Positions 1 through 64,000 of a DNA stretch of 64,000 nucleotides are shown one piece after another (the first letter of the stretch is position 1; the number at the start of each line of letters is the position of its first letter). Both the position numbers and the translations under genes were made by a program. The stretch comes from Cutibacterium granulosum (GTDB lineage Bacteria; Actinomycetota; Actinomycetes; Propionibacteriales; Propionibacteriaceae): contig NZ_LT906441.1 of NCBI RefSeq assembly GCF_900186975.1, positions 806,001 to 870,000 on the forward strand, given 5' to 3'. The notes under the pieces are model-generated. The model searched no databases, had not been told where the DNA came from, and worked only from the letters and a program-made list of their open reading frames with translations.

Positions 1-1
1 C

Positions 2-2140
2 GCCGATGATCTCAAGGGCCTGGTCGACACCTTCAAGAAGCTCTCCAACGAACAACTCGGCGGCAATTGGACCACCGATCCGCGTGAGCAGCTCATGCGC
101 GCCGTCGACGCCGTCTTCCGTTCCTGGCTCAACCCGCGCGCCTTCGTCTACCGCAAGGCCAACAAGATCTCCGACGATCTCGGCACCGCCGTCAACGTCA
201 TGCAGATGGTCTTCGGCAACCGTGGTGACGACTCCGCCACCGGCGTGTGCTTCACCCGCAATCCCGCCACCGGAGCCAACGAGCTCTACGGTGAGTTCCT
301 GCAGAACGCCCAGGGTGAGGACGTCGTCGCCGGCATCCGTACCCCCAAGCCGCTGGCGCAGATGCAGGAGATCCTTCCGGACGCCTACGAACAGCTCACC
401 GCCACCATGAAGAAGATGGAGGCGCACTACCGCGACATGCAGGACATGGAGTTCACCGTCGAGAACGGCAAGCTCTACCTGCTGCAGACCCGCAACGGCA
501 AGCGCACCGCCGCTGCCGCCCTCAAGGTGGCCCGCGACCTCGTAGACGAGGGGGTCATCTCCAAGGAGGAAGCCCTCATGCGCATCGAGCCCGGCCAGCT
601 CGACCAGCTGCTGCACGAGGCCATCGACCCCGACCACAGCGAACAGCCGGTTGCCGAAGGTCTGCCGGCCTCCCCGGGTGCTGCCGTCGGTGAGGCCGTC
701 TTCGACGCCGACATCGCTGCCGAGCGGGGCGCAGCCGGTGATCGCGTCGTCCTCATCCGTTTCGAGACGACTCCCGACGACATCCACGGCGTGCTGCAGT
801 CCCAGGGCGTACTCACCGCCCACGGCGGCATGACCTCGCACGCAGCCGTCGTCGCCCGTGGCATGGGCAAACCGTGCGTCGCCGGGGCACGCGGCATCAA
901 GATCGACTACGAGGCCAGGACCCTCACGGTTGGCGACACCGTCATCGAGGAGGGCGACCCCATCACCTTGGACGGCTCCACCGGCGAGGTGTTCGCTGCT
1001 GCCCTGCCGCTCATCCCCCCGCAGATCAACGCGGACTTCCAGGAGGTGCTCTCCTGGGCCGACGAGACCCGACGCCTGGGTGTGTGGGCCAATGCCGACA
1101 ACGCCACCGACGCCGCCAAGGCACGTGAACTTGGCGCCGAGGGAATCGGTCTGTGCCGCACCGAGCACATGTTCTTCGGCGCGGACCGACTACCCGCCAT
1201 GCACGAGATGATCACCGCCGAGACTCCCGAGGAACGCAAGACGGCCGTCGACAAGATCCTGCCGATGCAGCAGGAGGACTTCGAGGGCGTCTTCACGGCG
1301 ATGAAGGGGCTGCCGGTCACCGTGCGGCTGCTCGACCCACCGCTGCACGAGTTCCTGCCGAGCCTCGTCGAGCAGTCCCTCAAGGTGCAGGAGATGGAAC
1401 TCACCTCGGCCGATCCGGTGCACACCGACAAGGAACGTCGCCTGCTGGCCCAGGTGAAGAAACTGCACGAGCAGAACCCGATGCTCGGCACCCGTGGTGT
1501 GCGCCTGGCCATGCTCTACCCGGAGATTCCCGACATGCAGGCCCGTGCCATCATCCGCGCCGCCCTGGCCGTCCTGGAACGTGAGGGCGAGACGGTGGAC
1601 CTGCACATCATGATTCCGCTGGTCTTCACCCCGGTGGAGCTTGCCACTCAGCGCAAGATCGTCGAGGACTGCCTGGCCGAGGAGTTCGATCGCGCCGGAC
1701 GTCGGATCGACGTCGAGATCGGCACCATGATCGAGCTGCCGCGTGCTGCCCTCACCGCCGACCGGATCGCCGAGGTGGCCGACTTCTTCAGCTTCGGCAC
1801 CAACGACCTCACCCAGACCACCTTGGGCATCAGCCGCGACGATGCCGAGAACGGCTTCCTCACCGAGTACCTGCGCACCAAGGTGCTCAAGCAGAACCCG
1901 TTCGCCTCGATCGACGTGGACGGTGTGGGTCAGCTGGTTTCCGGGGCCGTCGAGAAGGGACGAGCCGCCAAGTCGAGTCTGGGGCTCGGTGTGTGCGGTG
2001 AACACGGTGGCGACCCCGACTCGGTGCACTTCTTCAACCAGGTTGGGCTGGACTACGTCTCCTGCTCGCCATTCCGCGTGCCGATCGCCCGCTTTGCGGC
2101 CGCCCAGGCCGTCATCGAGCAGCGTGACGGCGCCAAGTGA
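2..2140 (+). CDS. ppdK: pyruvate, phosphate dikinase, C-terminal part (cut by window edge)
   Basis: The gene enters from the left edge in frame 2, and 712 codons are visible. PPDK interconverts pyruvate + ATP + Pi and phosphoenolpyruvate + AMP + PPi in the cytoplasm. In propionibacteria it links the PEP and pyruvate pools of the propionic fermentation. The end of the ATP-grasp domain comes first, then the swivelling phosphohistidine domain with the GGMTSHAAVVARGMGKP signature (catalytic His around window base 840), and finally the PEP-utilizer TIM barrel with FGTNDLTQ near 1797 and VCGEHGGDP near 1990. The latter carries the catalytic Cys-Gly-Glu-His. The stop at 2138-2140 is at the usual family C-terminus. 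Only the nucleotide-binding N-terminus is missing, because of the window boundary. Confidence in function is very high. Confidence 0.97.
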   Translation, partial: ADDLKGLVDTFKKLSNEQLGGNWTTDPREQLMRAVDAVFRSWLNPRAFVYRKANKISDDLGTAVNVMQMVFGNRGDDSATGVCFTRNPATGANELYGEFLQNAQGEDVVAGIRTPKPLAQMQEILPDAYEQLTATMKKMEAHYRDMQDMEFTVENGKLYLLQTRNGKRTAAAALKVARDLVDEGVISKEEALMRIEPGQLDQLLHEAIDPDHSEQPVAEGLPASPGAAVGEAVFDADIAAERGAAGDRVVLIRFETTPDDIHGVLQSQGVLTAHGGMTSHAAVVARGMGKPCVAGARGIKIDYEARTLTVGDTVIEEGDPITLDGSTGEVFAAALPLIPPQINADFQEVLSWADETRRLGVWANADNATDAAKARELGAEGIGLCRTEHMFFGADRLPAMHEMITAETPEERKTAVDKILPMQQEDFEGVFTAMKGLPVTVRLLDPPLHEFLPSLVEQSLKVQEMELTSADPVHTDKERRLLAQVKKLHEQNPMLGTRGVRLAMLYPEIPDMQARAIIRAALAVLEREGETVDLHIMIPLVFTPVELATQRKIVEDCLAEEFDRAGRRIDVEIGTMIELPRAALTADRIAEVADFFSFGTNDLTQTTLGISRDDAENGFLTEYLRTKVLKQNPFASIDVDGVGQLVSGAVEKGRAAKSSLGLGVCGEHGGDPDSVHFFNQVGLDYVSCSPFRVPIARFAAAQAVIEQRDGAK

Positions 2141-2279
2141 GCGATCTGCCCGTCGGCTGACAGAGGGTCTGCTCATCAGCGGTCGGCTGCGATGCCTGCG
2201 AATGTGCTCGACGAGTTCGTTCGAAAGGTGTTGAGCCGCTCGGCAACACTTCACGGCTGAGAATGGCGCAGTGCTGAGA

Positions 2280-2317
2280 TCGGGGGAGGTGTATCGGTGA
2301 CGGTGCGCCTCCCCCGA
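2280..2317. terminator. hairpin downstream of ppdK
   Basis: TCGGGGGAGG at 2280-2289 pairs perfectly with CCTCCCCCGA at 2308-2317 around an 18-base loop, 140 bases after the ppdK stop. No U-tract follows, so termination is inferred from the stem only. Confidence 0.45.
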
Positions 2318-2389
2318 GTCATGGTGATGTGTGATGGGGCCAGGCGATGTGTGATGGGAAGGGCAGACTGCGTGAGAAAGCGGCCGTGC

Positions 2390-2590
2390 CCTCCCCGGGG
2401 CCATGATGATTTTGTTGTGGTGTGTCCCGGGGTGAAAGGCCTGGTGAGCCCAGAACTGCGCGTCGCGAATGACGTTCTGTGTCAGAACCGTGGCGGGGTT
2501 CACACGACTCGACGACACGTAGGGATTCTTCATCGAAGCCGGGTTGGCGTATTTCCTGGCGGGATCGGAGGACTGCCTGACCCCGTGCAC
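2390..2590 (-). other. coding-like stretch in the ppdK/FHA intergenic region
   Basis: The 583 bases between ppdK and the FHA gene hold no convincing gene. On the minus strand from about 2590 to 2390 one frame is open, with G or C at most third codon positions and a protein-like sequence including NPYVSSSRVNPATVLTQ. I do not recognise the family. Downstream the same frame merely runs on as an antisense frame of ppdK. It could be a remnant of a lost gene or chance in high-GC DNA. Confidence 0.2.
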
Positions 2591-2723
2591 CGGCAGGTCG
2601 TTGCAGTGGGTGAGTTTTCTGCCCAGCTGCTCACCATGCTCGGATCATCGGCCTGCTCTGCAATAGGGTGGGATTGATCGGACGGCCACAGGTTGTCGCT
2701 AGTCTCGTCACTTTGGAGGATTC

Positions 2724-3872
2724 ATGACCCAGTCTTTTGGTGCATGGCGTGCCAGCTACACCCCCGGTTCCTGGGTGGTTCTTGCCGGTGCCAGCAGCTT
2801 GGTCATCATGCAGCCGGCTGCCCCGCGCCACGCGGAACTGGTGGCGTCGATCTGGGACCAGGTGGTCCAGGCAGCCGACGTCGAGGATCTGGTGTCCACC
2901 CTGACCACCATCGGACTCTCCCAGATGCCAAGCATGGCGATGTTCTTCTGGCGTGGCAGGAACATGTGGTCCCTGGCCAGGGGGAGCGTCGTCGTGCGTG
3001 ACTCCCAGGGTGACGTCGTCAACAGCGGTGAGGGGCTCCTCACCTGGAACGAAACCGTCCTCGACCCGAGCGTCATCCGTGTGGAGATGGACGAGGAGGG
3101 TGCTGAGGGCCTGGAAATGCCGCTCATGCTCGGCGTCGCGATGGCCTCGATGGTGACGATCGACGCCACCGGCGCCAACCAGGTGCTCAGGATTGCTGGC
3201 GATCAGCCCAGGTCTGCCGATCACCAGCCGTCGAGCGGTGAAGATTCCTTCTTTGACCATGCCGACCAGATCCTTGATGACGAGCCCCCGGCGGGATGCT
3301 CGCTCGGTGCATCGACGTCGACCGGAACCCACCTGACGCCCCTTCCCTCTGCTGATGAGAGCGACCTCGACGCACCGATGCCGGCACGGTCCATGGACTC
3401 CTCGCCATCGCCGGAGCCGGAAGAGACAGGTGGTTCCTCCGACGAGCAAGGATCCACCGTACCGACGGACGAGGACGTTGCCGAGCTGTTCGGCAATACG
3501 AACGAGGAGTCGTGGGACGATGAGCCTGCCCCGCGTGGACGCCCCGTCCTCATCTCATCCACCGGTGAGCAAGCCGATCTCGATGGCCCGGTCCTGGTGG
3601 GGCGCGCTCCCAGCACCGAGAACGATGATGCTGACATTGCGCTCATGAAGGTGCACTCGCCCGCCCATGACATCAGTCGCAGCCACGCCATGATCGCCCC
3701 GAGCCGATGGGGATTCGACGTCATCGACATGGACTCCACCAATGGCACTGTGGTGGAGCACCCCGATGGCGAGGAGATCTACGTCGACCCGGGCAGGACG
3801 GTGGGCATCAGCGCTGCGGACACCATTCAGATCGGCGACGGTGTCACCCTGCACATTGAGTACTGGGACTGA
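2724..3872 (+). CDS. FHA-domain protein with acidic linker
   Basis: This is a 382-residue cytoplasmic protein without signal peptide or membrane segments. Residues 1-160 form an N-terminal domain I do not recognise. Residues 160-275 are a low-complexity linker rich in Asp, Glu, Ser and Pro. Residues 275-382 are a forkhead-associated domain with the diagnostic GRAP, SRSHA and STNGT motifs, which in this family bind phosphothreonine. The start follows GGAGGA at 2715-2720. FHA proteins in actinobacteria are typical readers or substrates of PknB-type Ser/Thr kinases. One such kinase lies 58 kb away in this window, but any link between them is inference. The gene stands alone between ppdK and the convergent deoC. 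Confidence 0.85.
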   Translation: MTQSFGAWRASYTPGSWVVLAGASSLVIMQPAAPRHAELVASIWDQVVQAADVEDLVSTLTTIGLSQMPSMAMFFWRGRNMWSLARGSVVVRDSQGDVVNSGEGLLTWNETVLDPSVIRVEMDEEGAEGLEMPLMLGVAMASMVTIDATGANQVLRIAGDQPRSADHQPSSGEDSFFDHADQILDDEPPAGCSLGASTSTGTHLTPLPSADESDLDAPMPARSMDSSPSPEPEETGGSSDEQGSTVPTDEDVAELFGNTNEESWDDEPAPRGRPVLISSTGEQADLDGPVLVGRAPSTENDDADIALMKVHSPAHDISRSHAMIAPSRWGFDVIDMDSTNGTVVEHPDGEEIYVDPGRTVGISAADTIQIGDGVTLHIEYWD

Positions 3873-3997
3873 TCCAGGCCTGGTCGCCACCCTCGACGCG
3901 AGGAAAGCCGAGTCCTGCCTGACGTGGCCAACAGCTGGTCTGCAGCCGAATCAGCGTGAGGGATCGGACGCTCACCTGCCCGACGGTTTCCGGAATG

Positions 3998-4675
3998 TCA
4001 TTGCTCGCGCGGTGCTCCGGCGAGGATTGCGTCGGTTGACGAGACGCCCAGGCGGGTGGCCCCTGCCTCGATCATGGCGCAGGCCGTCTCGTAGTCGCGA
4101 ATACCGCCGGATGCCTTGACCCCCAGACGCCCGCCGACGGTGCCTGCCATGAGCTCGACTGCATGGACGCTCGCCCCGCCAGCCGGATGGAACCCGGTGG
4201 AGGTCTTGACGAAATCGGCCCCAGCGGCCTCGGCGGTCCGGCAGGCGAGCACGATCTGGTCGTCGTCGAGCGCAGCGGACTCGATGATGACTTTGAGCAC
4301 GGTGGGGCTCGGGGCGGCTCGGCGCACGGCGGCGATCTCGGCCTGCACGGCGTCGGCGTCACCGGCAATGAGCAACCCGAGGTTGATGACCATGTCCACT
4401 TCGTCGGCCCCGTTGCGCACGGCCTCGGCAGCTTCGGCAGCCTTGATGTTGGCACTGTGCTTGCCCGAGGGGAACCCGACGACCGTGCACACCTTCACCG
4501 GTCCCATGCTCACATCCTCGATCGGCAGCATCGTGGGCGAGACGCAGATGGACCAGGTGCCCAGCTGCACGGCGCGACGGGCCAGGGCTGCGACGTCGTC
4601 AGCCGTGGACTCAGGCTTGAGCAGGGTGTGGTCGATGATGCGTGCCAAGGCGGCAGCAGAGGGTCGTGCAGTCAT
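3998..4675 (-). CDS. deoC: deoxyribose-phosphate aldolase
   Basis: The 225-residue class I aldolase splits 2-deoxyribose-5-phosphate into glyceraldehyde-3-phosphate and acetaldehyde, the last step of deoxynucleoside catabolism. Visible motifs are [10 protein letters not shown] near the N-terminus, [12 protein letters not shown], a lysine in [11 protein letters not shown], and the Schiff-base lysine at about residue 157 in FVKTSTGF, followed by the phosphate-binding VKASGGIRD region. The ATG at 4675 was chosen over an in-frame upstream start because AAGGATC precedes it by seven bases and it gives the normal family length. It is monocistronic, convergent with the FHA gene and divergent from the phosphate transporter. 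The intergenic palindromes at 4745-4788 could serve either gene. Confidence 0.95.
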
Positions 4676-4744
4676 GTGAAATGATCCTTCGGGATGGGGC
4701 GTCCACCAAGAAGTCGGGCGTGTCGCCCTCCACGATATGGCGGC

Positions 4745-4788
4745 CACAGGTGAACTGAAAATGAACTTTTCATGTCACCCTGACATGA
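4745..4788. promoter_or_regulatory. candidate PHO-box-like repeats and overlapping palindromes
   Basis: Read on the minus strand, two 11-base direct repeats lie side by side, GTTCATTTTCA (4766-4756) and GTTCACCTGTG (4755-4745), giving GTTCA-N6-GTTCA as in actinobacterial PhoP boxes. The same bases form a near-palindrome, GTGA..TGAAAA-N5-TTTTCA..TCAC, at 4750-4778. It overlaps a perfect one, TCATGTCA-CCC-TGACATGA, at 4770-4788. The site lies between deoC and the PiT transporter. The sequence is observed; the function is inferred. Confidence 0.5.
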
Positions 4789-4946
4789 CCGTCAGATCGA
4801 TTAGGAGCGCATCGCGCTGAGGTCTATCGTCTTGCGTGGCCTTCGCGTTTCGAGTCGGGGACTGCACCGATCACGTCGAAACCGGAAGCATCACACCGAC
4901 CGACGTCCCTCCCGACCGGGTGAACGCGCTTCTGAGGAACACATAC

Positions 4947-6095
4947 ATGAGTTCAACACTGCTCATCGTCATCATCGTCGTCGTCACGGCACTGGCGTTC
5001 GACTTCACCAATGGCTTCCACGACTCAGCCAACGCCATGGCCACCTCGGTGGCCACCGGCGCGCTCAAACCCAAGGTGGCCGTCGTCATCGCGGCCGTTC
5101 TCAACGTCCTCGGGGCGTCCCTGTCCACGGAGGTCGCCAAGACGATCTCCGGTGGCATCGTCAACGATCAGCTCGTCACCGTACCGATGGTCTTCGCCGG
5201 TCTCATCGGAGCCATCATCTGGAATCTCGGGACCTGGCTGTTCGGACTGCCGTCCAGCTCGTCCCACGCGCTGTTCGGTGGTCTCATCGGGGCGGTGCTG
5301 GTGGAGGCCGGAATGAGTGGCATCCACGCCGGCAAGATCATGAGCAAGATCATCCTTCCAGCGCTCGTCGCCCCGTTCGTGGCAGGTATCGCATCCCTGC
5401 TGGCCACGTGGCTGGCCTACCGCCTCACCGACCACACCGCACACCACTCCTCGCGGATGTTCCTCAACGGTCAGCGGGTCTCGGCCTCCATGGTCGCGCT
5501 GGCCCACGGCACCTCCGACGGGCAGAAGACGATGGGCATCATCACCCTCGTCCTCATCGCGGCGGGATACCAGAGCTCTGGCACCGGCCCGATGTGGTGG
5601 GTCATCCTGGCGGCCGGTTGTGCCATCGGTCTGGGCACCTACTCCGGCGGCTGGCGCATCATGCGCACCATGGGCAAGGGGCTGTGCGACATCGAGTCCC
5701 CGCAAGGTTTTGCCGCCGAGACGGCTTCCACTGCCGCCATCCTGGCGTCCTCCCACCTGGGTTTCGCGCTGTCGACCACCCATGTCTGCTCGGGATCGAT
5801 CCTTGGTTCCGGTCTGGGGCGTCACACCGAGGTTCGGTGGGCCACCGCCGGGAAAATGGTCGTCGCCTGGCTGGTCACCCTGCCGGCTGCTGCGCTCGTC
5901 GGCGCCCTGACCTCGGCGATCGCCGGTCAGGGTACGTGGGGCGTCATCGTCGACCTCGTCCTGCTGGCCATCATGGCCACCCTCATCGTCCGACAGGCCA
6001 ACCAGCACAAGGTTGACCACCGGAACGTCAATGACTCCACCCAGGTGGGCGTGCGTCGCAAGGCCCCCGCCGCCACTGGAAAGGCCGCAGCATGA
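4947..6095 (+). CDS. pit: PiT-family inorganic phosphate transporter
   Basis: A 382-residue integral membrane protein of the low-affinity cation-phosphate symporter family (PiT/PHO4). The duplicated family signature is visible as DFTNGFHDSANAMATSVATGAL near the N-terminus and as MVALAHGTSDGQKTMG around residue 190. About ten hydrophobic segments surround these signatures. The start at 4947 is preceded by GAGGAAC at 4934; a longer frame reaching upstream has a hydrophilic, non-conserved extension and was not used. The stop overlaps the start of the next small membrane gene (ATGA). The upstream PHO-box-like repeat and the nearby phoU and SenX3/RegX3-like genes suggest phosphate control, which is inference. 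Confidence 0.95.
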   Translation: MSSTLLIVIIVVVTALAFDFTNGFHDSANAMATSVATGALKPKVAVVIAAVLNVLGASLSTEVAKTISGGIVNDQLVTVPMVFAGLIGAIIWNLGTWLFGLPSSSSHALFGGLIGAVLVEAGMSGIHAGKIMSKIILPALVAPFVAGIASLLATWLAYRLTDHTAHHSSRMFLNGQRVSASMVALAHGTSDGQKTMGIITLVLIAAGYQSSGTGPMWWVILAAGCAIGLGTYSGGWRIMRTMGKGLCDIESPQGFAAETASTAAILASSHLGFALSTTHVCSGSILGSGLGRHTEVRWATAGKMVVAWLVTLPAAALVGALTSAIAGQGTWGVIVDLVLLAIMATLIVRQANQHKVDHRNVNDSTQVGVRRKAPAATGKAAA

Positions 6096-6325
6096 ACATC
6101 GACTGGGCATCCCTCGGGCTGGTGGCCATCGTCACCATTGCAGCCACCGTACTCATCGTCTCCATCGTTTCCGGCGGTGCGCTCATGCTGGACCGTGCCC
6201 ATGCACGCAGCGAGGCTGGCAAGGATGGCGCTACCGGGCTCATCGTCCTGGGGTGGTCGGCCATCGGCGTTGCCGGGCTCATCGTCCTGTACGGTCTGTA
6301 CCTGCTCATCCCATACTTTCACTGA
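6092..6325 (+). CDS. small two-TM membrane protein coupled to the phosphate transporter
   Basis: This 77-residue protein has one hydrophobic helix at about residues 7-30 and a second at about 50-72, separated by a charged loop containing DRAHARSEAGK. Its ATG overlaps the transporter stop by four bases, implying translational coupling. Small membrane proteins in this position next to actinobacterial PiT genes are common, but their role is not established. It could be a transporter accessory subunit. I do not recognise a named family. Confidence 0.8.
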   Translation: MNIDWASLGLVAIVTIAATVLIVSIVSGGALMLDRAHARSEAGKDGATGLIVLGWSAIGVAGLIVLYGLYLLIPYFH

Positions 6326-6384
6326 ACCATCACGGCGTGCTGCGCACGGCGGTCATCGCGCGGCCAACGTCCTGTGTTGAGCTG

Positions 6385-6412
6385 ACGCCGGAGTCCCTCG
6401 GGGCTCCGGCGT
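6385..6412 (+). terminator. hairpin terminator after the phosphate transporter pair
   Basis: ACGCCGGAG at 6385-6393 pairs with CTCCGGCGT at 6404-6412, extended inward by CCC/GGG with one bulged T. The short loop and strong GC stem fit an intrinsic terminator 60 bases after the stop. Confidence 0.7.
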
Positions 6413-6446
6413 TCGTCGTGCTGATGGTGCAAGGCCCCTGACGACA

Positions 6447-6541
6447 CTTGAGTCCACCCTGCTCAAGAATCACGAAAAACTCTCCTTGTCGCCTTGATAG
6501 AGATCGACTCAATGGCTAGCCTTGAGTCGTTGCCACTCAAG
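6447..6541 (+). promoter_or_regulatory. dnaK promoter with two HAIR operators for HspR
   Basis: A perfect HAIR element, CTTGAGT-N7-ACTCAAG, spans 6521-6541, and a one-mismatch copy, CTTGAGT-N7-GCTCAAG, spans 6447-6467. TTGATA at 6494-6499 and TAGCCT at 6517-6522 are 17 bases apart and fit a -35/-10 pair, so the downstream operator covers the expected start of transcription. HAIR is the established binding site of HspR, which is encoded at the end of this operon, so autoregulation is expected. Confidence 0.85.
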
Positions 6542-6640
6542 GGGACCTTGGGTGGCGGAAAGCTCGATGAATCCATGCCAAGCGCTGGGTTCGAGGAATG
6601 AACAACGAACAGGACGTGACGTCCGGGAGGAATGGCAGAG

Positions 6641-8488
<1,848 letters not shown>

Positions 8489-8519
8489 CGTGATGCAGGT
8501 CTGTTGACCTGACAGCGAT

Positions 8520-8555
8520 GGGCCGCTCGTGACCCCAGACGGACACGGGCGGCCC
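8520..8555 (+). other. intercistronic hairpin between dnaK and grpE
   Basis: GGGCCGC at 8520-8526 pairs with GCGGCCC at 8549-8555 inside the 100-base gap. No U-run follows. It may act as an attenuator or RNA-stability element keeping dnaK mRNA above grpE and dnaJ, which is inference. Confidence 0.45.
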
Positions 8556-8588
8556 TCTCACATCACCCACACCCACGCAAAGGATGAC

Positions 8589-9323
8589 ATGAGCCAGAAC
8601 GACAACCTCACCCCGGACCCCGAGGATCCCCGCGACAAGGAGAAGCTGGACGCTCAGCGCGAGGAGGCCGCCGACGAGACCGCCGCCGGCGCACAGCCGG
8701 ACGGAACCGAGCAGGACGACTCCCACGGTGATGACGTCGACGACGCATTCGAGCAGATCGTCGAGGGAGTCGACGTGGAAGAGGCCCCCAGCAAGGAGCA
8801 GCAGCTCGAGACGATGCTCACCGAGCGCACCGAGGACCTGCAGCGTCTGCAGGCCGAGTACGTCAACTACAAGCGGCGCGTCGACCGGGACCGTGACCTG
8901 TCCAAGCGCTCCGGGATCGAGAAGGTGCTCGCCGATCTCATGCCCGTGCTGGACTCCGTGGCGATGGCCCGGCAGCATGGCGAACTCGAGGGCGGTTTCA
9001 AGCTGGTGGCCGACGAGCTTGAGAAGGTGAGTCGCGCCCACGGCCTGGAGAGTTTCGGTGAGATTGGCGACGAGTTCGACCCGATGCTGCACGAGGCCCT
9101 CATGCAGATGCCTCTGGAGGGAGCCCGCGTCACCTGCGTCTCGCAGGTCATGCAACCCGGCTACCGCATCGAGGATCGAGTGCTGCGCCCAGCGCGTGTG
9201 GCCGTCTCCGAGCCTGATCCCCATGCCGCCCAGGACGACTCGGAGCATGCCAATGACGTCGCCGCCACCGACACGGCTCCCGACGAGTCGTCGAATGACG
9301 ACAAGACCAAGCCGACAGACTGA
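8589..9323 (+). CDS. grpE: GrpE nucleotide exchange factor
   Basis: The 244-residue cofactor releases ADP from DnaK. It has a long acidic, disordered N-terminus (about residues 1-75, rich in Asp and Glu). A coiled-coil dimerisation helix follows, containing [18 protein letters not shown], and then the compact C-terminal wing with [19 protein letters not shown] and [24 protein letters not shown]. The start at 8589 follows AAAGGATG. The C-terminal tail is again acidic. It is the second gene of the heat-shock operon. The last codons and the stop are tandemly duplicated in the DNA (9306-9342). Confidence 0.96.
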
Positions 9324-9342
9324 ACCAAGCCGACAAGACTGA
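9306..9342 (+). repeat. tandem duplication spanning the grpE stop codon
   Basis: ACCAAGCCGACAGACTGA (9306-9323) is followed directly by ACCAAGCCGACAAGACTGA (9324-9342). The copies differ by one base, so the second copy's TGA is in another frame. It looks like recent slippage at the gene end. Confidence 0.8.
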
Positions 9343-9450
9343 GTCGTGGTGACGGGATGGCCGTCGCGCGTTCAGGGGCGGCGTCGAACCGTGACGATGC
9401 CGTCGTTGCACACTGGATGAAGGAATACGTGACATGAGAGGAGGCGCACG

Positions 9451-10596
9451 GTGAGCACCAAGGACTTCGCCGACAAGGACTACTACAAGGTGTTGGGCGT
9501 CTCCAAGGACGCCAAGCCCGAGCAGATCAAGAAGGCGTTTCGCAAGATCGCCCGTGACAACCATCCGGACTCCCATCCGGGTGACAAGGCTGCCGAGGCC
9601 CGATTCAAGGAGGCCTCGGAGGCCAATGACGTCCTGTCGGACCCCCGCAAGCGCAAGGAGTACGACCAGGCCCGCAGTCTCTTCGGGGCGGGCGGTGGAT
9701 TCCGATTCCCCGGCGGGGGAGGACGCACCAGCTCGGTCAACGTCGAGGACTTCCTGCGTACCGCCAGCAACGGCGACGGGTTGGGGGACGTCTTCAGCAA
9801 TTTGTTCGGCAGTGCCGGATCGGCACGCTCCACGGCCCGTCGGTCCCGTCGCGGGGCCGACGTCACCGGCGAGACGACGATCGATTTCATCGATGCCATC
9901 GACGGCACCACGGTGAGCCTGCAGATGGTTTCCCAGGAGGCGTGCTCGGCATGCCGTGGCACGGGTGCCCGGGCCGGCAGCCTGCCCACGACCTGCCCCT
10001 CCTGCCAGGGCTCGGGTATCAGGGCCAACACGACGGGGGACGTCTTCGCCAGCACCGAGCCGTGTCCGCAGTGCAATGGTCGCGGCCTGATCGTCGAGGA
10101 TCCCTGCCCCATCTGTCACGGATCGGGGCGAGCTCGCTCCACCCGTACCATGCAGGTGCGCATCCCGGCTGGTGTGGAGGACGGCAAGAAGATCCGTATC
10201 CGAGGAAAGGGGTCGCCCGGTGAGAACGGCGGCCCGGCCGGAGACCTCTACGTGCTGGTGCACGTGCGTGCCCACCCCATCTTCGGACGCGACGGGTCGT
10301 CGGTGACGGTCAACGTCCCGGTGACCTTCCCCGAGGCCGCTCTGGGCGCCGAGGTGAGCGTTCCCCGGGTCGACGGTGGGACGGTGCGTCTCAAGATCCC
10401 CGCCGGCACTCCCGATGGACGTACCTTCCGGATCCGGGGCCGTGGCGTGCCGCGTTCCAACGGGACGAGGGGCGACCTGCTGGCGACGGTCCAGGTCGTC
10501 GTGCCCCAGAATCTGGACGATTCGGCCCGCGACCTCCTCACGCGATTCCGTGACGAGGCTCGTCAACCCAATCCACGACCCTGGGAGGTGAACTGA
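9451..10596 (+). CDS. dnaJ: DnaJ co-chaperone (Hsp40 type I)
   Basis: A 381-residue DnaJ that delivers substrates to DnaK and stimulates its ATPase. The J domain occupies residues 8-75 with the invariant HPD at 38-40. A Gly/Phe-rich segment follows (around residues 75-115). The zinc domain holds all four CxxCxGxG repeats: CSACRGTG, CPSCQGSG, CPQCNGRG and CPICHGSG. The C-terminal peptide-binding domain comes last. Translation starts at GTG 9451 behind GAGGAGG. It is third in the operon; only two bases separate its stop from hspR. Gene order matches the dnaJ1 copy of other actinobacteria. Confidence 0.97.
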   Translation: MSTKDFADKDYYKVLGVSKDAKPEQIKKAFRKIARDNHPDSHPGDKAAEARFKEASEANDVLSDPRKRKEYDQARSLFGAGGGFRFPGGGGRTSSVNVEDFLRTASNGDGLGDVFSNLFGSAGSARSTARRSRRGADVTGETTIDFIDAIDGTTVSLQMVSQEACSACRGTGARAGSLPTTCPSCQGSGIRANTTGDVFASTEPCPQCNGRGLIVEDPCPICHGSGRARSTRTMQVRIPAGVEDGKKIRIRGKGSPGENGGPAGDLYVLVHVRAHPIFGRDGSSVTVNVPVTFPEAALGAEVSVPRVDGGTVRLKIPAGTPDGRTFRIRGRGVPRSNGTRGDLLATVQVVVPQNLDDSARDLLTRFRDEARQPNPRPWEVN

Positions 10597-10598
10597 TC

Positions 10599-11054
10599 AT
10601 GCGTCGGCGCCCCAAGGTTGGCGCAACCGGACTGGCAACCATCGACCGGGATGCCGCGATCTTCCCCATCTCGGTGGCGGCGGAACTGGCTGGTATGCAC
10701 CCGCAGACCCTGCGCACCTACGACCGGATCGGGCTGGTGGTTCCCTCCCGCGCCAGGGGACGGGGCAGACGCTACTCACCCGCCGATGTCGCAGCCCTGC
10801 GGATGATCCAACACCTCTCCCAGGAGGAGGGGGTCAACCTCAACGGCATCCAACGCATCCTTGAGCTGCAACGACGCATCGCCCAGCTCGACGACCAGGT
10901 GGAACAGCTCTCGGCGACGGTGCGTCGCATGCAGGCCATGGCCTACGAGGACCAGGTCGACCCCCGCGTCTTCACCGCCGAATCCACCGGGCGAGTGCAC
11001 CTGGGGCGCAAGGTCATCCACGCCCAGCTGGCCCTACCGGGACGCCACCGCTGA
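10599..11054 (+). CDS. hspR: heat-shock repressor HspR (MerR family)
   Basis: This 151-residue DNA-binding repressor has a MerR-type winged helix at about residues 24-95, including ISVAAELAGMHPQTLRTYDR and the wing RGRGRRYSPADVAAL. A leucine-rich dimerisation helix with IQRILELQRRIAQLDDQVEQL follows. HspR in actinobacteria binds HAIR elements with DnaK as co-repressor and controls dnaK and clpB. This window carries HAIR sites upstream of dnaK (6447-6467 and 6521-6541) and clpB (21395-21415). It is the last operon gene, so repressor and co-repressor are made together. Confidence 0.95.
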   Translation: MRRRPKVGATGLATIDRDAAIFPISVAAELAGMHPQTLRTYDRIGLVVPSRARGRGRRYSPADVAALRMIQHLSQEEGVNLNGIQRILELQRRIAQLDDQVEQLSATVRRMQAMAYEDQVDPRVFTAESTGRVHLGRKVIHAQLALPGRHR

Positions 11055-11129
11055 TCCCTTCGGCATCTGCCTTGATCATCTGACGCGCGTAGGTGCTTGG
11101 GTCGACGGCGCAGGGGGTGTCCCCTCGTC

Positions 11130-12707
11130 TCAGATGAGCGCGATCACCTGCACCACCATGATCTTCACGACGGTGCCCAGTGCGAACAGGGCGCCGTAGG
11201 CCGACTCGATGCGTTCGTCGTTGACGAGGTTGTTGGCGTACCCGAGGATCGCTGGCTGCCCGACGAACCCTGCGAAGGCACCCGTGGCCCGTGGGGCGGA
11301 CAGCTTGAGCAGATGTGCTGCGGCGATGAGGATGGCCCCACCGATGGCCAGCGAGACTGCCGAGGTGAGGATGACGGCCAAGCCGTTCCACGTCGCCGCC
11401 TGGGAGAGGAAGGCCGGCCCGGAGGCAAGCCCGACGCAGGCCAGGAAGAGCATGAGCCCCAGCTGACGCAGCACCGCGTTGGTGGCGTGCGGAAGTTCCC
11501 AACGGATAGGGCCCGTGCGGTGCAGGGCCCCCAGGATCATGCCCATGACGAGCGGGCCGGCGGCAGCACCGAGTTCGAAGACGAGTCCCCCGGGCAGGGC
11601 GACGAACAAGGCCCCCAGAGCCAGTCCGAGGGCGGCGCCGAGTCCCAGCGACAGGGCATCGACCTGGGAGACGTTCGCCTCGGAGTCACCGAAGAGGTCG
11701 GCGGCGTCGTTGATTCGCCACGACGGGACGACGCACAGCACGCGGTCCCCGGCCTTGAGGATGGTGTCATCACTGGCCAACATGTCGAGATCTCCGCGAC
11801 GCACCCGGGTCACCCTGCCGTTCGTACGTCCCAGGACGTCGATGTCACCAAGTCGCCTGCCGACCAGCGCTGGATTCGAGACGAGGAATCGGCGAAAGTC
11901 GATCTCCTGCCGGTGGTCGGTGAGACGGCGTGTGGAGACATGGCCCAGGTGCGCCACGGCCCGGGAGACGTCGTCGGGGTTGCCCACGACGAGCACCTCG
12001 TCACCAGGATGCAGATCCTGGTCGGGGGAGACGAGGGACATCTGGCCCTCGCGCAGCAGGTACGACATCTGAATCTGGCTGTCCTGGTAGCCCGGGGTTG
12101 CACGCATCGACGTCGGACGATCCACGACGGTGGACACGGCGGTGATACCGGCATCGGCCATCGACGTGTTGTCCTTGGTGGCGGGCCACTTCCGGCGGGC
12201 GATGAAGGTCACCATGATCATGGCGACGACGACACCGGTGGGGTACGACAGGGCATAGCCGACGAGGGTGTTCCCAGCACCGTGGGTCGCCGACGTCGCG
12301 GCGTCGATCGCCGGCGAGGTGAGGGCGCCGGCGTACAACCCGGCGACGTGAGCGTTCGACAGACCACACAGCGAACCGATCCCCAGCGCCGCTGCCGCCA
12401 TGGCGACGAGCCCGACGATGCCGGCGACCATGAGCGTCCACTGGCGTTTGAGGTCCGACAGGAAGGTCGATCCCGCAGCCAACCCCACCGTGTAGCAGAA
12501 CAGCACCACACCCAGGCTCTTGACCATGCCGAGCCCCTGCCCCAGACGTGGATCCAGCGCCCCGACGGCCAGCCCCATGAAGAGGGCACCAGCGGCGCCG
12601 AACCGCAGCGGTCCGAACTTGATCTGCCCGAACAGGGCCCCCAGGGCGAGCACCACCAGGATCGTGAGGATCTGATGGGTTGCGAGGAAATCGAGTGTCA
12701 CGGTCAT
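11130..12707 (-). CDS. AspT/YidE-type putative antiporter with RCK_C domains
   Basis: A 525-residue membrane protein with two hydrophobic halves of about five or six helices flanking a cytoplasmic centre (roughly residues 200-350). The centre holds two TrkA-C/RCK_C-like domains, recognisable by LHPGDEVLVVGNPDDV and ILKAGDRVLCVVP. This architecture defines the aspartate:alanine exchanger (AAE) family, including AspT, YidE and YbjL. The substrate cannot be read from sequence; dicarboxylate or amino-acid exchange is plausible. Its start overlaps the stop of the upstream permease gene by four bases (ATGA), so both are co-transcribed and probably co-translated. Confidence 0.85.
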   Translation of the reverse strand: MTVTLDFLATHQILTILVVLALGALFGQIKFGPLRFGAAGALFMGLAVGALDPRLGQGLGMVKSLGVVLFCYTVGLAAGSTFLSDLKRQWTLMVAGIVGLVAMAAAALGIGSLCGLSNAHVAGLYAGALTSPAIDAATSATHGAGNTLVGYALSYPTGVVVAMIMVTFIARRKWPATKDNTSMADAGITAVSTVVDRPTSMRATPGYQDSQIQMSYLLREGQMSLVSPDQDLHPGDEVLVVGNPDDVSRAVAHLGHVSTRRLTDHRQEIDFRRFLVSNPALVGRRLGDIDVLGRTNGRVTRVRRGDLDMLASDDTILKAGDRVLCVVPSWRINDAADLFGDSEANVSQVDALSLGLGAALGLALGALFVALPGGLVFELGAAAGPLVMGMILGALHRTGPIRWELPHATNAVLRQLGLMLFLACVGLASGPAFLSQAATWNGLAVILTSAVSLAIGGAILIAAAHLLKLSAPRATGAFAGFVGQPAILGYANNLVNDERIESAYGALFALGTVVKIMVVQVIALI

Positions 12708-14233
12708 GATTGTCCCCCAACAGCGTCGTGGGAATCCACGTCACGGTGTGTCAGCCTGCCAGCAGCGATGAGTATCGCCAGCCAGATGACTCCCACGAGG
12801 ATCGCGATGCGATAGGTCGGGGAGGTGAGCATGATGACGACCGTCACGGCGAGCATGGCCAGGACGATCCAGTTCGTCACCGGGGCACCTGGCATGGTGA
12901 ACGTCAACCCAGCACGGGTCCGGGGATCGATGCGGCGACGGAACCTCATCTGCGTGATGACGATCATCGTCCAGTTGATGATCCCGGCGGCCAGCGCGAT
13001 CGACATGATGTAGCCGAACGCCTGATCTGGCAGCACGGCCACCAGCACGACGGCGAGTGCGGTCATGGCACTGGAGACGAGCACCGCCACCCACGGCGAC
13101 CCCGAACGGCTGGTGCGTCCCAGCACGGCTGGGGCATTGCCCTGGTGGGCCAGGGAGTGCAGCATACGTCCGTTGGAGTACAGGCCGGAGTTGTAGGCCG
13201 AAACCGCCGCGGTGAGCACGACGATGTTGAGTATCGTTCCAGCGGCCGGGATGCCGACGGAGTCGAAGATCTGCACGAATGGGCTGGACCGTCCATCGAT
13301 GGAGCGCCACGGAACGATCGAGACGATGACGAACAGGGCAGCGATGTAGAACAGCAAGATGCGGTACACCACCTGATTGATGGCCTTGGGAATGGATCGG
13401 CGTGGATCGGTGGCCTCCCCAGCGGTGATGCCGATGAGTTCCACCCCGCCGAAACTGAACATGACGACGACGAATCCCAGTGCCACCCCGGAAATTCCGG
13501 TGGGGAAGAACCCGCCATCGTTCCACAGGTTGGCCACCCCGGTGGGTGCGGCAGACGGTGCACCGATGACGATGACCCACGCTCCGAGCAGCACCATGGC
13601 AATGATCGCGACCACCTTGACGATGGCGAACCAGAACTCGAACTCCCCGTAGGCGCGCACGTGAAGCAGGTTGATGACGGTGACGACGACGAGCAGCACG
13701 GCGGCCGAGAGCCAGCTGGGCACCGAGGGGAACCAGTAGTTGACGTAGATGCCCACCACCGACAGTTCCGCCATCGACACCGCGATGTAGTTGAACCAGT
13801 AGTTCCAGCCCGAGACGAATCCGGGCAGCTCTCCCCAGTAGTCGTGGGCGTACTCGGAGAAGGCCCCCGAGGTGGGGCGGTGCACACTCATCTCGCCCAG
13901 GGCACGCATGATGAGGTAGATGACTGCTCCGCCAATGAGGTAGCACACGAGGATCGCCGGACCTGCGGCCCCGATCGAATCGGCGGCCCCGTAGAACAGT
14001 CCGGTGCCGATGGCCCCGCCCAAGGCGATGAGCTGGATGTGACGGTTGCGCAGGCCGCGATTCAACCCCGACCCGTCCGACTCCCCAGGTGCCTGCGCGG
14101 CAGGTGCCCCGTCCTCGGACTCGGGCAGATCGGTGGCAGCCTGCCGGGGAAGGCGCACGTCCTTGCTCGAACACGACTCGGCCGTGCTGGCCTTCGCGAC
14201 TTCAGGATCCGGAGGTGGGGCGGTGTTGCTCAT
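12704..14233 (-). CDS. amino acid permease (APC superfamily, AAT type)
   Basis: A 509-residue transporter with a hydrophilic N-terminus of about 60 residues and around twelve transmembrane helices. The first helix carries the APC signature HIQLIALGGAIGTGLFYG. EYAHDYWGELPGFVSGWNYW and SFGGVELIGITAGEA are typical of the AAT family, whose members take up GABA, proline, lysine or aromatic amino acids. The specific substrate is not determinable. The ATG at 14233 was preferred because TAGGAT lies exactly seven bases upstream (14246-14241 on the minus strand), the leaderless arrangement seen repeatedly here. An alternative ATG is at 14242. It forms an operon with the AspT-like gene. Confidence 0.9.
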   Translation of the reverse strand: MSNTAPPPDPEVAKASTAESCSSKDVRLPRQAATDLPESEDGAPAAQAPGESDGSGLNRGLRNRHIQLIALGGAIGTGLFYGAADSIGAAGPAILVCYLIGGAVIYLIMRALGEMSVHRPTSGAFSEYAHDYWGELPGFVSGWNYWFNYIAVSMAELSVVGIYVNYWFPSVPSWLSAAVLLVVVTVINLLHVRAYGEFEFWFAIVKVVAIIAMVLLGAWVIVIGAPSAAPTGVANLWNDGGFFPTGISGVALGFVVVMFSFGGVELIGITAGEATDPRRSIPKAINQVVYRILLFYIAALFVIVSIVPWRSIDGRSSPFVQIFDSVGIPAAGTILNIVVLTAAVSAYNSGLYSNGRMLHSLAHQGNAPAVLGRTSRSGSPWVAVLVSSAMTALAVVLVAVLPDQAFGYIMSIALAAGIINWTMIVITQMRFRRRIDPRTRAGLTFTMPGAPVTNWIVLAMLAVTVVIMLTSPTYRIAILVGVIWLAILIAAGRLTHRDVDSHDAVGGQS

Positions 14234-14240
14234 GACGAGC

Positions 14241-14246
14241 ATCCTA
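14241..14246 (-). promoter_or_regulatory. -10 box for leaderless permease transcript
   Basis: TAGGAT on the minus strand, seven bases before the ATG at 14233, with no Shine-Dalgarno sequence between. Confidence 0.5.
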
Positions 14247-14270
14247 TTCGGCGCCGACGAGGTGTCGAGG

Positions 14271-14276
14271 TAACGT
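14271..14276 (+). promoter_or_regulatory. -10 box for leaderless NUDIX transcript
   Basis: TAACGT ends seven bases before the GTG at 14284. It lies 25 bases from the oppositely oriented permease box, so the two genes share a compact divergent promoter. Confidence 0.5.
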
Positions 14277-14283
14277 TCGCACC

Positions 14284-14694
14284 GTGATTCTCGATCTTTC
14301 CGCAGTGTGCCTGATGCGCAACGGGTGCTGTCTCAATGTGCGCAAGACGGGTACGGACCATTTCATCCTGCCCGGTGGAAAGATCGAACCCGGTGAGACG
14401 GCCCGTGCCGCGGCGGTGCGTGAGGTGGCCGAGGAGCTACGGTTCCAGCTCGACCCGAGCCTCCTGCAACCGCTCGGAACCTTCCAGGCCGATGCGGCCA
14501 ACGGCGACGCCGAGGGCATCAGCTGCACGGTGTTCCTGCGTGACTGGGACCCGTCCTGGCCTCATCCGGAGCCGGACCACGAGATCGCCGAGTACGAGTG
14601 GACACCTCTGGCCACCGCTGCGAACGATCCACGTCAGGCCCCGCTGCTCGTGCACCGGGTCATCCCCGCACTGCGCTCCCGCGGGCTGGTGTGA
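14284..14694 (+). CDS. NUDIX hydrolase
   Basis: A 136-residue soluble enzyme that hydrolyses a nucleoside diphosphate linked to another moiety. The NUDIX box is intact at about residues 32-54: G-x5-E (GKIEPGE), then REVAEEL, supplying the metal-binding glutamates. Length is typical for small MutT-like proteins. The substrate is not evident; oxidised nucleotides or nucleotide sugars are possibilities. The GTG start is set by the upstream -10 box and lack of a ribosome binding site. It is divergent from the permease and convergent with the response regulator, with only 12 bases between stops. Confidence 0.88.
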   Translation: MILDLSAVCLMRNGCCLNVRKTGTDHFILPGGKIEPGETARAAAVREVAEELRFQLDPSLLQPLGTFQADAANGDAEGISCTVFLRDWDPSWPHPEPDHEIAEYEWTPLATAANDPRQAPLLVHRVIPALRSRGLV

Positions 14695-14706
14695 CACCGC
14701 CCATGC

Positions 14707-15390
14707 TCAGTCGAGGTCCTGGCTGGGCTGCACCAGGCCGGCGTTGTACGCCGTGATGACCATGTGGACTCGGTCCCGTAGATCCAGTTTCGTGAGGATG
14801 TGGCTGATGTGCGTCTTGACGGTGGTCTCGGCCAGGTAGAGTTCCTCGGCGATCTCGGCGTTGGTGAGGCCGCGTCCCACACAGGTGAGCACCTCGACCT
14901 CCCGTTCCGAGAGCGCCGCAACGATGGACGGATCGCTCGAGGAGCCGAAACCATCGTCCCGGAACTTCTCGATGAGACGGCGCGTTGCGCTCGGTGCGAC
15001 GACCCCGTTGCCCTGGTGCACGGTGCGTACCCCGGCGAGCAGATCGGCAGGCCCGGCGTCCTTGAGGAGGAAGCCGGATGCCCCGGCGCGTAGTGCGCGA
15101 TGCACGTACTCGTCGATGTCGAAGGTGGTGAGCACCAGAACACGGGAATTGGTGTGCGAGACGATTCGTTCGGTGGCCGCCAAGCCGTCCATGAGGGGCA
15201 TGCGGATGTCCATGAGGACGACGTCGGGGGACAAGTCGGTGGCCAGCTGGACGGCTTCGGAGCCGTTGGACGCCTCCGCGACGACGCTCATGTCGGGTTG
15301 GGCGTCCAGAACCATGCGGAACCCCGTGCGTACCATTTCCTGATCATCGGCAAGCAACAGACGGATGGACTCGTCGTGCTGACGTTCCAT
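14707..15390 (-). CDS. NarL/LuxR-family response regulator
   Basis: A 227-residue transcription factor. The receiver domain (residues 8-125) has the acidic pair at DD15-16 and the phosphoacceptor Asp61 in LMDIRMPLMDG. The C-terminal LuxR helix-turn-helix (about 155-215) reads LSEREVEVLTCVGRGLTNAE and VKTHISHILTKLDLRDR. GGGAGG precedes the ATG. It lies 56 bases downstream of the histidine kinase on the same strand and is its obvious partner. Pairs of this class commonly sense envelope stress or control exporters, but no target can be assigned here. Confidence 0.93.
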   Translation of the reverse strand: MERQHDESIRLLLADDQEMVRTGFRMVLDAQPDMSVVAEASNGSEAVQLATDLSPDVVLMDIRMPLMDGLAATERIVSHTNSRVLVLTTFDIDEYVHRALRAGASGFLLKDAGPADLLAGVRTVHQGNGVVAPSATRRLIEKFRDDGFGSSSDPSIVAALSEREVEVLTCVGRGLTNAEIAEELYLAETTVKTHISHILTKLDLRDRVHMVITAYNAGLVQPSQDLD

Positions 15391-15446
15391 GGATACCCTC
15401 CCGGTGAGACTGTGGCCATTATCGCAGGTGCGTACGGCAGACCCCG

Positions 15447-16751
15447 TCAGGAATGACGGTGTTCCCCCACCTCAGTTGACGGGTCCTCGCCCTCAGCCGC
15501 CGTGACGAGCACCGAGGCGAAGACGCGGAACCCGCCGGCTGCCCGGTTGCCGGCCTCCACCGTGCCTCCCCAGGCGCCGATCCGCTCGCGCATTCCCACC
15601 AGGCCGTGGCCGCCGCCGTCGACCCCACCGCTGGACGAGACCCCCTCGGGGGCACCTGCGCCGTCATCGACGATCTCGACGCGCACCCCACTCGGTCGAT
15701 GGATGATCGTCACCAGGGCATGGGCCTGGGGGCCGGCGTGCTTGATGATGTTCGTGAGGGATTCCTGGACCACGCGGTAGATGGCGAACTCGGCACCCCG
15801 CTCCAGTGGCGGGTGGCTGTCCGGGGCGCCCTCGATGCTCAGGGCGACGTCCAGGACGGACTGGGTGCGTTCGATGAGTTCGGGGATGCTGTCGAGGGTT
15901 TCCGCTGGTGAGAGGACGAGCGGTTCGCCGGAGTCGTCGCGCAGCACTCCCACGAGCCTGCGGGTCTGGGTGAGCGCTTCCCGGGCCGTCTCCGCAATGG
16001 TGTCGAGCGCGCTGGCAGCCGAGTCGAGTCTGGCTTGCAGATCACCGACCTCCTCGTGATGGACAAGGTATGCGCCTCCGTCTGCCTGCACGACGATGAC
16101 GGACAGGGAGTGGGCGACGATGTCGTGCATCTCGCGAGCTATCCGGGCGCGTTCCTCCTGGGTGGCCAGTTTGATGCGTTGGTCACGTTCACGTTCCAGG
16201 TCCTCGGCACGCTGACGCAGCGCCAGCAGATTGAGACGCCGTGCTCGTGCGAAACTGCCGGCGAACCATGCCAGCAACACCACCAGGGCGCATGAGATGG
16301 AGAACGTGCCCCACGACTTGGCGGCCTCCTTGACGGTGCCGTACGGCCGGGTGATGCACCAGCCCCATCGCCATCCGGCGAGGATGGCCCCCACCATGGC
16401 CACTGCCAGCCACGCCCGAGCCCCGCGACGCGTCCTGCCATAGGTGACGCTCGCGAAGATCGCGATGGGAACCAGGATCGCCGAGGGCTGGAAGGAGTCG
16501 CAGAAGATGACGGTGAGCACACTGCACACCGCCGTGCCGGCCACCATGATGGTGGGTCGAGTCCGCCGCCACACCAGCACGACGACCTGGACGAGACCCC
16601 AGAGGATGCAGCCCAGGAAGGCCAGGCTGCCAGGCTGGCAGTCGCTGATCGGGGTGCTGGGAAAGACGATGAGGGCGAGAAGTACCGCGAAGATCCCGTC
16701 CATGACCATGGGTCGTCTGTTGAACCACTCGTTGATCTCCCGGAAAGTCAC
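15447..16751 (-). CDS. NarL-type sensor histidine kinase (HisKA_3)
   Basis: A 434-residue membrane kinase. Residues 15-170 carry about six hydrophobic segments with no large extracellular loop, as in DesK-like sensors. A coiled linker leads to the HisKA_3 dimerisation domain with phosphoacceptor His209 in IAREMHDIVAHSLSVIV. The C-terminal HATPase_c domain includes the Gly-rich G2-type motif GHGLVGMRERIGAWGG. Translation starts at GTG 16751, with TAGGCT six bases upstream and no ribosome binding site, so the transcript is probably leaderless. It forms a two-gene operon with the response regulator at 14707-15390. Confidence 0.93.
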   Translation of the reverse strand: MTFREINEWFNRRPMVMDGIFAVLLALIVFPSTPISDCQPGSLAFLGCILWGLVQVVVLVWRRTRPTIMVAGTAVCSVLTVIFCDSFQPSAILVPIAIFASVTYGRTRRGARAWLAVAMVGAILAGWRWGWCITRPYGTVKEAAKSWGTFSISCALVVLLAWFAGSFARARRLNLLALRQRAEDLERERDQRIKLATQEERARIAREMHDIVAHSLSVIVVQADGGAYLVHHEEVGDLQARLDSAASALDTIAETAREALTQTRRLVGVLRDDSGEPLVLSPAETLDSIPELIERTQSVLDVALSIEGAPDSHPPLERGAEFAIYRVVQESLTNIIKHAGPQAHALVTIIHRPSGVRVEIVDDGAGAPEGVSSSGGVDGGGHGLVGMRERIGAWGGTVEAGNRAAGGFRVFASVLVTAAEGEDPSTEVGEHRHS

Positions 16752-16757
16752 CTCGTC

Positions 16758-16763
16758 AGCCTA
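16758..16763 (-). promoter_or_regulatory. -10 box for leaderless histidine kinase transcript
   Basis: TAGGCT on the minus strand, six bases before GTG 16751. The rest of the 301-base divergent gap up to 17052 shows no gene or strong structure. Confidence 0.5.
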
Positions 16764-17052
16764 CGGGCAGGTCATGAAGGTGGCGTCATGCCGTGGGATG
16801 ATTCGCAACAGTCCTTGAGGACGATGGTCAAGGACCGGTGCCACCGGTGGCCCTGCCAGCAGCCAGCGGGTGTGCATGGCCGAGTCCAGTGATGAAGATT
16901 GCCTCCCCATGGTGAGGGATGCCTCGGATGACTCACCAGAGAAGATTTTCACTCCGATGGCCCACGCACTTCACGGGATGCGAGATCATGGAGCGACGAG
17001 CCTGTCCAGGTGGAATCTCCGGGCGGGTCGGTGTCAGTCTTGGAGTGTGACG

Positions 17053-17613
17053 ATGTCCCACGATGTGCGTGCCAGTGGTGGGCCCCCTGTCGGCGGTGAA
17101 CTCCCGATCGACGCACAGCCATCCCTCGGCCACGCCCAACAGCTCAAGGCACAGTTGGCCACGGCCTTTCGACACCATCCTGCCGGGGCGGCCATCATCA
17201 CCGTCAACGGGGCGAATGGTCCGGAGGGGCTCACGGCATCCTCCCTCATCTCGGTGGCGGTGGAGCCGGCCATCATCGTGTTCTCCGCCGGACGGACGAC
17301 ATCCACCTCCCGGCAACTCACCCGCGGTGGGCGTGTCATCGTCCACATGCTCAATGCCGATGCCGAGGAGTTGGCCAACGTCTTCGCCTGCCCGGGAGCC
17401 GATCACTATGCCGGGGTCCGGTGGCAGATGTCGTCGGAAGGAGCCCCCGAGCTCGACGTGAGCGGCCCGCATCTGCACGGCTGGGTACGAGACGTCATGG
17501 ATGCCGGCCCCTCAGCCGTCTGGGCGGTGCAGATCGACCGGATCGATCTGGGCGATCGGGACAGTGATGCCCTGGTGTACCTGGAGCGCCGGTGGCGTCA
17601 TCTCAGACGGTGA
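17053..17613 (+). CDS. flavin reductase-like FMN-binding protein
   Basis: This 186-residue protein belongs to the flavin reductase/HpaC-like split-barrel family, which binds FMN or FAD and supplies reduced flavin to partner oxygenases. Recognisable features are the start of the fold (LATAFRHHPAGAAIITVNG), GLTASSLISVAVEPAIIVFSAG and the C-terminal strand VWAVQIDRIDLGDRDSDALVYLERRW. The chosen ATG follows GGAG by seven bases; the same frame is open upstream but that extension looks non-coding. No oxygenase neighbour is present, so the physiological partner is unknown. Confidence 0.85.
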   Translation: MSHDVRASGGPPVGGELPIDAQPSLGHAQQLKAQLATAFRHHPAGAAIITVNGANGPEGLTASSLISVAVEPAIIVFSAGRTTSTSRQLTRGGRVIVHMLNADAEELANVFACPGADHYAGVRWQMSSEGAPELDVSGPHLHGWVRDVMDAGPSAVWAVQIDRIDLGDRDSDALVYLERRWRHLRR

Positions 17614-17738
17614 TGACGTCAGTGCCCACCGTGTTCGCCCTACGCCGTTTCGGTCTGGTGCCATTCCCGTGGTTTCCGGCAGCCCACGGCCTAGACTTGC
17701 AGTGTCACCGGAGTCAATGAGGAGTTGGAGGACACGTC

Positions 17739-18632
17739 ATGGACACCCAGCAGTTGGAGCGCATGCACACCGCACCGGGTTTCGTCGCAGCACTGGATCA
17801 GTCGGGTGGCTCGACTCCCAAGGCCCTGCGTGCCTATGGCATCGAGGAGTCGGCCTATGGCGACGACAAGGACCGCATGTTCGATCTCGTGCACGAGATG
17901 CGTACCCGGATCATCACCAGCCCGGCATTCACCAGTGAGCACATTCTTGCTGCGATCCTCTTCGAGATGACGATGGATCGTGAGGTCGAGGGCATGCCGA
18001 CGGCCGACTTCCTGTGGCAGCGCAAGGGGATCGTCCCCTTCCTCAAGATCGACAAGGGCCTGGCCGATGAGGACAACCACGTCAAGGTGATGAAGCCCAT
18101 CCCCGGTCTGGACGAGCTGCTGCACCGCGCCGTGGAGGACAAGCACATCTTCGGCACCAAGGAACGCTCGGTCATCGTCGACTACGACGAGGTGGGTATC
18201 GGCAGGATCGTGGATCAGCAGTTCGAGCTGGGCGATCAGGTGTGCGCTGCTGGTCTGGTGCCGATCCTCGAGCCCGAGGTGGACATCCACGCCGCACGCA
18301 AGCAGGAGGCCGAGGAGCTGCTGCACCGGCACATCCGTGAGCACATCGATGCCCTTGACGACGACGCCCGGATCATGCTCAAGCTGACGATTCCCAGCCA
18401 GCCCGACCTGTACGCCGACTTCATCGACGATCCGCGGGTCGTGCGTGTCGTCGCCCTGTCCGGTGGGTACTCCCGTGAGCAGGCCAATGAGCTGCTCACC
18501 CACAACCACCGGCTCATCGCAAGCTTCTCGCGTGCTCTCGCCGAGGGGCTGGACGCCAAGCAGTCCGACGAGGAGTTCAACTCGACACTGGAGAACTCCA
18601 TCGACTCCATCTACCAGGCGTCGATTGCCTGA
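17739..18632 (+). CDS. fda: fructose-bisphosphate aldolase, class I
   Basis: A 297-residue Schiff-base aldolase that cleaves fructose-1,6-bisphosphate into dihydroxyacetone phosphate and glyceraldehyde-3-phosphate. It resembles the bacterial single-domain class I type (staphylococcal Fda). Evidence includes ALDQSGGSTPKALRAYGI at the N-terminus, VPFLKIDKGL, VPILEPEVDI and MLKLTIPS. The start follows GGAGTTGGAGG. It is not in an operon. A metal-dependent class II aldolase is encoded 12 kb away (30355-31380), so this organism carries both chemistries. Downstream are two small hairpins with matching loops. Confidence 0.95.
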   Translation: MDTQQLERMHTAPGFVAALDQSGGSTPKALRAYGIEESAYGDDKDRMFDLVHEMRTRIITSPAFTSEHILAAILFEMTMDREVEGMPTADFLWQRKGIVPFLKIDKGLADEDNHVKVMKPIPGLDELLHRAVEDKHIFGTKERSVIVDYDEVGIGRIVDQQFELGDQVCAAGLVPILEPEVDIHAARKQEAEELLHRHIREHIDALDDDARIMLKLTIPSQPDLYADFIDDPRVVRVVALSGGYSREQANELLTHNHRLIASFSRALAEGLDAKQSDEEFNSTLENSIDSIYQASIA

Positions 18633-18660
18633 GACCCCATCCCCCAACCTCTGACGGATG

Positions 18661-18744
18661 CCCCACCTGCTCGCACGTAGGTGGGGTACACCCGAATTTC
18701 CCATCGTTCTGCGAGACGCGGCGGCATCTGTTCGCACGTAGATG
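18661..18744 (+). repeat. two hairpins sharing one loop sequence
   Basis: CCCCACCT (18661-18668) pairs with AGGTGGGG (18679-18686) and CATCT (18725-18729) pairs with AGATG (18740-18744). Both stems enclose almost the same ten-base loop, GCTCGCACGT and GTTCGCACGT. The first sits 29 bases after the aldolase stop and may terminate it. The duplication suggests a small repeated palindromic element. Confidence 0.6.
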
Positions 18745-18850
18745 GGGCTCACGCGCATGCGGGGCACCTGCCCTGGAGACGTGCATTCAGGGGGGACGGG
18801 GAACCGGACGGCAGGTGTGGAACGAGAATTGTCGGATTCGGCACGGTTGA

Positions 18851-18856
18851 TACCGT
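18851..18856 (+). promoter_or_regulatory. -10 box for leaderless HAD-phosphatase transcript
   Basis: TACCGT ends seven bases before GTG 18864. The only purine-rich run in that gap is GGGGG right before the start, too close to be a ribosome binding site. Confidence 0.5.
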
Positions 18857-18863
18857 CGGGGGC

Positions 18864-19625
18864 GTGAACAATTCGTTGCCCGCCGTTGTCGCCTTCGATC
18901 TCGACGACACCCTGGCCCCTTCCAAGACCCGTATCCCCGAACCCATGGCACGAATCCTCGGTGCCCTCCTGGGCCGCACCGATGTGCTCGTCATCTCCGG
19001 AGGGCAGTTCGGCCAGTTCCGCACCCAGGTGATCGATGCGCTGGAGGACGTCGACGCACCCATGAGAGGGCTGCATCTCATGCCAGCCTGCGGCACTCAG
19101 TACTACCGGCTGGACGACGACACCCAGTGGGTGTGCCGCTACGTCGAGGAGCTCACCGACGACGAGAAGTCCCGAGCCATCGCTGCCCTGGAGAACTGTG
19201 CCAAGGACCTCGGACTGTGGGAGGACCACACCTGGGGGCCACGTATCGAGGATCGCACCTCCCAGATCACCTTCTCCGCCCTGGGACAGCAGGCCCCGGT
19301 CGAGGCCAAGAAGACGTGGGACCCCACCGGGGAGAGGAAACTGCGGCTGGCAGCCGACGTGGCCGCCGCAGTACCAGACCTGGAGGTGCGCGCTGGCGGC
19401 TCGACGTCAGTGGACATCACCCGGGTGGGACGTGACAAGTCGTTCGGCCTCACCCGGTTGCTCGAGGTGACCGGCCTGGCCAAGGAGGACGTCGTCTTCT
19501 ACGGTGACCGGCTCGACGAGCACGGCAATGACTACCCGGTCAAGGCCATGGGGATTCGCTGCGTGTCCGTCACCGATTGGCAGGACACCGCCAACAAGCT
19601 CCAGGAGATGCTGGACGCCTGCTGA
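18864..19625 (+). CDS. HAD-superfamily (IIB, Cof-type) phosphatase
   Basis: A 253-residue cytoplasmic phosphohydrolase. Motif I is FDLDDTLAPSK with the nucleophilic and acid/base aspartates. Motif II is the Ser in LVISGGQ, and motif IV is YGDRLDEHGNDYP. An alpha/beta cap between motifs II and III indicates subclass IIB, the group holding phosphomannomutase-like and sucrose/trehalose phosphatases. The substrate is therefore probably a sugar phosphate, but this is inference. The GTG start is supported by the adjacent -10 box; the reading frame extends upstream but contains no family sequence there. It is convergent with brnQ. Confidence 0.85.
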   Translation: MNNSLPAVVAFDLDDTLAPSKTRIPEPMARILGALLGRTDVLVISGGQFGQFRTQVIDALEDVDAPMRGLHLMPACGTQYYRLDDDTQWVCRYVEELTDDEKSRAIAALENCAKDLGLWEDHTWGPRIEDRTSQITFSALGQQAPVEAKKTWDPTGERKLRLAADVAAAVPDLEVRAGGSTSVDITRVGRDKSFGLTRLLEVTGLAKEDVVFYGDRLDEHGNDYPVKAMGIRCVSVTDWQDTANKLQEMLDAC

Positions 19626-19699
19626 GCGGCTCAGCCTGCCCTCCTCACCGCGCTGCTGCGGCGTTGTGTGTGGGGGGGCCGATCCGGGCTGGCAGGCGC

Positions 19700-19736
19700 G
19701 TGGTCCGGGGTGGGAACGGTCTCATCCCCGGACCAC
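19700..19736. terminator. bidirectional hairpin terminator between HAD gene and brnQ
   Basis: GTGGTCCGGGG (19700-19710) pairs perfectly with CCCCGGACCAC (19726-19736) around a 15-base loop, between two convergent stops. Confidence 0.7.
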
Positions 19737-19741
19737 CGTCA

Positions 19742-21187
19742 TCACCGCACACTCTCCAGATCGGCCTCGGGGATGTCCTGAGCGGGTGAGGCCCCTGGAT
19801 CCTGCCGTCTGTTCCCCGCTCTGCCTGCGCCACCTTCCAAGGGGTCACGATTGCGCCTGGCCCTGGAGGCGATGATGCCTGCTGCCAGACCCACCAGGAA
19901 TGGAACGGTCCATCCGAACCCGGCCTCGTAACCTGGCAGGGCAGCCGTGCCGAGTGACGTGATGACCGAGGCACCAGGCAGATTCACCGGTAGGGCACGG
20001 ACGAGGTCGAAGAACGCCGAGACGGCCACGAACACCGTTACGAAGCGGTGCGTGGTGCGATCATGCCCCAGCCACGGGGTGAGCAGGCCGAGGATGATCG
20101 TGCTGATGGCCAGTGGATAGACGAACATGAGCACCGGAACAGCCCAGGTGATGATGGCGTCGAGTCCGGCATTGGCGATGAGGGTCGAGACGATCGAGAA
20201 GACCACCACCCATGCGCGTACCGACATGGCGCGCGGGAACATCGTCGCGAACATCTCGGCGCAGGCGGCGATGAGGCCGATGGCCGTCTTGAGGCAGGCG
20301 ACGAGCACGATGGCGCCGATGAGTATCTCTCCGGGGTGACCGTAGTAGTGCAGTGCGGTCTCGGCGAGCACCGTGCCACCGTTGTCGGCCTCGGGAACCG
20401 TTGGCAGTGAGGTTCGGCCCAGGAACATGAGGCAGATGTAGACGATCGACAGGGCCACCAGGGCGACGATGCCCGAGGTGGCGGCCTGGGAGGCCACTTG
20501 GCGTCGGCTGGTACGCCCCACCTGGTGGATGGCGTCGACGATGATGATGGCGAAGGCGAGGGTCGCCAAGGCATCCATCGTGTTGTAGCCGTCCAGGACG
20601 CCCTGCAGGAAAGGCATCTGGGTGTAGGGGGGCTGCGCAGCACGTGAGGCGTCCGAGGGCATCGGTTTGACGATCGTGGCGACGACGAGCACGGCGAGCA
20701 GGACGAGGAACAGGGGGGTGAGGAAGCGCCCCACCCAATCCAGCAGACGTCCGGGGCGCAGGGCCACCAGGAAGGCCAAGGTGAAGAAGATGAGGGTGAA
20801 GACGAGCAGCGGGATCGTCATGGGCCCTTCTGCGAGGAAGGGGCGCACCCCGATCTCGAAGGACACCGTTGCCGTCCTGGGGATGGCGAATGCCGGACCG
20901 ATCGTCAGGTAGAGCAGGCAGGTGAAGAAGGTCGCCCAACCCCGCCAGGTGTGCGAGGTCATCTCGTACAGGCTCCTCGATTCAGATGTCGCAGTGGCGA
21001 CGACGCCGAGTATCGGTAGGCCCACGGCCGTCAGCAGGAAGCCCAGCCCGGCCCAGCTGGTTGCGCCTCCAGCCAGACGTCCGAGTTGGACAGGGAAGAT
21101 CAGGTTTCCGGCTCCGAAGCACAGGCCAAAGATCATGAGACCGATGACCAGAGTGTCGGAACGGTGCGATGAACTGTCCTTTGCCAT
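19742..21187 (-). CDS. brnQ: branched-chain amino acid carrier BrnQ
   Basis: A 481-residue LIVCS-family symporter for leucine, isoleucine and valine with about twelve hydrophobic segments. The N-terminal family signature LMIFGLCFGAGNLIFPVQLG is intact, as is GPAFAIPRTATVSFEIGVRP. The C-terminal 50 residues are hydrophilic. The ATG at 21187 has only a weak upstream GGGAAAA. The gene is single, divergent from clpB, and a short inverted repeat at 21204-21227 lies just upstream of its start. Confidence 0.93.
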   Translation of the reverse strand: MAKDSSSHRSDTLVIGLMIFGLCFGAGNLIFPVQLGRLAGGATSWAGLGFLLTAVGLPILGVVATATSESRSLYEMTSHTWRGWATFFTCLLYLTIGPAFAIPRTATVSFEIGVRPFLAEGPMTIPLLVFTLIFFTLAFLVALRPGRLLDWVGRFLTPLFLVLLAVLVVATIVKPMPSDASRAAQPPYTQMPFLQGVLDGYNTMDALATLAFAIIIVDAIHQVGRTSRRQVASQAATSGIVALVALSIVYICLMFLGRTSLPTVPEADNGGTVLAETALHYYGHPGEILIGAIVLVACLKTAIGLIAACAEMFATMFPRAMSVRAWVVVFSIVSTLIANAGLDAIITWAVPVLMFVYPLAISTIILGLLTPWLGHDRTTHRFVTVFVAVSAFFDLVRALPVNLPGASVITSLGTAALPGYEAGFGWTVPFLVGLAAGIIASRARRNRDPLEGGAGRAGNRRQDPGASPAQDIPEADLESVR

Positions 21188-21203
21188 GCGCGTAGTTTTC
21201 CCG

Positions 21204-21227
21204 ACATATCAGTATTCGGAGATATGT
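21204..21227. promoter_or_regulatory. inverted repeat upstream of brnQ
   Basis: ACATATC (21204-21210) and GATATGT (21221-21227) are perfect 7-base arms with a 10-base centre, starting 17 bases before the brnQ start. This is a candidate operator; no regulator is identifiable. Confidence 0.35.
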
Positions 21228-21394
21228 GTACGCATCGTGAGATGGTCTGGGGTGTGCGATGTGGGCCCGGATCGCCTGTCGCAGCGGGGTGGGTTCCTGC
21301 AAGGGTGATGTTTCCCTTGTCAGTTCGTAATGGAAGGCTCTCTCGAGTGGTTCCACGCGATGATTCCGCCGGCGCTCTTGACTATCGGAGTAGA

Positions 21395-21415
21395 GTTGAG
21401 TCGAAGACGCTCAAC
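21395..21415 (+). promoter_or_regulatory. HAIR operator upstream of clpB
   Basis: GTTGAGT-N7-GCTCAAC is symmetric and matches the HspR HAIR consensus CTTGAGT-N7-ACTCAAG in all but three positions. It lies 55 bases before the clpB start. The -35/-10 elements are not clear. Confidence 0.7.
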
Positions 21416-21469
21416 TTTGATGACGGTTCTGGTCGTTCGTCACGATGAGCATGATCCAAGCGAGGAAAG

Positions 21470-24043
21470 ATGGACACAAATCTCACCACGATGAGCCGGG
21501 ACGCGGTCACCGCCGCCTCCCGGCACGCGTTGGCCCACGGGAACCCGTCCGTGGAGCCCTCGCACCTGCTGCACGCCCTGTTCACCATTCCCGACAACAC
21601 CGTCGGGCCGTTGGTGACGTCACTGGGCATCGATCCCAAGACCGTGGATGGTCTCGCCACCGACGCCATGGCCAAACTTCCGTCCAGTTCTGGAGCCTCC
21701 GTGGCCCAGCCGCAGCTCTCGGGTGCTTTCGCCCGGGTCGTCGCCGACGCCCAGAACCGGGCCGAGGCCCTGGGCGACTCCTTCGTCGCCACCGAGCACC
21801 TGCTCATCTCGTTGACGGCGGTGCCCTCCGACGTCCAGGCGGGCCTGACTGGGCTGGGACTCAAGCCCGACACCCTCACTGCCGCGTTCAACGAGGCTCG
21901 CGGTGACCGTCGCGTCACCTCCGAGGAGTCCGAGGGTGGGGAGTCGGCGCTGGCCAAGTACTCCGTCGATCTCACCGAGCGGGCCCGGTCCGGCAAACTC
22001 GACCCGGTCATCGGCCGGGACGCCGAGATCCGTCGCGTCGTCCAGGTGCTGGCCAGGCGTACCAAGAACAACCCGGTGCTCATCGGTGAGCCCGGCGTCG
22101 GCAAGACCGCAGTCGTCGAGGGACTCGCCCAGCGCGTCGTCGCCGGTGACGTGCCGGACTCCCTCAAGGGGCGGCAGGTCGTCTCCCTGGACCTGTCCTC
22201 GATGGTTGCCGGGGCCAAGTACCGCGGTGAGTTCGAGGAGCGCCTCAAGGCCGTCCTCAACGAGATCAAGGAGGCCGAGGGCAAGGTCATCACCTTCATC
22301 GACGAGCTGCACACCGTCGTGGGTGCCGGAGCCTCCGGCGAGGGCGCCATGGACGCCGGGAACATGCTCAAACCCATGCTGGCACGCGGTGAGCTGCGCA
22401 TGATCGGCGCCACCACGCTGGACGAGTACCGCGAGCGCATCGAGAAGGACCCAGCCCTGGAGCGGCGCTTCCAGCAGGTCTACGTCGGTGAGCCCACGGT
22501 GGAGGACACCATCGCCATCCTGCGCGGCCTGCGGGAGCGCTACGAGGCCCACCACAAGGTGCGCATCACCGACGGCGCCCTCGTCGCCGCCGCCAGCCTG
22601 TCGAATCGGTACATCACCAGCCGACAGCTCCCCGACAAGGCCATCGACCTCATTGACGAGGCTGCCTCGCGGCTGCGCATGGAGATCGACTCCTCCCCGG
22701 AGGAGATCGACACGCTGCGTCGGGACGTGGACCGCATGAAGATGGAGATCTTCGCCGTCGAGAAGGAGGACGACCCGGCCAGCAGGCAACGTCTGGACCG
22801 GTTGCGCACCGACATGGCCGACAAGCAGGAGGCCCTGCGCGGTCTGGAGGCGCGCTGGCAGGCCGAGAAGGCTGGTCTCAACAAGGTCGGTGAGCTCAAG
22901 ACGCAAATCGACTCGCTGCGCACCACTGCCGAGAAACACCAGCGGGAGGGAGACTTCGGCAAGGCCTCCGAGATCCTCTACGGTCAGATCCCAGCCCTGG
23001 AGCAGGAACTCGCCCAGGCTGCCCAGGACGAGCAGGAGATCACCCGGATGGTCTCCGAGGAGGTCTCGGGCACCGACGTCGCCGAGGTCGTCTCGGCGTG
23101 GACCGGCATCCCGGTGGGACGCATGATGCAGGGTGAGCAGGAGAAGCTGCTGCACATGGAGGAGCGCATCCATGAGCGCCTCATCGGCCAGGATCGTGCG
23201 GTTCAGAGCGTCGCCGACGCGGTACGGCGCTCCCGGGCAGGCATCTCCGACCCCAACCGGCCCACCGGGTCGTTCCTCTTCCTGGGGCCGACCGGCGTCG
23301 GCAAGACCGAACTCGCCAAGTCCCTGGCCGAGTTCCTCTTCGACGACGAGACCGCCATGGTGCGCATCGACATGAGCGAGTACATGGAGAAGCACTCGGT
23401 CTCACGGCTGGTCGGTGCGCCCCCGGGATACGTCGGTTACGAGGAGGGTGGCCAGCTCACCGAGTCCGTGCGGCGTCGGCCCTACTCGGTCATCCTGCTC
23501 GACGAGGTGGAGAAGGCCCATCCCGACGTCTTCAACATCCTGCTGCAGGTGCTCGACGACGGGCGTCTCACCGACGGTCAGGGGCGTACGGTCGACTTCC
23601 GCAACACGATCCTCGTGCTCACCAGCAATCTGGGATCGCAGTTCCTCTCCGACGCGAGTCTGTCGGTCGAGCAGAAGCACGAGTCGGTGATGACGACGGT
23701 GCGTGCCACCTTCCGTCCTGAGTTCCTCAACCGGCTGGACGACATCATCATGTTCGATCCGTTGTCGATGGCCGATCTCACGCGCATCGTCGACACCAAC
23801 ATCGCCAAGCTCAATGCGCGGATGGCGGATCGTCGGATTCGTGTCGAGGTGACCGATGCCGGCAAGGAATGGCTTGCCAGAGCCGGGTTCGACCCGGTCT
23901 ACGGGGCTCGTCCACTACGTCGTCAGATCCAGACGACGATCGAGGACCAGCTGGCACGTCGCGTCCTTGCCGGGCAGATCACCGAGGGCAGCACGGTCAC
24001 CTTCGACGGCACCGAGGACGGCGACGGCCTGCGGATCCTCTGA
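21470..24043 (+). CDS. clpB: ClpB protein disaggregase
   Basis: An 857-residue Hsp100 ATPase that works with DnaK to dissolve protein aggregates. In order it has the Clp N-domain (1-145), AAA-1 with Walker A GEPGVGKT, a coiled-coil M-domain (about 405-520, rich in Glu, Lys and Arg) and AAA-2 with Walker A GPTGVGKT and Walker [14 protein letters not shown]. The C-terminal D2-small domain has [20 protein letters not shown]. The M-domain distinguishes it from ClpA and ClpC. GAGGAAAG precedes the ATG. The HAIR element upstream places it in the HspR regulon with dnaK. Confidence 0.97.
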
Positions 24044-24185
24044 GGCCCGCCGTTCGTCTCGTGCCAGCCCTGGCTCAGTCTGTGGCCCATGACAGAGGGG
24101 CACAGCGCAGCCAAGGCGCACCCCCGGAGGCTCCAGTGGACCGGGGGACTCCAGCGTAGTCGAGTCCAGTGTCAGCCTCGGAGGC

Positions 24186-26438
24186 TCAGCGGCCGGTCCG
24201 GGGAAGGCGCAGCCGGTGCCAGCCGCCTTCCCCCGGGGCCTGGGACGTACCGTGTCCACCACCCGAGGGGGCCTGGCCGGCAGCCCCGGGGTCTGCAACG
24301 GTGGGGTTGCCACCCGGCGTGGCCGACGAGCCGGTGCCACCGGGTGTGGCGGGGGTCCCCGTGGCGCTGGGTTTCGTGGTACTGGGACTCGTCGAGCTGG
24401 GGCCGGTGCTCGGCCCTGCAGACCCGGACGGGCTCGCCGTGGGGCTGGGCTCGGAGGTCGGGGCGCCCGAGGGGCTCGGCTCACTGCTGGCCCGAGCAGT
24501 GAGCCACTGAGCTGGCGTGGTCGGATGGTCGACCAGCCGCGTCTCGCCGATGGTTCCGAAGAAGCCGGTGTCCATGATGTTGTCGTAGATGCTGCCGCCG
24601 ATGATCCACGGGCGATCGTCGAAACCGTTGATGCCGTGGGCGCGGCCGGCGGTGCCGTACTGGTTGCGCAGCATGGGCACGCCGTCGATGTACATGACGA
24701 CCGACCCCTCCCTGGGGTCGTCGACGACGACGAGGTGGTACCACTTGTCGAGGTCGACGTCACCGGACCACACCGAGTACCCATTGCCCACCTTGGCGGT
24801 GTCGGTGAAGGCCCATTGCACTTCCTTGAGGCTCGAGATGGCCCCGGACAGCGGTGGCTCCTCCAGATCGTCGGTGTCCGCCCCAGCCACCGTGAAGTTC
24901 GGCAGGTCACCTCGTCTGCCGCCCCGGCAGACGAAGGCGCCCCAGTAGTTGCTCGAACCGTAGTCCTTGTCGATCTTGATGAACGTCTCGAAGGTGTAGC
25001 CCTGCTCGAAGCGCTCCTTGTTGACGGGGGCGTCCTTGGCCGTGGCGAAGTAGGCGAACACGTGCTTGGCCCTGGGCGTGAAGTGAACGGCGTGCTCGGC
25101 ACTGGAGTACGTCATGTGGTCGGTGACGAGGGCCGCCGCATTGGTGAGGATCCCGGCCCTCTTCAGGGTCATGTCGTTGCCATTGCCACTGATGTCCCGT
25201 TCGACGAGTGTGCCGTCCTGCTCGGTGGGACGCCAGTGGGCCACGGTTCCGGGAAGCTTGGGGTAGTCCGCGTTGTTCGCCGGCTTGACGAGGGGCAGTG
25301 CGGCGATCGGGGTGAACTCCTTGCGCAGCTGGGCGCGAAGGGCGGTGGTGGCTGCCGGAACCTCACCGGTGGGGTGGAAGTCGGCGTCGAACGAGGCGAA
25401 CCGGGAGGCGAAGTCGAAGCTCGTCACCCAGGTGTCTCCCGACCCGGTGAGCAGGGCGCGATCCAGCGAGTTGGCACGCTCACCCTTGAGTGGCACCCAC
25501 GGTGAGAAGGCGGTCTGGCACAGCTGGTTGTGGGTGAAGTCGAACTCCATGAGCGCCATGAGCCCGTTGCCGCCCTGGTAGGCCATCTGGTAGTCGAGCA
25601 GCTGCTGGAACACCGGCTGACCGGCAGCATTGGTGACAATGCGGTTGGTCGCCCCGTGGTGGTGCCCATTGACGGTGAGGAACACCTGGTTGTGATGGTT
25701 GATGAGCCGGTCCCACAGCCGCTGCCCGAAGCTGGTGGACAGCGCGGTGCCGTCGGGGGAGATGTCGATGATCTGGTGGGTGGTGATGATCGTCGGCACC
25801 GTCGGGTGGGCGTTCAGCACCGACTCGGCCCAGTCGAGGTCTGCACCGTCGGAGCCCCACGGCACGTTGACGGCCATCATCGGTACGCCGGCGACGGTGA
25901 ACTCGTGCCAGTTCGACATCCCGCTCGGCCCCATCTCGCGGAAGCTCGGGGAGTGGGCCTGACGATCCTTGGGGAACCACGTGCGGTAGTAGTGGAAGTC
26001 GTCGGCAACGTCGTGGTTGCCCGGGATCACCGAGTAGGACACCTTGGCGTCGTCCAGGATCTTCATGGCACGATCGGCCACGACGTACTGGTCCTCGTGC
26101 CCCTCGCCGGACTGGTCGCAGACGTCACCCAGGTGGTGGGTCATGGCGATGTGGTAGTCCGCGGTGTGATCGACGATCCACTGCGTCTGACAGTCGTAGG
26201 GGTTGGGCAGGCCAGGGTACTGCTTGGCGAACAGGTCGGCTGACTCGACGCCGTATCGTGAGTAGAACTGGGTGTCGGGGAGCAGGGCGATGCAACCACG
26301 TGCTCCGAGGTGCCCGTCAACCGTCCCGTCCTTGGTGTAGGGGGCAGCATTGGCCGGCCATCCTCTCTGCACGGCAACCCCTGCCAGGGTCACCATGGCC
26401 CCGGCCTGGACGAATAGACGACGACTGATCGACGACAT
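24186..26438 (-). CDS. Tat-exported metallophosphoesterase with LamG domain and degenerate LPRTG tail
   Basis: A 750-residue exported protein. The N-terminus has a twin-arginine signal (SISRRLFVQAG, then a hydrophobic stretch ending PANA). A calcineurin-like phosphoesterase domain follows (about 45-330) with LLPDTQFYS, HHLGDVCDQSG, VIPGNHDVADD and VNGHHHGA. Next is a concanavalin/LamG domain (about 400-640) and a linker rich in Ser, Thr, Pro and Gly. The last residues are LPRTGR followed immediately by the stop. This resembles a sortase motif but has no hydrophobic segment or basic tail after it. The start at 26438 follows GAGGAG. Substrate is unknown; surface phosphodiester or nucleotide hydrolysis is plausible. 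Confidence 0.88.
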   Translation of the reverse strand: MSSISRRLFVQAGAMVTLAGVAVQRGWPANAAPYTKDGTVDGHLGARGCIALLPDTQFYSRYGVESADLFAKQYPGLPNPYDCQTQWIVDHTADYHIAMTHHLGDVCDQSGEGHEDQYVVADRAMKILDDAKVSYSVIPGNHDVADDFHYYRTWFPKDRQAHSPSFREMGPSGMSNWHEFTVAGVPMMAVNVPWGSDGADLDWAESVLNAHPTVPTIITTHQIIDISPDGTALSTSFGQRLWDRLINHHNQVFLTVNGHHHGATNRIVTNAAGQPVFQQLLDYQMAYQGGNGLMALMEFDFTHNQLCQTAFSPWVPLKGERANSLDRALLTGSGDTWVTSFDFASRFASFDADFHPTGEVPAATTALRAQLRKEFTPIAALPLVKPANNADYPKLPGTVAHWRPTEQDGTLVERDISGNGNDMTLKRAGILTNAAALVTDHMTYSSAEHAVHFTPRAKHVFAYFATAKDAPVNKERFEQGYTFETFIKIDKDYGSSNYWGAFVCRGGRRGDLPNFTVAGADTDDLEEPPLSGAISSLKEVQWAFTDTAKVGNGYSVWSGDVDLDKWYHLVVVDDPREGSVVMYIDGVPMLRNQYGTAGRAHGINGFDDRPWIIGGSIYDNIMDTGFFGTIGETRLVDHPTTPAQWLTARASSEPSPSGAPTSEPSPTASPSGSAGPSTGPSSTSPSTTKPSATGTPATPGGTGSSATPGGNPTVADPGAAGQAPSGGGHGTSQAPGEGGWHRLRLPRTGR

Positions 26439-26680
26439 GAATCTGTCTCCTCGTGTTCCCAACTGATCGTGGCTCGGGCTGGCAAGGCTCTCGATGGGGC
26501 CCCGTCCACCCCGGATGCCATGAGACCATGATCGAAAGACGATGACGTCACATCACCATGAACGCCAGCTGTCATTCAGATGTCACGATCATGTCCTGGC
26601 GGGGCGGACGGGATCCATGCGTGCGGGGCGCCGGTGGGCAGGTCAGGAGCCTCCATGTGCTCGGGGCCGCGCGACGGAAG

Positions 26681-27073
26681 TCAGTCGAGCAGATCCCCAT
26701 CGGTGTAGAGCCACCGATGCGCTCGGTACTCGAAGCGGGCCTTCTCGTGCAAGGTCCCGGCAGTGTGCTGGGCGACGTACTCCACGACTCCCTGCTCATC
26801 GTCGGGCTGTCCCTGCTCAACGTCGACAATCGTCAACCCGGTCCAAGCCATGGGCAGGTCGTCAACGATGTCGGGACGAGTACGCGGATGCCAGGTTGCC
26901 CACAGGTGTTGCCAGCGGTGCAGGACGTGCGCGGTGTAGCGCGACCTCATGAGGGCCTCGGCAGTGGTGGCCCGGCGTGGATCGTCCAGAACCGGTCCGC
27001 AGCACCGCGACAGTGGTGCACCAGACCCACATGGGCAGGTGGAATCGGCAGACAGGGATGGTGCGGCAGACAT
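26681..27073 (-). CDS. YchJ-family (UPF0225) SEC-C motif protein
   Basis: A 130-residue protein with the N-terminal zinc-binding SEC-C motif CPCGSGAPLSRCCGP at about residues 12-26. The YchJ domain follows, with the conserved LMRSRYTAHVL and HEKARFEYRAHRWLYTDGD. The ATG at 27073 is preceded by AGAAGGATC; an upstream in-frame ATG adds a non-conserved extension. Function of the family is not established. It stands alone, divergent from the membrane protein gene at 27171. Confidence 0.88.
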   Translation of the reverse strand: MSAAPSLSADSTCPCGSGAPLSRCCGPVLDDPRRATTAEALMRSRYTAHVLHRWQHLWATWHPRTRPDIVDDLPMAWTGLTIVDVEQGQPDDEQGVVEYVAQHTAGTLHEKARFEYRAHRWLYTDGDLLD

Positions 27074-27157
27074 GACGGATCCTTCTGGTGGTTCTCGGAA
27101 GTGCACGGGGTGGCCCGGCAGGGGGCGCACGAGTCGATGCTCCCACGGTATCCCGCA

Positions 27158-27163
27158 TAGGAT
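27158..27163 (+). promoter_or_regulatory. -10 box for leaderless membrane protein transcript
   Basis: TAGGAT ends seven bases before ATG 27171. GGAGGGG fills the gap and abuts the start too closely for normal ribosome binding. Confidence 0.5.
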
Positions 27164-27170
27164 GGAGGGG

Positions 27171-27761
27171 ATGTATCCATGGAAAGACCCGCATCGAGCA
27201 TATGCGGTGCAGCAGCGCTCACCCCTGCGTCAGCCGGGGGCGCTCACGGCAATGCGCATCATCGTCGGAGGTGGCGTGGCTGGGTGGATGTTGTTGCTCG
27301 GTGCCCTCGTCCTTGGTTCGTCAGTGTCGAACAATGCCCTGGCCGTGTTCCTCAACTCATATGCCCTGGCCATCGCCTCGGGCGACTGGGTGAAGGTCCT
27401 CCTCGTCCCGGTCGCGGCATTCGCGTTGACTGTGACGATGGGCAGGGGACATGCCATCGATCGCATCCTCTTCACAGCCTTGGCCGTCTACTGGCTGTAT
27501 TTCCTCACCTTTGATCTCGAACTCACCATTCCAGTCGCGAGACTCATGGTCATCGTCTGCATGATCCTGGCATGGTCCGCCCCGATGAATCGGTGGATTC
27601 GGACGGTGCACGACTATGAGCAGTTGTTGGCCGAGGGAGCGGATCCCCGGAATCTGGCGATACGGTACGGGTTGGTTCCGCGTCGTCCGGACGGTCCTGC
27701 GCAACGCACCATGACGAATCCCCCTTCGTGGCCCCCGCCGTCGGGCTCTCCTCGCCCGTGA
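27171..27761 (+). CDS. hypothetical four-TM membrane protein
   Basis: A 196-residue protein I do not recognise. Hydrophobic segments lie at about residues 32-55, 62-85, 93-115 and 120-138, followed by a cytoplasmic tail with WIRTVHDYEQLLAEGADPRNL and a Pro-rich end. The start was placed at ATG 27171 because of the leaderless -10 box; ATG 27162 is the alternative, and the longer open frame upstream is not protein-like. No operon partner: 301 bases separate it from the convergent DedA gene. Confidence 0.65.
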   Translation: MYPWKDPHRAYAVQQRSPLRQPGALTAMRIIVGGGVAGWMLLLGALVLGSSVSNNALAVFLNSYALAIASGDWVKVLLVPVAAFALTVTMGRGHAIDRILFTALAVYWLYFLTFDLELTIPVARLMVIVCMILAWSAPMNRWIRTVHDYEQLLAEGADPRNLAIRYGLVPRRPDGPAQRTMTNPPSWPPPSGSPRP

Positions 27762-27824
27762 ATGAGCAGGCCCCATGAGTGAGCAGGGCCGATTGGCACG
27801 GAGGAACGTGCGGATGCCCCCCGT

Positions 27825-27899
27825 GGGGGCTGGTGCCAAGCTACGCCGACTCGCCTCCGTGGTGCCATGACCGGGCTCCACTCGCGGGGGCTGGTGCCA
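27825..27899 (+). repeat. direct repeat in the 301-base gap before dedA
   Basis: GGGGGCTGGTGCCA occurs at 27825-27838 and again at 27886-27899, 61 bases apart. The gap 27762-28062 between convergent genes otherwise holds nothing I can interpret. Confidence 0.5.
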
Positions 27900-28062
27900 G
27901 ACGTCCCGGCAGGGGGACGCCATCCACACCCGGCGAACGTGACGGTGAGCAGCCGGACCCGGTACGGCGACGCCACTGGGCCTTGCTGGGCAGTCAGCCA
28001 CTAGGCTGGCCACACCGCCGTCATCGTCCTTTCGTCATGGCTGCAGGTGAGTCAGGTTCTGC

Positions 28063-28809
28063 TCACTCCGCTCGAGCAGCCGCCTTGGATTCGGTCTGCG
28101 CGTCTCCTGCGGTGGTCTCCTCCGCACCCTTGCGACGCGCCTTGAGCCACTCGACCCCCATGGGAATGAGTGAGACGACGATGATGAGCAGCAGTGCCGC
28201 CTCGAAATTGTTGCGGATGACGTCCACCTGGCCCAGGAAGTACCCAGCCTGCACCGCGATGAGGACCCACAGCACTCCACCGATCGCCGTGTACGAGATG
28301 AACTTGCGGAAGTTCATCTGTGCGACGCCACCGACCATCGTCACGAAGGTGCGCACGATTGGCACGAATCGAGCCAGGATCAGTGCCGGGGCACCGTGCT
28401 TCTCGAAGAACTCGTTGGTCTTGTCGACGTGCTCGGGGGCGAACACCTTGCCAGCGAATCCCTCCCGAGGTCGGAAGAGCCGTGGCCCCACCTCGTGGCC
28501 GATCCAGTAACCAACGGTGTTGCCGGCGATGGCCGCAATGATGAGGACGATGTTGACGATGACGAGGGTCGACGCAGGAGATCCGTAGTGCACCAGTGGC
28601 ACCTCGGAGTTGACGCCAACGGCTGCGAACATGCCCAACGCGAAGAGCAGGGAGTCACCTGGCATGAAGAACACCGCGAGGCCACACTCGGCGAAGACGA
28701 TGAGGGCAACGATCCACAGTGCGGCCGCTCCGGCGGCTTCGATGATGTGTTGCGGATCCAACCAAGCTGGCATGAGCAGTGGAATCAGCGTGATGAGGAG
28801 ACTCGGCAT
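28063..28809 (-). CDS. DedA-family (SNARE-associated/VTT) membrane protein
   Basis: A 248-residue inner-membrane protein of the DedA family, members of which flip polyprenyl phosphate or phospholipids and maintain membrane potential. Key motifs are FFMPGDSLLFALGM with the conserved acidic residue, GNTVGYWIGHEVGPRLF and RFVPIVRTFVTMVGG with the conserved arginines and FVP motif. Four to five helices are predicted, with an Ala/Lys-rich cytoplasmic tail. The ATG at 28809 is seven bases after TACTCT on the minus strand, implying a leaderless transcript. It is divergent from the SpoU-type methylase with overlapping -10 boxes. Confidence 0.93.
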   Translation of the reverse strand: MPSLLITLIPLLMPAWLDPQHIIEAAGAAALWIVALIVFAECGLAVFFMPGDSLLFALGMFAAVGVNSEVPLVHYGSPASTLVIVNIVLIIAAIAGNTVGYWIGHEVGPRLFRPREGFAGKVFAPEHVDKTNEFFEKHGAPALILARFVPIVRTFVTMVGGVAQMNFRKFISYTAIGGVLWVLIAVQAGYFLGQVDVIRNNFEAALLLIIVVSLIPMGVEWLKARRKGAEETTAGDAQTESKAAARAE

Positions 28810-28816
28810 GGCTTCC

Positions 28817-28826
28817 AGAGTACCGT
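28817..28826. promoter_or_regulatory. overlapping divergent -10 boxes for dedA and the SpoU methylase
   Basis: TACTCT on the minus strand (28822-28817) ends seven bases before the DedA ATG, and TACCGT on the plus strand (28821-28826) ends seven bases before the methylase GTG. The two boxes share the TA at 28821-28822 in opposite orientation. Confidence 0.6.
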
Positions 28827-28833
28827 TACATCC

Positions 28834-29532
28834 GTGTGTGCCCATGACCACGGCGAGTTGCCCGACGATCCGTCCGTGTGCATCCCGGGACGAAGCGGCC
28901 TGACCACTGCAAGTGCAGCGACGGGTCCCACCGCGGTGGGGGTCGGCCCTGCTGCGCGACCGTGGCCGGAGGATGCCCGACTCGACCCGGACCTGCTGGA
29001 ACACGGCGACCGACGCAATGTCGTTGATCGGTATCGGTACTGGAGTGTCGAGGCGATCGTCGCCGAGCTTGACACCCGCCGTCGGCCACTGCACATCGCC
29101 ATCCAGAACTGGGAGCACGACTTCAACATCGGTTCGGTGGTGCGCACCGCCAATGCGTTCAACGTGGCCGGGGTGCACATCCTGGGCCGACGACGGTGGA
29201 ATCGACGCGGTGCGATGGTCACCGATCGCTACCTGCACATTCACCACCATCCCGACGTTCCCGACTTCCTCACCTGGCTGGAGGATCACGACATCACCCC
29301 GGTCGGTGTCGACAACCTGCCCGGATCGGTGGCGCTGGAGTCGGCCACCCTGCCGCGGGACTGCTGCCTGGTCTTTGGTTCGGAGGGTGCTGGGCTCACT
29401 GACGAGGTGGTTGCCGGGTGCAGCCAGCTCGTCGCCATCACCCAGTACGGGTCCACCAGGTCCATGAACGCCGGTGCTGCCGCCGCCATCGCCATGTGGG
29501 CCTGGGGCATGCAACATCCCGTCCATCCCTGA
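28834..29532 (+). CDS. SpoU/TrmH-family RNA 2'-O-methyltransferase
   Basis: A 232-residue SPOUT-class methylase that transfers a methyl group from S-adenosylmethionine to a ribose of tRNA or rRNA. The three family motifs are visible: NIGSVVRTANAFNV (motif 1), CCLVFGSEGAGLTDEVVA (motif 2) and GSTRSMNAGAAAAIAMW (motif 3, catalytic/knot region). Which RNA is modified cannot be told. The GTG at 28834 was selected because of the TACCGT box seven bases upstream. The same frame remains open far upstream, but that part is antisense to dedA and not protein-like. It is followed after 18 bases by a hypothetical gene. Confidence 0.9.
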   Translation: MCAHDHGELPDDPSVCIPGRSGLTTASAATGPTAVGVGPAARPWPEDARLDPDLLEHGDRRNVVDRYRYWSVEAIVAELDTRRRPLHIAIQNWEHDFNIGSVVRTANAFNVAGVHILGRRRWNRRGAMVTDRYLHIHHHPDVPDFLTWLEDHDITPVGVDNLPGSVALESATLPRDCCLVFGSEGAGLTDEVVAGCSQLVAITQYGSTRSMNAGAAAAIAMWAWGMQHPVHP

Positions 29533-29537
29533 CCGGA

Positions 29538-29543
29538 TAGGCT
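29538..29543 (+). promoter_or_regulatory. -10 box for leaderless transcript
   Basis: TAGGCT ends seven bases before ATG 29551, within the 18-base gap after the methylase gene. Confidence 0.5.
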
Positions 29544-29550
29544 TGAACAC

Positions 29551-30168
29551 ATGGCGTCGTCATCATCTGCTCTGCTCGTGGCCTTCAACCCGGTGCCCAC
29601 AGCCGGACGAGTCGCGCGCTTCCAGTCGTTGCGGTTGCGCATCGTCGTGCAGACCCTTCTGGCCGTTGCCGTCGTCATCGTCGTCCTGGCCATCGCCAAG
29701 GTCGACTTCGACACGACCACCGTCGTGTGGATCATCACCCTGTGGGCGGTACTGCTTGCGGTGTTGTGGGCGGTGCAGGCCGTGCGACTGCGCTCGGCAC
29801 GCAAGGATCTGCTGGGGATTGGCGAGGGGACTGCATTGCGTGTCGACGATGCCGGTGTCGCCGTGCGAACCAGTCTGCGCAACCACGGCGATTTCGATGA
29901 CACCACTTCGGCAGTGCAGGTGGCCGGGGCACCGGAGGATGCCCGGTTCGACCAGGTGAACTGGCAGGATCTCACACGGTTTGCCGTGGAACCGTCCCAT
30001 CACGAACCCATCCTCGTCGTCGAGCAGGGGCGGGGAGAACAGTTGCAGCGGTGGCAGGTACCCACGTCGTGGCTCGGTGCCGCGCCGCAGACCATTGACA
30101 TGGCTGCCATGCAGTGTTCTGGCGGTCGGCAACGTCTGGAGTGCGCTGATCAGGTCGGGCCGGCCTGA
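29551..30168 (+). CDS. hypothetical two-TM membrane protein
   Basis: This 205-residue protein has a short cytoplasmic start, two hydrophobic helices at about residues 31-48 and 55-75, and a soluble C-terminal domain of 125 residues. I do not recognise the family. The soluble part (VDDAGVAVRTSLRNHGD, WQDLTRFAVEPSHHEPILVV) is reminiscent of small PH-like or YcxB-like domains, but this is a guess. Its own -10 box suggests an independent leaderless transcript despite tight spacing behind the methylase. Confidence 0.65.
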   Translation: MASSSSALLVAFNPVPTAGRVARFQSLRLRIVVQTLLAVAVVIVVLAIAKVDFDTTTVVWIITLWAVLLAVLWAVQAVRLRSARKDLLGIGEGTALRVDDAGVAVRTSLRNHGDFDDTTSAVQVAGAPEDARFDQVNWQDLTRFAVEPSHHEPILVVEQGRGEQLQRWQVPTSWLGAAPQTIDMAAMQCSGGRQRLECADQVGPA

Positions 30169-30243
30169 CTCTGCGGCACCTGCTGAGCGTCGGGTTCTGA
30201 CTCGCTGACGAACCTACCCGACGCGCAACCAGGAATGTGGGTA

Positions 30244-30283
30244 TATGTGACTTGATATGATCATTCGTGCAAGTTGTCACATA
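30244..30283. promoter_or_regulatory. inverted repeat upstream of class II aldolase
   Basis: TATGTGAC (30244-30251) and GTCACATA (30276-30283) are perfect 8-base arms; TTG and CAA lie just inside them. TATGAT at 30256-30261 between the arms could be a -10 box. The structure lies 72 bases before the start and is a candidate operator. Confidence 0.4.
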
Positions 30284-30354
30284 GGGTTCTGCTGCGCAGT
30301 GATGAACGATAGAGTCAGGTGCTGCGAGCTACCAACGCAGAAAGGTGCATATCC

Positions 30355-31380
30355 ATGCCCATCGCATCTCCTGAGGTATATGCTGAAATGTTCGATCGCG
30401 CAGGGCAGAAGGGCTTTGCGTATCCGGCCATCAACGTGACCTCATCGCAGACTCTCAATGCGGCCCTGCAAGGGTTCTCCGAGGCTGGCTCGGACGGCAT
30501 CATCCAGATCTCCACTGGTGGTGCCGAGTACGCCTCGGGCCAGAAGGTCAAGGACATGGTCACCGGTGCCGTTGCCCTGGCGGAGTACGCCCGCGTCGTG
30601 GCCAAGAACTATCCGGTGAACATCGCCCTGCACACCGACCACTGCCAGAAGGAGAAGCTGGACACATACGTCAACCCGCTCATCGCCATCTCGCAGCAGC
30701 GCGTCGACAAGGGCCAGGACCCGCTGTTCAACTCCCACATGTGGGACGGCTCGGCCATTGAGGTAGAGGAGAACCTGCAGATCGCCGAGGAGCTGCTCAG
30801 TCGTACCGCCAAGGCCAAGATCATCCTCGAGATCGAGGTCGGTGCCGTCGGTGGCGAGGAGGACGGCGTGACCGGCGAGATCAACGAGAAGCTGTACACC
30901 ACCGTCGCAGACGGCATGCGCACCCTCGAGGTGCTCGGTCTGGGCGAGAAGGGTCGCTACATCACGGCCCTCACCTTTGGCAACGTCCACGGCGCCTACA
31001 AGCCTGGACACGTCAAGCTGCGTCCGGAGATCCTCAAGGAGATCCAGGACGAGTGCGGCAAGAAGTACGGCAAGGACAAGCCATTCGACCTCGTCTTCCA
31101 CGGTGGTTCGGGCTCCACGGCCCAGGAGATCGCCGACGCGGTGTCTTACGGCGTCGTCAAGATGAACGTCGACACCGACACCCAGTACGCCTTCTCCCGC
31201 CCGGTCGTCGATCACGTCATGACCAACTACAGCGGCATGTTGAAGATCGACGGTGAGGTCGGCAACAAGAAGATGTACGACCCGCGCTCGTGGGGTCGGA
31301 AGGCCGAGACCGGTATGGCTGCTCGCGTCGTCGAGGCCTGTGAGCGTCTGGGTTCCCAGGGCAATGCCATGAATGCCTGA
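30355..31380 (+). CDS. fbaA: fructose-bisphosphate aldolase, class II
   Basis: A 341-residue zinc-dependent aldolase of glycolysis and gluconeogenesis. Visible family motifs are YPAINVTSSQTLNAALQGF, the zinc-ligand region IALHTDHCQKEKLD, SHMWDGSA, LEIEVGAVGGEEDGV, FGNVHGAYKPG and LVFHGGSGS with its conserved glycines. The ATG at 30355 has GAAAGGTG upstream. It is monocistronic, with an inverted repeat in its promoter region and a long terminator hairpin just after the stop. A decayed copy of its 3' end lies 1.1 kb downstream. A class I enzyme is encoded at 17739-18632. Confidence 0.96.
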   Translation: MPIASPEVYAEMFDRAGQKGFAYPAINVTSSQTLNAALQGFSEAGSDGIIQISTGGAEYASGQKVKDMVTGAVALAEYARVVAKNYPVNIALHTDHCQKEKLDTYVNPLIAISQQRVDKGQDPLFNSHMWDGSAIEVEENLQIAEELLSRTAKAKIILEIEVGAVGGEEDGVTGEINEKLYTTVADGMRTLEVLGLGEKGRYITALTFGNVHGAYKPGHVKLRPEILKEIQDECGKKYGKDKPFDLVFHGGSGSTAQEIADAVSYGVVKMNVDTDTQYAFSRPVVDHVMTNYSGMLKIDGEVGNKKMYDPRSWGRKAETGMAARVVEACERLGSQGNAMNA

Positions 31381-31387
31381 ATGTGAC

Positions 31388-31433
31388 TGCATGACCCCGG
31401 TCGGTTCCTTGCGGAATCGACCGGGGTCATGCA
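31388..31433. terminator. long bidirectional terminator after fbaA
   Basis: TGCATGACCCCGGTCG (31388-31403) pairs perfectly with CGACCGGGGTCATGCA (31418-31433). It sits between convergent stops of fbaA and the hypothetical gene. Confidence 0.8.
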
Positions 31434-31446
31434 TGTGGCTCCTGCG

Positions 31447-31920
31447 TCAGCGATGTGATGGTAGCGGTGGCGGTGGGGTCGTGTTGGCGCGCACCGTGGC
31501 GTTCCAGTTGACGAGCCATCCCTTGCCATCGACGGGTGTCATGATGACCGTCATGATTGGCTTTGCCGTTGCTCGTGAGTAGATGTCCGCCGATCCTGTC
31601 GGAAGGGGCCCATCGGAGATGAGGATTCCCTCATTCAACCCGGCTGAGTCGGTGTTGAAGGCCTTGTAAATGGCGTGGCCCCACGCTTCGGCTTTCTTGG
31701 AGTGACTGTCCCAGCCGGTGTTGGGTGCGATGAGATCTTGTACTCGGTAGTTGTCGATGGTGTCAGGGGTCGAGATGGCCTCGGCGAAATAGGTTGCCAT
31801 GCCGACGTCACCCACCCCGAGTTCGTCATCATGGTGCAGGCACACCACGGTGCCACCGACTCCTGCTGCTGCAGAGAGGATGCCACAGACAACATATGTG
31901 GCAACGGTCTTGACATGCAT
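31447..31920 (-). CDS. hypothetical exported or membrane-anchored protein
   Basis: A 157-residue protein with an N-terminal hydrophobic segment (about residues 6-27, VATYVVCGILSAAAGVGGTV) that may be a signal peptide or an anchor. A soluble extracytoplasmic domain follows, with ISTPDTIDNYRVQDLIAP and IMTVIMTPVDGKGWLVNWN. I do not recognise the family. The ATG at 31920 has GGAG six bases upstream; ATG 31926 overlaps that site. The region upstream (31921-32771) is unusually poor in genes. Confidence 0.6.
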   Translation of the reverse strand: MHVKTVATYVVCGILSAAAGVGGTVVCLHHDDELGVGDVGMATYFAEAISTPDTIDNYRVQDLIAPNTGWDSHSKKAEAWGHAIYKAFNTDSAGLNEGILISDGPLPTGSADIYSRATAKPIMTVIMTPVDGKGWLVNWNATVRANTTPPPPLPSHR

Positions 31921-32321
31921 TGTCATCTCCAAGGTTTGAATGGTGTCAGGTCTGATGAAACGTCCGGATCGTCCATTTGAGTTTTTCTACCCTCTAAATT
32001 CACCATTTCCTGCACGGCGGGGAAGGGCCTGTTGTGCGTCGTCACTGTGTGACATGGCTCGGAGCGGTTCTCAGTCCTTGACTTCAGTGGGAGGTGGCCA
32101 GCGGAGGCGAGACGTTCCCCACGGCCAGACGATCAAGCATTTCGCGGACATGGTGGAGGGCGAGAATGATGCCGATCAGATCCATGACTCACCTACGAAG
32201 CGTCATGATCGTTCCTTGCTGTGAGGGATGGTAGGGGCTGGGGATGGCGGATGGGTTTCATCTTCAGCTTATTGTCACTGGACGGATTTTCAAAAGAAAT
32301 CGTCGTCATTGAGGATCTCCT

Positions 32322-32510
32322 GTGAGTACGCGGCATACTTGGGAAGGAGACACCTACCAGCACTGTGATGGTGTGGAAGGTGTCAGGCATCTCTCGCCGC
32401 GCTGTGACGGGCCGTGCTCGGGATGTCGATCCGGATCCGGGCCACGGGTGTCCATGTCGTCGAGACCTGTGGGAGTCCGGGTTTCCCCGGACAATGCCAT
32501 GAAGGCCTGA
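32322..32510 (+). pseudogene. decayed 3' fragment of a class II aldolase gene
   Basis: The bases ending at 32510 match the end of fbaA (31342-31380). Shared blocks include GTCGTCGAG, CCTGTG, GGGTT, and CAATGCCATGAA followed by GCCTGA. Translated, the fragment ends DNAMKA against GNAMNA of the intact aldolase, and earlier DGVEGVRHLSPR lines up with DGEVGNKKMYDPR. Similarity is clear for about the last 70 bases, fades over the previous 60, and is doubtful before 32390. No active-site part remains. It looks like an old tandem duplication eroded to its tail. Confidence 0.6.
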
Positions 32511-32771
32511 TTCCACAGCTGGTTGTCGCGTCCTGGTCGACGTCGTGGGAATCGGCTGGTGCTCTTGCATGTGGCAGCTCCGCCGCCAGCACCTCCGAGA
32601 ATTAAGAGAAATATTTATTCTATCATCTGGTACTTTCTGAGTTGACCCCGGGGTGCCAAGGTGTCACGATTCATCTCGTGACGAATGGTGCGTCATGGAT
32701 GTGCGGGCAGGTTCGGAGCAGACCCTGTGGCGTCACACCACAGCATCCCTACGACACAGATCAGGAAGGCC
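32511..32771. other. AT-rich region upstream of the PAS gene
   Basis: From fbaA to 32771 the only other content is the fragment above and the hypothetical gene. Bases 32601-32645 are strikingly AT-rich for this genome (containing AATATTTATTCTATC) and probably hold the promoter of the PAS gene; TTGACC at 32642 could be a -35 box. No clear -10 was found. Confidence 0.35.
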
Positions 32772-34130
32772 ATGTCAGGACCAGAACCAACCGGGGAGCA
32801 GCGCATCGTCGAAACCGATGAGATCTTTTTCTCCACCACCGACGCCAAGGGCGTCATAGAAAAGGCGAACTCTGTCTTTGTCGACATTTCGAGGTATCCA
32901 TGGGACGATCTCATCGGTGCGCCGCACAACATCATTCGACACCCCATGATGCCCAAAGCGGCGTTCCTGGCCATGTGGAACACCATCCAAGGTGGCGAAC
33001 CCTTCTGCGCCTACGTCCACAACCTTGCTGCCGACGGTGCCACCTACACCGTGCTCGCCACCATCGTGCCGCTGGACGAGGGCTACCTGTCGGTGCGCAT
33101 CGCTCCGCAAGTCCGCGAACTGCAGAATGCCGCAGAGGCCGTGTACCAAGCTGCCCGGGACGCCGAGTGGGTGGCTGGAGAGCAGGGATGCGGTGCTCCG
33201 GAGCGCGCCCGCCGCGGGCTCGACGCCGTTCAGACGGCCCTGGAGCAGGCTGGGTTCCCGGACTATGGGTCGTTCATGCGCAAGGTCCTGGTGCAGGAGG
33301 TCGCGTGTCGTCGTCTGCAGCGCCGTCCCTCGCGTGGCATGTCGGACGAATCGGCTCTGGGGCGGCTGTCCACGCAGGCCAATCGTGCTGGTGACGTCGT
33401 GGACACCTGGTTGGCGACCTTCGAGGATCTCAGCGATCTGTCGGTCAAGGCCGGTCGAACCGCTCACATCCTGGGTGAGGCCATGGGCGAGTCCAAGCGG
33501 ACTGCCGATGCCATCACCGATTCAAGCCAGTCCACCGAACCGGCCCTGCGACCCCTGGTGTCCGTCCTCACCCTGTGGACGAGTATGGATGCCGAGATTG
33601 CACCGCTCATCGATGAGGTCGTTGCCGATCTTCACGCCCTGGCCACCAGTGCCGATCTCACCAGTTTCCGCCTGGCGATTGCCCACGTCCAGGTGGAGTC
33701 GATGCGCAGTTTCATCTCCGAGATCTGGGCAGAGATGCCCGGGTGGGAACGTGCGCTACCTGCCATCGATGACCTCTCGATCGCGGTGGAGGAGGCCATG
33801 TCGCAGGCCACACGCCGACTGGACGAGCTGCGCTCCTTGGCGGCCAGTGCAGCCTCTCGCACCGGGGAGCTGGCAGAACTCATGGCCATGCCCACTGCAC
33901 TGCTCACCAGCTGGCAGCACATGGCCAGTGAACGTGAGTTGTCGCAGGGAGTTGCCGATCTGGCCCCGAAGGTGGAGGAGCAGATCGGTGCCAGCCAGGA
34001 GATGGCAGCCGAACTCACCAGTGTCGTTGCAGGATTGCGCAAGCTGGCAGATGCACGGCTCGAGGACTGGGATGCCGCCCTGGTGACTGACATTCGTCGA
34101 CTGGCTGCCGAGGTGGCAACGGGAAAGTGA
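32772..34130 (+). CDS. Aer-like PAS-domain protein with long helical tail
   Basis: A 452-residue cytoplasmic protein. Residues 15-110 are a PAS domain of the Aer type: IFFSTTDAKGVIEKANSVF, then GAPHNIIRHPMMPKAAFLAM, closely like the FAD-binding energy-taxis sensors. The rest (about 115-452) is almost wholly helical, with many Ala, Glu, Leu and Arg residues, and resembles a sensory scaffold or coiled coil. The conserved hairpin tip of chemotaxis receptors is not visible. The ATG at 32772 follows AGGAAGG. No kinase, chemotaxis or flagellar gene is nearby. Role unknown; redox or oxygen sensing is a reasonable guess. Confidence 0.75.
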   Translation: MSGPEPTGEQRIVETDEIFFSTTDAKGVIEKANSVFVDISRYPWDDLIGAPHNIIRHPMMPKAAFLAMWNTIQGGEPFCAYVHNLAADGATYTVLATIVPLDEGYLSVRIAPQVRELQNAAEAVYQAARDAEWVAGEQGCGAPERARRGLDAVQTALEQAGFPDYGSFMRKVLVQEVACRRLQRRPSRGMSDESALGRLSTQANRAGDVVDTWLATFEDLSDLSVKAGRTAHILGEAMGESKRTADAITDSSQSTEPALRPLVSVLTLWTSMDAEIAPLIDEVVADLHALATSADLTSFRLAIAHVQVESMRSFISEIWAEMPGWERALPAIDDLSIAVEEAMSQATRRLDELRSLAASAASRTGELAELMAMPTALLTSWQHMASERELSQGVADLAPKVEEQIGASQEMAAELTSVVAGLRKLADARLEDWDAALVTDIRRLAAEVATGK

Positions 34131-34201
34131 GTCGTGAGTCGGTTCCCGCAGATCGGTTCTGGGTGGGACGACGCGTCGCCCCTGAGCCGGGCGTGAGTTC
34201 T

Positions 34202-34235
34202 CTGAGATGGTCGAGAGTGCCCTGAGATGGTCGAG
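34202..34235 (+). repeat. direct repeat upstream of the transcarboxylase operon
   Basis: CTGAGATGGTCGAG occurs at 34202-34215 and 34222-34235, a 20-base period equal to about two helical turns. It lies in the 382-base gap before the operon, which otherwise shows no gene. Confidence 0.5.
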
Positions 34236-34512
34236 GTGCTCAGCATGGTCATGACTGGTTCGCTCGCAGGCGGTCTGGTCCTGGTGGTGTGGCAGTGGTG
34301 AGGTATGCCTGCCGCACCGTGGCGACCAGTCATCCAGTGCACTGCCCAAAGCCCCCAGAAGGATTTCCCAAACATGTTCCAGGTGTCCGAGATGGGCCAG
34401 TGGAGCAGTTTCACGGCCCCTCGTCTGAACGGCCTCTCGACTGAACATTGTTAAGTTGTGGAACTTTGACCCCGAGTCAGCGAAGCCTTGTGGAAGGTGC
34501 AAGGATTGACCC

Positions 34513-36006
34513 ATGAGTCCGCGAAAGATTGGCGTTACCGAGCTCGCGCTCCGCGACGCGCATCAGAGCCTGCTTGCCACCCGAATGTCACTGGAAGACA
34601 TGGTCGACGCTTGCGCCGACATCGACGCTGCTGGCTACTGGTCCGTCGAGTGCTGGGGTGGAGCTACCTTCGATTCCTGCATCCGTTTCCTCAATGAAGA
34701 CCCGTGGGAGAGGCTTCGCACCTTCCGCAAGCTGATGCCCAACTCCCGTCTGCAGATGCTGCTGCGTGGGCAGAACCTGCTGGGTTACCGTCACTACAAC
34801 GACGAGGTCGTCGACAAGTTCGTCGAGAAGTCCGCCGAGAATGGTATGGACGTCTTCCGCGTCTTCGACGCCCTCAACGACCCCCGCAACCTCGAGCACG
34901 CGATGGCCGCCGTCAAGCGCGTCGGCAAGCACGCCCAGGGCACGATCTGCTACACGACCTCCCCGATCCACACCCCGGAGAGCTTCGTCAAGCAGGCCGA
35001 CCGCCTCATCGACATGGGCGCCGACTCCATCGCCTTCAAGGACATGGCTGCCCTGCTCAAGCCGCAGCCGGCCTTCGACATCATCAAGGGCATCAAGGAG
35101 AACCACCCCGACGTGCAGATCAACCTGCACTGCCACTCCACCACGGGCGTCACCATGGTGACCCTGCAGAAGGCCATCGAGGCTGGCGTTGACGTCGTCG
35201 ACACCGCCATCTCCTCGATGTCGCTGGGCCCGGGACACAACCCCACCGAGTCGCTGGTCGAGATGCTCGAGGGCACCGAGTACACCACTGGCCTCGACAT
35301 GGATCGCCTCATCAAGATCCGCGACCACTTCAAGAAGATTCGTCCGAAGTACAAGAAGTTCGAGTCCAAGACGCTGGTCAACACCAACATCTTCCAGTCC
35401 CAGATCCCGGGCGGAATGCTCTCCAACATGGAGTCCCAGCTCGAGGCCCAGGGTGCTGGCGACCGCATGGACGAGGTCATGAAGGAGGTGCCGCGCGTCC
35501 GCAAGGATGCCGGTTACCCGCCGCTGGTCACCCCGTCGTCCCAGATCGTCGGGACCCAGGCCGTCTTCAACGTCCTCATGGGCAATGGCGAGTACAAGAA
35601 CCTCACTGCTGAGTTCGCCGACCTCATGCTCGGGTACTACGGCAAGCCGATTGGCGACCTCAACCCCGACATCGTCGAGATGGCCAAGAAGCAGACCGGC
35701 AAGGAGTCGATCGACTGCCGTCCGGCCGACCTGCTCGACCCCGAGTGGGACACCCAGGTTGCCGAGGCCGAGAAACTCGAGGGCTTCAACGGCACCGACG
35801 AGGACGTTCTCATCAACGCCCTGTTCCCGGGGGTTGCCCCGAAGTTCCTCAAGGAGCGCTCGCAGGGCCCCAAGAGCGTCGCGATGACGGAGGCTCAGCT
35901 CAAGGCTGAGGCAGAAGGTGCAGAGTCGACCGCCATTGCCGGTCCGATCAACTACACCGTGACGGTTGGTGGCCGTAGCCACGACGTGACCGTCGAATCC
36001 GCGTGA
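34513..36006 (+). CDS. methylmalonyl-CoA carboxytransferase 5S subunit
   Basis: A 497-residue transcarboxylase subunit that carboxylates pyruvate to oxaloacetate using carboxybiotin carried by the 1.3S subunit. The TIM barrel shows metal ligands Asp15 (ALRDAHQS), the carbamylated Lys176 in IAFKDMAALLKP, and His206 and His208 in LHCHSTTG. These correspond to D23, K184, H215 and H217 of the Propionibacterium freudenreichii enzyme. The C-terminal part follows the pyruvate carboxylase/oxaloacetate decarboxylase fold. It is the first gene of the four-gene operon; 12S starts 15 bases after its stop. The enzyme is the hallmark of propionic fermentation. Confidence 0.97.
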   Translation: MSPRKIGVTELALRDAHQSLLATRMSLEDMVDACADIDAAGYWSVECWGGATFDSCIRFLNEDPWERLRTFRKLMPNSRLQMLLRGQNLLGYRHYNDEVVDKFVEKSAENGMDVFRVFDALNDPRNLEHAMAAVKRVGKHAQGTICYTTSPIHTPESFVKQADRLIDMGADSIAFKDMAALLKPQPAFDIIKGIKENHPDVQINLHCHSTTGVTMVTLQKAIEAGVDVVDTAISSMSLGPGHNPTESLVEMLEGTEYTTGLDMDRLIKIRDHFKKIRPKYKKFESKTLVNTNIFQSQIPGGMLSNMESQLEAQGAGDRMDEVMKEVPRVRKDAGYPPLVTPSSQIVGTQAVFNVLMGNGEYKNLTAEFADLMLGYYGKPIGDLNPDIVEMAKKQTGKESIDCRPADLLDPEWDTQVAEAEKLEGFNGTDEDVLINALFPGVAPKFLKERSQGPKSVAMTEAQLKAEAEGAESTAIAGPINYTVTVGGRSHDVTVESA

Positions 36007-36020
36007 GGAAGTCGTCCATC

Positions 36021-37595
36021 ATGGCTGAGAAGAAGACAATCAAGCTCGCCAGCACGATGGAAGGTCGTGTTGAGCAGCTGGCCGACGAGCGGCACCGCAT
36101 CGAACTTGGCGGTGGCGAGGCTCGGCTCGACAAACAGCGTTCCAAGGGCAAGCAGACTGCTCGCGAGCGTATCGACAACCTGGTAGACGCCTACTCCTTC
36201 GACGAGGTCGGCGCCTTCCGCAAGCACCGCACCACCCTGTTCGGCATGGACACCGCCGAGGTGCCCGCCGACGGTGTGGTCACCGGTCGCGCGACCATCG
36301 GTGGCCGCCCGGTGCACGTGGCCTCCCAGGACTTCACCGTCATGGGTGGTTCGGCTGGTGAGACCCAGTCGACCAAGGTCGTCGAGACGATGGAGCAGTC
36401 CCTGCTCACCGGCACCCCGTTCGTGTTCTTCTACGACTCGGGTGGCGCCCGAATCCAGGAGGGCATCGACTCGCTGTCCGGCTACGGCAAGATGTTCTAC
36501 GCGAACGTCAAGCTGTCGGGCGTCGTGCCGCAGGTCGCGGTCATCGCCGGCCCGTGTGCCGGTGGTGCCTCGTACTCCCCGGCACTGACCGACTTCATCA
36601 TCATGACGAAGAAGGCCCAGATGTTCATCACGGGCCCCGGCGTCATCAAGTCGGTCACCGGTGAGGAGGTCACCGCCGACGAGCTCGGTGGTGCCGACGC
36701 GCACATGTCCACCTCCGGCAACATCCACTTCGTTGCCGAGGACGACGATGCCGCGATGCTCATCGCGCAGAAGCTGCTGAGCTTCCTGCCGCAGAACAAC
36801 ACCGAGGACGCCCAGATCGTCAACCCGAACAATGACGTGAGCCCCGATGAGTCCCTGCGTGACGTCGTCCCGCTGGACACCAACAAGGCCTACGACATTC
36901 GCGACGTCATCGCCAAGATCGTCGACTGGGGAGACTACCTGGAGGTCAAGGCCGGTTGGGCGACCAACATCGTCACCGCCTTCGCCCGCGTCAACGGTCG
37001 TACCGTCGGCATCGTCGCCAACCAGCCGAAGGTCATGGCCGGGTCGCTGGACATCGACGCCTCCGACAAGGCTGCCGAGTTCATCACCTTCTGTGACTCC
37101 TTCAACATCCCGCTGGTGCAGCTGGTGGACGTCCCCGGCTTCCTGCCGGGCGTCCAGCAGGAGTACGGCGGCATCATCCGCCACGGCGCGAAGATGCTGT
37201 ACGCCTACTCCGAGGCCACCGTGCCGAAGATCACGATCGTGCTGCGCAAGGCATACGGCGGCTCCTACCTGGCCATGTGCAACCGTGACCTGGGTGCCGA
37301 CGCCGTTTACGCCTGGCCCACCGCCGAGATCGCCGTCATGGGTGCCGCTGGCGCTGCCAACGTCATCTTCCGTCGCGAGATCAAGGCCTCCGAGGACCCG
37401 GCTGCCACCCGCGCCGAGAAGATCGACGAATACCAGAACGCCTTCAACACGCCTTACGTGGCTGCTGCCCGTGGGCAGGTTGACGACGTCATCGATCCGG
37501 CAGACACCCGTCGCAAGCTCGCCGTCGCCCTGGAGACTTACGCCACCAAGCGTCAGCCCCGTCCGGCCAAGAAGCACGGCGTCATGCCCTGCTGA
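36021..37595 (+). CDS. methylmalonyl-CoA carboxytransferase 12S subunit
   Basis: A 524-residue carboxyltransferase of the crotonase fold, which moves a carboxyl group from (S)-methylmalonyl-CoA to biotin, giving propionyl-CoA. Two homologous halves are typical of acyl-CoA carboxylase beta subunits. The N-half has FFYDSGGARIQEGIDSL and PCAGGASYSPALTDF, the C-half DVPGFLPGVQQEYGGIIRHG and KAYGGSYLAMCNRDLGAD. The ATG at 36021 follows GAGGAAG and gives MAEKK, as in P. freudenreichii. The sequence is very close to the known 12S protein throughout. It lies between the 5S gene and the small accessory gene. Confidence 0.97.
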   Translation: MAEKKTIKLASTMEGRVEQLADERHRIELGGGEARLDKQRSKGKQTARERIDNLVDAYSFDEVGAFRKHRTTLFGMDTAEVPADGVVTGRATIGGRPVHVASQDFTVMGGSAGETQSTKVVETMEQSLLTGTPFVFFYDSGGARIQEGIDSLSGYGKMFYANVKLSGVVPQVAVIAGPCAGGASYSPALTDFIIMTKKAQMFITGPGVIKSVTGEEVTADELGGADAHMSTSGNIHFVAEDDDAAMLIAQKLLSFLPQNNTEDAQIVNPNNDVSPDESLRDVVPLDTNKAYDIRDVIAKIVDWGDYLEVKAGWATNIVTAFARVNGRTVGIVANQPKVMAGSLDIDASDKAAEFITFCDSFNIPLVQLVDVPGFLPGVQQEYGGIIRHGAKMLYAYSEATVPKITIVLRKAYGGSYLAMCNRDLGADAVYAWPTAEIAVMGAAGAANVIFRREIKASEDPAATRAEKIDEYQNAFNTPYVAAARGQVDDVIDPADTRRKLAVALETYATKRQPRPAKKHGVMPC

Positions 37596-37610
37596 GTGAG
37601 TGAGGAAGAG

Positions 37611-37856
37611 ATGACTGACAACGACAAGGACCGCGTGATCGAGTCGCTCACCAAGCGACTGGATTGCCTCGAAGCAGAGGTTGGTCGCCTGCGTGCCTCC
37701 AGCCCCGGCATCCCCGAGGACGTCCTGGTGGCCATCAGCGCTGCTGTTTCGGCATACCTGGGCAACGACGGCAAGGTTCAGGCCGTCCGCTTCGCCCCGT
37801 CAGAGAACTGGACCCGTCAGGGTCGCAGGGCTCTGCAGAACCATTCGATTCGTTGA
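37611..37856 (+). CDS. small transcarboxylase-operon protein (epsilon-like)
   Basis: An 81-residue protein with an N-terminal helix (RVIESLTKRLDCLEAEVGRL) predicted to form a coiled coil. A conserved middle IPEDVLVAISAAVSAYLGNDG leads to the basic C-terminus NWTRQGRRALQNHSIR. Small subunits with this C-terminal signature accompany several biotin-dependent decarboxylases and carboxylases. A structural or assembly role with the 12S subunit is inferred from position only. GAGGAAGAG precedes the ATG; an in-frame GTG at 37596 is less likely. It sits between 12S and 1.3S with gaps of about 15 bases. Confidence 0.88.
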   Translation: MTDNDKDRVIESLTKRLDCLEAEVGRLRASSPGIPEDVLVAISAAVSAYLGNDGKVQAVRFAPSENWTRQGRRALQNHSIR

Positions 37857-37871
37857 CCCGGAGAAGATGAC

Positions 37872-38237
37872 ATGAAACTCAAGGTGACCGTCAACGACGT
37901 CGCGTACGACGTGGACGTCGATGTCGACAAGACCCCGAATGCCCCGCTGGCCCCCATCATGTTCGGTGGCGGCTCCGGCCCGGCCCTCAAGGCCTCGGCC
38001 GGTGGCGGCGGAAAGGCTGGAGCTGGCGAGGTTCCCGCCCCGCTTGCCGGTACCGTGGCAAAGATCCTCTGTGCTGAGGGAGACGCCGTCAAGGCTGGCG
38101 ACGTCCTCCTCACCCTGGAGGCCATGAAGATGGAGACTGAGATCAACGCCCCTGCCGATGGCAAGGTGACGAAGATCCTGGTCGCCGTTGGTGACGCTGT
38201 TCAGGGTGGACAGGGCCTCGTGGCCCTCGAGAGCTGA
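37872..38237 (+). CDS. methylmalonyl-CoA carboxytransferase 1.3S biotin carboxyl carrier subunit
   Basis: This 121-residue protein carries biotin between the 12S and 5S active sites. Residues 1-30 form the assembly segment that holds the complex together. A flexible Gly/Ala/Pro linker (around 31-55) follows, then the biotinyl domain with the EAMKMET signature, whose Lys86 is biotinylated. The domain closes with [16 protein letters not shown]. It is the last gene of the operon and is followed after 16 bases by a very strong terminator. Confidence 0.97.
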
Positions 38238-38253
38238 CCACACAGTTCATAGA

Positions 38254-38300
38254 AACACACCCGTGGGGTGGGGCCAGCTGCCCCACCCCACGGGTGTGTT
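38254..38300 (+). terminator. strong terminator of the transcarboxylase operon
   Basis: A perfect 20-base stem at 38254-38273 and 38281-38300 (AACACACCCGTGGGGTGGGG and its complement) encloses a 7-base loop and ends in TT. Confidence 0.9.
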
Positions 38301-38547
38301 CATGCCGTTGGTCAACGGTTTTCCGCAACAATGATGATCTGATTGGGGTTGCCTGTGCGGACCGTGGGTAGCAAGTCCACCAGACCATACGGGGAACCGG
38401 ATCCGGGCCACCATGCTGGGGGGCATCGAAGGACGGACTGCCGGACACAATGCTGCGACACACCGGGCACGGCACTGCGACCACAGCAGTGGGTGCCAGC
38501 CCCGCAGGAGGGCCGACACCCACGTGAGTGAGAGGTCATCGCATGGA

Positions 38548-40221
38548 TCAGCCGATGAGTACCGCCACGGACGGGTCGGCAAGGTCCAGGGCTGCCTGAC
38601 GTGCCTGCTGCGGACTGGGAGCTGCCAGCGCAGCCTCGGCGATTCGGCGGCACTGCCCTGCAGAGTGCAGTGCCAAGGCGGCCTTGACAGCGGTGATCTT
38701 GCCAGCCGCCATCGAGAGGGAACGTACCCCCAGACCAACGAGCACCAAGGCCAGCAGGGGATCTCCGGCCGCCTCCCCGCACACGCCGATGAGTCGATCC
38801 CCGGCGCCCTCACAGGTGGCACCGATGAGCTGGATCACCGCCGGCTGCCACGGCGTGAGCAGTTCGGCGAGCTCGCCCTGCAGACGGTCGGCTGCCATGC
38901 AGTACTGGGTGAGGTCGTTGGTGCCGATGGAGGCGAAATCCACTGGCTCGAGAACCTGCGCGGACCGCAGTGCGGTCGAGGGGACCTCGACCATGATGCC
39001 GACAGTCTTGATCCCAGCGGCGCGAGCCCGTTCGGCGAACCAGGTGGACTCGGCAGGGGTGGCGACCATCGGTGCCATGACGTAGGGGTCGCGTCCAGTC
39101 CGCTCAGCGGCCTCCGCCAGGGCTGCCAACTGGGTGTCGATGAGGTCGGTACGTACCTGGGACAGCCGCAGACCACGTCGACCCAACGCTGGATTGTCCT
39201 CCGGACCCAGATCGGCGAAGGCCAGCGGCTTGTCGGCACCGGCGTCCAGGGTACGGAAGACGACCTTGGCATCCTCGTCGAAAGTGTTGAGAACACTCGA
39301 GTAGGCCTCGACCTGTTCGTCCTGACTGGGCGCGTCGTGGCGATCCAGGAAGAGGAACTCGGTACGGAACAGGCCGACTCCTTCCGCCCCCTTGGACTTC
39401 GCGGTGGGGGCGTCGGACGAGCTGCCGATGTTGGCGAGCACCAACACCCGGGTGTCGTCACCAAGATGTGCCGGTCCTTCTGGAGCAGCGTCGAGCACGG
39501 CACGACGCTGCTCGGCGCGATCGCTGAGCTGGGTGACGGACTGCTCGTCGGGCTCGACGAGCACAGTGCCCGAGACTCCGTCGAGGGCCAACTCGGTGCC
39601 CGACTCGACCTCACGGATCCCTGGGCAGCGCACCACGGCGGGGATGCCGATCTGGGCGGCGAGAATTGCGGTGTGGCTGGTCGGGCCACCTGCAGCAGTG
39701 ACCAGGCCGCGTACCAGCTCGGGATCGAGGGTCGCGGTGTCGGCCGGGGCCAGATCCTCCGCCACCAGGATGACGGGGGAGTCGAAGGCGGGAACGCCCG
39801 GTTCGGGCAGCCCCTGCAGGACGGCCAGGGCCCGGTCGCGCACATTGTGCAGGTCGGTGACCCGCTCGGCCAGGTATCCGCCAGCAGCAGTGAGTTGGGC
39901 GCAGAAGTCGTCAATGGCGCCCCACAGGGCATGGGCCGGGCCGTCGCCCTCCTCGAGGTGGGTGCGCACGGAACTCGTCAGACCGGGGTCACGGGCCATC
40001 ATGGCAGTGGCCATGAGCACCCCGATGGCGGATGGATCAGCTTCCAGGGCACGTGCGTCGAGGCGGTCGGCAACCTTGCTGAGTGCAGCGGTCACCCTCG
40101 CCACGTCGTCGTCGGTGTCGCCCTTGGGATCACGTGCCGGTAGGCCAGGTGCTGGTTCAACGAGTAGTGCTGGAGCCTGGCCGATTCCGGCAGAGACTCC
40201 CAGACCAGAGAAAGTCTTCAT
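38548..40221 (-). CDS. ptsI: PTS enzyme I (phosphoenolpyruvate-protein phosphotransferase)
   Basis: A 557-residue cytoplasmic enzyme that takes phosphate from PEP and passes it to HPr, energising sugar uptake. The phosphohistidine domain has GGPTSHTAILAAQIGIPAVV with the active His. The PEP-binding barrel shows GVGLFRTEFLFL, the IGTNDLTQYCMAADR loop and the catalytic Cys in IGVCGEAAGDP. The ATG at 40221 is five bases after the HPr stop; an upstream in-frame start overlaps ptsH and was rejected. The order ptsH-ptsI is on the minus strand. Confidence 0.95.
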   Translation of the reverse strand: MKTFSGLGVSAGIGQAPALLVEPAPGLPARDPKGDTDDDVARVTAALSKVADRLDARALEADPSAIGVLMATAMMARDPGLTSSVRTHLEEGDGPAHALWGAIDDFCAQLTAAGGYLAERVTDLHNVRDRALAVLQGLPEPGVPAFDSPVILVAEDLAPADTATLDPELVRGLVTAAGGPTSHTAILAAQIGIPAVVRCPGIREVESGTELALDGVSGTVLVEPDEQSVTQLSDRAEQRRAVLDAAPEGPAHLGDDTRVLVLANIGSSSDAPTAKSKGAEGVGLFRTEFLFLDRHDAPSQDEQVEAYSSVLNTFDEDAKVVFRTLDAGADKPLAFADLGPEDNPALGRRGLRLSQVRTDLIDTQLAALAEAAERTGRDPYVMAPMVATPAESTWFAERARAAGIKTVGIMVEVPSTALRSAQVLEPVDFASIGTNDLTQYCMAADRLQGELAELLTPWQPAVIQLIGATCEGAGDRLIGVCGEAAGDPLLALVLVGLGVRSLSMAAGKITAVKAALALHSAGQCRRIAEAALAAPSPQQARQAALDLADPSVAVLIG

Positions 40222-40226
40222 GATGA

Positions 40227-40490
40227 TCAGGCGCTCGGAGTCTCGAGGGCGGTGCACAGGTTGGCAAGAACGTCGTCAGCGCCCTCGCCCTCGGCCGTGA
40301 GTTCCACGGTCTCACCCTTCTTGGCACCCAGACCCATCACCGAGAGGATGGAACGGGCATCCACGGGTTCCTCACCGGGGCGGCCAATGGTGACGGCCAG
40401 GCCAGATTTGGTGGCAGCCTGGACGAACATGGCGGCGGGGCGAGCGTGCAGGCCAGACTCGGCGGCGATGGTGGCGGTGCGACTGGGCAT
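40227..40490 (-). CDS. ptsH: PTS phosphocarrier protein HPr
   Basis: An 87-residue carrier that relays phosphate from enzyme I to sugar-specific EIIA proteins. His15 lies in ESGLHARPAAMFV, exactly at the family position. The regulatory serine region reads DARSILSVMGLGAKKG, so a serine corresponding to Ser46 of Firmicutes is present at 47. Whether it is phosphorylated in actinobacteria is unclear. CAGGAGG precedes the ATG by six bases. It heads the ptsHI operon and is divergent from gpmA across a 489-base gap. Confidence 0.95.
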   Translation of the reverse strand: MPSRTATIAAESGLHARPAAMFVQAATKSGLAVTIGRPGEEPVDARSILSVMGLGAKKGETVELTAEGEGADDVLANLCTALETPSA

Positions 40491-40630
40491 GAGTACCTCC
40501 TGCTGGAAGTCGGGACGTTCCCGACAACTTTTTTCAACACTCGACGATATCTCAGCCACTGGAAAAGGTGCATCCACCCCCGAAGAAATTGCACATACGT
40601 AACCGACCGACTCGTGTAACAGGTCAGCCC

Positions 40631-40682
40631 CGTGACCGACCAACCCTCCGTGACCGATCTGCCCCATGACCGGCCAGCCCCA
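40631..40682 (+). repeat. imperfect tandem repeats in the ptsH/gpmA gap
   Basis: CGTGACCGACCAACCCTC, CGTGACCGATCTGCCCC and CATGACCGGCCAGCCCC follow one another with a 17-18 base period. The gap 40491-40979 otherwise holds no gene; the repeats are candidate regulator sites. Confidence 0.45.
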
Positions 40683-40967
40683 GGGCCTCCGGCCAGAATC
40701 GTGGAGCTGGTGGGAGAGGTGGAGCTGAGGGAGAGGGCTTGACGACGTGGCCAGTAAGGACTCGAGGAACGCAACATCGCCGGATTGTTGCCCAGCCTGC
40801 GGGGACTGCTGGGGCGGGAAGCCACCAACCAGCGCCGGTCCGAGGGCAACGGTCCGAATCGGCGATCGGGTCGGACCGGGGAATCACACACGGTGGAGAC
40901 ATCGGTCATGGGAGATGAGTGCCGGAGGAAGGGGTGGGGATGTGCTGGGAACACGTGTGCGCGGCGG

Positions 40968-40973
40968 TAGGCT
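40968..40973 (+). promoter_or_regulatory. -10 box upstream of gpmA
   Basis: TAGGCT ends six bases before ATG 40980. GGAG lies in that gap but too close to the start to be a normal ribosome binding site, so a leaderless mRNA is likely. Confidence 0.5.
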
Positions 40974-40979
40974 GGAGTC

Positions 40980-41729
40980 ATGACATCCAAGCTCATCCTG
41001 CTCCGCCACGGCGAGAGCGAATGGAACTCAAAGAACCTCTTCACCGGCTGGGTGGACGTCGACCTCAACGAGAAGGGCGCGGGCGAGGCACGTCACGCTG
41101 CCGAGCTGCTCAAGCAGGAGAACCTGCTGCCCGACGTCGTCCACACCTCGCTGCTGCGTCGCGCCATCCACACTGCCTACCTCGCTCTGGACGGCTGCGA
41201 TCGCCACTGGATCCCGGTGCGTCGTTCCTGGCGTCTCAACGAGCGCCACTACGGTGCCCTGCAGGGCCTCAACAAGGCCGAGACCAAGGAGAAGTACGGC
41301 GACGATCAGTTCATGGCTTGGCGTCGTTCCTTCGACCAGCCGCCGCCCGTCATCGACAAGGATGGCGAGTGGAGCCAGTTCAACGACCCGCGCTACGCCG
41401 ACATCCCCTCCTCCCAGCGTCCGCTGACCGAGTGCCTCAAGGACGTCGTCGCCCGTATGATCCCGTACTTCGAGTCCGCCATCACCGACGACCTCAAGGC
41501 CGGTAGGACCGTCCTCGTCGCTGCCCACGGCAACTCGCTGCGTGCCCTCGTCAAGCACTTGGACGGTATCAGCGACGACGACATCGCCGGTGTCAACATC
41601 CCCACCGGCATCCCGCTGCTCTATGAGCTCGACGACGACTTCAAGCCGGTCATCAAGGGCGGGCGTTACCTCGACCCGGAGGCTGCTGCTGCTGGCGCCA
41701 AGGCCGTGGCGAACCAGGGCAACAAGTGA
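40980..41729 (+). CDS. gpmA: 2,3-bisphosphoglycerate-dependent phosphoglycerate mutase
   Basis: A 249-residue glycolytic enzyme interconverting 3- and 2-phosphoglycerate. The phosphohistidine His10 lies in [23 protein letters not shown] and [18 protein letters not shown] are the classic substrate-binding motifs, and the second catalytic His lies in [17 protein letters not shown]. The length matches the cofactor-dependent family. It is single, ending in a strong palindromic terminator convergent with the deacetylase gene. Confidence 0.96.
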
Positions 41730-41772
41730 GTCGTTCCTGACGACAGGTCCCTCGAGGGCCCGTGACAGGCAG

Positions 41773-41800
41773 AGGGGCCGTGCTGATCAGCACGGCCCCT
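41773..41800. terminator. bidirectional palindromic terminator after gpmA
   Basis: A perfect palindrome: AGGGGCCGTGCT, GATC, then its complement at 41789-41800. It is shared by the convergent gpmA and deacetylase genes. Confidence 0.85.
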
Positions 41801-41817
41801 CATGTGTACCTGTTTGA

Positions 41818-42975
41818 TCAGGCAATGACGCCCAGCTCGTATCCCTTGCTCTTGAGGTATTTCACCATTGCGGGAACGGACCTTGCAGTGACCTTCTTGT
41901 CCTCGGCATCGTGATTGAGGATGAGAAGCACGTTGGGGGTGCCGTACTCGGCGGCGGTCTCCTTGAGGTTCTGCACTACCTCGTCCGTACCGGTCAGCGG
42001 CTTGCCCTCGGCATCCTTGGACAGTGCGTTCCAGTCGATCCATGACATGTGGCGCTCGGACATCGCCGGATCGGCCGTCGACCAGCCCCGCCAGGACATG
42101 TGGCCCCCGGGGTTGCGCACCGCGCCGGTCGTGAATCCGGAACCCACGAACGATCGCATCTGGGCCATCGCGTAGTCGATGTCGCAGCCGATGTGGCTCT
42201 TCGAGGCTTCCCGGCCCGGGTACAGGTAGTCGTAGTCGTGGCTGTAGGAGTGGATCGCCAGGGCATTGCCCTGCTCCAGCATCTGGTTGAGCAGGCTCTT
42301 GTCCACCTCACCCATGTGGGAGGAGATCGTGAAGAACGTTGCCCTGCCTCCGGAGCTCTTGAGGCCCCTGAGCACCTGCGGGGTGCGCTGGCTGGGGCCA
42401 TCGTCAAAGGTGAGGAAGGCGATCCTCTTGTTCTTGGGCTGGGTCTGGGGCTTGAGCATCCAGTCGTGCACGGTCTTCGCCGCATAGACGTGCCCCTCGG
42501 CCGCCTTGCCGTGATTGGTCCCCGGGATGAGTGCCGGAAGGTTGGGGACCACGGCACCGGATGCCTTGAGTGGTGTGCCGGCGGCGGGCGGTGCGGCACA
42601 CGTGGGTTTCGTCACGGCCTTCCCGGCTCCGGGGTACCCGGCGTACTTCGTTGCTGGGGCGGGGGTGGGGGATGCAGAAGGTGTGGGAGTTGCGGTGGGG
42701 GTCGTCAAGGTGGTGGCCGATGGGGTCGCTCCCCCGGGGGCTGTCGATGAGGTACTCGCGGTGTGCTTGTCTCCGGAATGGGTGACATCAGCAGCATCTG
42801 GTGAGGCGCATGCCGTCAGGCAGGTGGCCAGACCAGCCAAGATCGTCAGGCCGATCGTTGCTCGGGAACCGTGCCGCGACTTGACCTGCCGCTGTGAACG
42901 GGTGGCGTCGCTGGTCGGTCCGCAGGACGAATCGTGGGCGGTGTGGACGTCACCGTCGCGGCTGATGATGGGCAT
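41818..42975 (-). CDS. polysaccharide deacetylase lipoprotein (NodB domain)
   Basis: A 385-residue exported protein. A long hydrophilic N-terminus of about 38 residues precedes a hydrophobic stretch ending in the lipobox LTAC, so a lipid anchor is likely. A Thr/Pro/Ala-rich linker follows (around 60-110). The NodB-type catalytic domain starts near residue 175 with the metal and catalytic Asp pair in FLTFDDGPSQRTP, continues with AIHSYSHDYDYL, and ends with VLLILNHDA. Members remove acetyl groups from peptidoglycan or cell-surface glycans. The specific polymer is unknown. GGGAAAGGTG precedes the ATG. Confidence 0.88.
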   Translation of the reverse strand: MPIISRDGDVHTAHDSSCGPTSDATRSQRQVKSRHGSRATIGLTILAGLATCLTACASPDAADVTHSGDKHTASTSSTAPGGATPSATTLTTPTATPTPSASPTPAPATKYAGYPGAGKAVTKPTCAAPPAAGTPLKASGAVVPNLPALIPGTNHGKAAEGHVYAAKTVHDWMLKPQTQPKNKRIAFLTFDDGPSQRTPQVLRGLKSSGGRATFFTISSHMGEVDKSLLNQMLEQGNALAIHSYSHDYDYLYPGREASKSHIGCDIDYAMAQMRSFVGSGFTTGAVRNPGGHMSWRGWSTADPAMSERHMSWIDWNALSKDAEGKPLTGTDEVVQNLKETAAEYGTPNVLLILNHDAEDKKVTARSVPAMVKYLKSKGYELGVIA

Positions 42976-43032
42976 GTGTGTGCACCTTTCCCAGATGATC
43001 GACAGTCAGGGGTCACAGTACTCAGGAAGAGC

Positions 43033-43057
43033 GACGGAGCCCCTGGGGCTCGCCGTC
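43033..43057 (-). terminator. hairpin downstream of phoU
   Basis: GACGG-AGCCCC and GGGGCT-CG-CCGTC form an 11-pair stem with a one-base loop and a 2-base bulge, 110 bases after the phoU stop. No U-run. Confidence 0.4.
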
Positions 43058-43166
43058 ACTGGTCAGGCGGAATCGCGCGGGGCGTAGCCATGAATCTGCC
43101 AGGAACGGGACGCCACAACCCATGAACTGCCGGGACAGTGTCATCGGAGGGCAGGGGGCCAGGACC

Positions 43167-43835
43167 TCAGAAGGAGGATGGCCAGTTCTCGCCTTCCGGG
43201 GCCTCGCCGGTGACGATGTAGATCGTGCGAGCCCCCATGGCGACAGCGTGATCGGCAATGCGTTCGTAGTACCGGCCGAGCAGGGCGGTGTCAACGGCCT
43301 TCTCCACGCCGTACTCCCAGTCGTCGCTCAGCAGCAGGTGGAACTGGTCGCTGCGCAGTTCGTCCATCTTGGAGTCGGCGGTGGCCAGACCGGCGGCAGC
43401 CTCGGCGTCGCGGTTCTCCAAGGTGGTGATGGCCGTGGCGATCATGGAGTCGGCGGTCTCGGCCATCTGCTTGATCTGGTCGGCGACCGGCTCGGGGGCA
43501 GCCACCTCGGGGTAACGCAGCCGGGCGATCTTGGCGATGTGTGCGGCGAGATCGCCCATGCGGTCCAGGGAGTAGCTCATGCGCAGCACGGCGACGACGG
43601 TACGCAGTTCACCAGCCACGGGGGCCTGACGAGCCAGGAGCTGGAAGGAGCGCTGCTCGATCTCCTTGGTGAGCTCGTCGATGCGGGCGTCGCCACTGAT
43701 GACCCGCTCGGCGACGGTGAGGTCGGCGGTGACGAGGGCAGTGGTGGCGTCCTGGACGGCAGTGCGGACCAGACCGGCAACGGTCACGATCAGCTCAGTC
43801 GTCGCATTGAGTTCGTCACGGTAACTGTCGCGCAT
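43167..43835 (-). CDS. phoU: phosphate regulator PhoU
   Basis: A 222-residue all-helical cytoplasmic protein with two three-helix repeats, each with a metal-binding motif: ERVISGDARIDELTKEIE in the first, and ERIADHAVAMG in the second (with DRMGDLAAHI in between). PhoU links phosphate transporters to the phosphate-sensing kinase and restrains it when phosphate is plentiful. The ATG at 43835 follows GGAAAGGG and gives MRDSYRDEL, the usual beginning; the frame is open upstream. It is divergent from the SenX3-like kinase, the typical actinobacterial arrangement. Confidence 0.95.
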   Translation of the reverse strand: MRDSYRDELNATTELIVTVAGLVRTAVQDATTALVTADLTVAERVISGDARIDELTKEIEQRSFQLLARQAPVAGELRTVVAVLRMSYSLDRMGDLAAHIAKIARLRYPEVAAPEPVADQIKQMAETADSMIATAITTLENRDAEAAAGLATADSKMDELRSDQFHLLLSDDWEYGVEKAVDTALLGRYYERIADHAVAMGARTIYIVTGEAPEGENWPSSF

Positions 43836-44009
43836 GGTGAAGGCCCTTTCCTTCGTGAGACATCCATCCTCGTAAAGCGTAGTTCGTCCGAGAACCATTT
43901 CGCATACTGCAGTTGAGGAATGAATGAATGTTCAGTTAACGGGAGGAGACGTTGCTCGCGTTGCCCGGTCCCACACCCGGTGGAGTCGTGTGGTGACGGC
44001 AGACTCCCA

Positions 44010-44015
44010 TATGAT
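44010..44015 (+). promoter_or_regulatory. -10 box for leaderless histidine kinase transcript
   Basis: TATGAT ends six bases before GTG 44022, with no ribosome binding site. Confidence 0.55.
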
Positions 44016-44021
44016 CGGACC

Positions 44022-45239
44022 GTGGACGTTGCGTTGTCAGGGGTTGTCGGGCTCGTGCTGGGCGGGCTCCTCACGTGGCTCATCCTGCATGCGGTGGAAC
44101 GATCACGTCACCCGATCGACACCTTGGCGACAGACATCGAGGTCATGGTCGTCACCCCAGAACTCAAACGAGCCCTGGCCCAGGTGGGCGGGGCGGCAGC
44201 CGTCATCGGCCCACATGACGAGGTGCTGCACTCCACCGTCTCGGCCCGGTCGATGAACATCGTTCGAGGTTCGCGCATCATCGAGGAGACCGTCTTGGAA
44301 ATCGTGCGGGAGAGCAGGCAGCGCTCAACGGAGCTGTGCCGTGACATCGACGTCCCCGGCACGGCCACCGGACGCACTGCCCAACACCTCACGGTGCGCG
44401 TCGGCCCGCTGGACGCACACGGCAACATCGTCCTCGTCGTCGACGATCGTGCCCCGTTGTTGCGCGTGGAACAGACCCGACGGGACTTCGTCGCCAACAT
44501 CAGTCACGAACTCAAGACCCCCATTGGCGCCATCGCAATCCTCTCGGAGGCCGTGGAGGGTGCCGCCGATGATCCTGAGGCGGTGCGACACTTCGCCGGG
44601 CGGCTCAACAAGGAGACTGTCCGAGTCTCCGAGATGGTCTCGCAGATCATCAACCTCTCCCGGCTGCAGTCCGATCAGCCGACGATGACTCCACAGCAGG
44701 TTGACGTCTGCCACGTCCTTGCCGATGCCGTGGAACGCAATCGGGAACTGGCGGACAGCCGCGAGGTCAACCTCGTCGTCAAGGCCGAGCCCGATCTGGA
44801 GATCCAGGGCGATCCTGCCCAGCTCATCGACGCCGTCTCCAACCTCATCCACAATGCCATCGTCTACTCCAACCCTCGGGCGAGGGTGGCGGTGAGTTCG
44901 CGACTGGTGCACGACGTGGACGGCGATCGTGCCGACATCGCGGTTGCCGACAACGGCATCGGCATCACCGACGAGGACCAGAGACGCATCTTCGAGCGGT
45001 TCTACCGCGTCGACTACGCCCGTAGCAGGGACAACGGCGGCACCGGCCTGGGGTTGTCGTTGGTCAAACACATTGCCCAGGCGCACGGCGGTTCGGTGGA
45101 CGTGTGGAGCAAGGTCGGCCAGGGATCCACCTTCACCCTCTCCATCCCGCTGCCCAGCCTCGAGTTCGACGACGGGGACCCTGTTGACCTCGCCGGAGCT
45201 CACGACTCATCAATCACCAGCAAGAAGGATCAGTCATGA
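44022..45239 (+). CDS. SenX3/PhoR-like phosphate-sensing histidine kinase
   Basis: A 405-residue sensor kinase with a single hydrophobic helix at residues 6-23, a PAS-like region (about 50-145), then HisKA with phosphoacceptor His162 in FVANISHELKTPIGAI. The HATPase_c domain includes an N-box (LIHNAIVYS), VADNGIGITDEDQRRIFERF and GGTGLGLSLVKHIAQAHGG. Organisation and neighbours (phoU, OmpR-type regulator) match SenX3 of actinobacteria, which controls phosphate starvation genes. The GTG start is supported by TATGAT six bases upstream; the in-frame extension is not conserved. Its stop overlaps the regulator start by four bases. Confidence 0.93.
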   Translation: MDVALSGVVGLVLGGLLTWLILHAVERSRHPIDTLATDIEVMVVTPELKRALAQVGGAAAVIGPHDEVLHSTVSARSMNIVRGSRIIEETVLEIVRESRQRSTELCRDIDVPGTATGRTAQHLTVRVGPLDAHGNIVLVVDDRAPLLRVEQTRRDFVANISHELKTPIGAIAILSEAVEGAADDPEAVRHFAGRLNKETVRVSEMVSQIINLSRLQSDQPTMTPQQVDVCHVLADAVERNRELADSREVNLVVKAEPDLEIQGDPAQLIDAVSNLIHNAIVYSNPRARVAVSSRLVHDVDGDRADIAVADNGIGITDEDQRRIFERFYRVDYARSRDNGGTGLGLSLVKHIAQAHGGSVDVWSKVGQGSTFTLSIPLPSLEFDDGDPVDLAGAHDSSITSKKDQS

Positions 45240-45913
45240 CCCGAGTACTCATCATCGAGGACGAGGAGTCCTACCGTGAGGCCACCGCCTTCATGCTCCG
45301 TCAGGAGGGGTTCGAGGTTGTCGAGGCCGAGGACGGGCGAGCCGGCCTGTCCGAGTTCGACCACAACGGTGCCGACATCGTGCTGCTGGACCTCATGATG
45401 CCCGGCATACCGGGTACCGAGGTGTGCCGTCAGCTGCGGCAGCGCAGTTCGGTGGGCATCATCATGGTCACCGCGCGTGACTCCGAGATCGACAAGGTCG
45501 TCGGGCTGGAGCTCGGTGCCGACGACTACGTCACCAAGCCGTTCAGCCATCGTGAACTCGTGGCCCGTATCCGCGCCGTGCTGCGTCGCGGCTCGGAGTC
45601 CGAGGAGTCTCCCGACATCCTCCAGGGGTCCGGGGTGCGCATGGACGTCGAGCGTCACGAGGTGAGCGTCTCCGGCAAACCGGTGAAGTTGGCCCTCAAG
45701 GAGTTCGAGCTGCTCGAGGTGCTGCTGCGCAATGTGGGACGAGTCATGACCCGCGCCCAGCTCATCGATCGCATCTGGGGCGTCGACTACGTGGGTGACA
45801 CCAAGACCCTTGACGTCCACGTCAAGCGACTGCGCGCCAAGATCGAGGACAATCCCTCCCACCCCCGGCACATCATCACGGTGCGCGGTCTGGGCTACAA
45901 GTACGACGACTGA
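45236..45913 (+). CDS. RegX3/PhoP-like response regulator (OmpR family)
   Basis: A 225-residue transcription factor. The receiver domain has the acidic pocket IIEDEE, phosphoacceptor Asp52 in VLLDLMMPG and the switch lysine in DDYVTKPFSHREL. The winged-helix DNA-binding domain (about 130-225) carries LKEFELLEVLLRNVGRVMTR and VDVHVKRLRAKI-like text ending in VRGLGYKYDD. It is co-translated with the kinase (ATGA). Its 3' end overlaps that of the convergent glycosyltransferase by 19 bases. A likely target is the PHO-box-like repeat upstream of the phosphate transporter. Confidence 0.95.
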   Translation: MTRVLIIEDEESYREATAFMLRQEGFEVVEAEDGRAGLSEFDHNGADIVLLDLMMPGIPGTEVCRQLRQRSSVGIIMVTARDSEIDKVVGLELGADDYVTKPFSHRELVARIRAVLRRGSESEESPDILQGSGVRMDVERHEVSVSGKPVKLALKEFELLEVLLRNVGRVMTRAQLIDRIWGVDYVGDTKTLDVHVKRLRAKIEDNPSHPRHIITVRGLGYKYDD

Positions 45914-47082
45914 GCCGAGGAACGCCTGGTCACCAGTGCCCCGACGAGCACGACGAGAGCCAGGACGGGCAGGATGTCACCGGTCCACGCCACAGCGGGG
46001 GACAGTGGATCGTACCCGAGTGGGAGTGCGATGATGCGAGCCAGGTACAACGGTCCGGCCAGCGCCACGGGGGCTGCCAGGCACGTCATGACGATGCTCA
46101 GGCGTCGTGGTAGCACCCGAGCTGCCCACACCGCGATGAACGGCAGCCACACCCAGTGGTGGTTCCACGAGACCGGGGAGATGAGCAGCATCACGGTCGC
46201 CGACACGGCAACCGTGGTCACCAGGTCGTCGGAGCGGCGGGCCTCGTCGAGGTGCCTGGGCAGCAGCAGCCAGCCGGCGACGATGACAGCGAGGCCCAGC
46301 AGTACCCACAGGGCACTGCGCACGGTCGTGGGGCAGTGACGCCAGAGCACCCCGTTCACGGATGCGTTGGCCGGGTAGTCGAGTCCGCCGACGCGCCCGG
46401 TGTCCCACATGAGATCGGTCCAGTACTCCTGCGAGGTGCCCGGTAACAGCAGCCACCCGATGGCGATCGATGCAAGGAATCCGGTTGCCATGCCTGCCAG
46501 GTGCGCCCAGTCGTGGCGACGCAGGGCAGGTAGCCCGAGTGCCAACGGGGTGAGCTTGCACCCGCCGCACAGACCAATGGCGAACCCTCCCCAGAATCGG
46601 CGGTCAGTGGTCAGCCCCAGCAGGCAGACGGCCATGAGGATGATGTTGATCTGGCCCTTGGCGATCGTCTCCCAGAACGGGTTGAGGATCACCAGGGCGA
46701 TGGCCCAGCACGGCAGGTGGAACGCGACTCGACGTGCCTTCCCGATCGGTGCCGTGGGCAGGAGGCCAAGGCGCGATGCGCGTTGACAACTCAGGGTGAC
46801 GGTTGCACAGGACAGTGCCGTCATGACGAGCCATGCTCCGTGCTCGGTCATGGGTGCCATCCACGAGAGGATCAGGGCAGCAAATGGTGGATAGGTGAAC
46901 AGGAGGTGGCCAGGGGCAAAGTGGTACAGCGGTGTGCCGTTGATGAGGGCCTGTGCTCCCTCGTGGTAGACGTTGGAGTCCACCGGTTCAACGGGGGAGC
47001 CCAGGGCAAAGACGCAGAACAGGACGATGATCACCGCGCCTGCTGAGATCGCTGTCGTCCGCAGGGAGGATGAGGACTCCAT
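45895..47082 (-). CDS. GT87-family (DUF2029) mannosyltransferase-like membrane protein
   Basis: An approximately 395-residue polytopic protein with nine to eleven hydrophobic segments. It resembles the GT-C/GT87 enzymes such as mycobacterial PimE, which add mannose from polyprenyl phosphomannose to lipids outside the membrane. Features are the first extracytoplasmic loop with VEPVDSNVYHEGAQAL (acidic residue expected to be catalytic), FTYPPFAALIL, NPFWETIAKGQINIIL and SPVSWNHHWVWLP. The start is uncertain: ATG 47082, ATG 47139 or TTG 47172 are all in frame. 47082 places the first helix right at the N-terminus and lies downstream of a plausible promoter. Confidence 0.8.
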   Translation of the reverse strand: MESSSSLRTTAISAGAVIIVLFCVFALGSPVEPVDSNVYHEGAQALINGTPLYHFAPGHLLFTYPPFAALILSWMAPMTEHGAWLVMTALSCATVTLSCQRASRLGLLPTAPIGKARRVAFHLPCWAIALVILNPFWETIAKGQINIILMAVCLLGLTTDRRFWGGFAIGLCGGCKLTPLALGLPALRRHDWAHLAGMATGFLASIAIGWLLLPGTSQEYWTDLMWDTGRVGGLDYPANASVNGVLWRHCPTTVRSALWVLLGLAVIVAGWLLLPRHLDEARRSDDLVTTVAVSATVMLLISPVSWNHHWVWLPFIAVWAARVLPRRLSIVMTCLAAPVALAGPLYLARIIALPLGYDPLSPAVAWTGDILPVLALVVLVGALVTRRSSAQSSYL

Positions 47083-47142
47083 TTCTGATGTGCCAGCCTC
47101 TCGGATTCGTGTTCTGGTGGCAGCTGTCGCCGACCACATCGG

Positions 47143-47172
47143 ATCGTATGTGCCAGGTATGGGTTTGACCAA
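47143..47172 (-). promoter_or_regulatory. promoter of the GT87-like gene
   Basis: On the minus strand TTGGTC (47172-47167) and TACGAT (47148-47143) are 18 bases apart. If used, transcription starts near 47136, favouring the ATG at 47082. Confidence 0.45.
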
Positions 47173-47207
47173 CGTCTGGGAGAGTACTTGACGTGTGGTG
47201 CTGCCCT

Positions 47208-47220
47208 CCCCCCCCCCCCC
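47208..47220. repeat. homopolymeric C tract (13 C)
   Basis: Thirteen consecutive C residues, preceded by CCCT, in the divergent region between the GT87-like gene and carD. Such tracts are prone to slippage. Confidence 0.9.
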
Positions 47221-47319
47221 GATGGAGCGTCGACCGTCGGCGTCGGGGCCAGCGTGGACGGGGTCTCCGGCGGTCTGTGGTGGCCCGAACTGCCGGAGTG
47301 ATGGGTGGCGGCGCTGCCC

Positions 47320-47348
47320 TTGACGTGCTGCCCGGCCCCAGGTATAGG
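47320..47348 (+). promoter_or_regulatory. carD promoter
   Basis: TTGACG (47320-47325) and TATAGG (47343-47348) are separated by 17 bases, close to the sigma-70-type consensus. A second -10-like TAGAAT is at 47396-47401. The ATG of carD is at 47425. Confidence 0.65.
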
Positions 47349-47424
47349 GTGACAGTGAGTGTGATCATGAGAATGCCCCTTTCTGTGTTCAGTGGTAGAA
47401 TCACCTGTGGAAGGGGTTGCATAC

Positions 47425-47910
47425 ATGACTTTCAATGTCGGTGAAACGGTTGTCTATCCCAATCACGGGGCTGCGGTGATCGAGGATCTCGAGACGCGCA
47501 CCATCAAGGGTGAGGAGAAGCTCTACCTCGTTCTTCGGATCATCGGTCAGAACGATCTCGTCGTGCGGGTGCCAGCCGCGAACCTCGATCTCGTGGGCGT
47601 GCGTGACGTCGTTGACGAGAAGGGGTTGAAGAAGGTTTTCGAGGTTCTGCGTCAGCCCCACACCGAGGAGCCAGCCAACTGGTCCCGTCGGTACAAGGCC
47701 AACCTGGAGAAGCTGCACAGCGGCAATGTGCTCAAGGTTGCCGAGGTGGTCCGTGACCTGTGGCGCCGCGAGCGTGATCGCGGTCTGTCTGCCGGTGAGA
47801 AGCGGATGCTGGCCAAGGCACGCCAGATCCTCGTCTCCGAGCTCGCCCTGGCCGAGAAGGTCGATGAAGAGCGCGCCGAGCAGATGCTCGAGGAGGTACT
47901 TGCATCCTGA
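47425..47910 (+). CDS. carD: RNA polymerase-binding transcription factor CarD
   Basis: A 161-residue essential regulator that binds the RNA polymerase beta subunit and stabilises open promoter complexes, notably at rRNA promoters. The N-terminal RNAP-interaction domain (1-60) has [20 protein letters not shown] and the C-terminal helical DNA-binding domain has [18 protein letters not shown] and [27 protein letters not shown] precedes the ATG; upstream in-frame starts lie before that site. In related genomes carD is usually followed by ispD and ispF. Here a minus-strand PTS gene pair intervenes. Confidence 0.95.
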
Positions 47911-47931
47911 GCATCTGAGTGGTGAAGGCAC

Positions 47932-47966
47932 AAGGGGCCCGGCGGACAACCCGCTGAGGCCCCTTT
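47932..47966 (+). terminator. terminator after carD
   Basis: AAGGGGCC (47932-47939) pairs with GGCCCCTT (47958-47965), with an inner GCGG/CCGC stem, and ends in TTT. Confidence 0.75.
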
Positions 47967-48075
47967 CCCATGTCCGCGAATTCCCGCCGAGGCCCAGTGG
48001 ATCGTCCAACCAAGTGGATCGCTCACCTGCCCACCGTCCCTGTCGGTGATCGCTGGCAGGGGCGCCTGCCTTGCC

Positions 48076-48531
48076 CTACTGTTCGACCGCTGCCAGGACC
48101 GGCTCGAGCCGATCCCGCAGTTCCGCACCACTGCCATGCAGCAGAGCCTGGTAGCCGTCGTGGCTCTGCATGAGCTCGATCACGGCCGTGAGCATCCCGA
48201 TCTGGTTGTTCGGGTCGGTCACCAACGGCCAGATGGACAGCGCGACCTGCAACTCGCGCTCCGGATCGTCCATGGCGTGGAAGATGGTCTGGGAGGCATT
48301 GCGGCACAGCAGGATCCCGGGACACCTCACATGGTCGGGATCAATGTGTGGGATGGCGACGCACGCGTGGCCGAAGTCCAACCCCGTGGGATATGTCTCC
48401 TCGCGCCGGGACACGGCGGTGAGGAATGTCTCGCCAATCAAGGCGTCCCGGGTGAGGCGGTGGTTGACGAGACGGAACAACTCCTCCGATGAGTCGGTGT
48501 CGACGTCAAGGACGATGAGTCGGGGTGTCAT
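48076..48531 (-). CDS. PTS EIIA component (fructose/galactitol type)
   Basis: A 151-residue soluble protein of the PTS EIIA-2 family, which accepts phosphate from HPr. The active histidine is about residue 62 in FGHACVAIPHIDPDHV. GETFLTAVSRREETYPTGLDFG matches the region before it in GatA-like proteins. It starts nine bases after the EIIB stop. No EIIC permease gene adjoins, so the sugar is unknown, and a regulatory rather than transport role is possible. Confidence 0.88.
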   Translation of the reverse strand: MTPRLIVLDVDTDSSEELFRLVNHRLTRDALIGETFLTAVSRREETYPTGLDFGHACVAIPHIDPDHVRCPGILLCRNASQTIFHAMDDPERELQVALSIWPLVTDPNNQIGMLTAVIELMQSHDGYQALLHGSGAELRDRLEPVLAAVEQ

Positions 48532-48540
48532 GCAGAAAAG

Positions 48541-48834
48541 TCAGGCCTTGAGGTCGGCAGCGATCTCGTCGGCCAGGTCGTCATCACCGACGCCGGTGAG
48601 AAAGGCAACTCCGCGATACACCTTGACGCTCTCTGAAGGAGCCTTGACGACCGTCGTCGAGACGATGGCGTCCGGCTCGAAGGACTCGGCGTGCTCTAAC
48701 AGCTCGCCCGTCTTGCACTCCTTCATCATTGCCTCGATGTCGCGCTCCTTGAGCATGCGCTGCAACTTGTTGGCGACCTGGACGGATGTGGCGATCCCGG
48801 TACCACAGCACACGAGAATCTTCTTCTTGAGCAT
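48541..48834 (-). CDS. PTS EIIB component (galactitol type)
   Basis: A 97-residue soluble EIIB with the phosphocysteine loop ILVCCGTGIATSVQVANKL; the second Cys (residue 10) is the expected phosphorylation site. The rest fits the small Rossmann-like GatB fold, with AIVSTTVVKAP. The ATG at 48834 is five bases after GAGGAGG. It is the first gene of a two-gene unit with EIIA. The partner EIIC is not encoded in this window, although EI and HPr are (38548-40490). Confidence 0.9.
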   Translation of the reverse strand: MLKKKILVCCGTGIATSVQVANKLQRMLKERDIEAMMKECKTGELLEHAESFEPDAIVSTTVVKAPSESVKVYRGVAFLTGVGDDDLADEIAADLKA

Positions 48835-49142
48835 CAATGCCTCCTCGGCGGTTTGCTGGATGAGATATCCATGTCGTGGTGGACACCATGGTAGCTGTGC
48901 TGTTCGTGCAGCAGCGGTATTGCTGCCAACACGGTGCTGACATCGAATTATGGGCCATGGTGAAACCGTGCGTCAGGTGGGGGATTGTTCTGCCCGAAGG
49001 TGCATGCTGGCGTGGCACGCCCCTGCCCGGACGGTGGCCCCCTGCCCTGACGGTGACATGGTGCTGGCCGGATCACACTCGCCCCTCGGTTGTCGACGCC
49101 GGTTCCCGCGCCGACCGCGGGAACTCGCTAAGCTCATGGCCC
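48835..49142. promoter_or_regulatory. divergent region between EIIB and ispD
   Basis: These 308 bases hold no gene. TAAGCT at 49129-49134 lies eight bases before the ispD ATG and may be its -10 box for a near-leaderless transcript. The EIIB promoter is not evident. Confidence 0.4.
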
Positions 49143-49943
49143 ATGGACGAACCCATTGTCGCCATCGTCATGGCTGCCGGAATCGGTAGCAGATTTGGTG
49201 GGCCCATCCCCAAACAGGTCACCGAGCTTGCCGGTAAGGCCGTCGTTGCCGTCGCCGTGGAGTCCCTGGCGGCCGGCGGTTGCTCCCGCGCCGTCGTCGT
49301 CGTCAAGGAGGGCATGGAGAATCACGTGAGATTCGCCCTGGCGGCGGCACCCATCCCGGTGCACTTCGTCACCGGGGGCAACTCCCGGCAGGAGTCGGTA
49401 CGGCGGGGCCTGGAGTTCGTCGACTCCCACCCGGTGCTGTCCAAGGCCTCCAAGGTGCTCATCCATGACGCGGTGCGTCCGCTGGTGCCTGCCTATGTCG
49501 TCGCAGACGTCATCAAGGCCCTGGACGACGGAGCCACTGCAGTTGCTCCCGCCATGCCCGTGGTGGACACCATCCGGCAGGTCGACGGGGACACCAGCAC
49601 GGTTGTCGACCGTGACACCCTGCGTGCCATCCAGACTCCGCAGGGATTCGACCGGGCCACCATCACGCAGTGCCACCGACGTATGGCCGACGACGGCGTC
49701 AAGGTCACCGACGATCTCAGCTGTTGCGAACTCTATGACCACCAGATCACCTTGGTGGAGGGATCACGGGCTGCGATGAAGATCACCGAACCCATCGACA
49801 TCGACATCGCCGAGGTGTTCAGTCGAGCTGCTGCCGGAGCAGGAAATCACAGCGGCAAACGGGTCAGGCTCATGGCAACCAAGGTGCGTGAGAAGGGTGG
49901 CATGTTCATCCGACACGTCCGACGAGCCATTCCCGGAAAGTGA
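49143..49943 (+). CDS. ispD: 2-C-methyl-D-erythritol 4-phosphate cytidylyltransferase
   Basis: A 266-residue enzyme of the MEP isoprenoid pathway that joins CTP and methylerythritol phosphate. The CTP-binding signature [20 protein letters not shown] is at the N-terminus, ILHDAVRP-like [12 protein letters not shown] follows, and [12 protein letters not shown] and [19 protein letters not shown] complete the family pattern. The C-terminus has about 30 extra basic residues ([16 protein letters not shown]) of unknown role. The ATG at 49143 is favoured by length and the adjacent -10 box. ispF follows after 103 bases; that gap has a hairpin at 49946-49977. Confidence 0.94.
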
Positions 49944-50046
49944 ACATGCCGAGCAGCCAGGTGAGGCTGCCGGGCATCCACTAGCCGAGCGCAGGCAATG
50001 AGACCACCTGCGCAACATGGCAACGCAACGAGGAGGACAGACGGAC

Positions 50047-50598
50047 ATGGCCGATGCGATGACTGCTCCGGAACCGCATGAGGAGCATCACCCCGAATCC
50101 TGCGCTGCCGTGCAGCTGCGCACCGGGATCGGTACTGACGTCCACCAGCTCACACCGGGGGTACCGATGCACGTCGCGGGTCTGGAGTTCCCCGACGAAC
50201 CGGCGGGGTTGGCCGGGCACTCCGACGGTGACGTCGCTGCCCACGCCATGTGTGACGCTCTGCTCTCGGCGGCTGGGCTGGCTGATCTGGGCACGGTCTT
50301 CGGCACGTCGGATCCGCAATGGGCCGGACGTGCTGGGGTGGACTTCCTGCGGGCCACCGTGGCGTTGCTCACGGAGCACGGCTGGCGGCCGGTGAACGTT
50401 GCCGTCCAGGTGATCGGGCAGCGTCCCCACATCGCGCAACGCCGCGCGCAGGCCCAGGAGGTGCTTGGAGCTGCCGTCGGTGCGCCGGTGTCGGTGTCCG
50501 CCACCACCACCGATCACCTGGGATTCACCGGAGCAGGCCAGGGGGTCGCTGCGGTGGCCACCGCCCTGATCCAGGGTGCGGATCTTCCTCGGACGTGA
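50047..50598 (+). CDS. ispF: 2-C-methyl-D-erythritol 2,4-cyclodiphosphate synthase
   Basis: A 183-residue MEP-pathway enzyme that cyclises CDP-methylerythritol phosphate to MEcPP with loss of [14 protein letters not shown] supplies zinc ligands Asp and His, and the third zinc His lies in [19 protein letters not shown]. The loop [13 protein letters not shown] and the C-terminal [20 protein letters not shown] are conserved. About 25 residues precede the usual start of the fold. The ATG at 50047 follows GAGGAGG. It sits downstream of ispD and upstream of a glycosidase by 40 bases. Confidence 0.95.
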
Positions 50599-50638
50599 TG
50601 ATGGAGGGCTGATGGGTTCTGCAGCAGAAGGACGTATC

Positions 50639-52252
50639 ATGACCAACGAAACCAATACTTCGGACTGGTACCGACAGGCTGTCGTCTACCAGATCTATCC
50701 GCGGTCGTTCGCCGACGCCAATGGTGACGGGATCGGTGACCTGGCCGGAATCGTCGATCACGTCGATCACCTGGTGAGGTTGGGCGTGGATGCCGTCTGG
50801 CTGAGCCCCTTCTACCCCTCGGCCCTGGCCGACGGCGGCTACGACGTCGACGACTATCGCAATGTCGACCCGCGACTGGGGACCCTGGCGGGCTTCGACC
50901 GGCTCGTCGACGCCCTGCACTCCCACGGAATCCGACTCATCGTCGACATCGTCCCCAACCACACCGGATCGGGCCACGAGCTGTTCCGCAAGGCCCTGGC
51001 CGATGGTCCCGGATCGCCTGCCCGTGAGCTCTACCACTTCCGCGACGGGGACGAGCCACCCACCGACTGGACAAGCGCCTTTGGCGGCTCTGCATGGCAA
51101 CAGGTTGACGACGGCCAGTGGTACCTGCACATGTTCGACGTCGCCCAACCCGACCTCAACTGGGACCATCCCGAGGTCGTCGCCGAGTTCGACCAGACGT
51201 TGCGGTTCTGGGCCGACCGCGGGGTGGACGGGTTCCGGGTGGACGTCGCCCACCTGCTCAAGAAGGATCTCAGCGAACCGCTGCCCAGCCAGGCGGAGCT
51301 TGACGCCGCCGACAGGACCGTGGGCAATGGTCGCCTGGAGGACCGCGACGAGGTGCACGACATCTACCGTCACTGGCGGCAGATCTTCAACGAGTACGAC
51401 CCGCCCCGGGTGGCCGTGGCCGAGGCATGGGTGCCGGCCAATCGCCGTCCGTCCTACGCAACTCGTGAGGAATTGGGGCAGGCCTTCAACTTCGACCTGC
51501 TCCAGGCCCCGTTCCGGGCCGAGGAGCTGCGGCGCATCATTGACGACAACCTCGCCCTGGCGGCCAGGTCCGGATCGTCGACGACGTGGGTGCTCTCCAA
51601 CCACGACGTCGTGCGCCACGCCACTCGCTACGGACTGCCCGAGGAGCTGCGGGACGGCCGGGAGTACGTGCTGGGTGACGGACGCACCGTTGCCTGCGAT
51701 GCCGATCTCGGCCTGCGACGCGCCTTGGCTGCGACCCTGCTCATTCTCGCCCTGCCCGGCTCAACCTATCTGTACCAGGGGGAGGAACTCGGGCTGCCCC
51801 AGGTGGTCGACATCGCCGACGAGTACCGTCAGGATCCGACGTTCTTCCGCTCACCGGGTGTGGACAAGGGGCGGGACGGCTGCCGGGTACCGTTGCCGTG
51901 GACACCGAATGGCCCATCGCTGGGGTTCGGGTCGGGTGAGCCACACCTCCCGCAGCCCACCCGGTTCCGCGACCTTGCCGTGAGCAGGCAGGACGCCGAT
52001 TCGCGTTCTCCGCTCAACGTCTACCGACGAGCCCTGCGCCTGCGCGCACGGCTGCAGGACGGTGAGGACATGGAGTGGCTGGACAGCCCGCAGGGCACTG
52101 TGGCGCTGCGACGGCATGACGGCTGGGTCTGCGTGGCCAACCTCACCTCAACACCCATTGACATGCCGTCGGGGGAGGTGCTCCTCACCTCTGCGGATCT
52201 GGTGAGTGGCAAGCTTCCCGAGGCCACCACAGTGTGGCTTCGTCCGCGCTGA
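50639..52252 (+). CDS. alpha-glucosidase, glycoside hydrolase family 13
   Basis: A 537-residue cytoplasmic hydrolase of the oligo-1,6-glucosidase/alpha-glucosidase type. The four conserved GH13 regions are visible: DIVPNHTG, GFRVDVAHLL (nucleophile Asp202), AVAEAWVP (acid/base Glu) and VLSNHDVVRH. It begins with AVVYQIYPRSFADANGDGIG, the hallmark QIYPRSF motif of this subfamily. No signal peptide is present, so it acts on imported maltose, isomaltose or similar oligosaccharides. The ATG at 50639 follows AGAAGGACG. It lies 40 bases after ispF but is functionally unrelated. Confidence 0.92.
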   Translation: MTNETNTSDWYRQAVVYQIYPRSFADANGDGIGDLAGIVDHVDHLVRLGVDAVWLSPFYPSALADGGYDVDDYRNVDPRLGTLAGFDRLVDALHSHGIRLIVDIVPNHTGSGHELFRKALADGPGSPARELYHFRDGDEPPTDWTSAFGGSAWQQVDDGQWYLHMFDVAQPDLNWDHPEVVAEFDQTLRFWADRGVDGFRVDVAHLLKKDLSEPLPSQAELDAADRTVGNGRLEDRDEVHDIYRHWRQIFNEYDPPRVAVAEAWVPANRRPSYATREELGQAFNFDLLQAPFRAEELRRIIDDNLALAARSGSSTTWVLSNHDVVRHATRYGLPEELRDGREYVLGDGRTVACDADLGLRRALAATLLILALPGSTYLYQGEELGLPQVVDIADEYRQDPTFFRSPGVDKGRDGCRVPLPWTPNGPSLGFGSGEPHLPQPTRFRDLAVSRQDADSRSPLNVYRRALRLRARLQDGEDMEWLDSPQGTVALRRHDGWVCVANLTSTPIDMPSGEVLLTSADLVSGKLPEATTVWLRPR

Positions 52253-52452
52253 AGTCATGGGGGGCGTGGCCTGCCAGCCGTGCCCGGGCCGTGCGTCCTG
52301 CGACACCGGGCTCGTGCTCTCCCCAGCCTGGGCGGCACGTGCAGCCCACGTGTCACCCGCAGAGGGCGGCAGCCGCGGGTCTGCCCAGCTCGGGGCGCCG
52401 TCCGGGTCACGTACCGTCTGTGGAGGGCGGCGACTGGTGAGCGGGAGTTGAC

Positions 52453-52484
52453 GCTGGCTCCGCGGACGGTGCGGAGCCAGCTTT
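52453..52484. terminator. hairpin terminator between glucosidase and glyA
   Basis: GCTGGCTCCGC (52453-52463) and GCGGAGCCAGC (52471-52481) form a perfect 11-base stem with a 7-base loop, followed by TTT. It lies 200 bases past the glucosidase and 15 past the glyA stop. Confidence 0.75.
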
Positions 52485-52498
52485 CCGGGATGGGTGCC

Positions 52499-53968
52499 TC
52501 ACAGCTCCAGACCGGGGTAGAGCGGGAAGTTGCCGAGCAGCTCGTCGGCGGCGTCGTGCACCTGTTGGGCGACTCCGTCGGCGATGGTGTACTTGGCCTT
52601 GCCACGTTTGCCCGAGGCCGTCGTTGCCGGTGTGGTGGCCGACAATGCAGTGACGATGAGCTCAGCCACCCGGTCGAACTCGTCGGGTCCGAAGCCACGT
52701 GAGGTGAGTGCCGGGGTGCCGATGCGCACGCCGGAGGTGTACCACGCACCGTTGGGATCGGCCGGGATCGAGTTGCGGTTGGTGACGACCCCGGAGTCCA
52801 GCAGCGCCGACTCGGCCTGGCGTCCGGTGAGCCCGAAGCTGGAGAAGACGTCAAGCAGGTTGATGTGGTTGTCGGTGCCGTCGGTGACGAGCTTGACGCC
52901 ACGCTTCATGAGACCTTCGGCCAGTGCCTTGGAGTTGTCGGCGATGCGCTGGGCGTAGTCGCGGAATGCCTGGGTGCGGGCCTCGGCCAGGGCAACGGCC
53001 TTGGCCGCCATGATGTGCCCCAATGGTCCGCCGAGCACCATGGGGCAGCCGCGGTCGACGTCTCCGGCGTACTCGTTGGTGGTGAGCACCATGCCGCCAC
53101 GCGGCCCGCGCAGTGACTTGTGGGTCGTCGTCGTGACGATGTCGGCGTGTGCCACCGGATCCTCGTCGCCGGTGAACACCTTGCCGGCCACCAACCCGGC
53201 GAAGTGGGCCATGTCGACCATGAGGACGGCTCCGACCTCGTCGGCGATCTCACGCATCTTCGCGAAGTTCACCCGACGCGGGTAGGCCGAGTAACCGGCG
53301 ACGATGACCAACGGCTTGAACTCGCGGGCCAGCTCGGCAACCTTGCCGTAGTCCAGATATCCGGTCTCGGGGTCGGTGCCGTAGGAGCGCTGGTCGAACA
53401 TCTTGCCGGAGATGTTGGGACGGAACCCGTGGGTGAGGTGGCCGCCGGCGTCCAGGCTCATACCGATGGCGCGCTGGTCGTTGAACCTGCGACGCAGGGT
53501 GTCCCAGTCGTCCTGGGTGAGGTCGTTGACGGTACGGGCACCGAACTCCTCGAGCCCGGGGGTCTCCACGTGGTGGGACAGGATCGTCCAGTAGGCGGTG
53601 AGGTTGGCGTCGATACCGGAGTGCGGCTGGACGTAGGCATGATCGGCGCCGAAAAGCTCCCGGGCATGCTCGGCGGCCACCGACTCAACGGTGTCGACGT
53701 TCTGGCAGCCGGCGTAGAAACGGTGCCCGATGGTTCCCTCGGCGTACTTGTCGGAGAACCAGGTGCCCATCGTCGCCAGCACGGGCAGGGAGGCATAGTT
53801 CTCCGAGGCGATGAGTTTGAGTGAATGACGTTGGTCGTCCAGCTCCTGGCGGGTGGCTTGGGCGACGCGCGGCTCCACCTCACCGATGATGTCGAGCATG
53901 CTGCGATAGGCCGACGAGACCTTCTGCGCGGTTTCCGGGTCGATGTGCGCGGCGGTTGACTCTGACAC
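52499..53968 (-). CDS. glyA: serine hydroxymethyltransferase
   Basis: A 489-residue PLP enzyme that converts serine and tetrahydrofolate into glycine and methylene-THF. The PLP lysine is in [14 protein letters not shown]. Other motifs are [11 protein letters not shown], the tetramer segment [21 protein letters not shown] and [16 protein letters not shown]. Compared with the usual 415-430 residues it has an insertion of about 60 (around 133-190, including [19 protein letters not shown]). A longer SHMT of this kind is known in some bacteria. GTG 53968 is the start, behind AAGGGAG. It stands alone. Confidence 0.95.
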
Positions 53969-54180
53969 GTTGTCTCCCTTCAGACGGTGGTGATGACAAA
54001 TCTATCCGTCTTTGGCAGGCCTGAAAGGGGAGTGCGCGCACTTTGAGCACCACTTTGACCTCTGGTGGAACGGTGTAGGGGAAGCGGTGGTCATGTCGGC
54101 AGGATGCCTCTCGAGTTGGCACCGGTGGTGACGGGGTGCGCCAGTCACGGCGGGGTGTGAGGTGGCAGTGTTCCCGATGT

Positions 54181-54216
54181 GGTGGTGATCCAGGGGGTGG
54201 TGGTGATCCAGGGGGT
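54181..54216 (+). repeat. 18-base perfect tandem repeat
   Basis: GGTGGTGATCCAGGGGGT occurs twice in succession. It lies in the 406-base gap between glyA and the RlmB-type gene (53969-54374), which otherwise shows no gene; no riboswitch was recognised upstream of glyA. Confidence 0.8.
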
Positions 54217-54374
54217 CGCTCAACACCTTCCGGACACAGCCCCCTGTGGCGGTTCGTGGGAACAACCGTGCCACGGTGGGGCTGCAGGGCATTGGCCTCT
54301 CGCGCGATGACGTGGCAGACCAGCCGGACCACAGCAAGGGTCTGGGGCGGCAAGGGGATCACTCCCTGCCCGCG

Positions 54375-55319
54375 TCATGCGGCGGTGCGGATCCGGGCAG
54401 CCGCATAGAGGGCAACGGAGACAGCCACCAACGCGTTGAGCGACTCGACCTCACTCGTGATGGGGATGCTCGCAAGGACGTCGCACGATTCGCGGGTGAG
54501 ACGAGCCAGGCCATGGCCCTCCGATCCCACGACGAGCACCGTCGGCCCGTCCAGACCGGGCACGTCCGCGATGTCGACGTCCCCCTCGCCGGCCAGCCCG
54601 ACGACCATCCAGCTCGCTCGGGCGAATTTCGCCAGGGCCTGGTTGAGGTTGGTGGCCATCGCCACCGGGATGCGTGCCGCGGCCCCTGCCGAGGTCTTCC
54701 AGGCAGCTGCCGTCATGGACGCGGATCGACGCGAGGGGATGAGCACCCCCTGCGCCCCGAAGGCCGCCGCGGAGCGCACGATCGCCCCCAGGTTCCGTGG
54801 ATCGGTCACCTTGTCCAGGGCGACGACGAGCCCGCCGTGCGTGGCCTCGGCACCGGCTGCGATGAGATCGTCGGCGCTGGCATACTCGTAGTCCTGCAGG
54901 CGCAGCGCCACGCCCTGATGGTTGGAGCCGCCGGTCTGGCGGTCCAGTTCGCTGCGGGTGGCCTGCATGAGTGGGATGCCGTGGTCGGCGGCGAAGGTGA
55001 GGATCTCACGGAGCCGGGAGTCGTGCTCGGCCCCGTCGACGACGTAGGCGGCCCGCACCGGCAATCCGGCATTGAGGGCCTCCAGCACCGAGTTGCGTCC
55101 GATGACCCAGTCCGGTCCGGCTCCCTTCTCGGAAGATCGGCTAGCCTGCTGCCTGGGTCTGGCGGTCTGCTTGGCCTTGTACGCCTTGTGGTAGACGCGA
55201 TCCTCCGCCTTGGGGGTGGGGCCGCGTCCGGCCAGACCCTTGCGGATCCGTCCGCCGGAACCGGCAGCCTTGTTCCTTGCCTTGCGGGTGGCTCCTCGGC
55301 GTTGGGAGTTGCCTGCCAT
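54375..55319 (-). CDS. rlmB: 23S rRNA 2'-O-ribose methyltransferase, RlmB type
   Basis: A 314-residue SPOUT methylase probably modifying G2251 (E. coli numbering) of 23S rRNA. The basic N-terminal 80 residues (GGRIRKGLAGRGPTPK) likely bind RNA. A substrate-binding domain from about 92 begins WVIGRNSVLEAL. The catalytic knot has DPRNLGAIVRSAAAFGAQGV, VVGSEGHGLARLTRESC and SEVESLNALVAVSVALY. The ATG at 55319 follows GAAAGGA and fits the family; a frame extension upstream was dropped. It is downstream of cysS on the same strand, the usual cysS-rlmB order. Confidence 0.93.
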   Translation of the reverse strand: MAGNSQRRGATRKARNKAAGSGGRIRKGLAGRGPTPKAEDRVYHKAYKAKQTARPRQQASRSSEKGAGPDWVIGRNSVLEALNAGLPVRAAYVVDGAEHDSRLREILTFAADHGIPLMQATRSELDRQTGGSNHQGVALRLQDYEYASADDLIAAGAEATHGGLVVALDKVTDPRNLGAIVRSAAAFGAQGVLIPSRRSASMTAAAWKTSAGAAARIPVAMATNLNQALAKFARASWMVVGLAGEGDVDIADVPGLDGPTVLVVGSEGHGLARLTRESCDVLASIPITSEVESLNALVAVSVALYAAARIRTAA

Positions 55320-55460
55320 GGTTGTCCTTTCGATCAGCTGGGACGCTATCAATCCCATGACTGCCTTGCCTCGAGCCGAAATCACCAAGTGGTGACTCGG
55401 CTCGGAGGCGGATCAGTTCGGTGCCGGGCCGCTTCAGGAGACGTCGGGCCCGGGGCCACC

Positions 55461-56921
55461 TCAGTCCAGCGACCACCGGGCGCCGTCAGGGGTGTCCTCG
55501 ATCACCAGACCGAGGTGGGTGAGCACGTCGCGGATGGAGTCGGCGGTGGCCCAGTCCTTGCGGGCCCGGGCCTCGGAGCGTTGGGTGAGCATGGCCTGGA
55601 CGAGTCCGTCGACGACCGGCTCGAGCTTGTCGGACTGCGTGGACCTGCTCGACGCCCACACCGGATCGTCCGGGTCGAGGCCGAGGACGCCGAGCATGAC
55701 GCGCAGCTGGCCCAGATGGGCTGCGACTGCTGGGGCGTCGGAGGCGTCGATCGCCTTGTTGCCCTCGTTGATCGTCGTGAAGAGCGTGGCGACGGCGGCA
55801 GGGGTGCCGAGGTCGTCGTCCATGGCACGGGTGAATCGCTCGTCGAGTTCGGGCACCTGCGCATCCGTGGGCAGATTCGTGGGGTCGATCCCAGCTCGGT
55901 CGCAGACCTGCCCGGCGCGCTCCAGGAAGCCGTCGATACGGGCGATGGCCTTGTCGGCCTCGTCCAGGGATCCCTGGGTGTGCTCGTCGGAGGGGGAGAA
56001 CTCGATGGTGGAGCGGTAGTGCGGCGCCAGCAGGAAGTAGCGCACGGCGCGCGGATCGTGGTTCGCCGTCACCTCGGACACCCGAGCGGTGTTGCCCAAG
56101 GACTTGCTCATCTTCTCACCCGACATCGTCACCCACGCGTTGTGCATCCAGTAGTGGGCGAATGCGCGGCCAGCAGCAGCCGACTGGGCCAGCTCGTTCT
56201 CGTGGTGCGGGAAGCGCAGGTCTATGCCGCCACCGTGGATGTCGAAGGCCTCGCCCAGATACTTGCCGGACATGGCCGAGCACTCCAGGTGCCAGCCGGG
56301 GCGTCCAGCACCCCACGGGGCGTTCCACGAGGCAGTCTCGGGTTCGGAGGGCTTGTGCCCCTTCCACAGGGCGAAGTCGCGGGGGTCACGCTTGCCGCGG
56401 GGGTCGGAATCGGCGGCAGGAGCCATCTCGTCGACCTTCATCCCCGACAGCTCTCCGTAGCGTGGCCAGGATCGCACGTCGAAGTAGACGTCACCGGAAC
56501 CGTCGGGGGCGACGTAGGCGTGCCCGGTGTCCAACAGCTCACCGATGAGGTCGATCATCTCGGGGATGTGGCCGGTGGCGCGCGGCTCGTAGCTGGGTGG
56601 ACGGCATCCCAGCAGCGAGTAGGCCCTGTGCAGCTCGTTCTCGAACTCGTAGGCATGGGCCCACCACGGCACACCGCGTTCGGCGGACTTGGCGAGGATC
56701 TTGTCGTCGATGTCGGTGACGTTGGCGACGATTGTCACCTCGTAACCACTGTGCTCCAGCCAGCGGCGCAGGACGTCGAAGACGACCTCCTTGCGGATGT
56801 GACCCAGGTGTGGCGCAGACTGCACCGTCATACCACAGTGGTAGATCGACACCTTGCCCTCGATGAGGGGCACGAAGGGTTCGATGCGGTGGGTCGCTGT
56901 GTTGTACAACTGGAATGTCAC
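55461..56921 (-). CDS. cysS: cysteinyl-tRNA synthetase
   Basis: A 486-residue class I aminoacyl-tRNA synthetase. Zinc ligand Cys29 lies in [18 protein letters not shown], which also contains the HIGH-type motif as [20 protein letters not shown] and [11 protein letters not shown] supply further zinc ligands, and KMSKS is intact. A DALR-like C-terminal domain follows. The start is GTG 56921 with TAGGCT six bases upstream, a probable leaderless transcript. It is unlikely to be MshC of mycothiol synthesis, because it has the full length and the C-terminal tRNA-binding domain. Confidence 0.95.
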
Positions 56922-56927
56922 GCCTCA

Positions 56928-56933
56928 AGCCTA
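56928..56933 (-). promoter_or_regulatory. -10 box for leaderless cysS transcript
   Basis: TAGGCT on the minus strand ends six bases before GTG 56921; same hexamer as upstream of gpmA, the NarL-type kinase and the gene at 29551. Confidence 0.5.
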
Positions 56934-57068
56934 CCGGCAGTACGACGTTCCGTCTGCTGTGGACGGATGGTGATCCCCCGCACGTCGGGATCAAAGGGGT
57001 CGGGGCATCGCCGATGGTTGCCGACGAGGTGCCCAGTGGTGCTTCGCCGCACCCCCTTGGCATTTTCG

Positions 57069-57074
57069 TACCAT
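57069..57074 (+). promoter_or_regulatory. -10 box for small hypothetical gene
   Basis: TACCAT ends six bases before ATG 57081. Confidence 0.4.
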
Positions 57075-57080
57075 GGGTGC

Positions 57081-57314
57081 ATGGCCGAGATCAGGAAGCA
57101 CAGGACGTCGAGCAACGCAATCAGTCAGGCGGTGGAGGCCGCGATGACCTCCCGGTCGTCTCGAGGTGCGGACGGACCCGATCACGAGACCGACGAGCTG
57201 AGCGTGGACGGAGCCCAGATTCCGACCCGTCCGACCGGCCCGTCCGCTGGATCGATCTCGGTGAACTGGCAGGGATTCCTCACCACGCAGCCTCCTGCTG
57301 CCGGTGAGGACTGA
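57081..57314 (+). CDS. small hypothetical protein
   Basis: A 77-residue hydrophilic protein with a basic N-terminus (MAEIRKHRTSSNAISQAVEA) and an acidic, Pro-rich remainder ending near SVNWQGFLTTQPPA. I do not recognise it. Support is the leaderless-type -10 box and a protein-like composition in a region with no competing gene. The long open frame reaching upstream antisense to cysS and rlmB is not protein-like and was discarded. Bases 57315-57595 downstream hold nothing I can interpret. Confidence 0.45.
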   Translation: MAEIRKHRTSSNAISQAVEAAMTSRSSRGADGPDHETDELSVDGAQIPTRPTGPSAGSISVNWQGFLTTQPPAAGED

Positions 57315-57595
57315 GGCTCCCACGGACGTTCCCGTTTCCGGTGCGCCCGGCAGCCGGATTCACGGCGGATCCGATGACGGTCGCACACACCTGCTGAACT
57401 GTGTCACGTGCCGGGGCGGCGCACTGTTCGTGGTTCTGGGGTTCGTGCTCCCGGGGTTGTACTCGTGGGCCTCGTCGCGGGGTCAGACGCACCGGCATGG
57501 GCTCGGCATGGGCACGGGTTCGGCAAGGTCAGGGTGCGTCGATGTGCCGAACTCGTGACTCGGTCCCATGCCTTTGCGTACGGGGGCGTGGAGAA

Positions 57596-58981
57596 TCACC
57601 CTTTCGCCTGCCTCGCCCGGAGAGCCGCAATGTCCAGCACCTGTGCCGAGTCCAGATCGACCTCGTCGGCCCCGTCCTCCCACGGATCGTACGGTGGCTC
57701 CTCATCCACGTCCTCCACGTAGCCCATCGAGGGGTCGTAGGGATTGACGAGCTGGTGGCTTCCGGCGGCATCGACCGGCAGCACCGAATCGGTGCTCATT
57801 GCCTCATCGGGCAGGTGCGTGAGGATGTCGTGGACGTAGCCCTGGGCAGCCTCGACGTGTGGCACTTCACGCTGTTCCCGCTGTGACTTGTACCAGCGGT
57901 AGTCGAGCACCTCGTGGAAGAACTGGGCCATGTCACGTTTGCGGGACAGCTCGGGGGGAATCTGGGCGACGACTGGCGAGAACACCTCGGTGAGCCATTT
58001 GTGTGCGACGACGCTCTCGTCCACCGACTGCAGTCCCCGCCGGGCCGCGAAGGTGTCGAGGTCGTTGAGCAGCCGTCTGGCCTGGTTCTCCTCGGTGTCC
58101 AGGCCGGTGAGACGCAGCAGGCGGCGCTGGTGGTGGCCGGCATCGACCACCTTGGGTTGGATGCGGATGACGTCCGAACTGGTCTGAATGTCGAGCTCGG
58201 CGACGTCGAATCCCAACGCATTGAGACGGCGCACCCGCGACTCCACCTGCGAGACGTCGCCGCCGGGGAACTCCTGGGGCTCGGTGAGCTCTGCCCACAG
58301 CTCGTGGTAACGAGTCTCGATGGTGTCGACGAGTTGCCGCGGGTCCAAGTTGGGGTCGAGCAGGTCGCCGGCCTCCAGGTCCAGGAACTCGCCGTACAGG
58401 TTCGTGCGGGCGATCTGCAGATCGTGCTCCCGCTGGCCGGTGGTGAGCTGATCGTGCAACTCCCCGGTCTCGGCGTCGACGAGGTAGGCGGCGAAGGCCT
58501 CGGCGTCCCGGCGGAACAACACGTTTGACAGCGAGACGTCACCCCACAGGAATCCCACCAGGTGCAGCCGTACCAGCAGGACGACCAGGGCGTCCAACAG
58601 TCGCATGACGGTTTCCGGTCGTACCCCGGACTGGAAGAGCGATCGGTAGGGTAGCGAGAACTGCAGGTGACGGGTGATGAGGATCTGATCCATGGGGTGG
58701 CCATCGGCATCACGCCGACCGGTCACCACGCCGATGGGCTCCACCGACGGCGTGTTCAGACGCATGAGGTCGTGCAGCAGTCGGTACTCATGGATGGCCA
58801 GGTGCTCGATGACCTCCTTAGCGGCATACACCGAGTCGCCGACCTTGATGAATCGCACGACGTGGCGGGAGATACCGCGCGGCAGGGCCACGAGGTACTC
58901 GGCAGGCCACTCCGCCAGCGGTGTGTCCCACGGCAGGGGGAGCAGTCGCGAGTCTGGCTTGGCGGAGAGGAAGCGTGGCAC
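57596..58981 (-). CDS. DUF4032 / kinase-like domain protein
   Basis: A 461-residue soluble protein. The first 230 residues resemble a lipopolysaccharide-kinase-like fold: GDSVYAAKEVIEHLAIHEYRLL, then LHLVGFLWGDVSLSNVLFRR, where WGDVSLSN mimics the catalytic loop of small-molecule kinases (D-x4-N). DUF4032 follows (about 230-395), and the C-terminus is very acidic (EDVDEEPPYDPWEDGADE). Function is unknown in the family. The start is GTG 58981, 15 bases after the stop of the membrane protein gene, so it may be the last member of the right-hand cluster, though a DUF4032 gene often stands alone. Confidence 0.78.
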   Translation of the reverse strand: MPRFLSAKPDSRLLPLPWDTPLAEWPAEYLVALPRGISRHVVRFIKVGDSVYAAKEVIEHLAIHEYRLLHDLMRLNTPSVEPIGVVTGRRDADGHPMDQILITRHLQFSLPYRSLFQSGVRPETVMRLLDALVVLLVRLHLVGFLWGDVSLSNVLFRRDAEAFAAYLVDAETGELHDQLTTGQREHDLQIARTNLYGEFLDLEAGDLLDPNLDPRQLVDTIETRYHELWAELTEPQEFPGGDVSQVESRVRRLNALGFDVAELDIQTSSDVIRIQPKVVDAGHHQRRLLRLTGLDTEENQARRLLNDLDTFAARRGLQSVDESVVAHKWLTEVFSPVVAQIPPELSRKRDMAQFFHEVLDYRWYKSQREQREVPHVEAAQGYVHDILTHLPDEAMSTDSVLPVDAAGSHQLVNPYDPSMGYVEDVDEEPPYDPWEDGADEVDLDSAQVLDIAALRARQAKG

Positions 58982-58996
58982 GGGTCAAGTCTGCCA

Positions 58997-59701
58997 TCAT
59001 TCACCGCTGGCTGGGCAGGACGCGTTGGACATGCTGTCGGGTGGTTGGACGAGGGCGTTGAGGTTGGTGAGGGCGTTGGGGTGGGTGGTGAAGTAGGTGG
59101 TGTGGTTGTCGTGGATGGTGGTGGCCCAGATGTTGCGCCAGTTCTGTGCCCAGTCTGGCCATTCGGGGTGGTTGGCGGGTCCTTCGGGTAGGTCGATGGG
59201 GCGGGTGTCCAGGGCGATGAGGAGGTTGAGCAGTGCTCGGTCCACGTTGTAGGCGTAGTGGTTGATGCGGACTCGGTGGCCGTCATCATCGGTGATGACG
59301 TAGCTGTCGGGTTTGAGGGTCAGGGCACGGATGTGGTGGGCGTCGACGTGGTGGGTGAAGGGTCCCAGGCGGGTGGTGATGGTGTGTTCGTCGATGTGGA
59401 TTCGGTAGAACAGGCCATGCAGGACCATGAGGTAGCTGGGGATGGTGATGGCCAGCTGGCAGATGATGGCCAAGGGTTTGTCCTCGGGATGTGAGACGAT
59501 GATGCCCCACAGGCACAGCGTGGTGATGGTGGCGGTGATCAGGCTCACGATGATCCATGGTCGTGAGGGGCGTAGGTGTTGCGGGTCGCCCGGGTCCTGT
59601 GCCCTCGGATCGTCGGGCGTTGTGGTGGCTGGGTGTTGCCGGGTTTGTTGGCCCCATTGTTGTGGGGGGTCGAAGGTGAGGGGTTCGACGGTCATGGTCA
59701 T
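58997..59701 (-). CDS. two-TM membrane protein with PH-like domain (paralog 2)
   Basis: A 234-residue protein: a Pro/Gln-rich cytoplasmic start of 45 residues, two hydrophobic helices at about 48-68 and 74-97, then a soluble domain with HIDEHTITTRLGPFTHHVDA, suggesting a bacterial PH fold. The C-terminal 55 residues (NWRNIWATTIHDNH, THPNALTNLNALVQPPD) match the protein encoded just upstream (59726-60415) closely, so these are tandem paralogs. The gap between them is 24 bases. No catalytic residues are seen; a scaffold or regulatory role in the cluster is inferred. Confidence 0.75.
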   Translation of the reverse strand: MTMTVEPLTFDPPQQWGQQTRQHPATTTPDDPRAQDPGDPQHLRPSRPWIIVSLITATITTLCLWGIIVSHPEDKPLAIICQLAITIPSYLMVLHGLFYRIHIDEHTITTRLGPFTHHVDAHHIRALTLKPDSYVITDDDGHRVRINHYAYNVDRALLNLLIALDTRPIDLPEGPANHPEWPDWAQNWRNIWATTIHDNHTTYFTTHPNALTNLNALVQPPDSMSNASCPASGE

Positions 59702-59725
59702 CTTTCTTCACACGGTGGCTGCGGG

Positions 59726-60415
59726 TCAGGTGTCGTAGTGATCAGGTGGTTGGGTGAGGGCGTTGAGGCGGGCAAGCTGTTCCGGGTGGGTGGCGTAGAA
59801 GCGCTGGTGGTGTCCGTAGGCTTCCCCGGCCAGGATGTTGCGCCACAGTTGGGCTGCCTGTTCCCAGTCAGGATCGGTGATGTCTGCTCCGGGCAGACGG
59901 ATACGGCGATGGTGGAGTTCTTCGAGCAGACGTAGGTAGACCAAGGTGTAGTCGAAACGGTTGTAGTCGAGGTTGATCTTGGTTGTGCCTGCCCAGACCT
60001 TGTAGCGCTCCATACCGGTGCCGATTCGGCTGACCTGATCGAAATGGATCTCACGGTAGAACAGATGACCGAAACGCGTCCAGACCTTGTCACGATCAAC
60101 ACCAAAACGCCGCCACAAACCATGAGCCAGCAACCAATAACCCGACAAGGAACCCAAGATGAGGACAATGTATTCATAAATATCAGCAGTGCCATGAACG
60201 GCATCATGGATGAGCTGGGGTGGCCCTCCCCATGTCAATCCTGCTGCCCCGACGAGTCCCATGGGAACCAGAATCCGTGCCTGGGAAAAGATCCGCGGCT
60301 GGGCCGGGTCACGACCCACACCCCACGACGGTTCCCGGGGACGGTCCTGGCCATCCCCCAGCTGCCCCGACGATCCCTGCACATCCGGAGAAAAACACCG
60401 CGGCTCAACACTCAT
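59726..60415 (-). CDS. two-TM membrane protein with PH-like domain (paralog 1)
   Basis: A 229-residue paralog of the downstream protein. Two hydrophobic segments (about 45-62 and 76-97) precede a soluble domain (GVDRDKVWTRFGHLFYREIH) and the shared C-terminus with LWRNILAGEAYGHHQRF and HPEQLARLNALTQPPDHY. Its ATG overlaps the lipoprotein stop by four bases (ATGA), so translation is coupled. The frame is also open far upstream, but that region belongs to the lipoprotein gene in another frame. I do not recognise a named family. Confidence 0.75.
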   Translation of the reverse strand: MSVEPRCFSPDVQGSSGQLGDGQDRPREPSWGVGRDPAQPRIFSQARILVPMGLVGAAGLTWGGPPQLIHDAVHGTADIYEYIVLILGSLSGYWLLAHGLWRRFGVDRDKVWTRFGHLFYREIHFDQVSRIGTGMERYKVWAGTTKINLDYNRFDYTLVYLRLLEELHHRRIRLPGADITDPDWEQAAQLWRNILAGEAYGHHQRFYATHPEQLARLNALTQPPDHYDT

Positions 60416-61407
60416 CGCTTCACCACTTTCGTGGCCTTGGTCATTTCCTGCTGGAAATCCGAGTGCAGGCTCTCGAGTTCGTTCTTGTTCCTGCCGATCC
60501 AGGACTTCTGGTACTCGGTGTCCAGAGAGTACTGAAGGGCGGGGATGTTGTCCTTGCGGGCGCACGTCATGGCGGCGAGTTGATGGTCCACGCTGAGGTC
60601 GGAGCCGTCCTTGGTGAGTTCGGAGGAGGCCTTCGGCGGTTCGCTCCAGCTCGATACCGGATGACCGGCGTCCTTCATGCACTGCACCCAGTTCTGCTTG
60701 AGCGGGGCGAGCCGGGAGTCGTGCTCCACCCGGTCGAGGGAGTCGTCCATCCCCTTGGCGACGAGGTCGCCGAGTTGCTGGTGAGGTGCTGTGCTGCCAG
60801 TGACGGAGAGTCTGGCCAGACTCTCCGCGGTGCACCCACCCTTGGGCAGTGGCTTGCCCTGGTCGTCCTTGATGGAGTTGTGGTCCAGGGCGGTGCCGTC
60901 GAGATTCTGGCCGGTGAGCACGGCGTAGTCCCGGGGAGAGGGGTCCCAGTTGTCCGGTGTGCCATCGGTGGTCGTTGGCTGGGTACTGGTCGTTGGACGT
61001 GGGGCATTCGCGGCCTGTGGGGTGGGGCTTGCCTTGGCCCGGATGAGTTTCTCGTCGAACGGTTTGTACCGCCCCGCAATGTCGAGGGCAGTGGTGGTGT
61101 TCTCGTCCTGCTCCTCGGGATTGGGGGCGTAGCTGGCCTTGAATCGGGCGGCACACTGGGCGCGCAGGATGTCGGTCGCCGTGGAGATGGTCGTGAGTTC
61201 GGCCTGGGTGGGCTGATACTTCTGCAGGGGGAGCTTCACCTGTGACACCGAGGTCAGCGGTGTGAGGTTGCTGGCGGACGTACTGACGGAGGGGCCCGCT
61301 GTCGGGGCGGACGTCTGCTGCGGTGTTTCGGACGAGCTGCACGCGGTGAGTGCCACGAGACAGGCGCATGCCGAGACGGTCAGGGTACGAATCGTGGGAG
61401 AGGTCAT
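60412..61407 (-). CDS. hypothetical lipoprotein
   Basis: A 331-residue exported lipoprotein: signal peptide with lipobox ALTAC, mature Cys at about residue 23, then a Ser/Thr/Pro-rich stretch and a mostly helical domain. Conserved-looking cysteines occur at about residue 84 (RAQCAARFKASY), in KGGCTAESLARLS, WVQCMKDAGHPVSS and MTCARKDN, perhaps two disulfides. AAGGA precedes the ATG. It is followed in the operon by the two PH-like paralogs. Function unknown; location next to a Ser/Thr kinase with an extracellular domain suggests an envelope role. Confidence 0.78.
   Translation of the reverse strand: MTSPTIRTLTVSACACLVALTACSSSETPQQTSAPTAGPSVSTSASNLTPLTSVSQVKLPLQKYQPTQAELTTISTATDILRAQCAARFKASYAPNPEEQDENTTTALDIAGRYKPFDEKLIRAKASPTPQAANAPRPTTSTQPTTTDGTPDNWDPSPRDYAVLTGQNLDGTALDHNSIKDDQGKPLPKGGCTAESLARLSVTGSTAPHQQLGDLVAKGMDDSLDRVEHDSRLAPLKQNWVQCMKDAGHPVSSWSEPPKASSELTKDGSDLSVDHQLAAMTCARKDNIPALQYSLDTEYQKSWIGRNKNELESLHSDFQQEMTKATKVVKR
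60804..60827. repeat. 24-base perfect palindrome inside the lipoprotein gene
   Basis: CGGAGAGTCTGG is followed directly by its reverse complement CCAGACTCTCCG, with no loop, within codons for ESLARLS. Confidence 0.85.
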
Positions 61408-61606
61408 GGGATGTCCTTGGCCAAGGAATGCACGGGGTTGTCATGGCCAAGAGCGTGGCCGGGTGATCTTGATCTTTGGTGCCCAACAATAGCCATGGCC
61501 GCGCAGGACAAAGCTGACCTTTGCTCACGACATGTGAACGGGGCGACAAAGGGGACTTGCTCCACCACAAGTTGACCGTATGCGTGAAGTATGTCAGGCA
61601 AGAGAC

Positions 61607-63601
61607 TCACGACCCTTTGGCAACGATGGTGATCTGGCTCTCCTGCGCTTGGTAGTTGCCGATCTCCGCACCAAGGCTGCACGTGGCTGGGTGTAGAGCG
61701 CTTACGTCATGGCCATCAGGTGTGATGGCCACGGCTCCTGAGCACCGGTCAGTGAGACGGAGATCTTCCTCTTTGCCACCTGTGATGTCGGTGAGGATGC
61801 TTGTCGGGTTGGGACTGGACGGCGTGGTGTAGATCGGGGTGAGCTCGTTCTCCCCATCCGGCCAAGTGCCCAGAATCGTCACAGGGATGGCAGAGCCTTC
61901 CTTGACGCGGGAGGGTACCTTGACACGCATCTCCTGAAGACGCTGCAGGCTGTACGCCGTTGAGTTCGTGGCGTCATCGTTGAGCACTTCATCGGTAGCC
62001 TTTGCTTGACTCTGGAGCCAGGCCTGCAGGTCTGCTTGGTTGCTGATCGTCACATCCTTGGCGGACAGCGTTGCCGTGACGGTCACTGGATCCTGTTGCG
62101 CCAAGGTCTTGAGGGAGATCGTCCATCCGCACTTGGCGTCGATCAATGTGAGCGCTGGGCTGTGTGGAGCGACCGTGGCGGCATCATCCCAAGTGACGTT
62201 CGTACAATTGTCACCTGACTTGATCACCTCGAGCACATCTCCACCGAGTGGTTGCTTGATGGTGCCGTAGGTGAGGGTGTACTTCAGCGTGCCTCCGGTG
62301 ATCTCCACCGAGCGGCCGACGCTGAGACCGGACGGATAAGTCTGTATCGGTAGAGATGCGCTGAGTCCGTCAACAGTTTTTTTCGATGACTCCTGTCGTG
62401 CTCCCCGATGCCGCCCGGCGAGCATGACACACACGGTGGCCACGGTCGCTGCAACGAGGATTGCTGCTGCGTAGATGATGATCCGATGGGTACGGTTGGA
62501 CCACCAAGAATTCTTGGTCTCCGTATCCTTACCTACAGAATCGCCCAACACCTCCACGTCTGGTTCCGGGCCAGCCTTGAGAATGGTGGCCGATGCCGGG
62601 CTGTCGAGGGTGCGTAGTTGCTCCAACTCGATGGGATCTGGGGGATTGTTGTCCTTGACAGTGAGCCTCTGTTCATCGTCAGGAGAGGCTTTCAACGACG
62701 TTGGTTGACGTAGCATCGTCATCGCATGTGGTGCCAACGCTCCTTCCGGAACGGTGAGCGCCGGTTCGTTCTTGACATCGGGGATGAGGCCGAATGCCTG
62801 ATCGGCCACTTCGGCTGCGCTGAGTCGATGCGCCGGATTCTTGGTGAGCATTCCGGAAATGAGATCCCACACCCGTTTGTCAAGACCCGGGATCATCGCA
62901 GGTATGGATTGTAGATGACGCTGGGCCACGGCGTAGGGATTGTCCTGCTCCGTACCGAACGGCAGTTGCCCCGTTAACGTCTGATACAGGCTCACGCCCA
63001 AGGCATACACGTCAACGCTGGGACTTAGCGTGTTGTTCGAGATGAACTCGGGCGCCATGTAGTGAGCTGTACCAACCATGTGTGTGGTCGTTGAGGAACC
63101 ACCGAGGATCTTCGCAATACCGAAGTCCGCCACCTTCACCCCAGGATCCTCCGCATTCGAGTCAGTGGTGAGGATGATGTTGTCGGGCTTGATGTCGCGA
63201 TGCACTACGTCACGCTCATGGGCATAGACCAAGGCTTGGGCCACTTGGACCACTACTGCCAGAGCAGTTGCTGGGGTCAATGGCCCATCGGTCGTCAGCT
63301 TGGTGCCAAGGGTGGGCCCGGTTGCAAGCTCCATGATGATTCCGAGCATGCCTTGGTCGACGATGAGGTCTCGCACCGCGATGATGCGTGGACAATCGAG
63401 CTCGGTGAGGGTGAGTCGTTCATGGATGAATCGCTGCACCAGTTGTGGATCGTCATCGAGCTGTGAGCGTAAAATCTTGATGGCGATTCGTTCGTCGTGG
63501 ACCCGATCGATCCCCTCATAGACACGACCAGATGCCCCTTGCCCAATCCTGCGGATGGCTTGGTACCCCGATCCGAAATCGAATGGAAGAGCGCTGCTCA
63601 C
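61607..63601 (-). CDS. membrane Ser/Thr protein kinase (PknB-like)
   Basis: A 664-residue receptor-like kinase. The catalytic domain (13-275) has the Gly-rich loop IGQGASGRVYEG, Lys42, HRDIKPDN (catalytic Asp136), DFG at 159-161 and the GTAHYMAPE substrate loop. An acidic juxtamembrane linker (275-368) leads to one transmembrane helix at about 373-396. The outer domain (397-664) is a beta-rich region with no PASTA repeats that I can see; it has cysteines around DNCTN and DAKCGW. Translation begins at GTG 63601, overlapping the upstream ATPase stop by four bases (GTGA). It probably phosphorylates FHA-type or secretion components. Confidence 0.92.
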   Translation of the reverse strand: MSSALPFDFGSGYQAIRRIGQGASGRVYEGIDRVHDERIAIKILRSQLDDDPQLVQRFIHERLTLTELDCPRIIAVRDLIVDQGMLGIIMELATGPTLGTKLTTDGPLTPATALAVVVQVAQALVYAHERDVVHRDIKPDNIILTTDSNAEDPGVKVADFGIAKILGGSSTTTHMVGTAHYMAPEFISNNTLSPSVDVYALGVSLYQTLTGQLPFGTEQDNPYAVAQRHLQSIPAMIPGLDKRVWDLISGMLTKNPAHRLSAAEVADQAFGLIPDVKNEPALTVPEGALAPHAMTMLRQPTSLKASPDDEQRLTVKDNNPPDPIELEQLRTLDSPASATILKAGPEPDVEVLGDSVGKDTETKNSWWSNRTHRIIIYAAAILVAATVATVCVMLAGRHRGARQESSKKTVDGLSASLPIQTYPSGLSVGRSVEITGGTLKYTLTYGTIKQPLGGDVLEVIKSGDNCTNVTWDDAATVAPHSPALTLIDAKCGWTISLKTLAQQDPVTVTATLSAKDVTISNQADLQAWLQSQAKATDEVLNDDATNSTAYSLQRLQEMRVKVPSRVKEGSAIPVTILGTWPDGENELTPIYTTPSSPNPTSILTDITGGKEEDLRLTDRCSGAVAITPDGHDVSALHPATCSLGAEIGNYQAQESQITIVAKGS

Positions 63602-64000
63602 CGTAGGCTCCTCACACTTGCAGTGACACCTTGGATGAGGGTAGCCGTACCGTTCTGGCAGCCATATCCTCGTGCCTCACTCATCGTCACCCGTGGGTGA
63701 CGTGGTAAACGGACACCTAGCAGATCACCGTCGTAGTCGGTATCTGGAACAAGTAGGACTCCGAGTCGGGACTTGCGAATCTTTCCCGTCCAATGGCTGT
63801 ACAAGGACCGCAGATCGTTGTTGCGACCACTCACGATGAACAGGAATGGCGATTCTGGACTGTTCAAGGCTTGGGTCAACACCTGACTTTCGTCGGCGAT
63901 CATGTGTGCATCGTCGATCATGATGATGCACGGCTCTGGGGAACCACCTTTCTCTGCCACGCGGTTGAGTAATTGATCGGGAGGCATGACCTCTGGCAAC
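63598..64000 (-). CDS. EccC/FtsK-SpoIIIE-type ATPase, C-terminal fragment (cut by window edge)
   Basis: The last 134 codons of a larger gene that continues beyond the right edge. The fragment shows a Walker B-like CIIMIDDAHMI, then a sensor strand FLFIVSGRNND, and the C-terminal signature RKSRLGVLLVPDTDYDGDLL followed by GVRLPRHPR. This is the usual end of the third ATPase domain of type VII secretion EccC proteins and related actinobacterial FtsK-like proteins. Its stop overlaps the kinase start (GTGA), so the two are translationally coupled. Whether WXG100 substrates or other Ecc components lie beyond cannot be seen. Confidence 0.75.
   Translation of the reverse strand, partial: LPEVMPPDQLLNRVAEKGGSPEPCIIMIDDAHMIADESQVLTQALNSPESPFLFIVSGRNNDLRSLYSHWTGKIRKSRLGVLLVPDTDYDGDLLGVRLPRHPRVTMSEARGYGCQNGTATLIQGVTASVRSLR

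What the first reader, a model, noticed from the sequence alone, without database searches (positions are those of the whole stretch)
58997..64000. EccC-like ATPase, Ser/Thr kinase, lipoprotein and tandem PH-like paralogs in one unit
The sequence shows an EccC/FtsK-type C-terminus coupled (GTGA) to a one-pass Ser/Thr kinase. A Cys-containing lipoprotein follows, coupled (ATGA) to two tandem paralogous two-TM proteins, then a kinase-like DUF4032 protein. T7SS loci are known to pair EccC ATPases with kinases and FHA proteins. The lipoprotein and the duplicated PH-like pair match no Ecc component I know. This may be a variant kinase-regulated secretion or envelope system and is the best candidate here for something undescribed.
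Basis: partly seen in the sequence, partly recalled or inferred. Interest (0 to 1): 0.62.

Follow-up and report, generated by a model that had tools for sequence, protein, structure and literature searches.

The report
Undescribed type VII secretion variant, plus immunity genes

Summary
In detail: the genes are where stated, and the GTGA and ATGA overlaps are real. Extending past the window edge gives a complete type VII secretion (T7SS) locus: coiled-coil envelope protein, periplasmic-binding-like protein, ATPase (N-terminal beta-grasp-like domain, FHA, FtsK/SpoIIIE domains) and Ser/Thr kinase, with divergent WXG100 and RHS-toxin genes.

This module recurs in Propionibacteriaceae, Actinomycetaceae and Nocardioidaceae and on a Rothia plasmid. 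Its ATPases form one fully supported clade, apart from EccC (T7SSa) and from T7SSd-like ATPases. EccB is absent. The coiled-coil protein, the binding-like protein and the kinase ectodomain have no counterpart in the T7SSd-like loci examined. By the criteria of Garrett et al. 2024 it is an undescribed subtype.

The PH-like pair belongs to immunity-type arrays: in four sibling genomes such genes directly follow one specific RHS toxin C-terminus; here that toxin is missing, so they are orphans. The lipoprotein belongs to another cassette (I36-inhibitor-like protein, sometimes with HlyD/ABC exporter). DUF4032 is a core-genome neighbour.

Functions are inferred from sequence; none was tested.

The parts
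63598..64000 (-). C-terminal end of the T7SS ATPase (1436 aa in full, genome C1:869598-873908): N-terminal beta-grasp-like domain, FHA domain, TM region, three FtsK/SpoIIIE NTPase domains
61607..63601 (-). One-pass Ser/Thr kinase with intact catalytic residues and a C-terminal ectodomain conserved across the module; core component
60412..61407 (-). Lipoprotein; not a core component. Relatives sit beside I36-inhibitor-like secreted proteins, in two cases with HlyD/ABC genes; probably a flank leftover or an orphan immunity gene
59726..60415 (-). PH-like protein a: orphan immunity-type protein of the RHS type-A toxin family
58997..59701 (-). PH-like protein b: tandem paralogue of a, same assignment
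57596..58981 (-). DUF4032 kinase-like gene: a neighbour, not part of the system

Best explanation
The window edge cuts a five-component type VII secretion system of a subtype that I do not find described: WXG100 protein, ATPase with an N-terminal beta-grasp-like domain plus FHA domain, active one-pass Ser/Thr kinase, membrane-anchored periplasmic-binding-like protein, and a ~950-aa exported coiled-coil protein. Inferred working: the ATPase exports WXG100-partnered RHS polymorphic toxins; the kinase phosphorylates a threonine that the ATPase's FHA domain reads, gating assembly or activity; the coiled-coil and binding-like proteins reach into, or sense across, the cell wall. The PH-like pair are orphan immunity proteins, kept without their cognate RHS toxin C-terminus. 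The lipoprotein is a passenger from an unrelated I36-type cassette, possibly also an immunity gene. Shown here: gene content, conservation, ATPase clade, intact kinase and FHA residues, toxin/PH-like linkage. Inferred: secretion, the phosphorylation circuit, immunity.
For: ATPase is EssC/EccC-like (EssC model 6.8e-145) with FHA and FtsK domains. Coiled-coil + binding-like + ATPase occur together in 19 named loci, 17 with the kinase ectodomain too, in G020 and on a Rothia plasmid. Neither extra component was found at ATPase loci outside the clade. One ATPase clade with support 100, apart from EccC and T7SSd-like ATPases. EccB absent in the genus, present in 26 of 57 relatives. Kinase catalytic residues invariant in 15 loci; FHA phosphothreonine-reading residues invariant in 16 rows. 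PH-like genes directly follow the RHS type-A C-terminus in all four genomes that have it; G000 lacks that toxin.
Against: No secretion, phosphorylation or immunity was measured. The beta-grasp claim rests on predicted topology; PDB profile and YukD searches gave no hit. The published T7SSc-T7SSj sequences themselves were not compared; the T7SSd reference loci are unnamed and were assigned by gene content. A PH-like gene also sits beside the kinase in Winkia, so a T7SS-accessory role is not excluded. The PH-like linkage rests on few genomes of one genus.
Confidence: 0.75

Rival explanations
1. The whole unit from ATPase to PH-like pair is one secretion machine; lipoprotein and PH-like proteins are subunits or accessories of this species' T7SS.
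For: The genes lie on one strand with small gaps, and lipoprotein and PH-like a overlap by ATGA. A PH-like gene also lies beside the kinase in Winkia.
Against: Neither is found in the other module loci tested, apart from Winkia. In G004 the PH-like array surrounds an RHS gene far from the ATPase. Lipoprotein relatives occur in a genome of the genus without this ATPase (G008).
Confidence: 0.1
2. It is simply T7SSd: the coiled-coil and binding-like proteins are diverged TsdI and TsdH.
For: Same plan: FHA-ATPase, membrane kinase, WXG100, large exported envelope protein, Rhs substrates, Actinomycetota (PMC11217815). The ATPase N-terminal domains are homologous (hhalign E 6e-9).
Against: No similarity between the coiled-coil protein and the Ig-like TsdI-type protein; no C-terminal TM in the coiled-coil protein; kinases align only over the kinase domain; ATPases in separate fully supported clades. 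The ~430-aa binding-like protein is unlike a short one-TM TsdH.
Confidence: 0.12
3. The ATPase is an ordinary FtsK/SpoIIIE DNA translocase with a kinase neighbour by chance.
For: Shared FtsK/SpoIIIE domain.
Against: FtsK proper is elsewhere in the genome; EssC/EccC models match far better than FtsK (6.8e-145 against 1e-10); FHA domain, WXG100 gene and conserved neighbours.
Confidence: 0.01

Closest known systems
T7SSd (Garrett, Higginson and Palmer 2024, PMC11217815; Olsenella, Bifidobacterium)
   Same: FHA-bearing EssC-like ATPase, membrane Ser/Thr kinase, WXG100, large exported envelope protein, Rhs-type substrates, Actinomycetota; homologous ATPase N-terminal domain
   Different: No Ig-like TsdI or short TsdH; coiled-coil and binding-like proteins instead; different kinase ectodomain; separate ATPase clade
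T7SSa (ESX, mycobacterial type)
   Same: EccC-related ATPase and WXG100
   Different: EccB not found in the genus; ATPase has FHA and N-terminal domain; separate ATPase clade
T7SSb (EssC, EssB, EsaA; Bacillota)
   Same: FHA-bearing ATPase; membrane (pseudo)kinase-type partner; long extracellular component
   Different: Kinase residues intact (EssB is a pseudokinase); EssC model below its cut-off; FHA phosphothreonine residues conserved
Polymorphic-toxin immunity arrays (Rhs/LXG systems)
   Same: Tandem paralogues directly after one toxin C-terminal type, orphan copies where the toxin is missing
   Different: No known immunity family matched; membrane-anchored, possibly PH-like

Membership tests
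T7SS (broad) | EccC/EssC-type FtsK-related ATPase | tested here: met
   EssC, EccCa and EccCb are the best family models, each below its equivalog cut-off
T7SS (broad) | WXG100 protein encoded at the locus | tested here: met
   L004:16267-16614; PF06013 9.7e-4 and TIGR03930 4.6e-4, both below cut-off; conserved beside most module loci
T7SSa (ESX) | EccB present | tested here: not met
   0 of 9 genomes of the genus; 26 of 57 relatives as working control
T7SSa (ESX) | EccD, EccE, mycosin present | not tested
   Only the YukD-domain family was searched (no hit); none at the locus by eye
T7SSb | ATPase passes the EssC equivalog cut-off | tested here: not met
   484.5 bits against 778.4
T7SSd | FHA-bearing ATPase, membrane Ser/Thr kinase and WXG100 | tested here: met
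T7SSd | TsdI: very large Ig-like protein with C-terminal TM | tested here: not met
   948-aa coiled-coil protein without C-terminal TM; no profile similarity to the TsdI-type protein, which has Ig-like domains
T7SSd | TsdH: short one-TM protein | tested here: not met
   No such gene between the tightly packed core genes; the binding-like protein is ~430 aa with a PBP-type match
T7SSd | ATPase in the TsdC clade | tested here: not met
   Separate clades, both 100; the reference loci were assigned to T7SSd by gene content only
Polymorphic-toxin immunity protein (PH-like pair) | Gene directly downstream of a specific toxin C-terminal type | tested here: met
   4 of 4 genomes with the type-A RHS C-terminus; none without PH-like genes has it
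Polymorphic-toxin immunity protein (PH-like pair) | Protects against the cognate toxin | not testable with these tools
   needs a co-expression assay
PASTA kinase (PknB/Stk1) | NF033483 equivalog score (cut-off 450) | tested here: not met
   236.4 bits, and no PASTA domain called

The most novel reading that the evidence does not exclude
A sensing T7SS: the anchored periplasmic-binding-like protein and the kinase ectodomain detect a ligand or a neighbouring cell, the kinase phosphorylates a target read by the ATPase's FHA domain, and toxin export is switched on; this would be a T7SS with a dedicated ligand-binding trigger.
Probability: 0.2. Interest if true: 0.75.

Novelty: new variant of a known kind. 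Interest (0 to 1): 0.6.

Why it matters
The published T7SS census (T7SSa to T7SSj, PMC11217815) lists one non-ESX subtype in Actinomycetota, and its text does not mention Propionibacteriaceae or Cutibacterium. A second, widespread subtype would give skin and mucosal bacteria (Cutibacterium, Actinotignum, Winkia, Arcanobacterium) an unrecognised toxin-exporting machine; one report called an Actinotignum T7SS 'Esx-1' (PMC10692110). An intact kinase and an FHA-ATPase in one small operon make phospho-control of a T7SS directly testable. The N-terminal beta-grasp-like ATPase domain, which is homologous in the T7SSd-like ATPase, may explain why no separate ubiquitin-like protein was found for T7SSd.

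Tried and rejected
Lipoprotein and PH-like proteins against Pfam, NCBIfam, PHROGs and (PH-like) PDB profiles: nothing above noise. PH-like model: mean pLDDT 58 from two sequences; fold matches weak (E > 0.1), several of them PH/PTB folds. YukD family in the genus: no hit. PDB profile of the ATPase N-terminus: no ubiquitin-like hit; the fold search of the 200-residue model was filled by FHA domains, so the N-terminal domain was barely tested. Coiled-coil profile against the PDB gave only unrelated coiled coils. Promoter and terminator scans were at chance level. Literature search for a T7SS in Cutibacterium found nothing relevant. Considered and dropped: ordinary FtsK; PASTA-type kinase; DUF4032 as a component (present in all nine genomes of the genus, beside this system only in the window's genome).
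Full report
1. What is in the window. All reading frames described are present at the given coordinates. The ATPase C-terminus (63598-64000) overlaps the kinase start by GTGA; the lipoprotein stop overlaps the PH-like a start by ATGA; PH-like a and b are paralogues (27% identity over 230 aa). The window is C1:806001-870000 of a single-contig 2,175,244-bp genome. Contig lengths of the sibling genomes G001, G005, G006 and G007 coincide with Cutibacterium porci, avidum, modestum and namnetense records, so the genus is Cutibacterium. The species is not identified (C. granulosum would fit by size; my inference).

2. Beyond the window edge. The neighbouring sequence shows: ATPase of 1436 aa (C1:869598-873908, -); a 429-aa protein with an N-terminal TM and a weak but over-cut-off Peripla_BP_1 match (874021-875310, -; the only two PDB profile hits are Leu/Ile/Val-type binding proteins, E 0.004-0.006); a 948-aa coiled-coil protein with an N-terminal export-like signal (875288-878134, -); a WXG100 gene (878267-878614, +; homologues start at the internal ATG, giving 93 aa); an RHS toxin of 1863 aa (878858-884449, +); and a 235-aa membrane protein overlapping its stop (884446-885153, +; here IMM). 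GC falls from about 65% to 52-62% over the island.

3. The core machine. The ATPase carries an N-terminal domain, an FHA domain, a TM region and three FtsK/SpoIIIE stretches. The first and third P-loops are intact and the middle one has Thr for Lys (GTTGSGKS, GMPGSGTS, GPARSGKS). Its best family model is EssC (484 bits, cut-off 778), then EccCa and EccCb, all below cut-off. The kinase has its catalytic residues invariant in 15 loci, but for one HRD-to-HQD change. The FHA model matches GarA/OdhI-type FHA domains at Z about 18, and its GR, S, H and NG residues are invariant in 16 rows. The first ~70 residues of the ATPase are predicted with high confidence as strand-strand-helix-strand-strand-helix-strand, the order of a ubiquitin-like beta-grasp. 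This is a topology argument only: a PDB profile search gave no such relative, and the fold search was filled by FHA matches.

4. Conservation. A scan of GTDB genomes with the ATPase alignment returned 50 loci. Nineteen hold homologues of both the coiled-coil and the binding-like protein next to the ATPase, and 17 of these also the kinase with the same ectodomain: Cutibacterium, Arachnia, Propionibacterium, Microlunatus, Actinotignum, Schaalia, Arcanobacterium, Winkia, Marmoricola, unnamed Actinomycetaceae and Propionibacteriaceae, and (without kinase in range) Nocardioides. A second genus of the family (G020) and a Rothia terrae plasmid (NZ_CP062961.1, both proteins annotated 'hypothetical') hold it too. 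Neither component was found (E < 0.01) at the ATPase loci outside this clade that were tested. An ATPase tree puts 23 module rows, with four rows from partial, degraded or module-less loci, in one clade with SH-aLRT 100, apart from EccC (100) and T7SSd-like ATPases (100); an earlier tree agrees. RHS similarity lies near 16 of 21 module loci.

5. Comparison with named subtypes. EccB is absent from all nine genomes of the genus but present in 26 of 57 relatives. The closest published subtype is T7SSd (PMC11217815): TsdA, TsdC, TsdD kinase, TsdH, TsdI. Against them the coiled-coil protein shows no similarity, the kinases match only over residues 6-261, and the ATPase N-terminal domains are homologous. 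The window's system therefore works like T7SSd but fails its TsdH, TsdI and clade tests. By the authors' own criteria (distinct ATPase clade plus distinct gene set) it is a further subtype.

6. The PH-like pair. An alignment search over 246 genomes of the order found PH-like genes in six genomes, all of this genus, mostly as tandem arrays. In G001, G002, G004 and G007 they lie immediately downstream of an RHS gene; in G004 also on its other side, at a locus far from that genome's ATPase. The RHS C-termini of these four genomes are homologous over their full length (43-72%, 'type A'); those of G000 and G006 form another type (40%, 'type B') followed by IMM-type genes that are 31% alike. A search with the type-A-specific part finds it only in those four genomes. 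So PH-like genes track the type-A toxin, and in the window they are orphans. Immunity is the best reading (my confidence about 0.75); a PH-like gene beside the kinase in Winkia keeps an accessory role open.

7. The lipoprotein. Relatives in G008, G011 and G056 sit next to small secreted peptidase-inhibitor-I36-like proteins, in two cases followed by HlyD-like and ABC-transporter genes. In G008 this cassette lies next to a guaB-like gene whose homologue flanks the island here at C1:885196-886902, which suggests a leftover of the insertion locus. Its ATGA overlap with PH-like a may reflect a secondary operon of orphan immunity genes; this is speculation.

8. Mechanism and certainty. Shown: gene content, conservation, clade, intact catalytic and phosphothreonine-reading residues, toxin linkage. 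Inferred: export of WXG100/RHS, kinase-to-FHA signalling, reach across the cell wall by the coiled-coil protein, ligand sensing by the binding-like protein, immunity by the PH-like pair. None has been tested at the bench.

Noticed in passing
L048 (G002, a 2,495,001-bp genome of the same genus), 4253-8907: The core system is reduced to a fused scrap of ATPase C-terminus and kinase ectodomain, with RHS genes in pieces: the secretion system has decayed there while toxin and PH-like genes remain.
   Followed up: partly
L208 11158-22674 (Rothia terrae plasmid p2, NZ_CP062961.1): The complete module lies on a plasmid; its WXG100 protein is annotated 'pyrophosphorylase' and two components 'hypothetical'.
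   Followed up: partly
L239 7756-8115, L240, L241 (T7SSd-like ATPase N-termini): The T7SSd-like ATPase has an N-terminal domain homologous to the beta-grasp-like one here (hhalign E 6e-9), which may be the ubiquitin-like component reported missing from T7SSd.
   Followed up: partly
L068 8357-11362, L069 5573-11280, L070 9441-10943: A cassette of small secreted I36-inhibitor-like protein plus lipoprotein, in two cases with HlyD-like and ABC genes, of unknown function; in G008 the lipoprotein gene is split by a transposase gene.
   Followed up: no
Acidimicrobiia and other loci L125, L130, L131, L133, L134: ATPases related to this clade have a WXG100-like gene beside or overlapping them but no coiled-coil, binding-like or kinase homologue in range: a possible simpler T7SS.
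   Followed up: no
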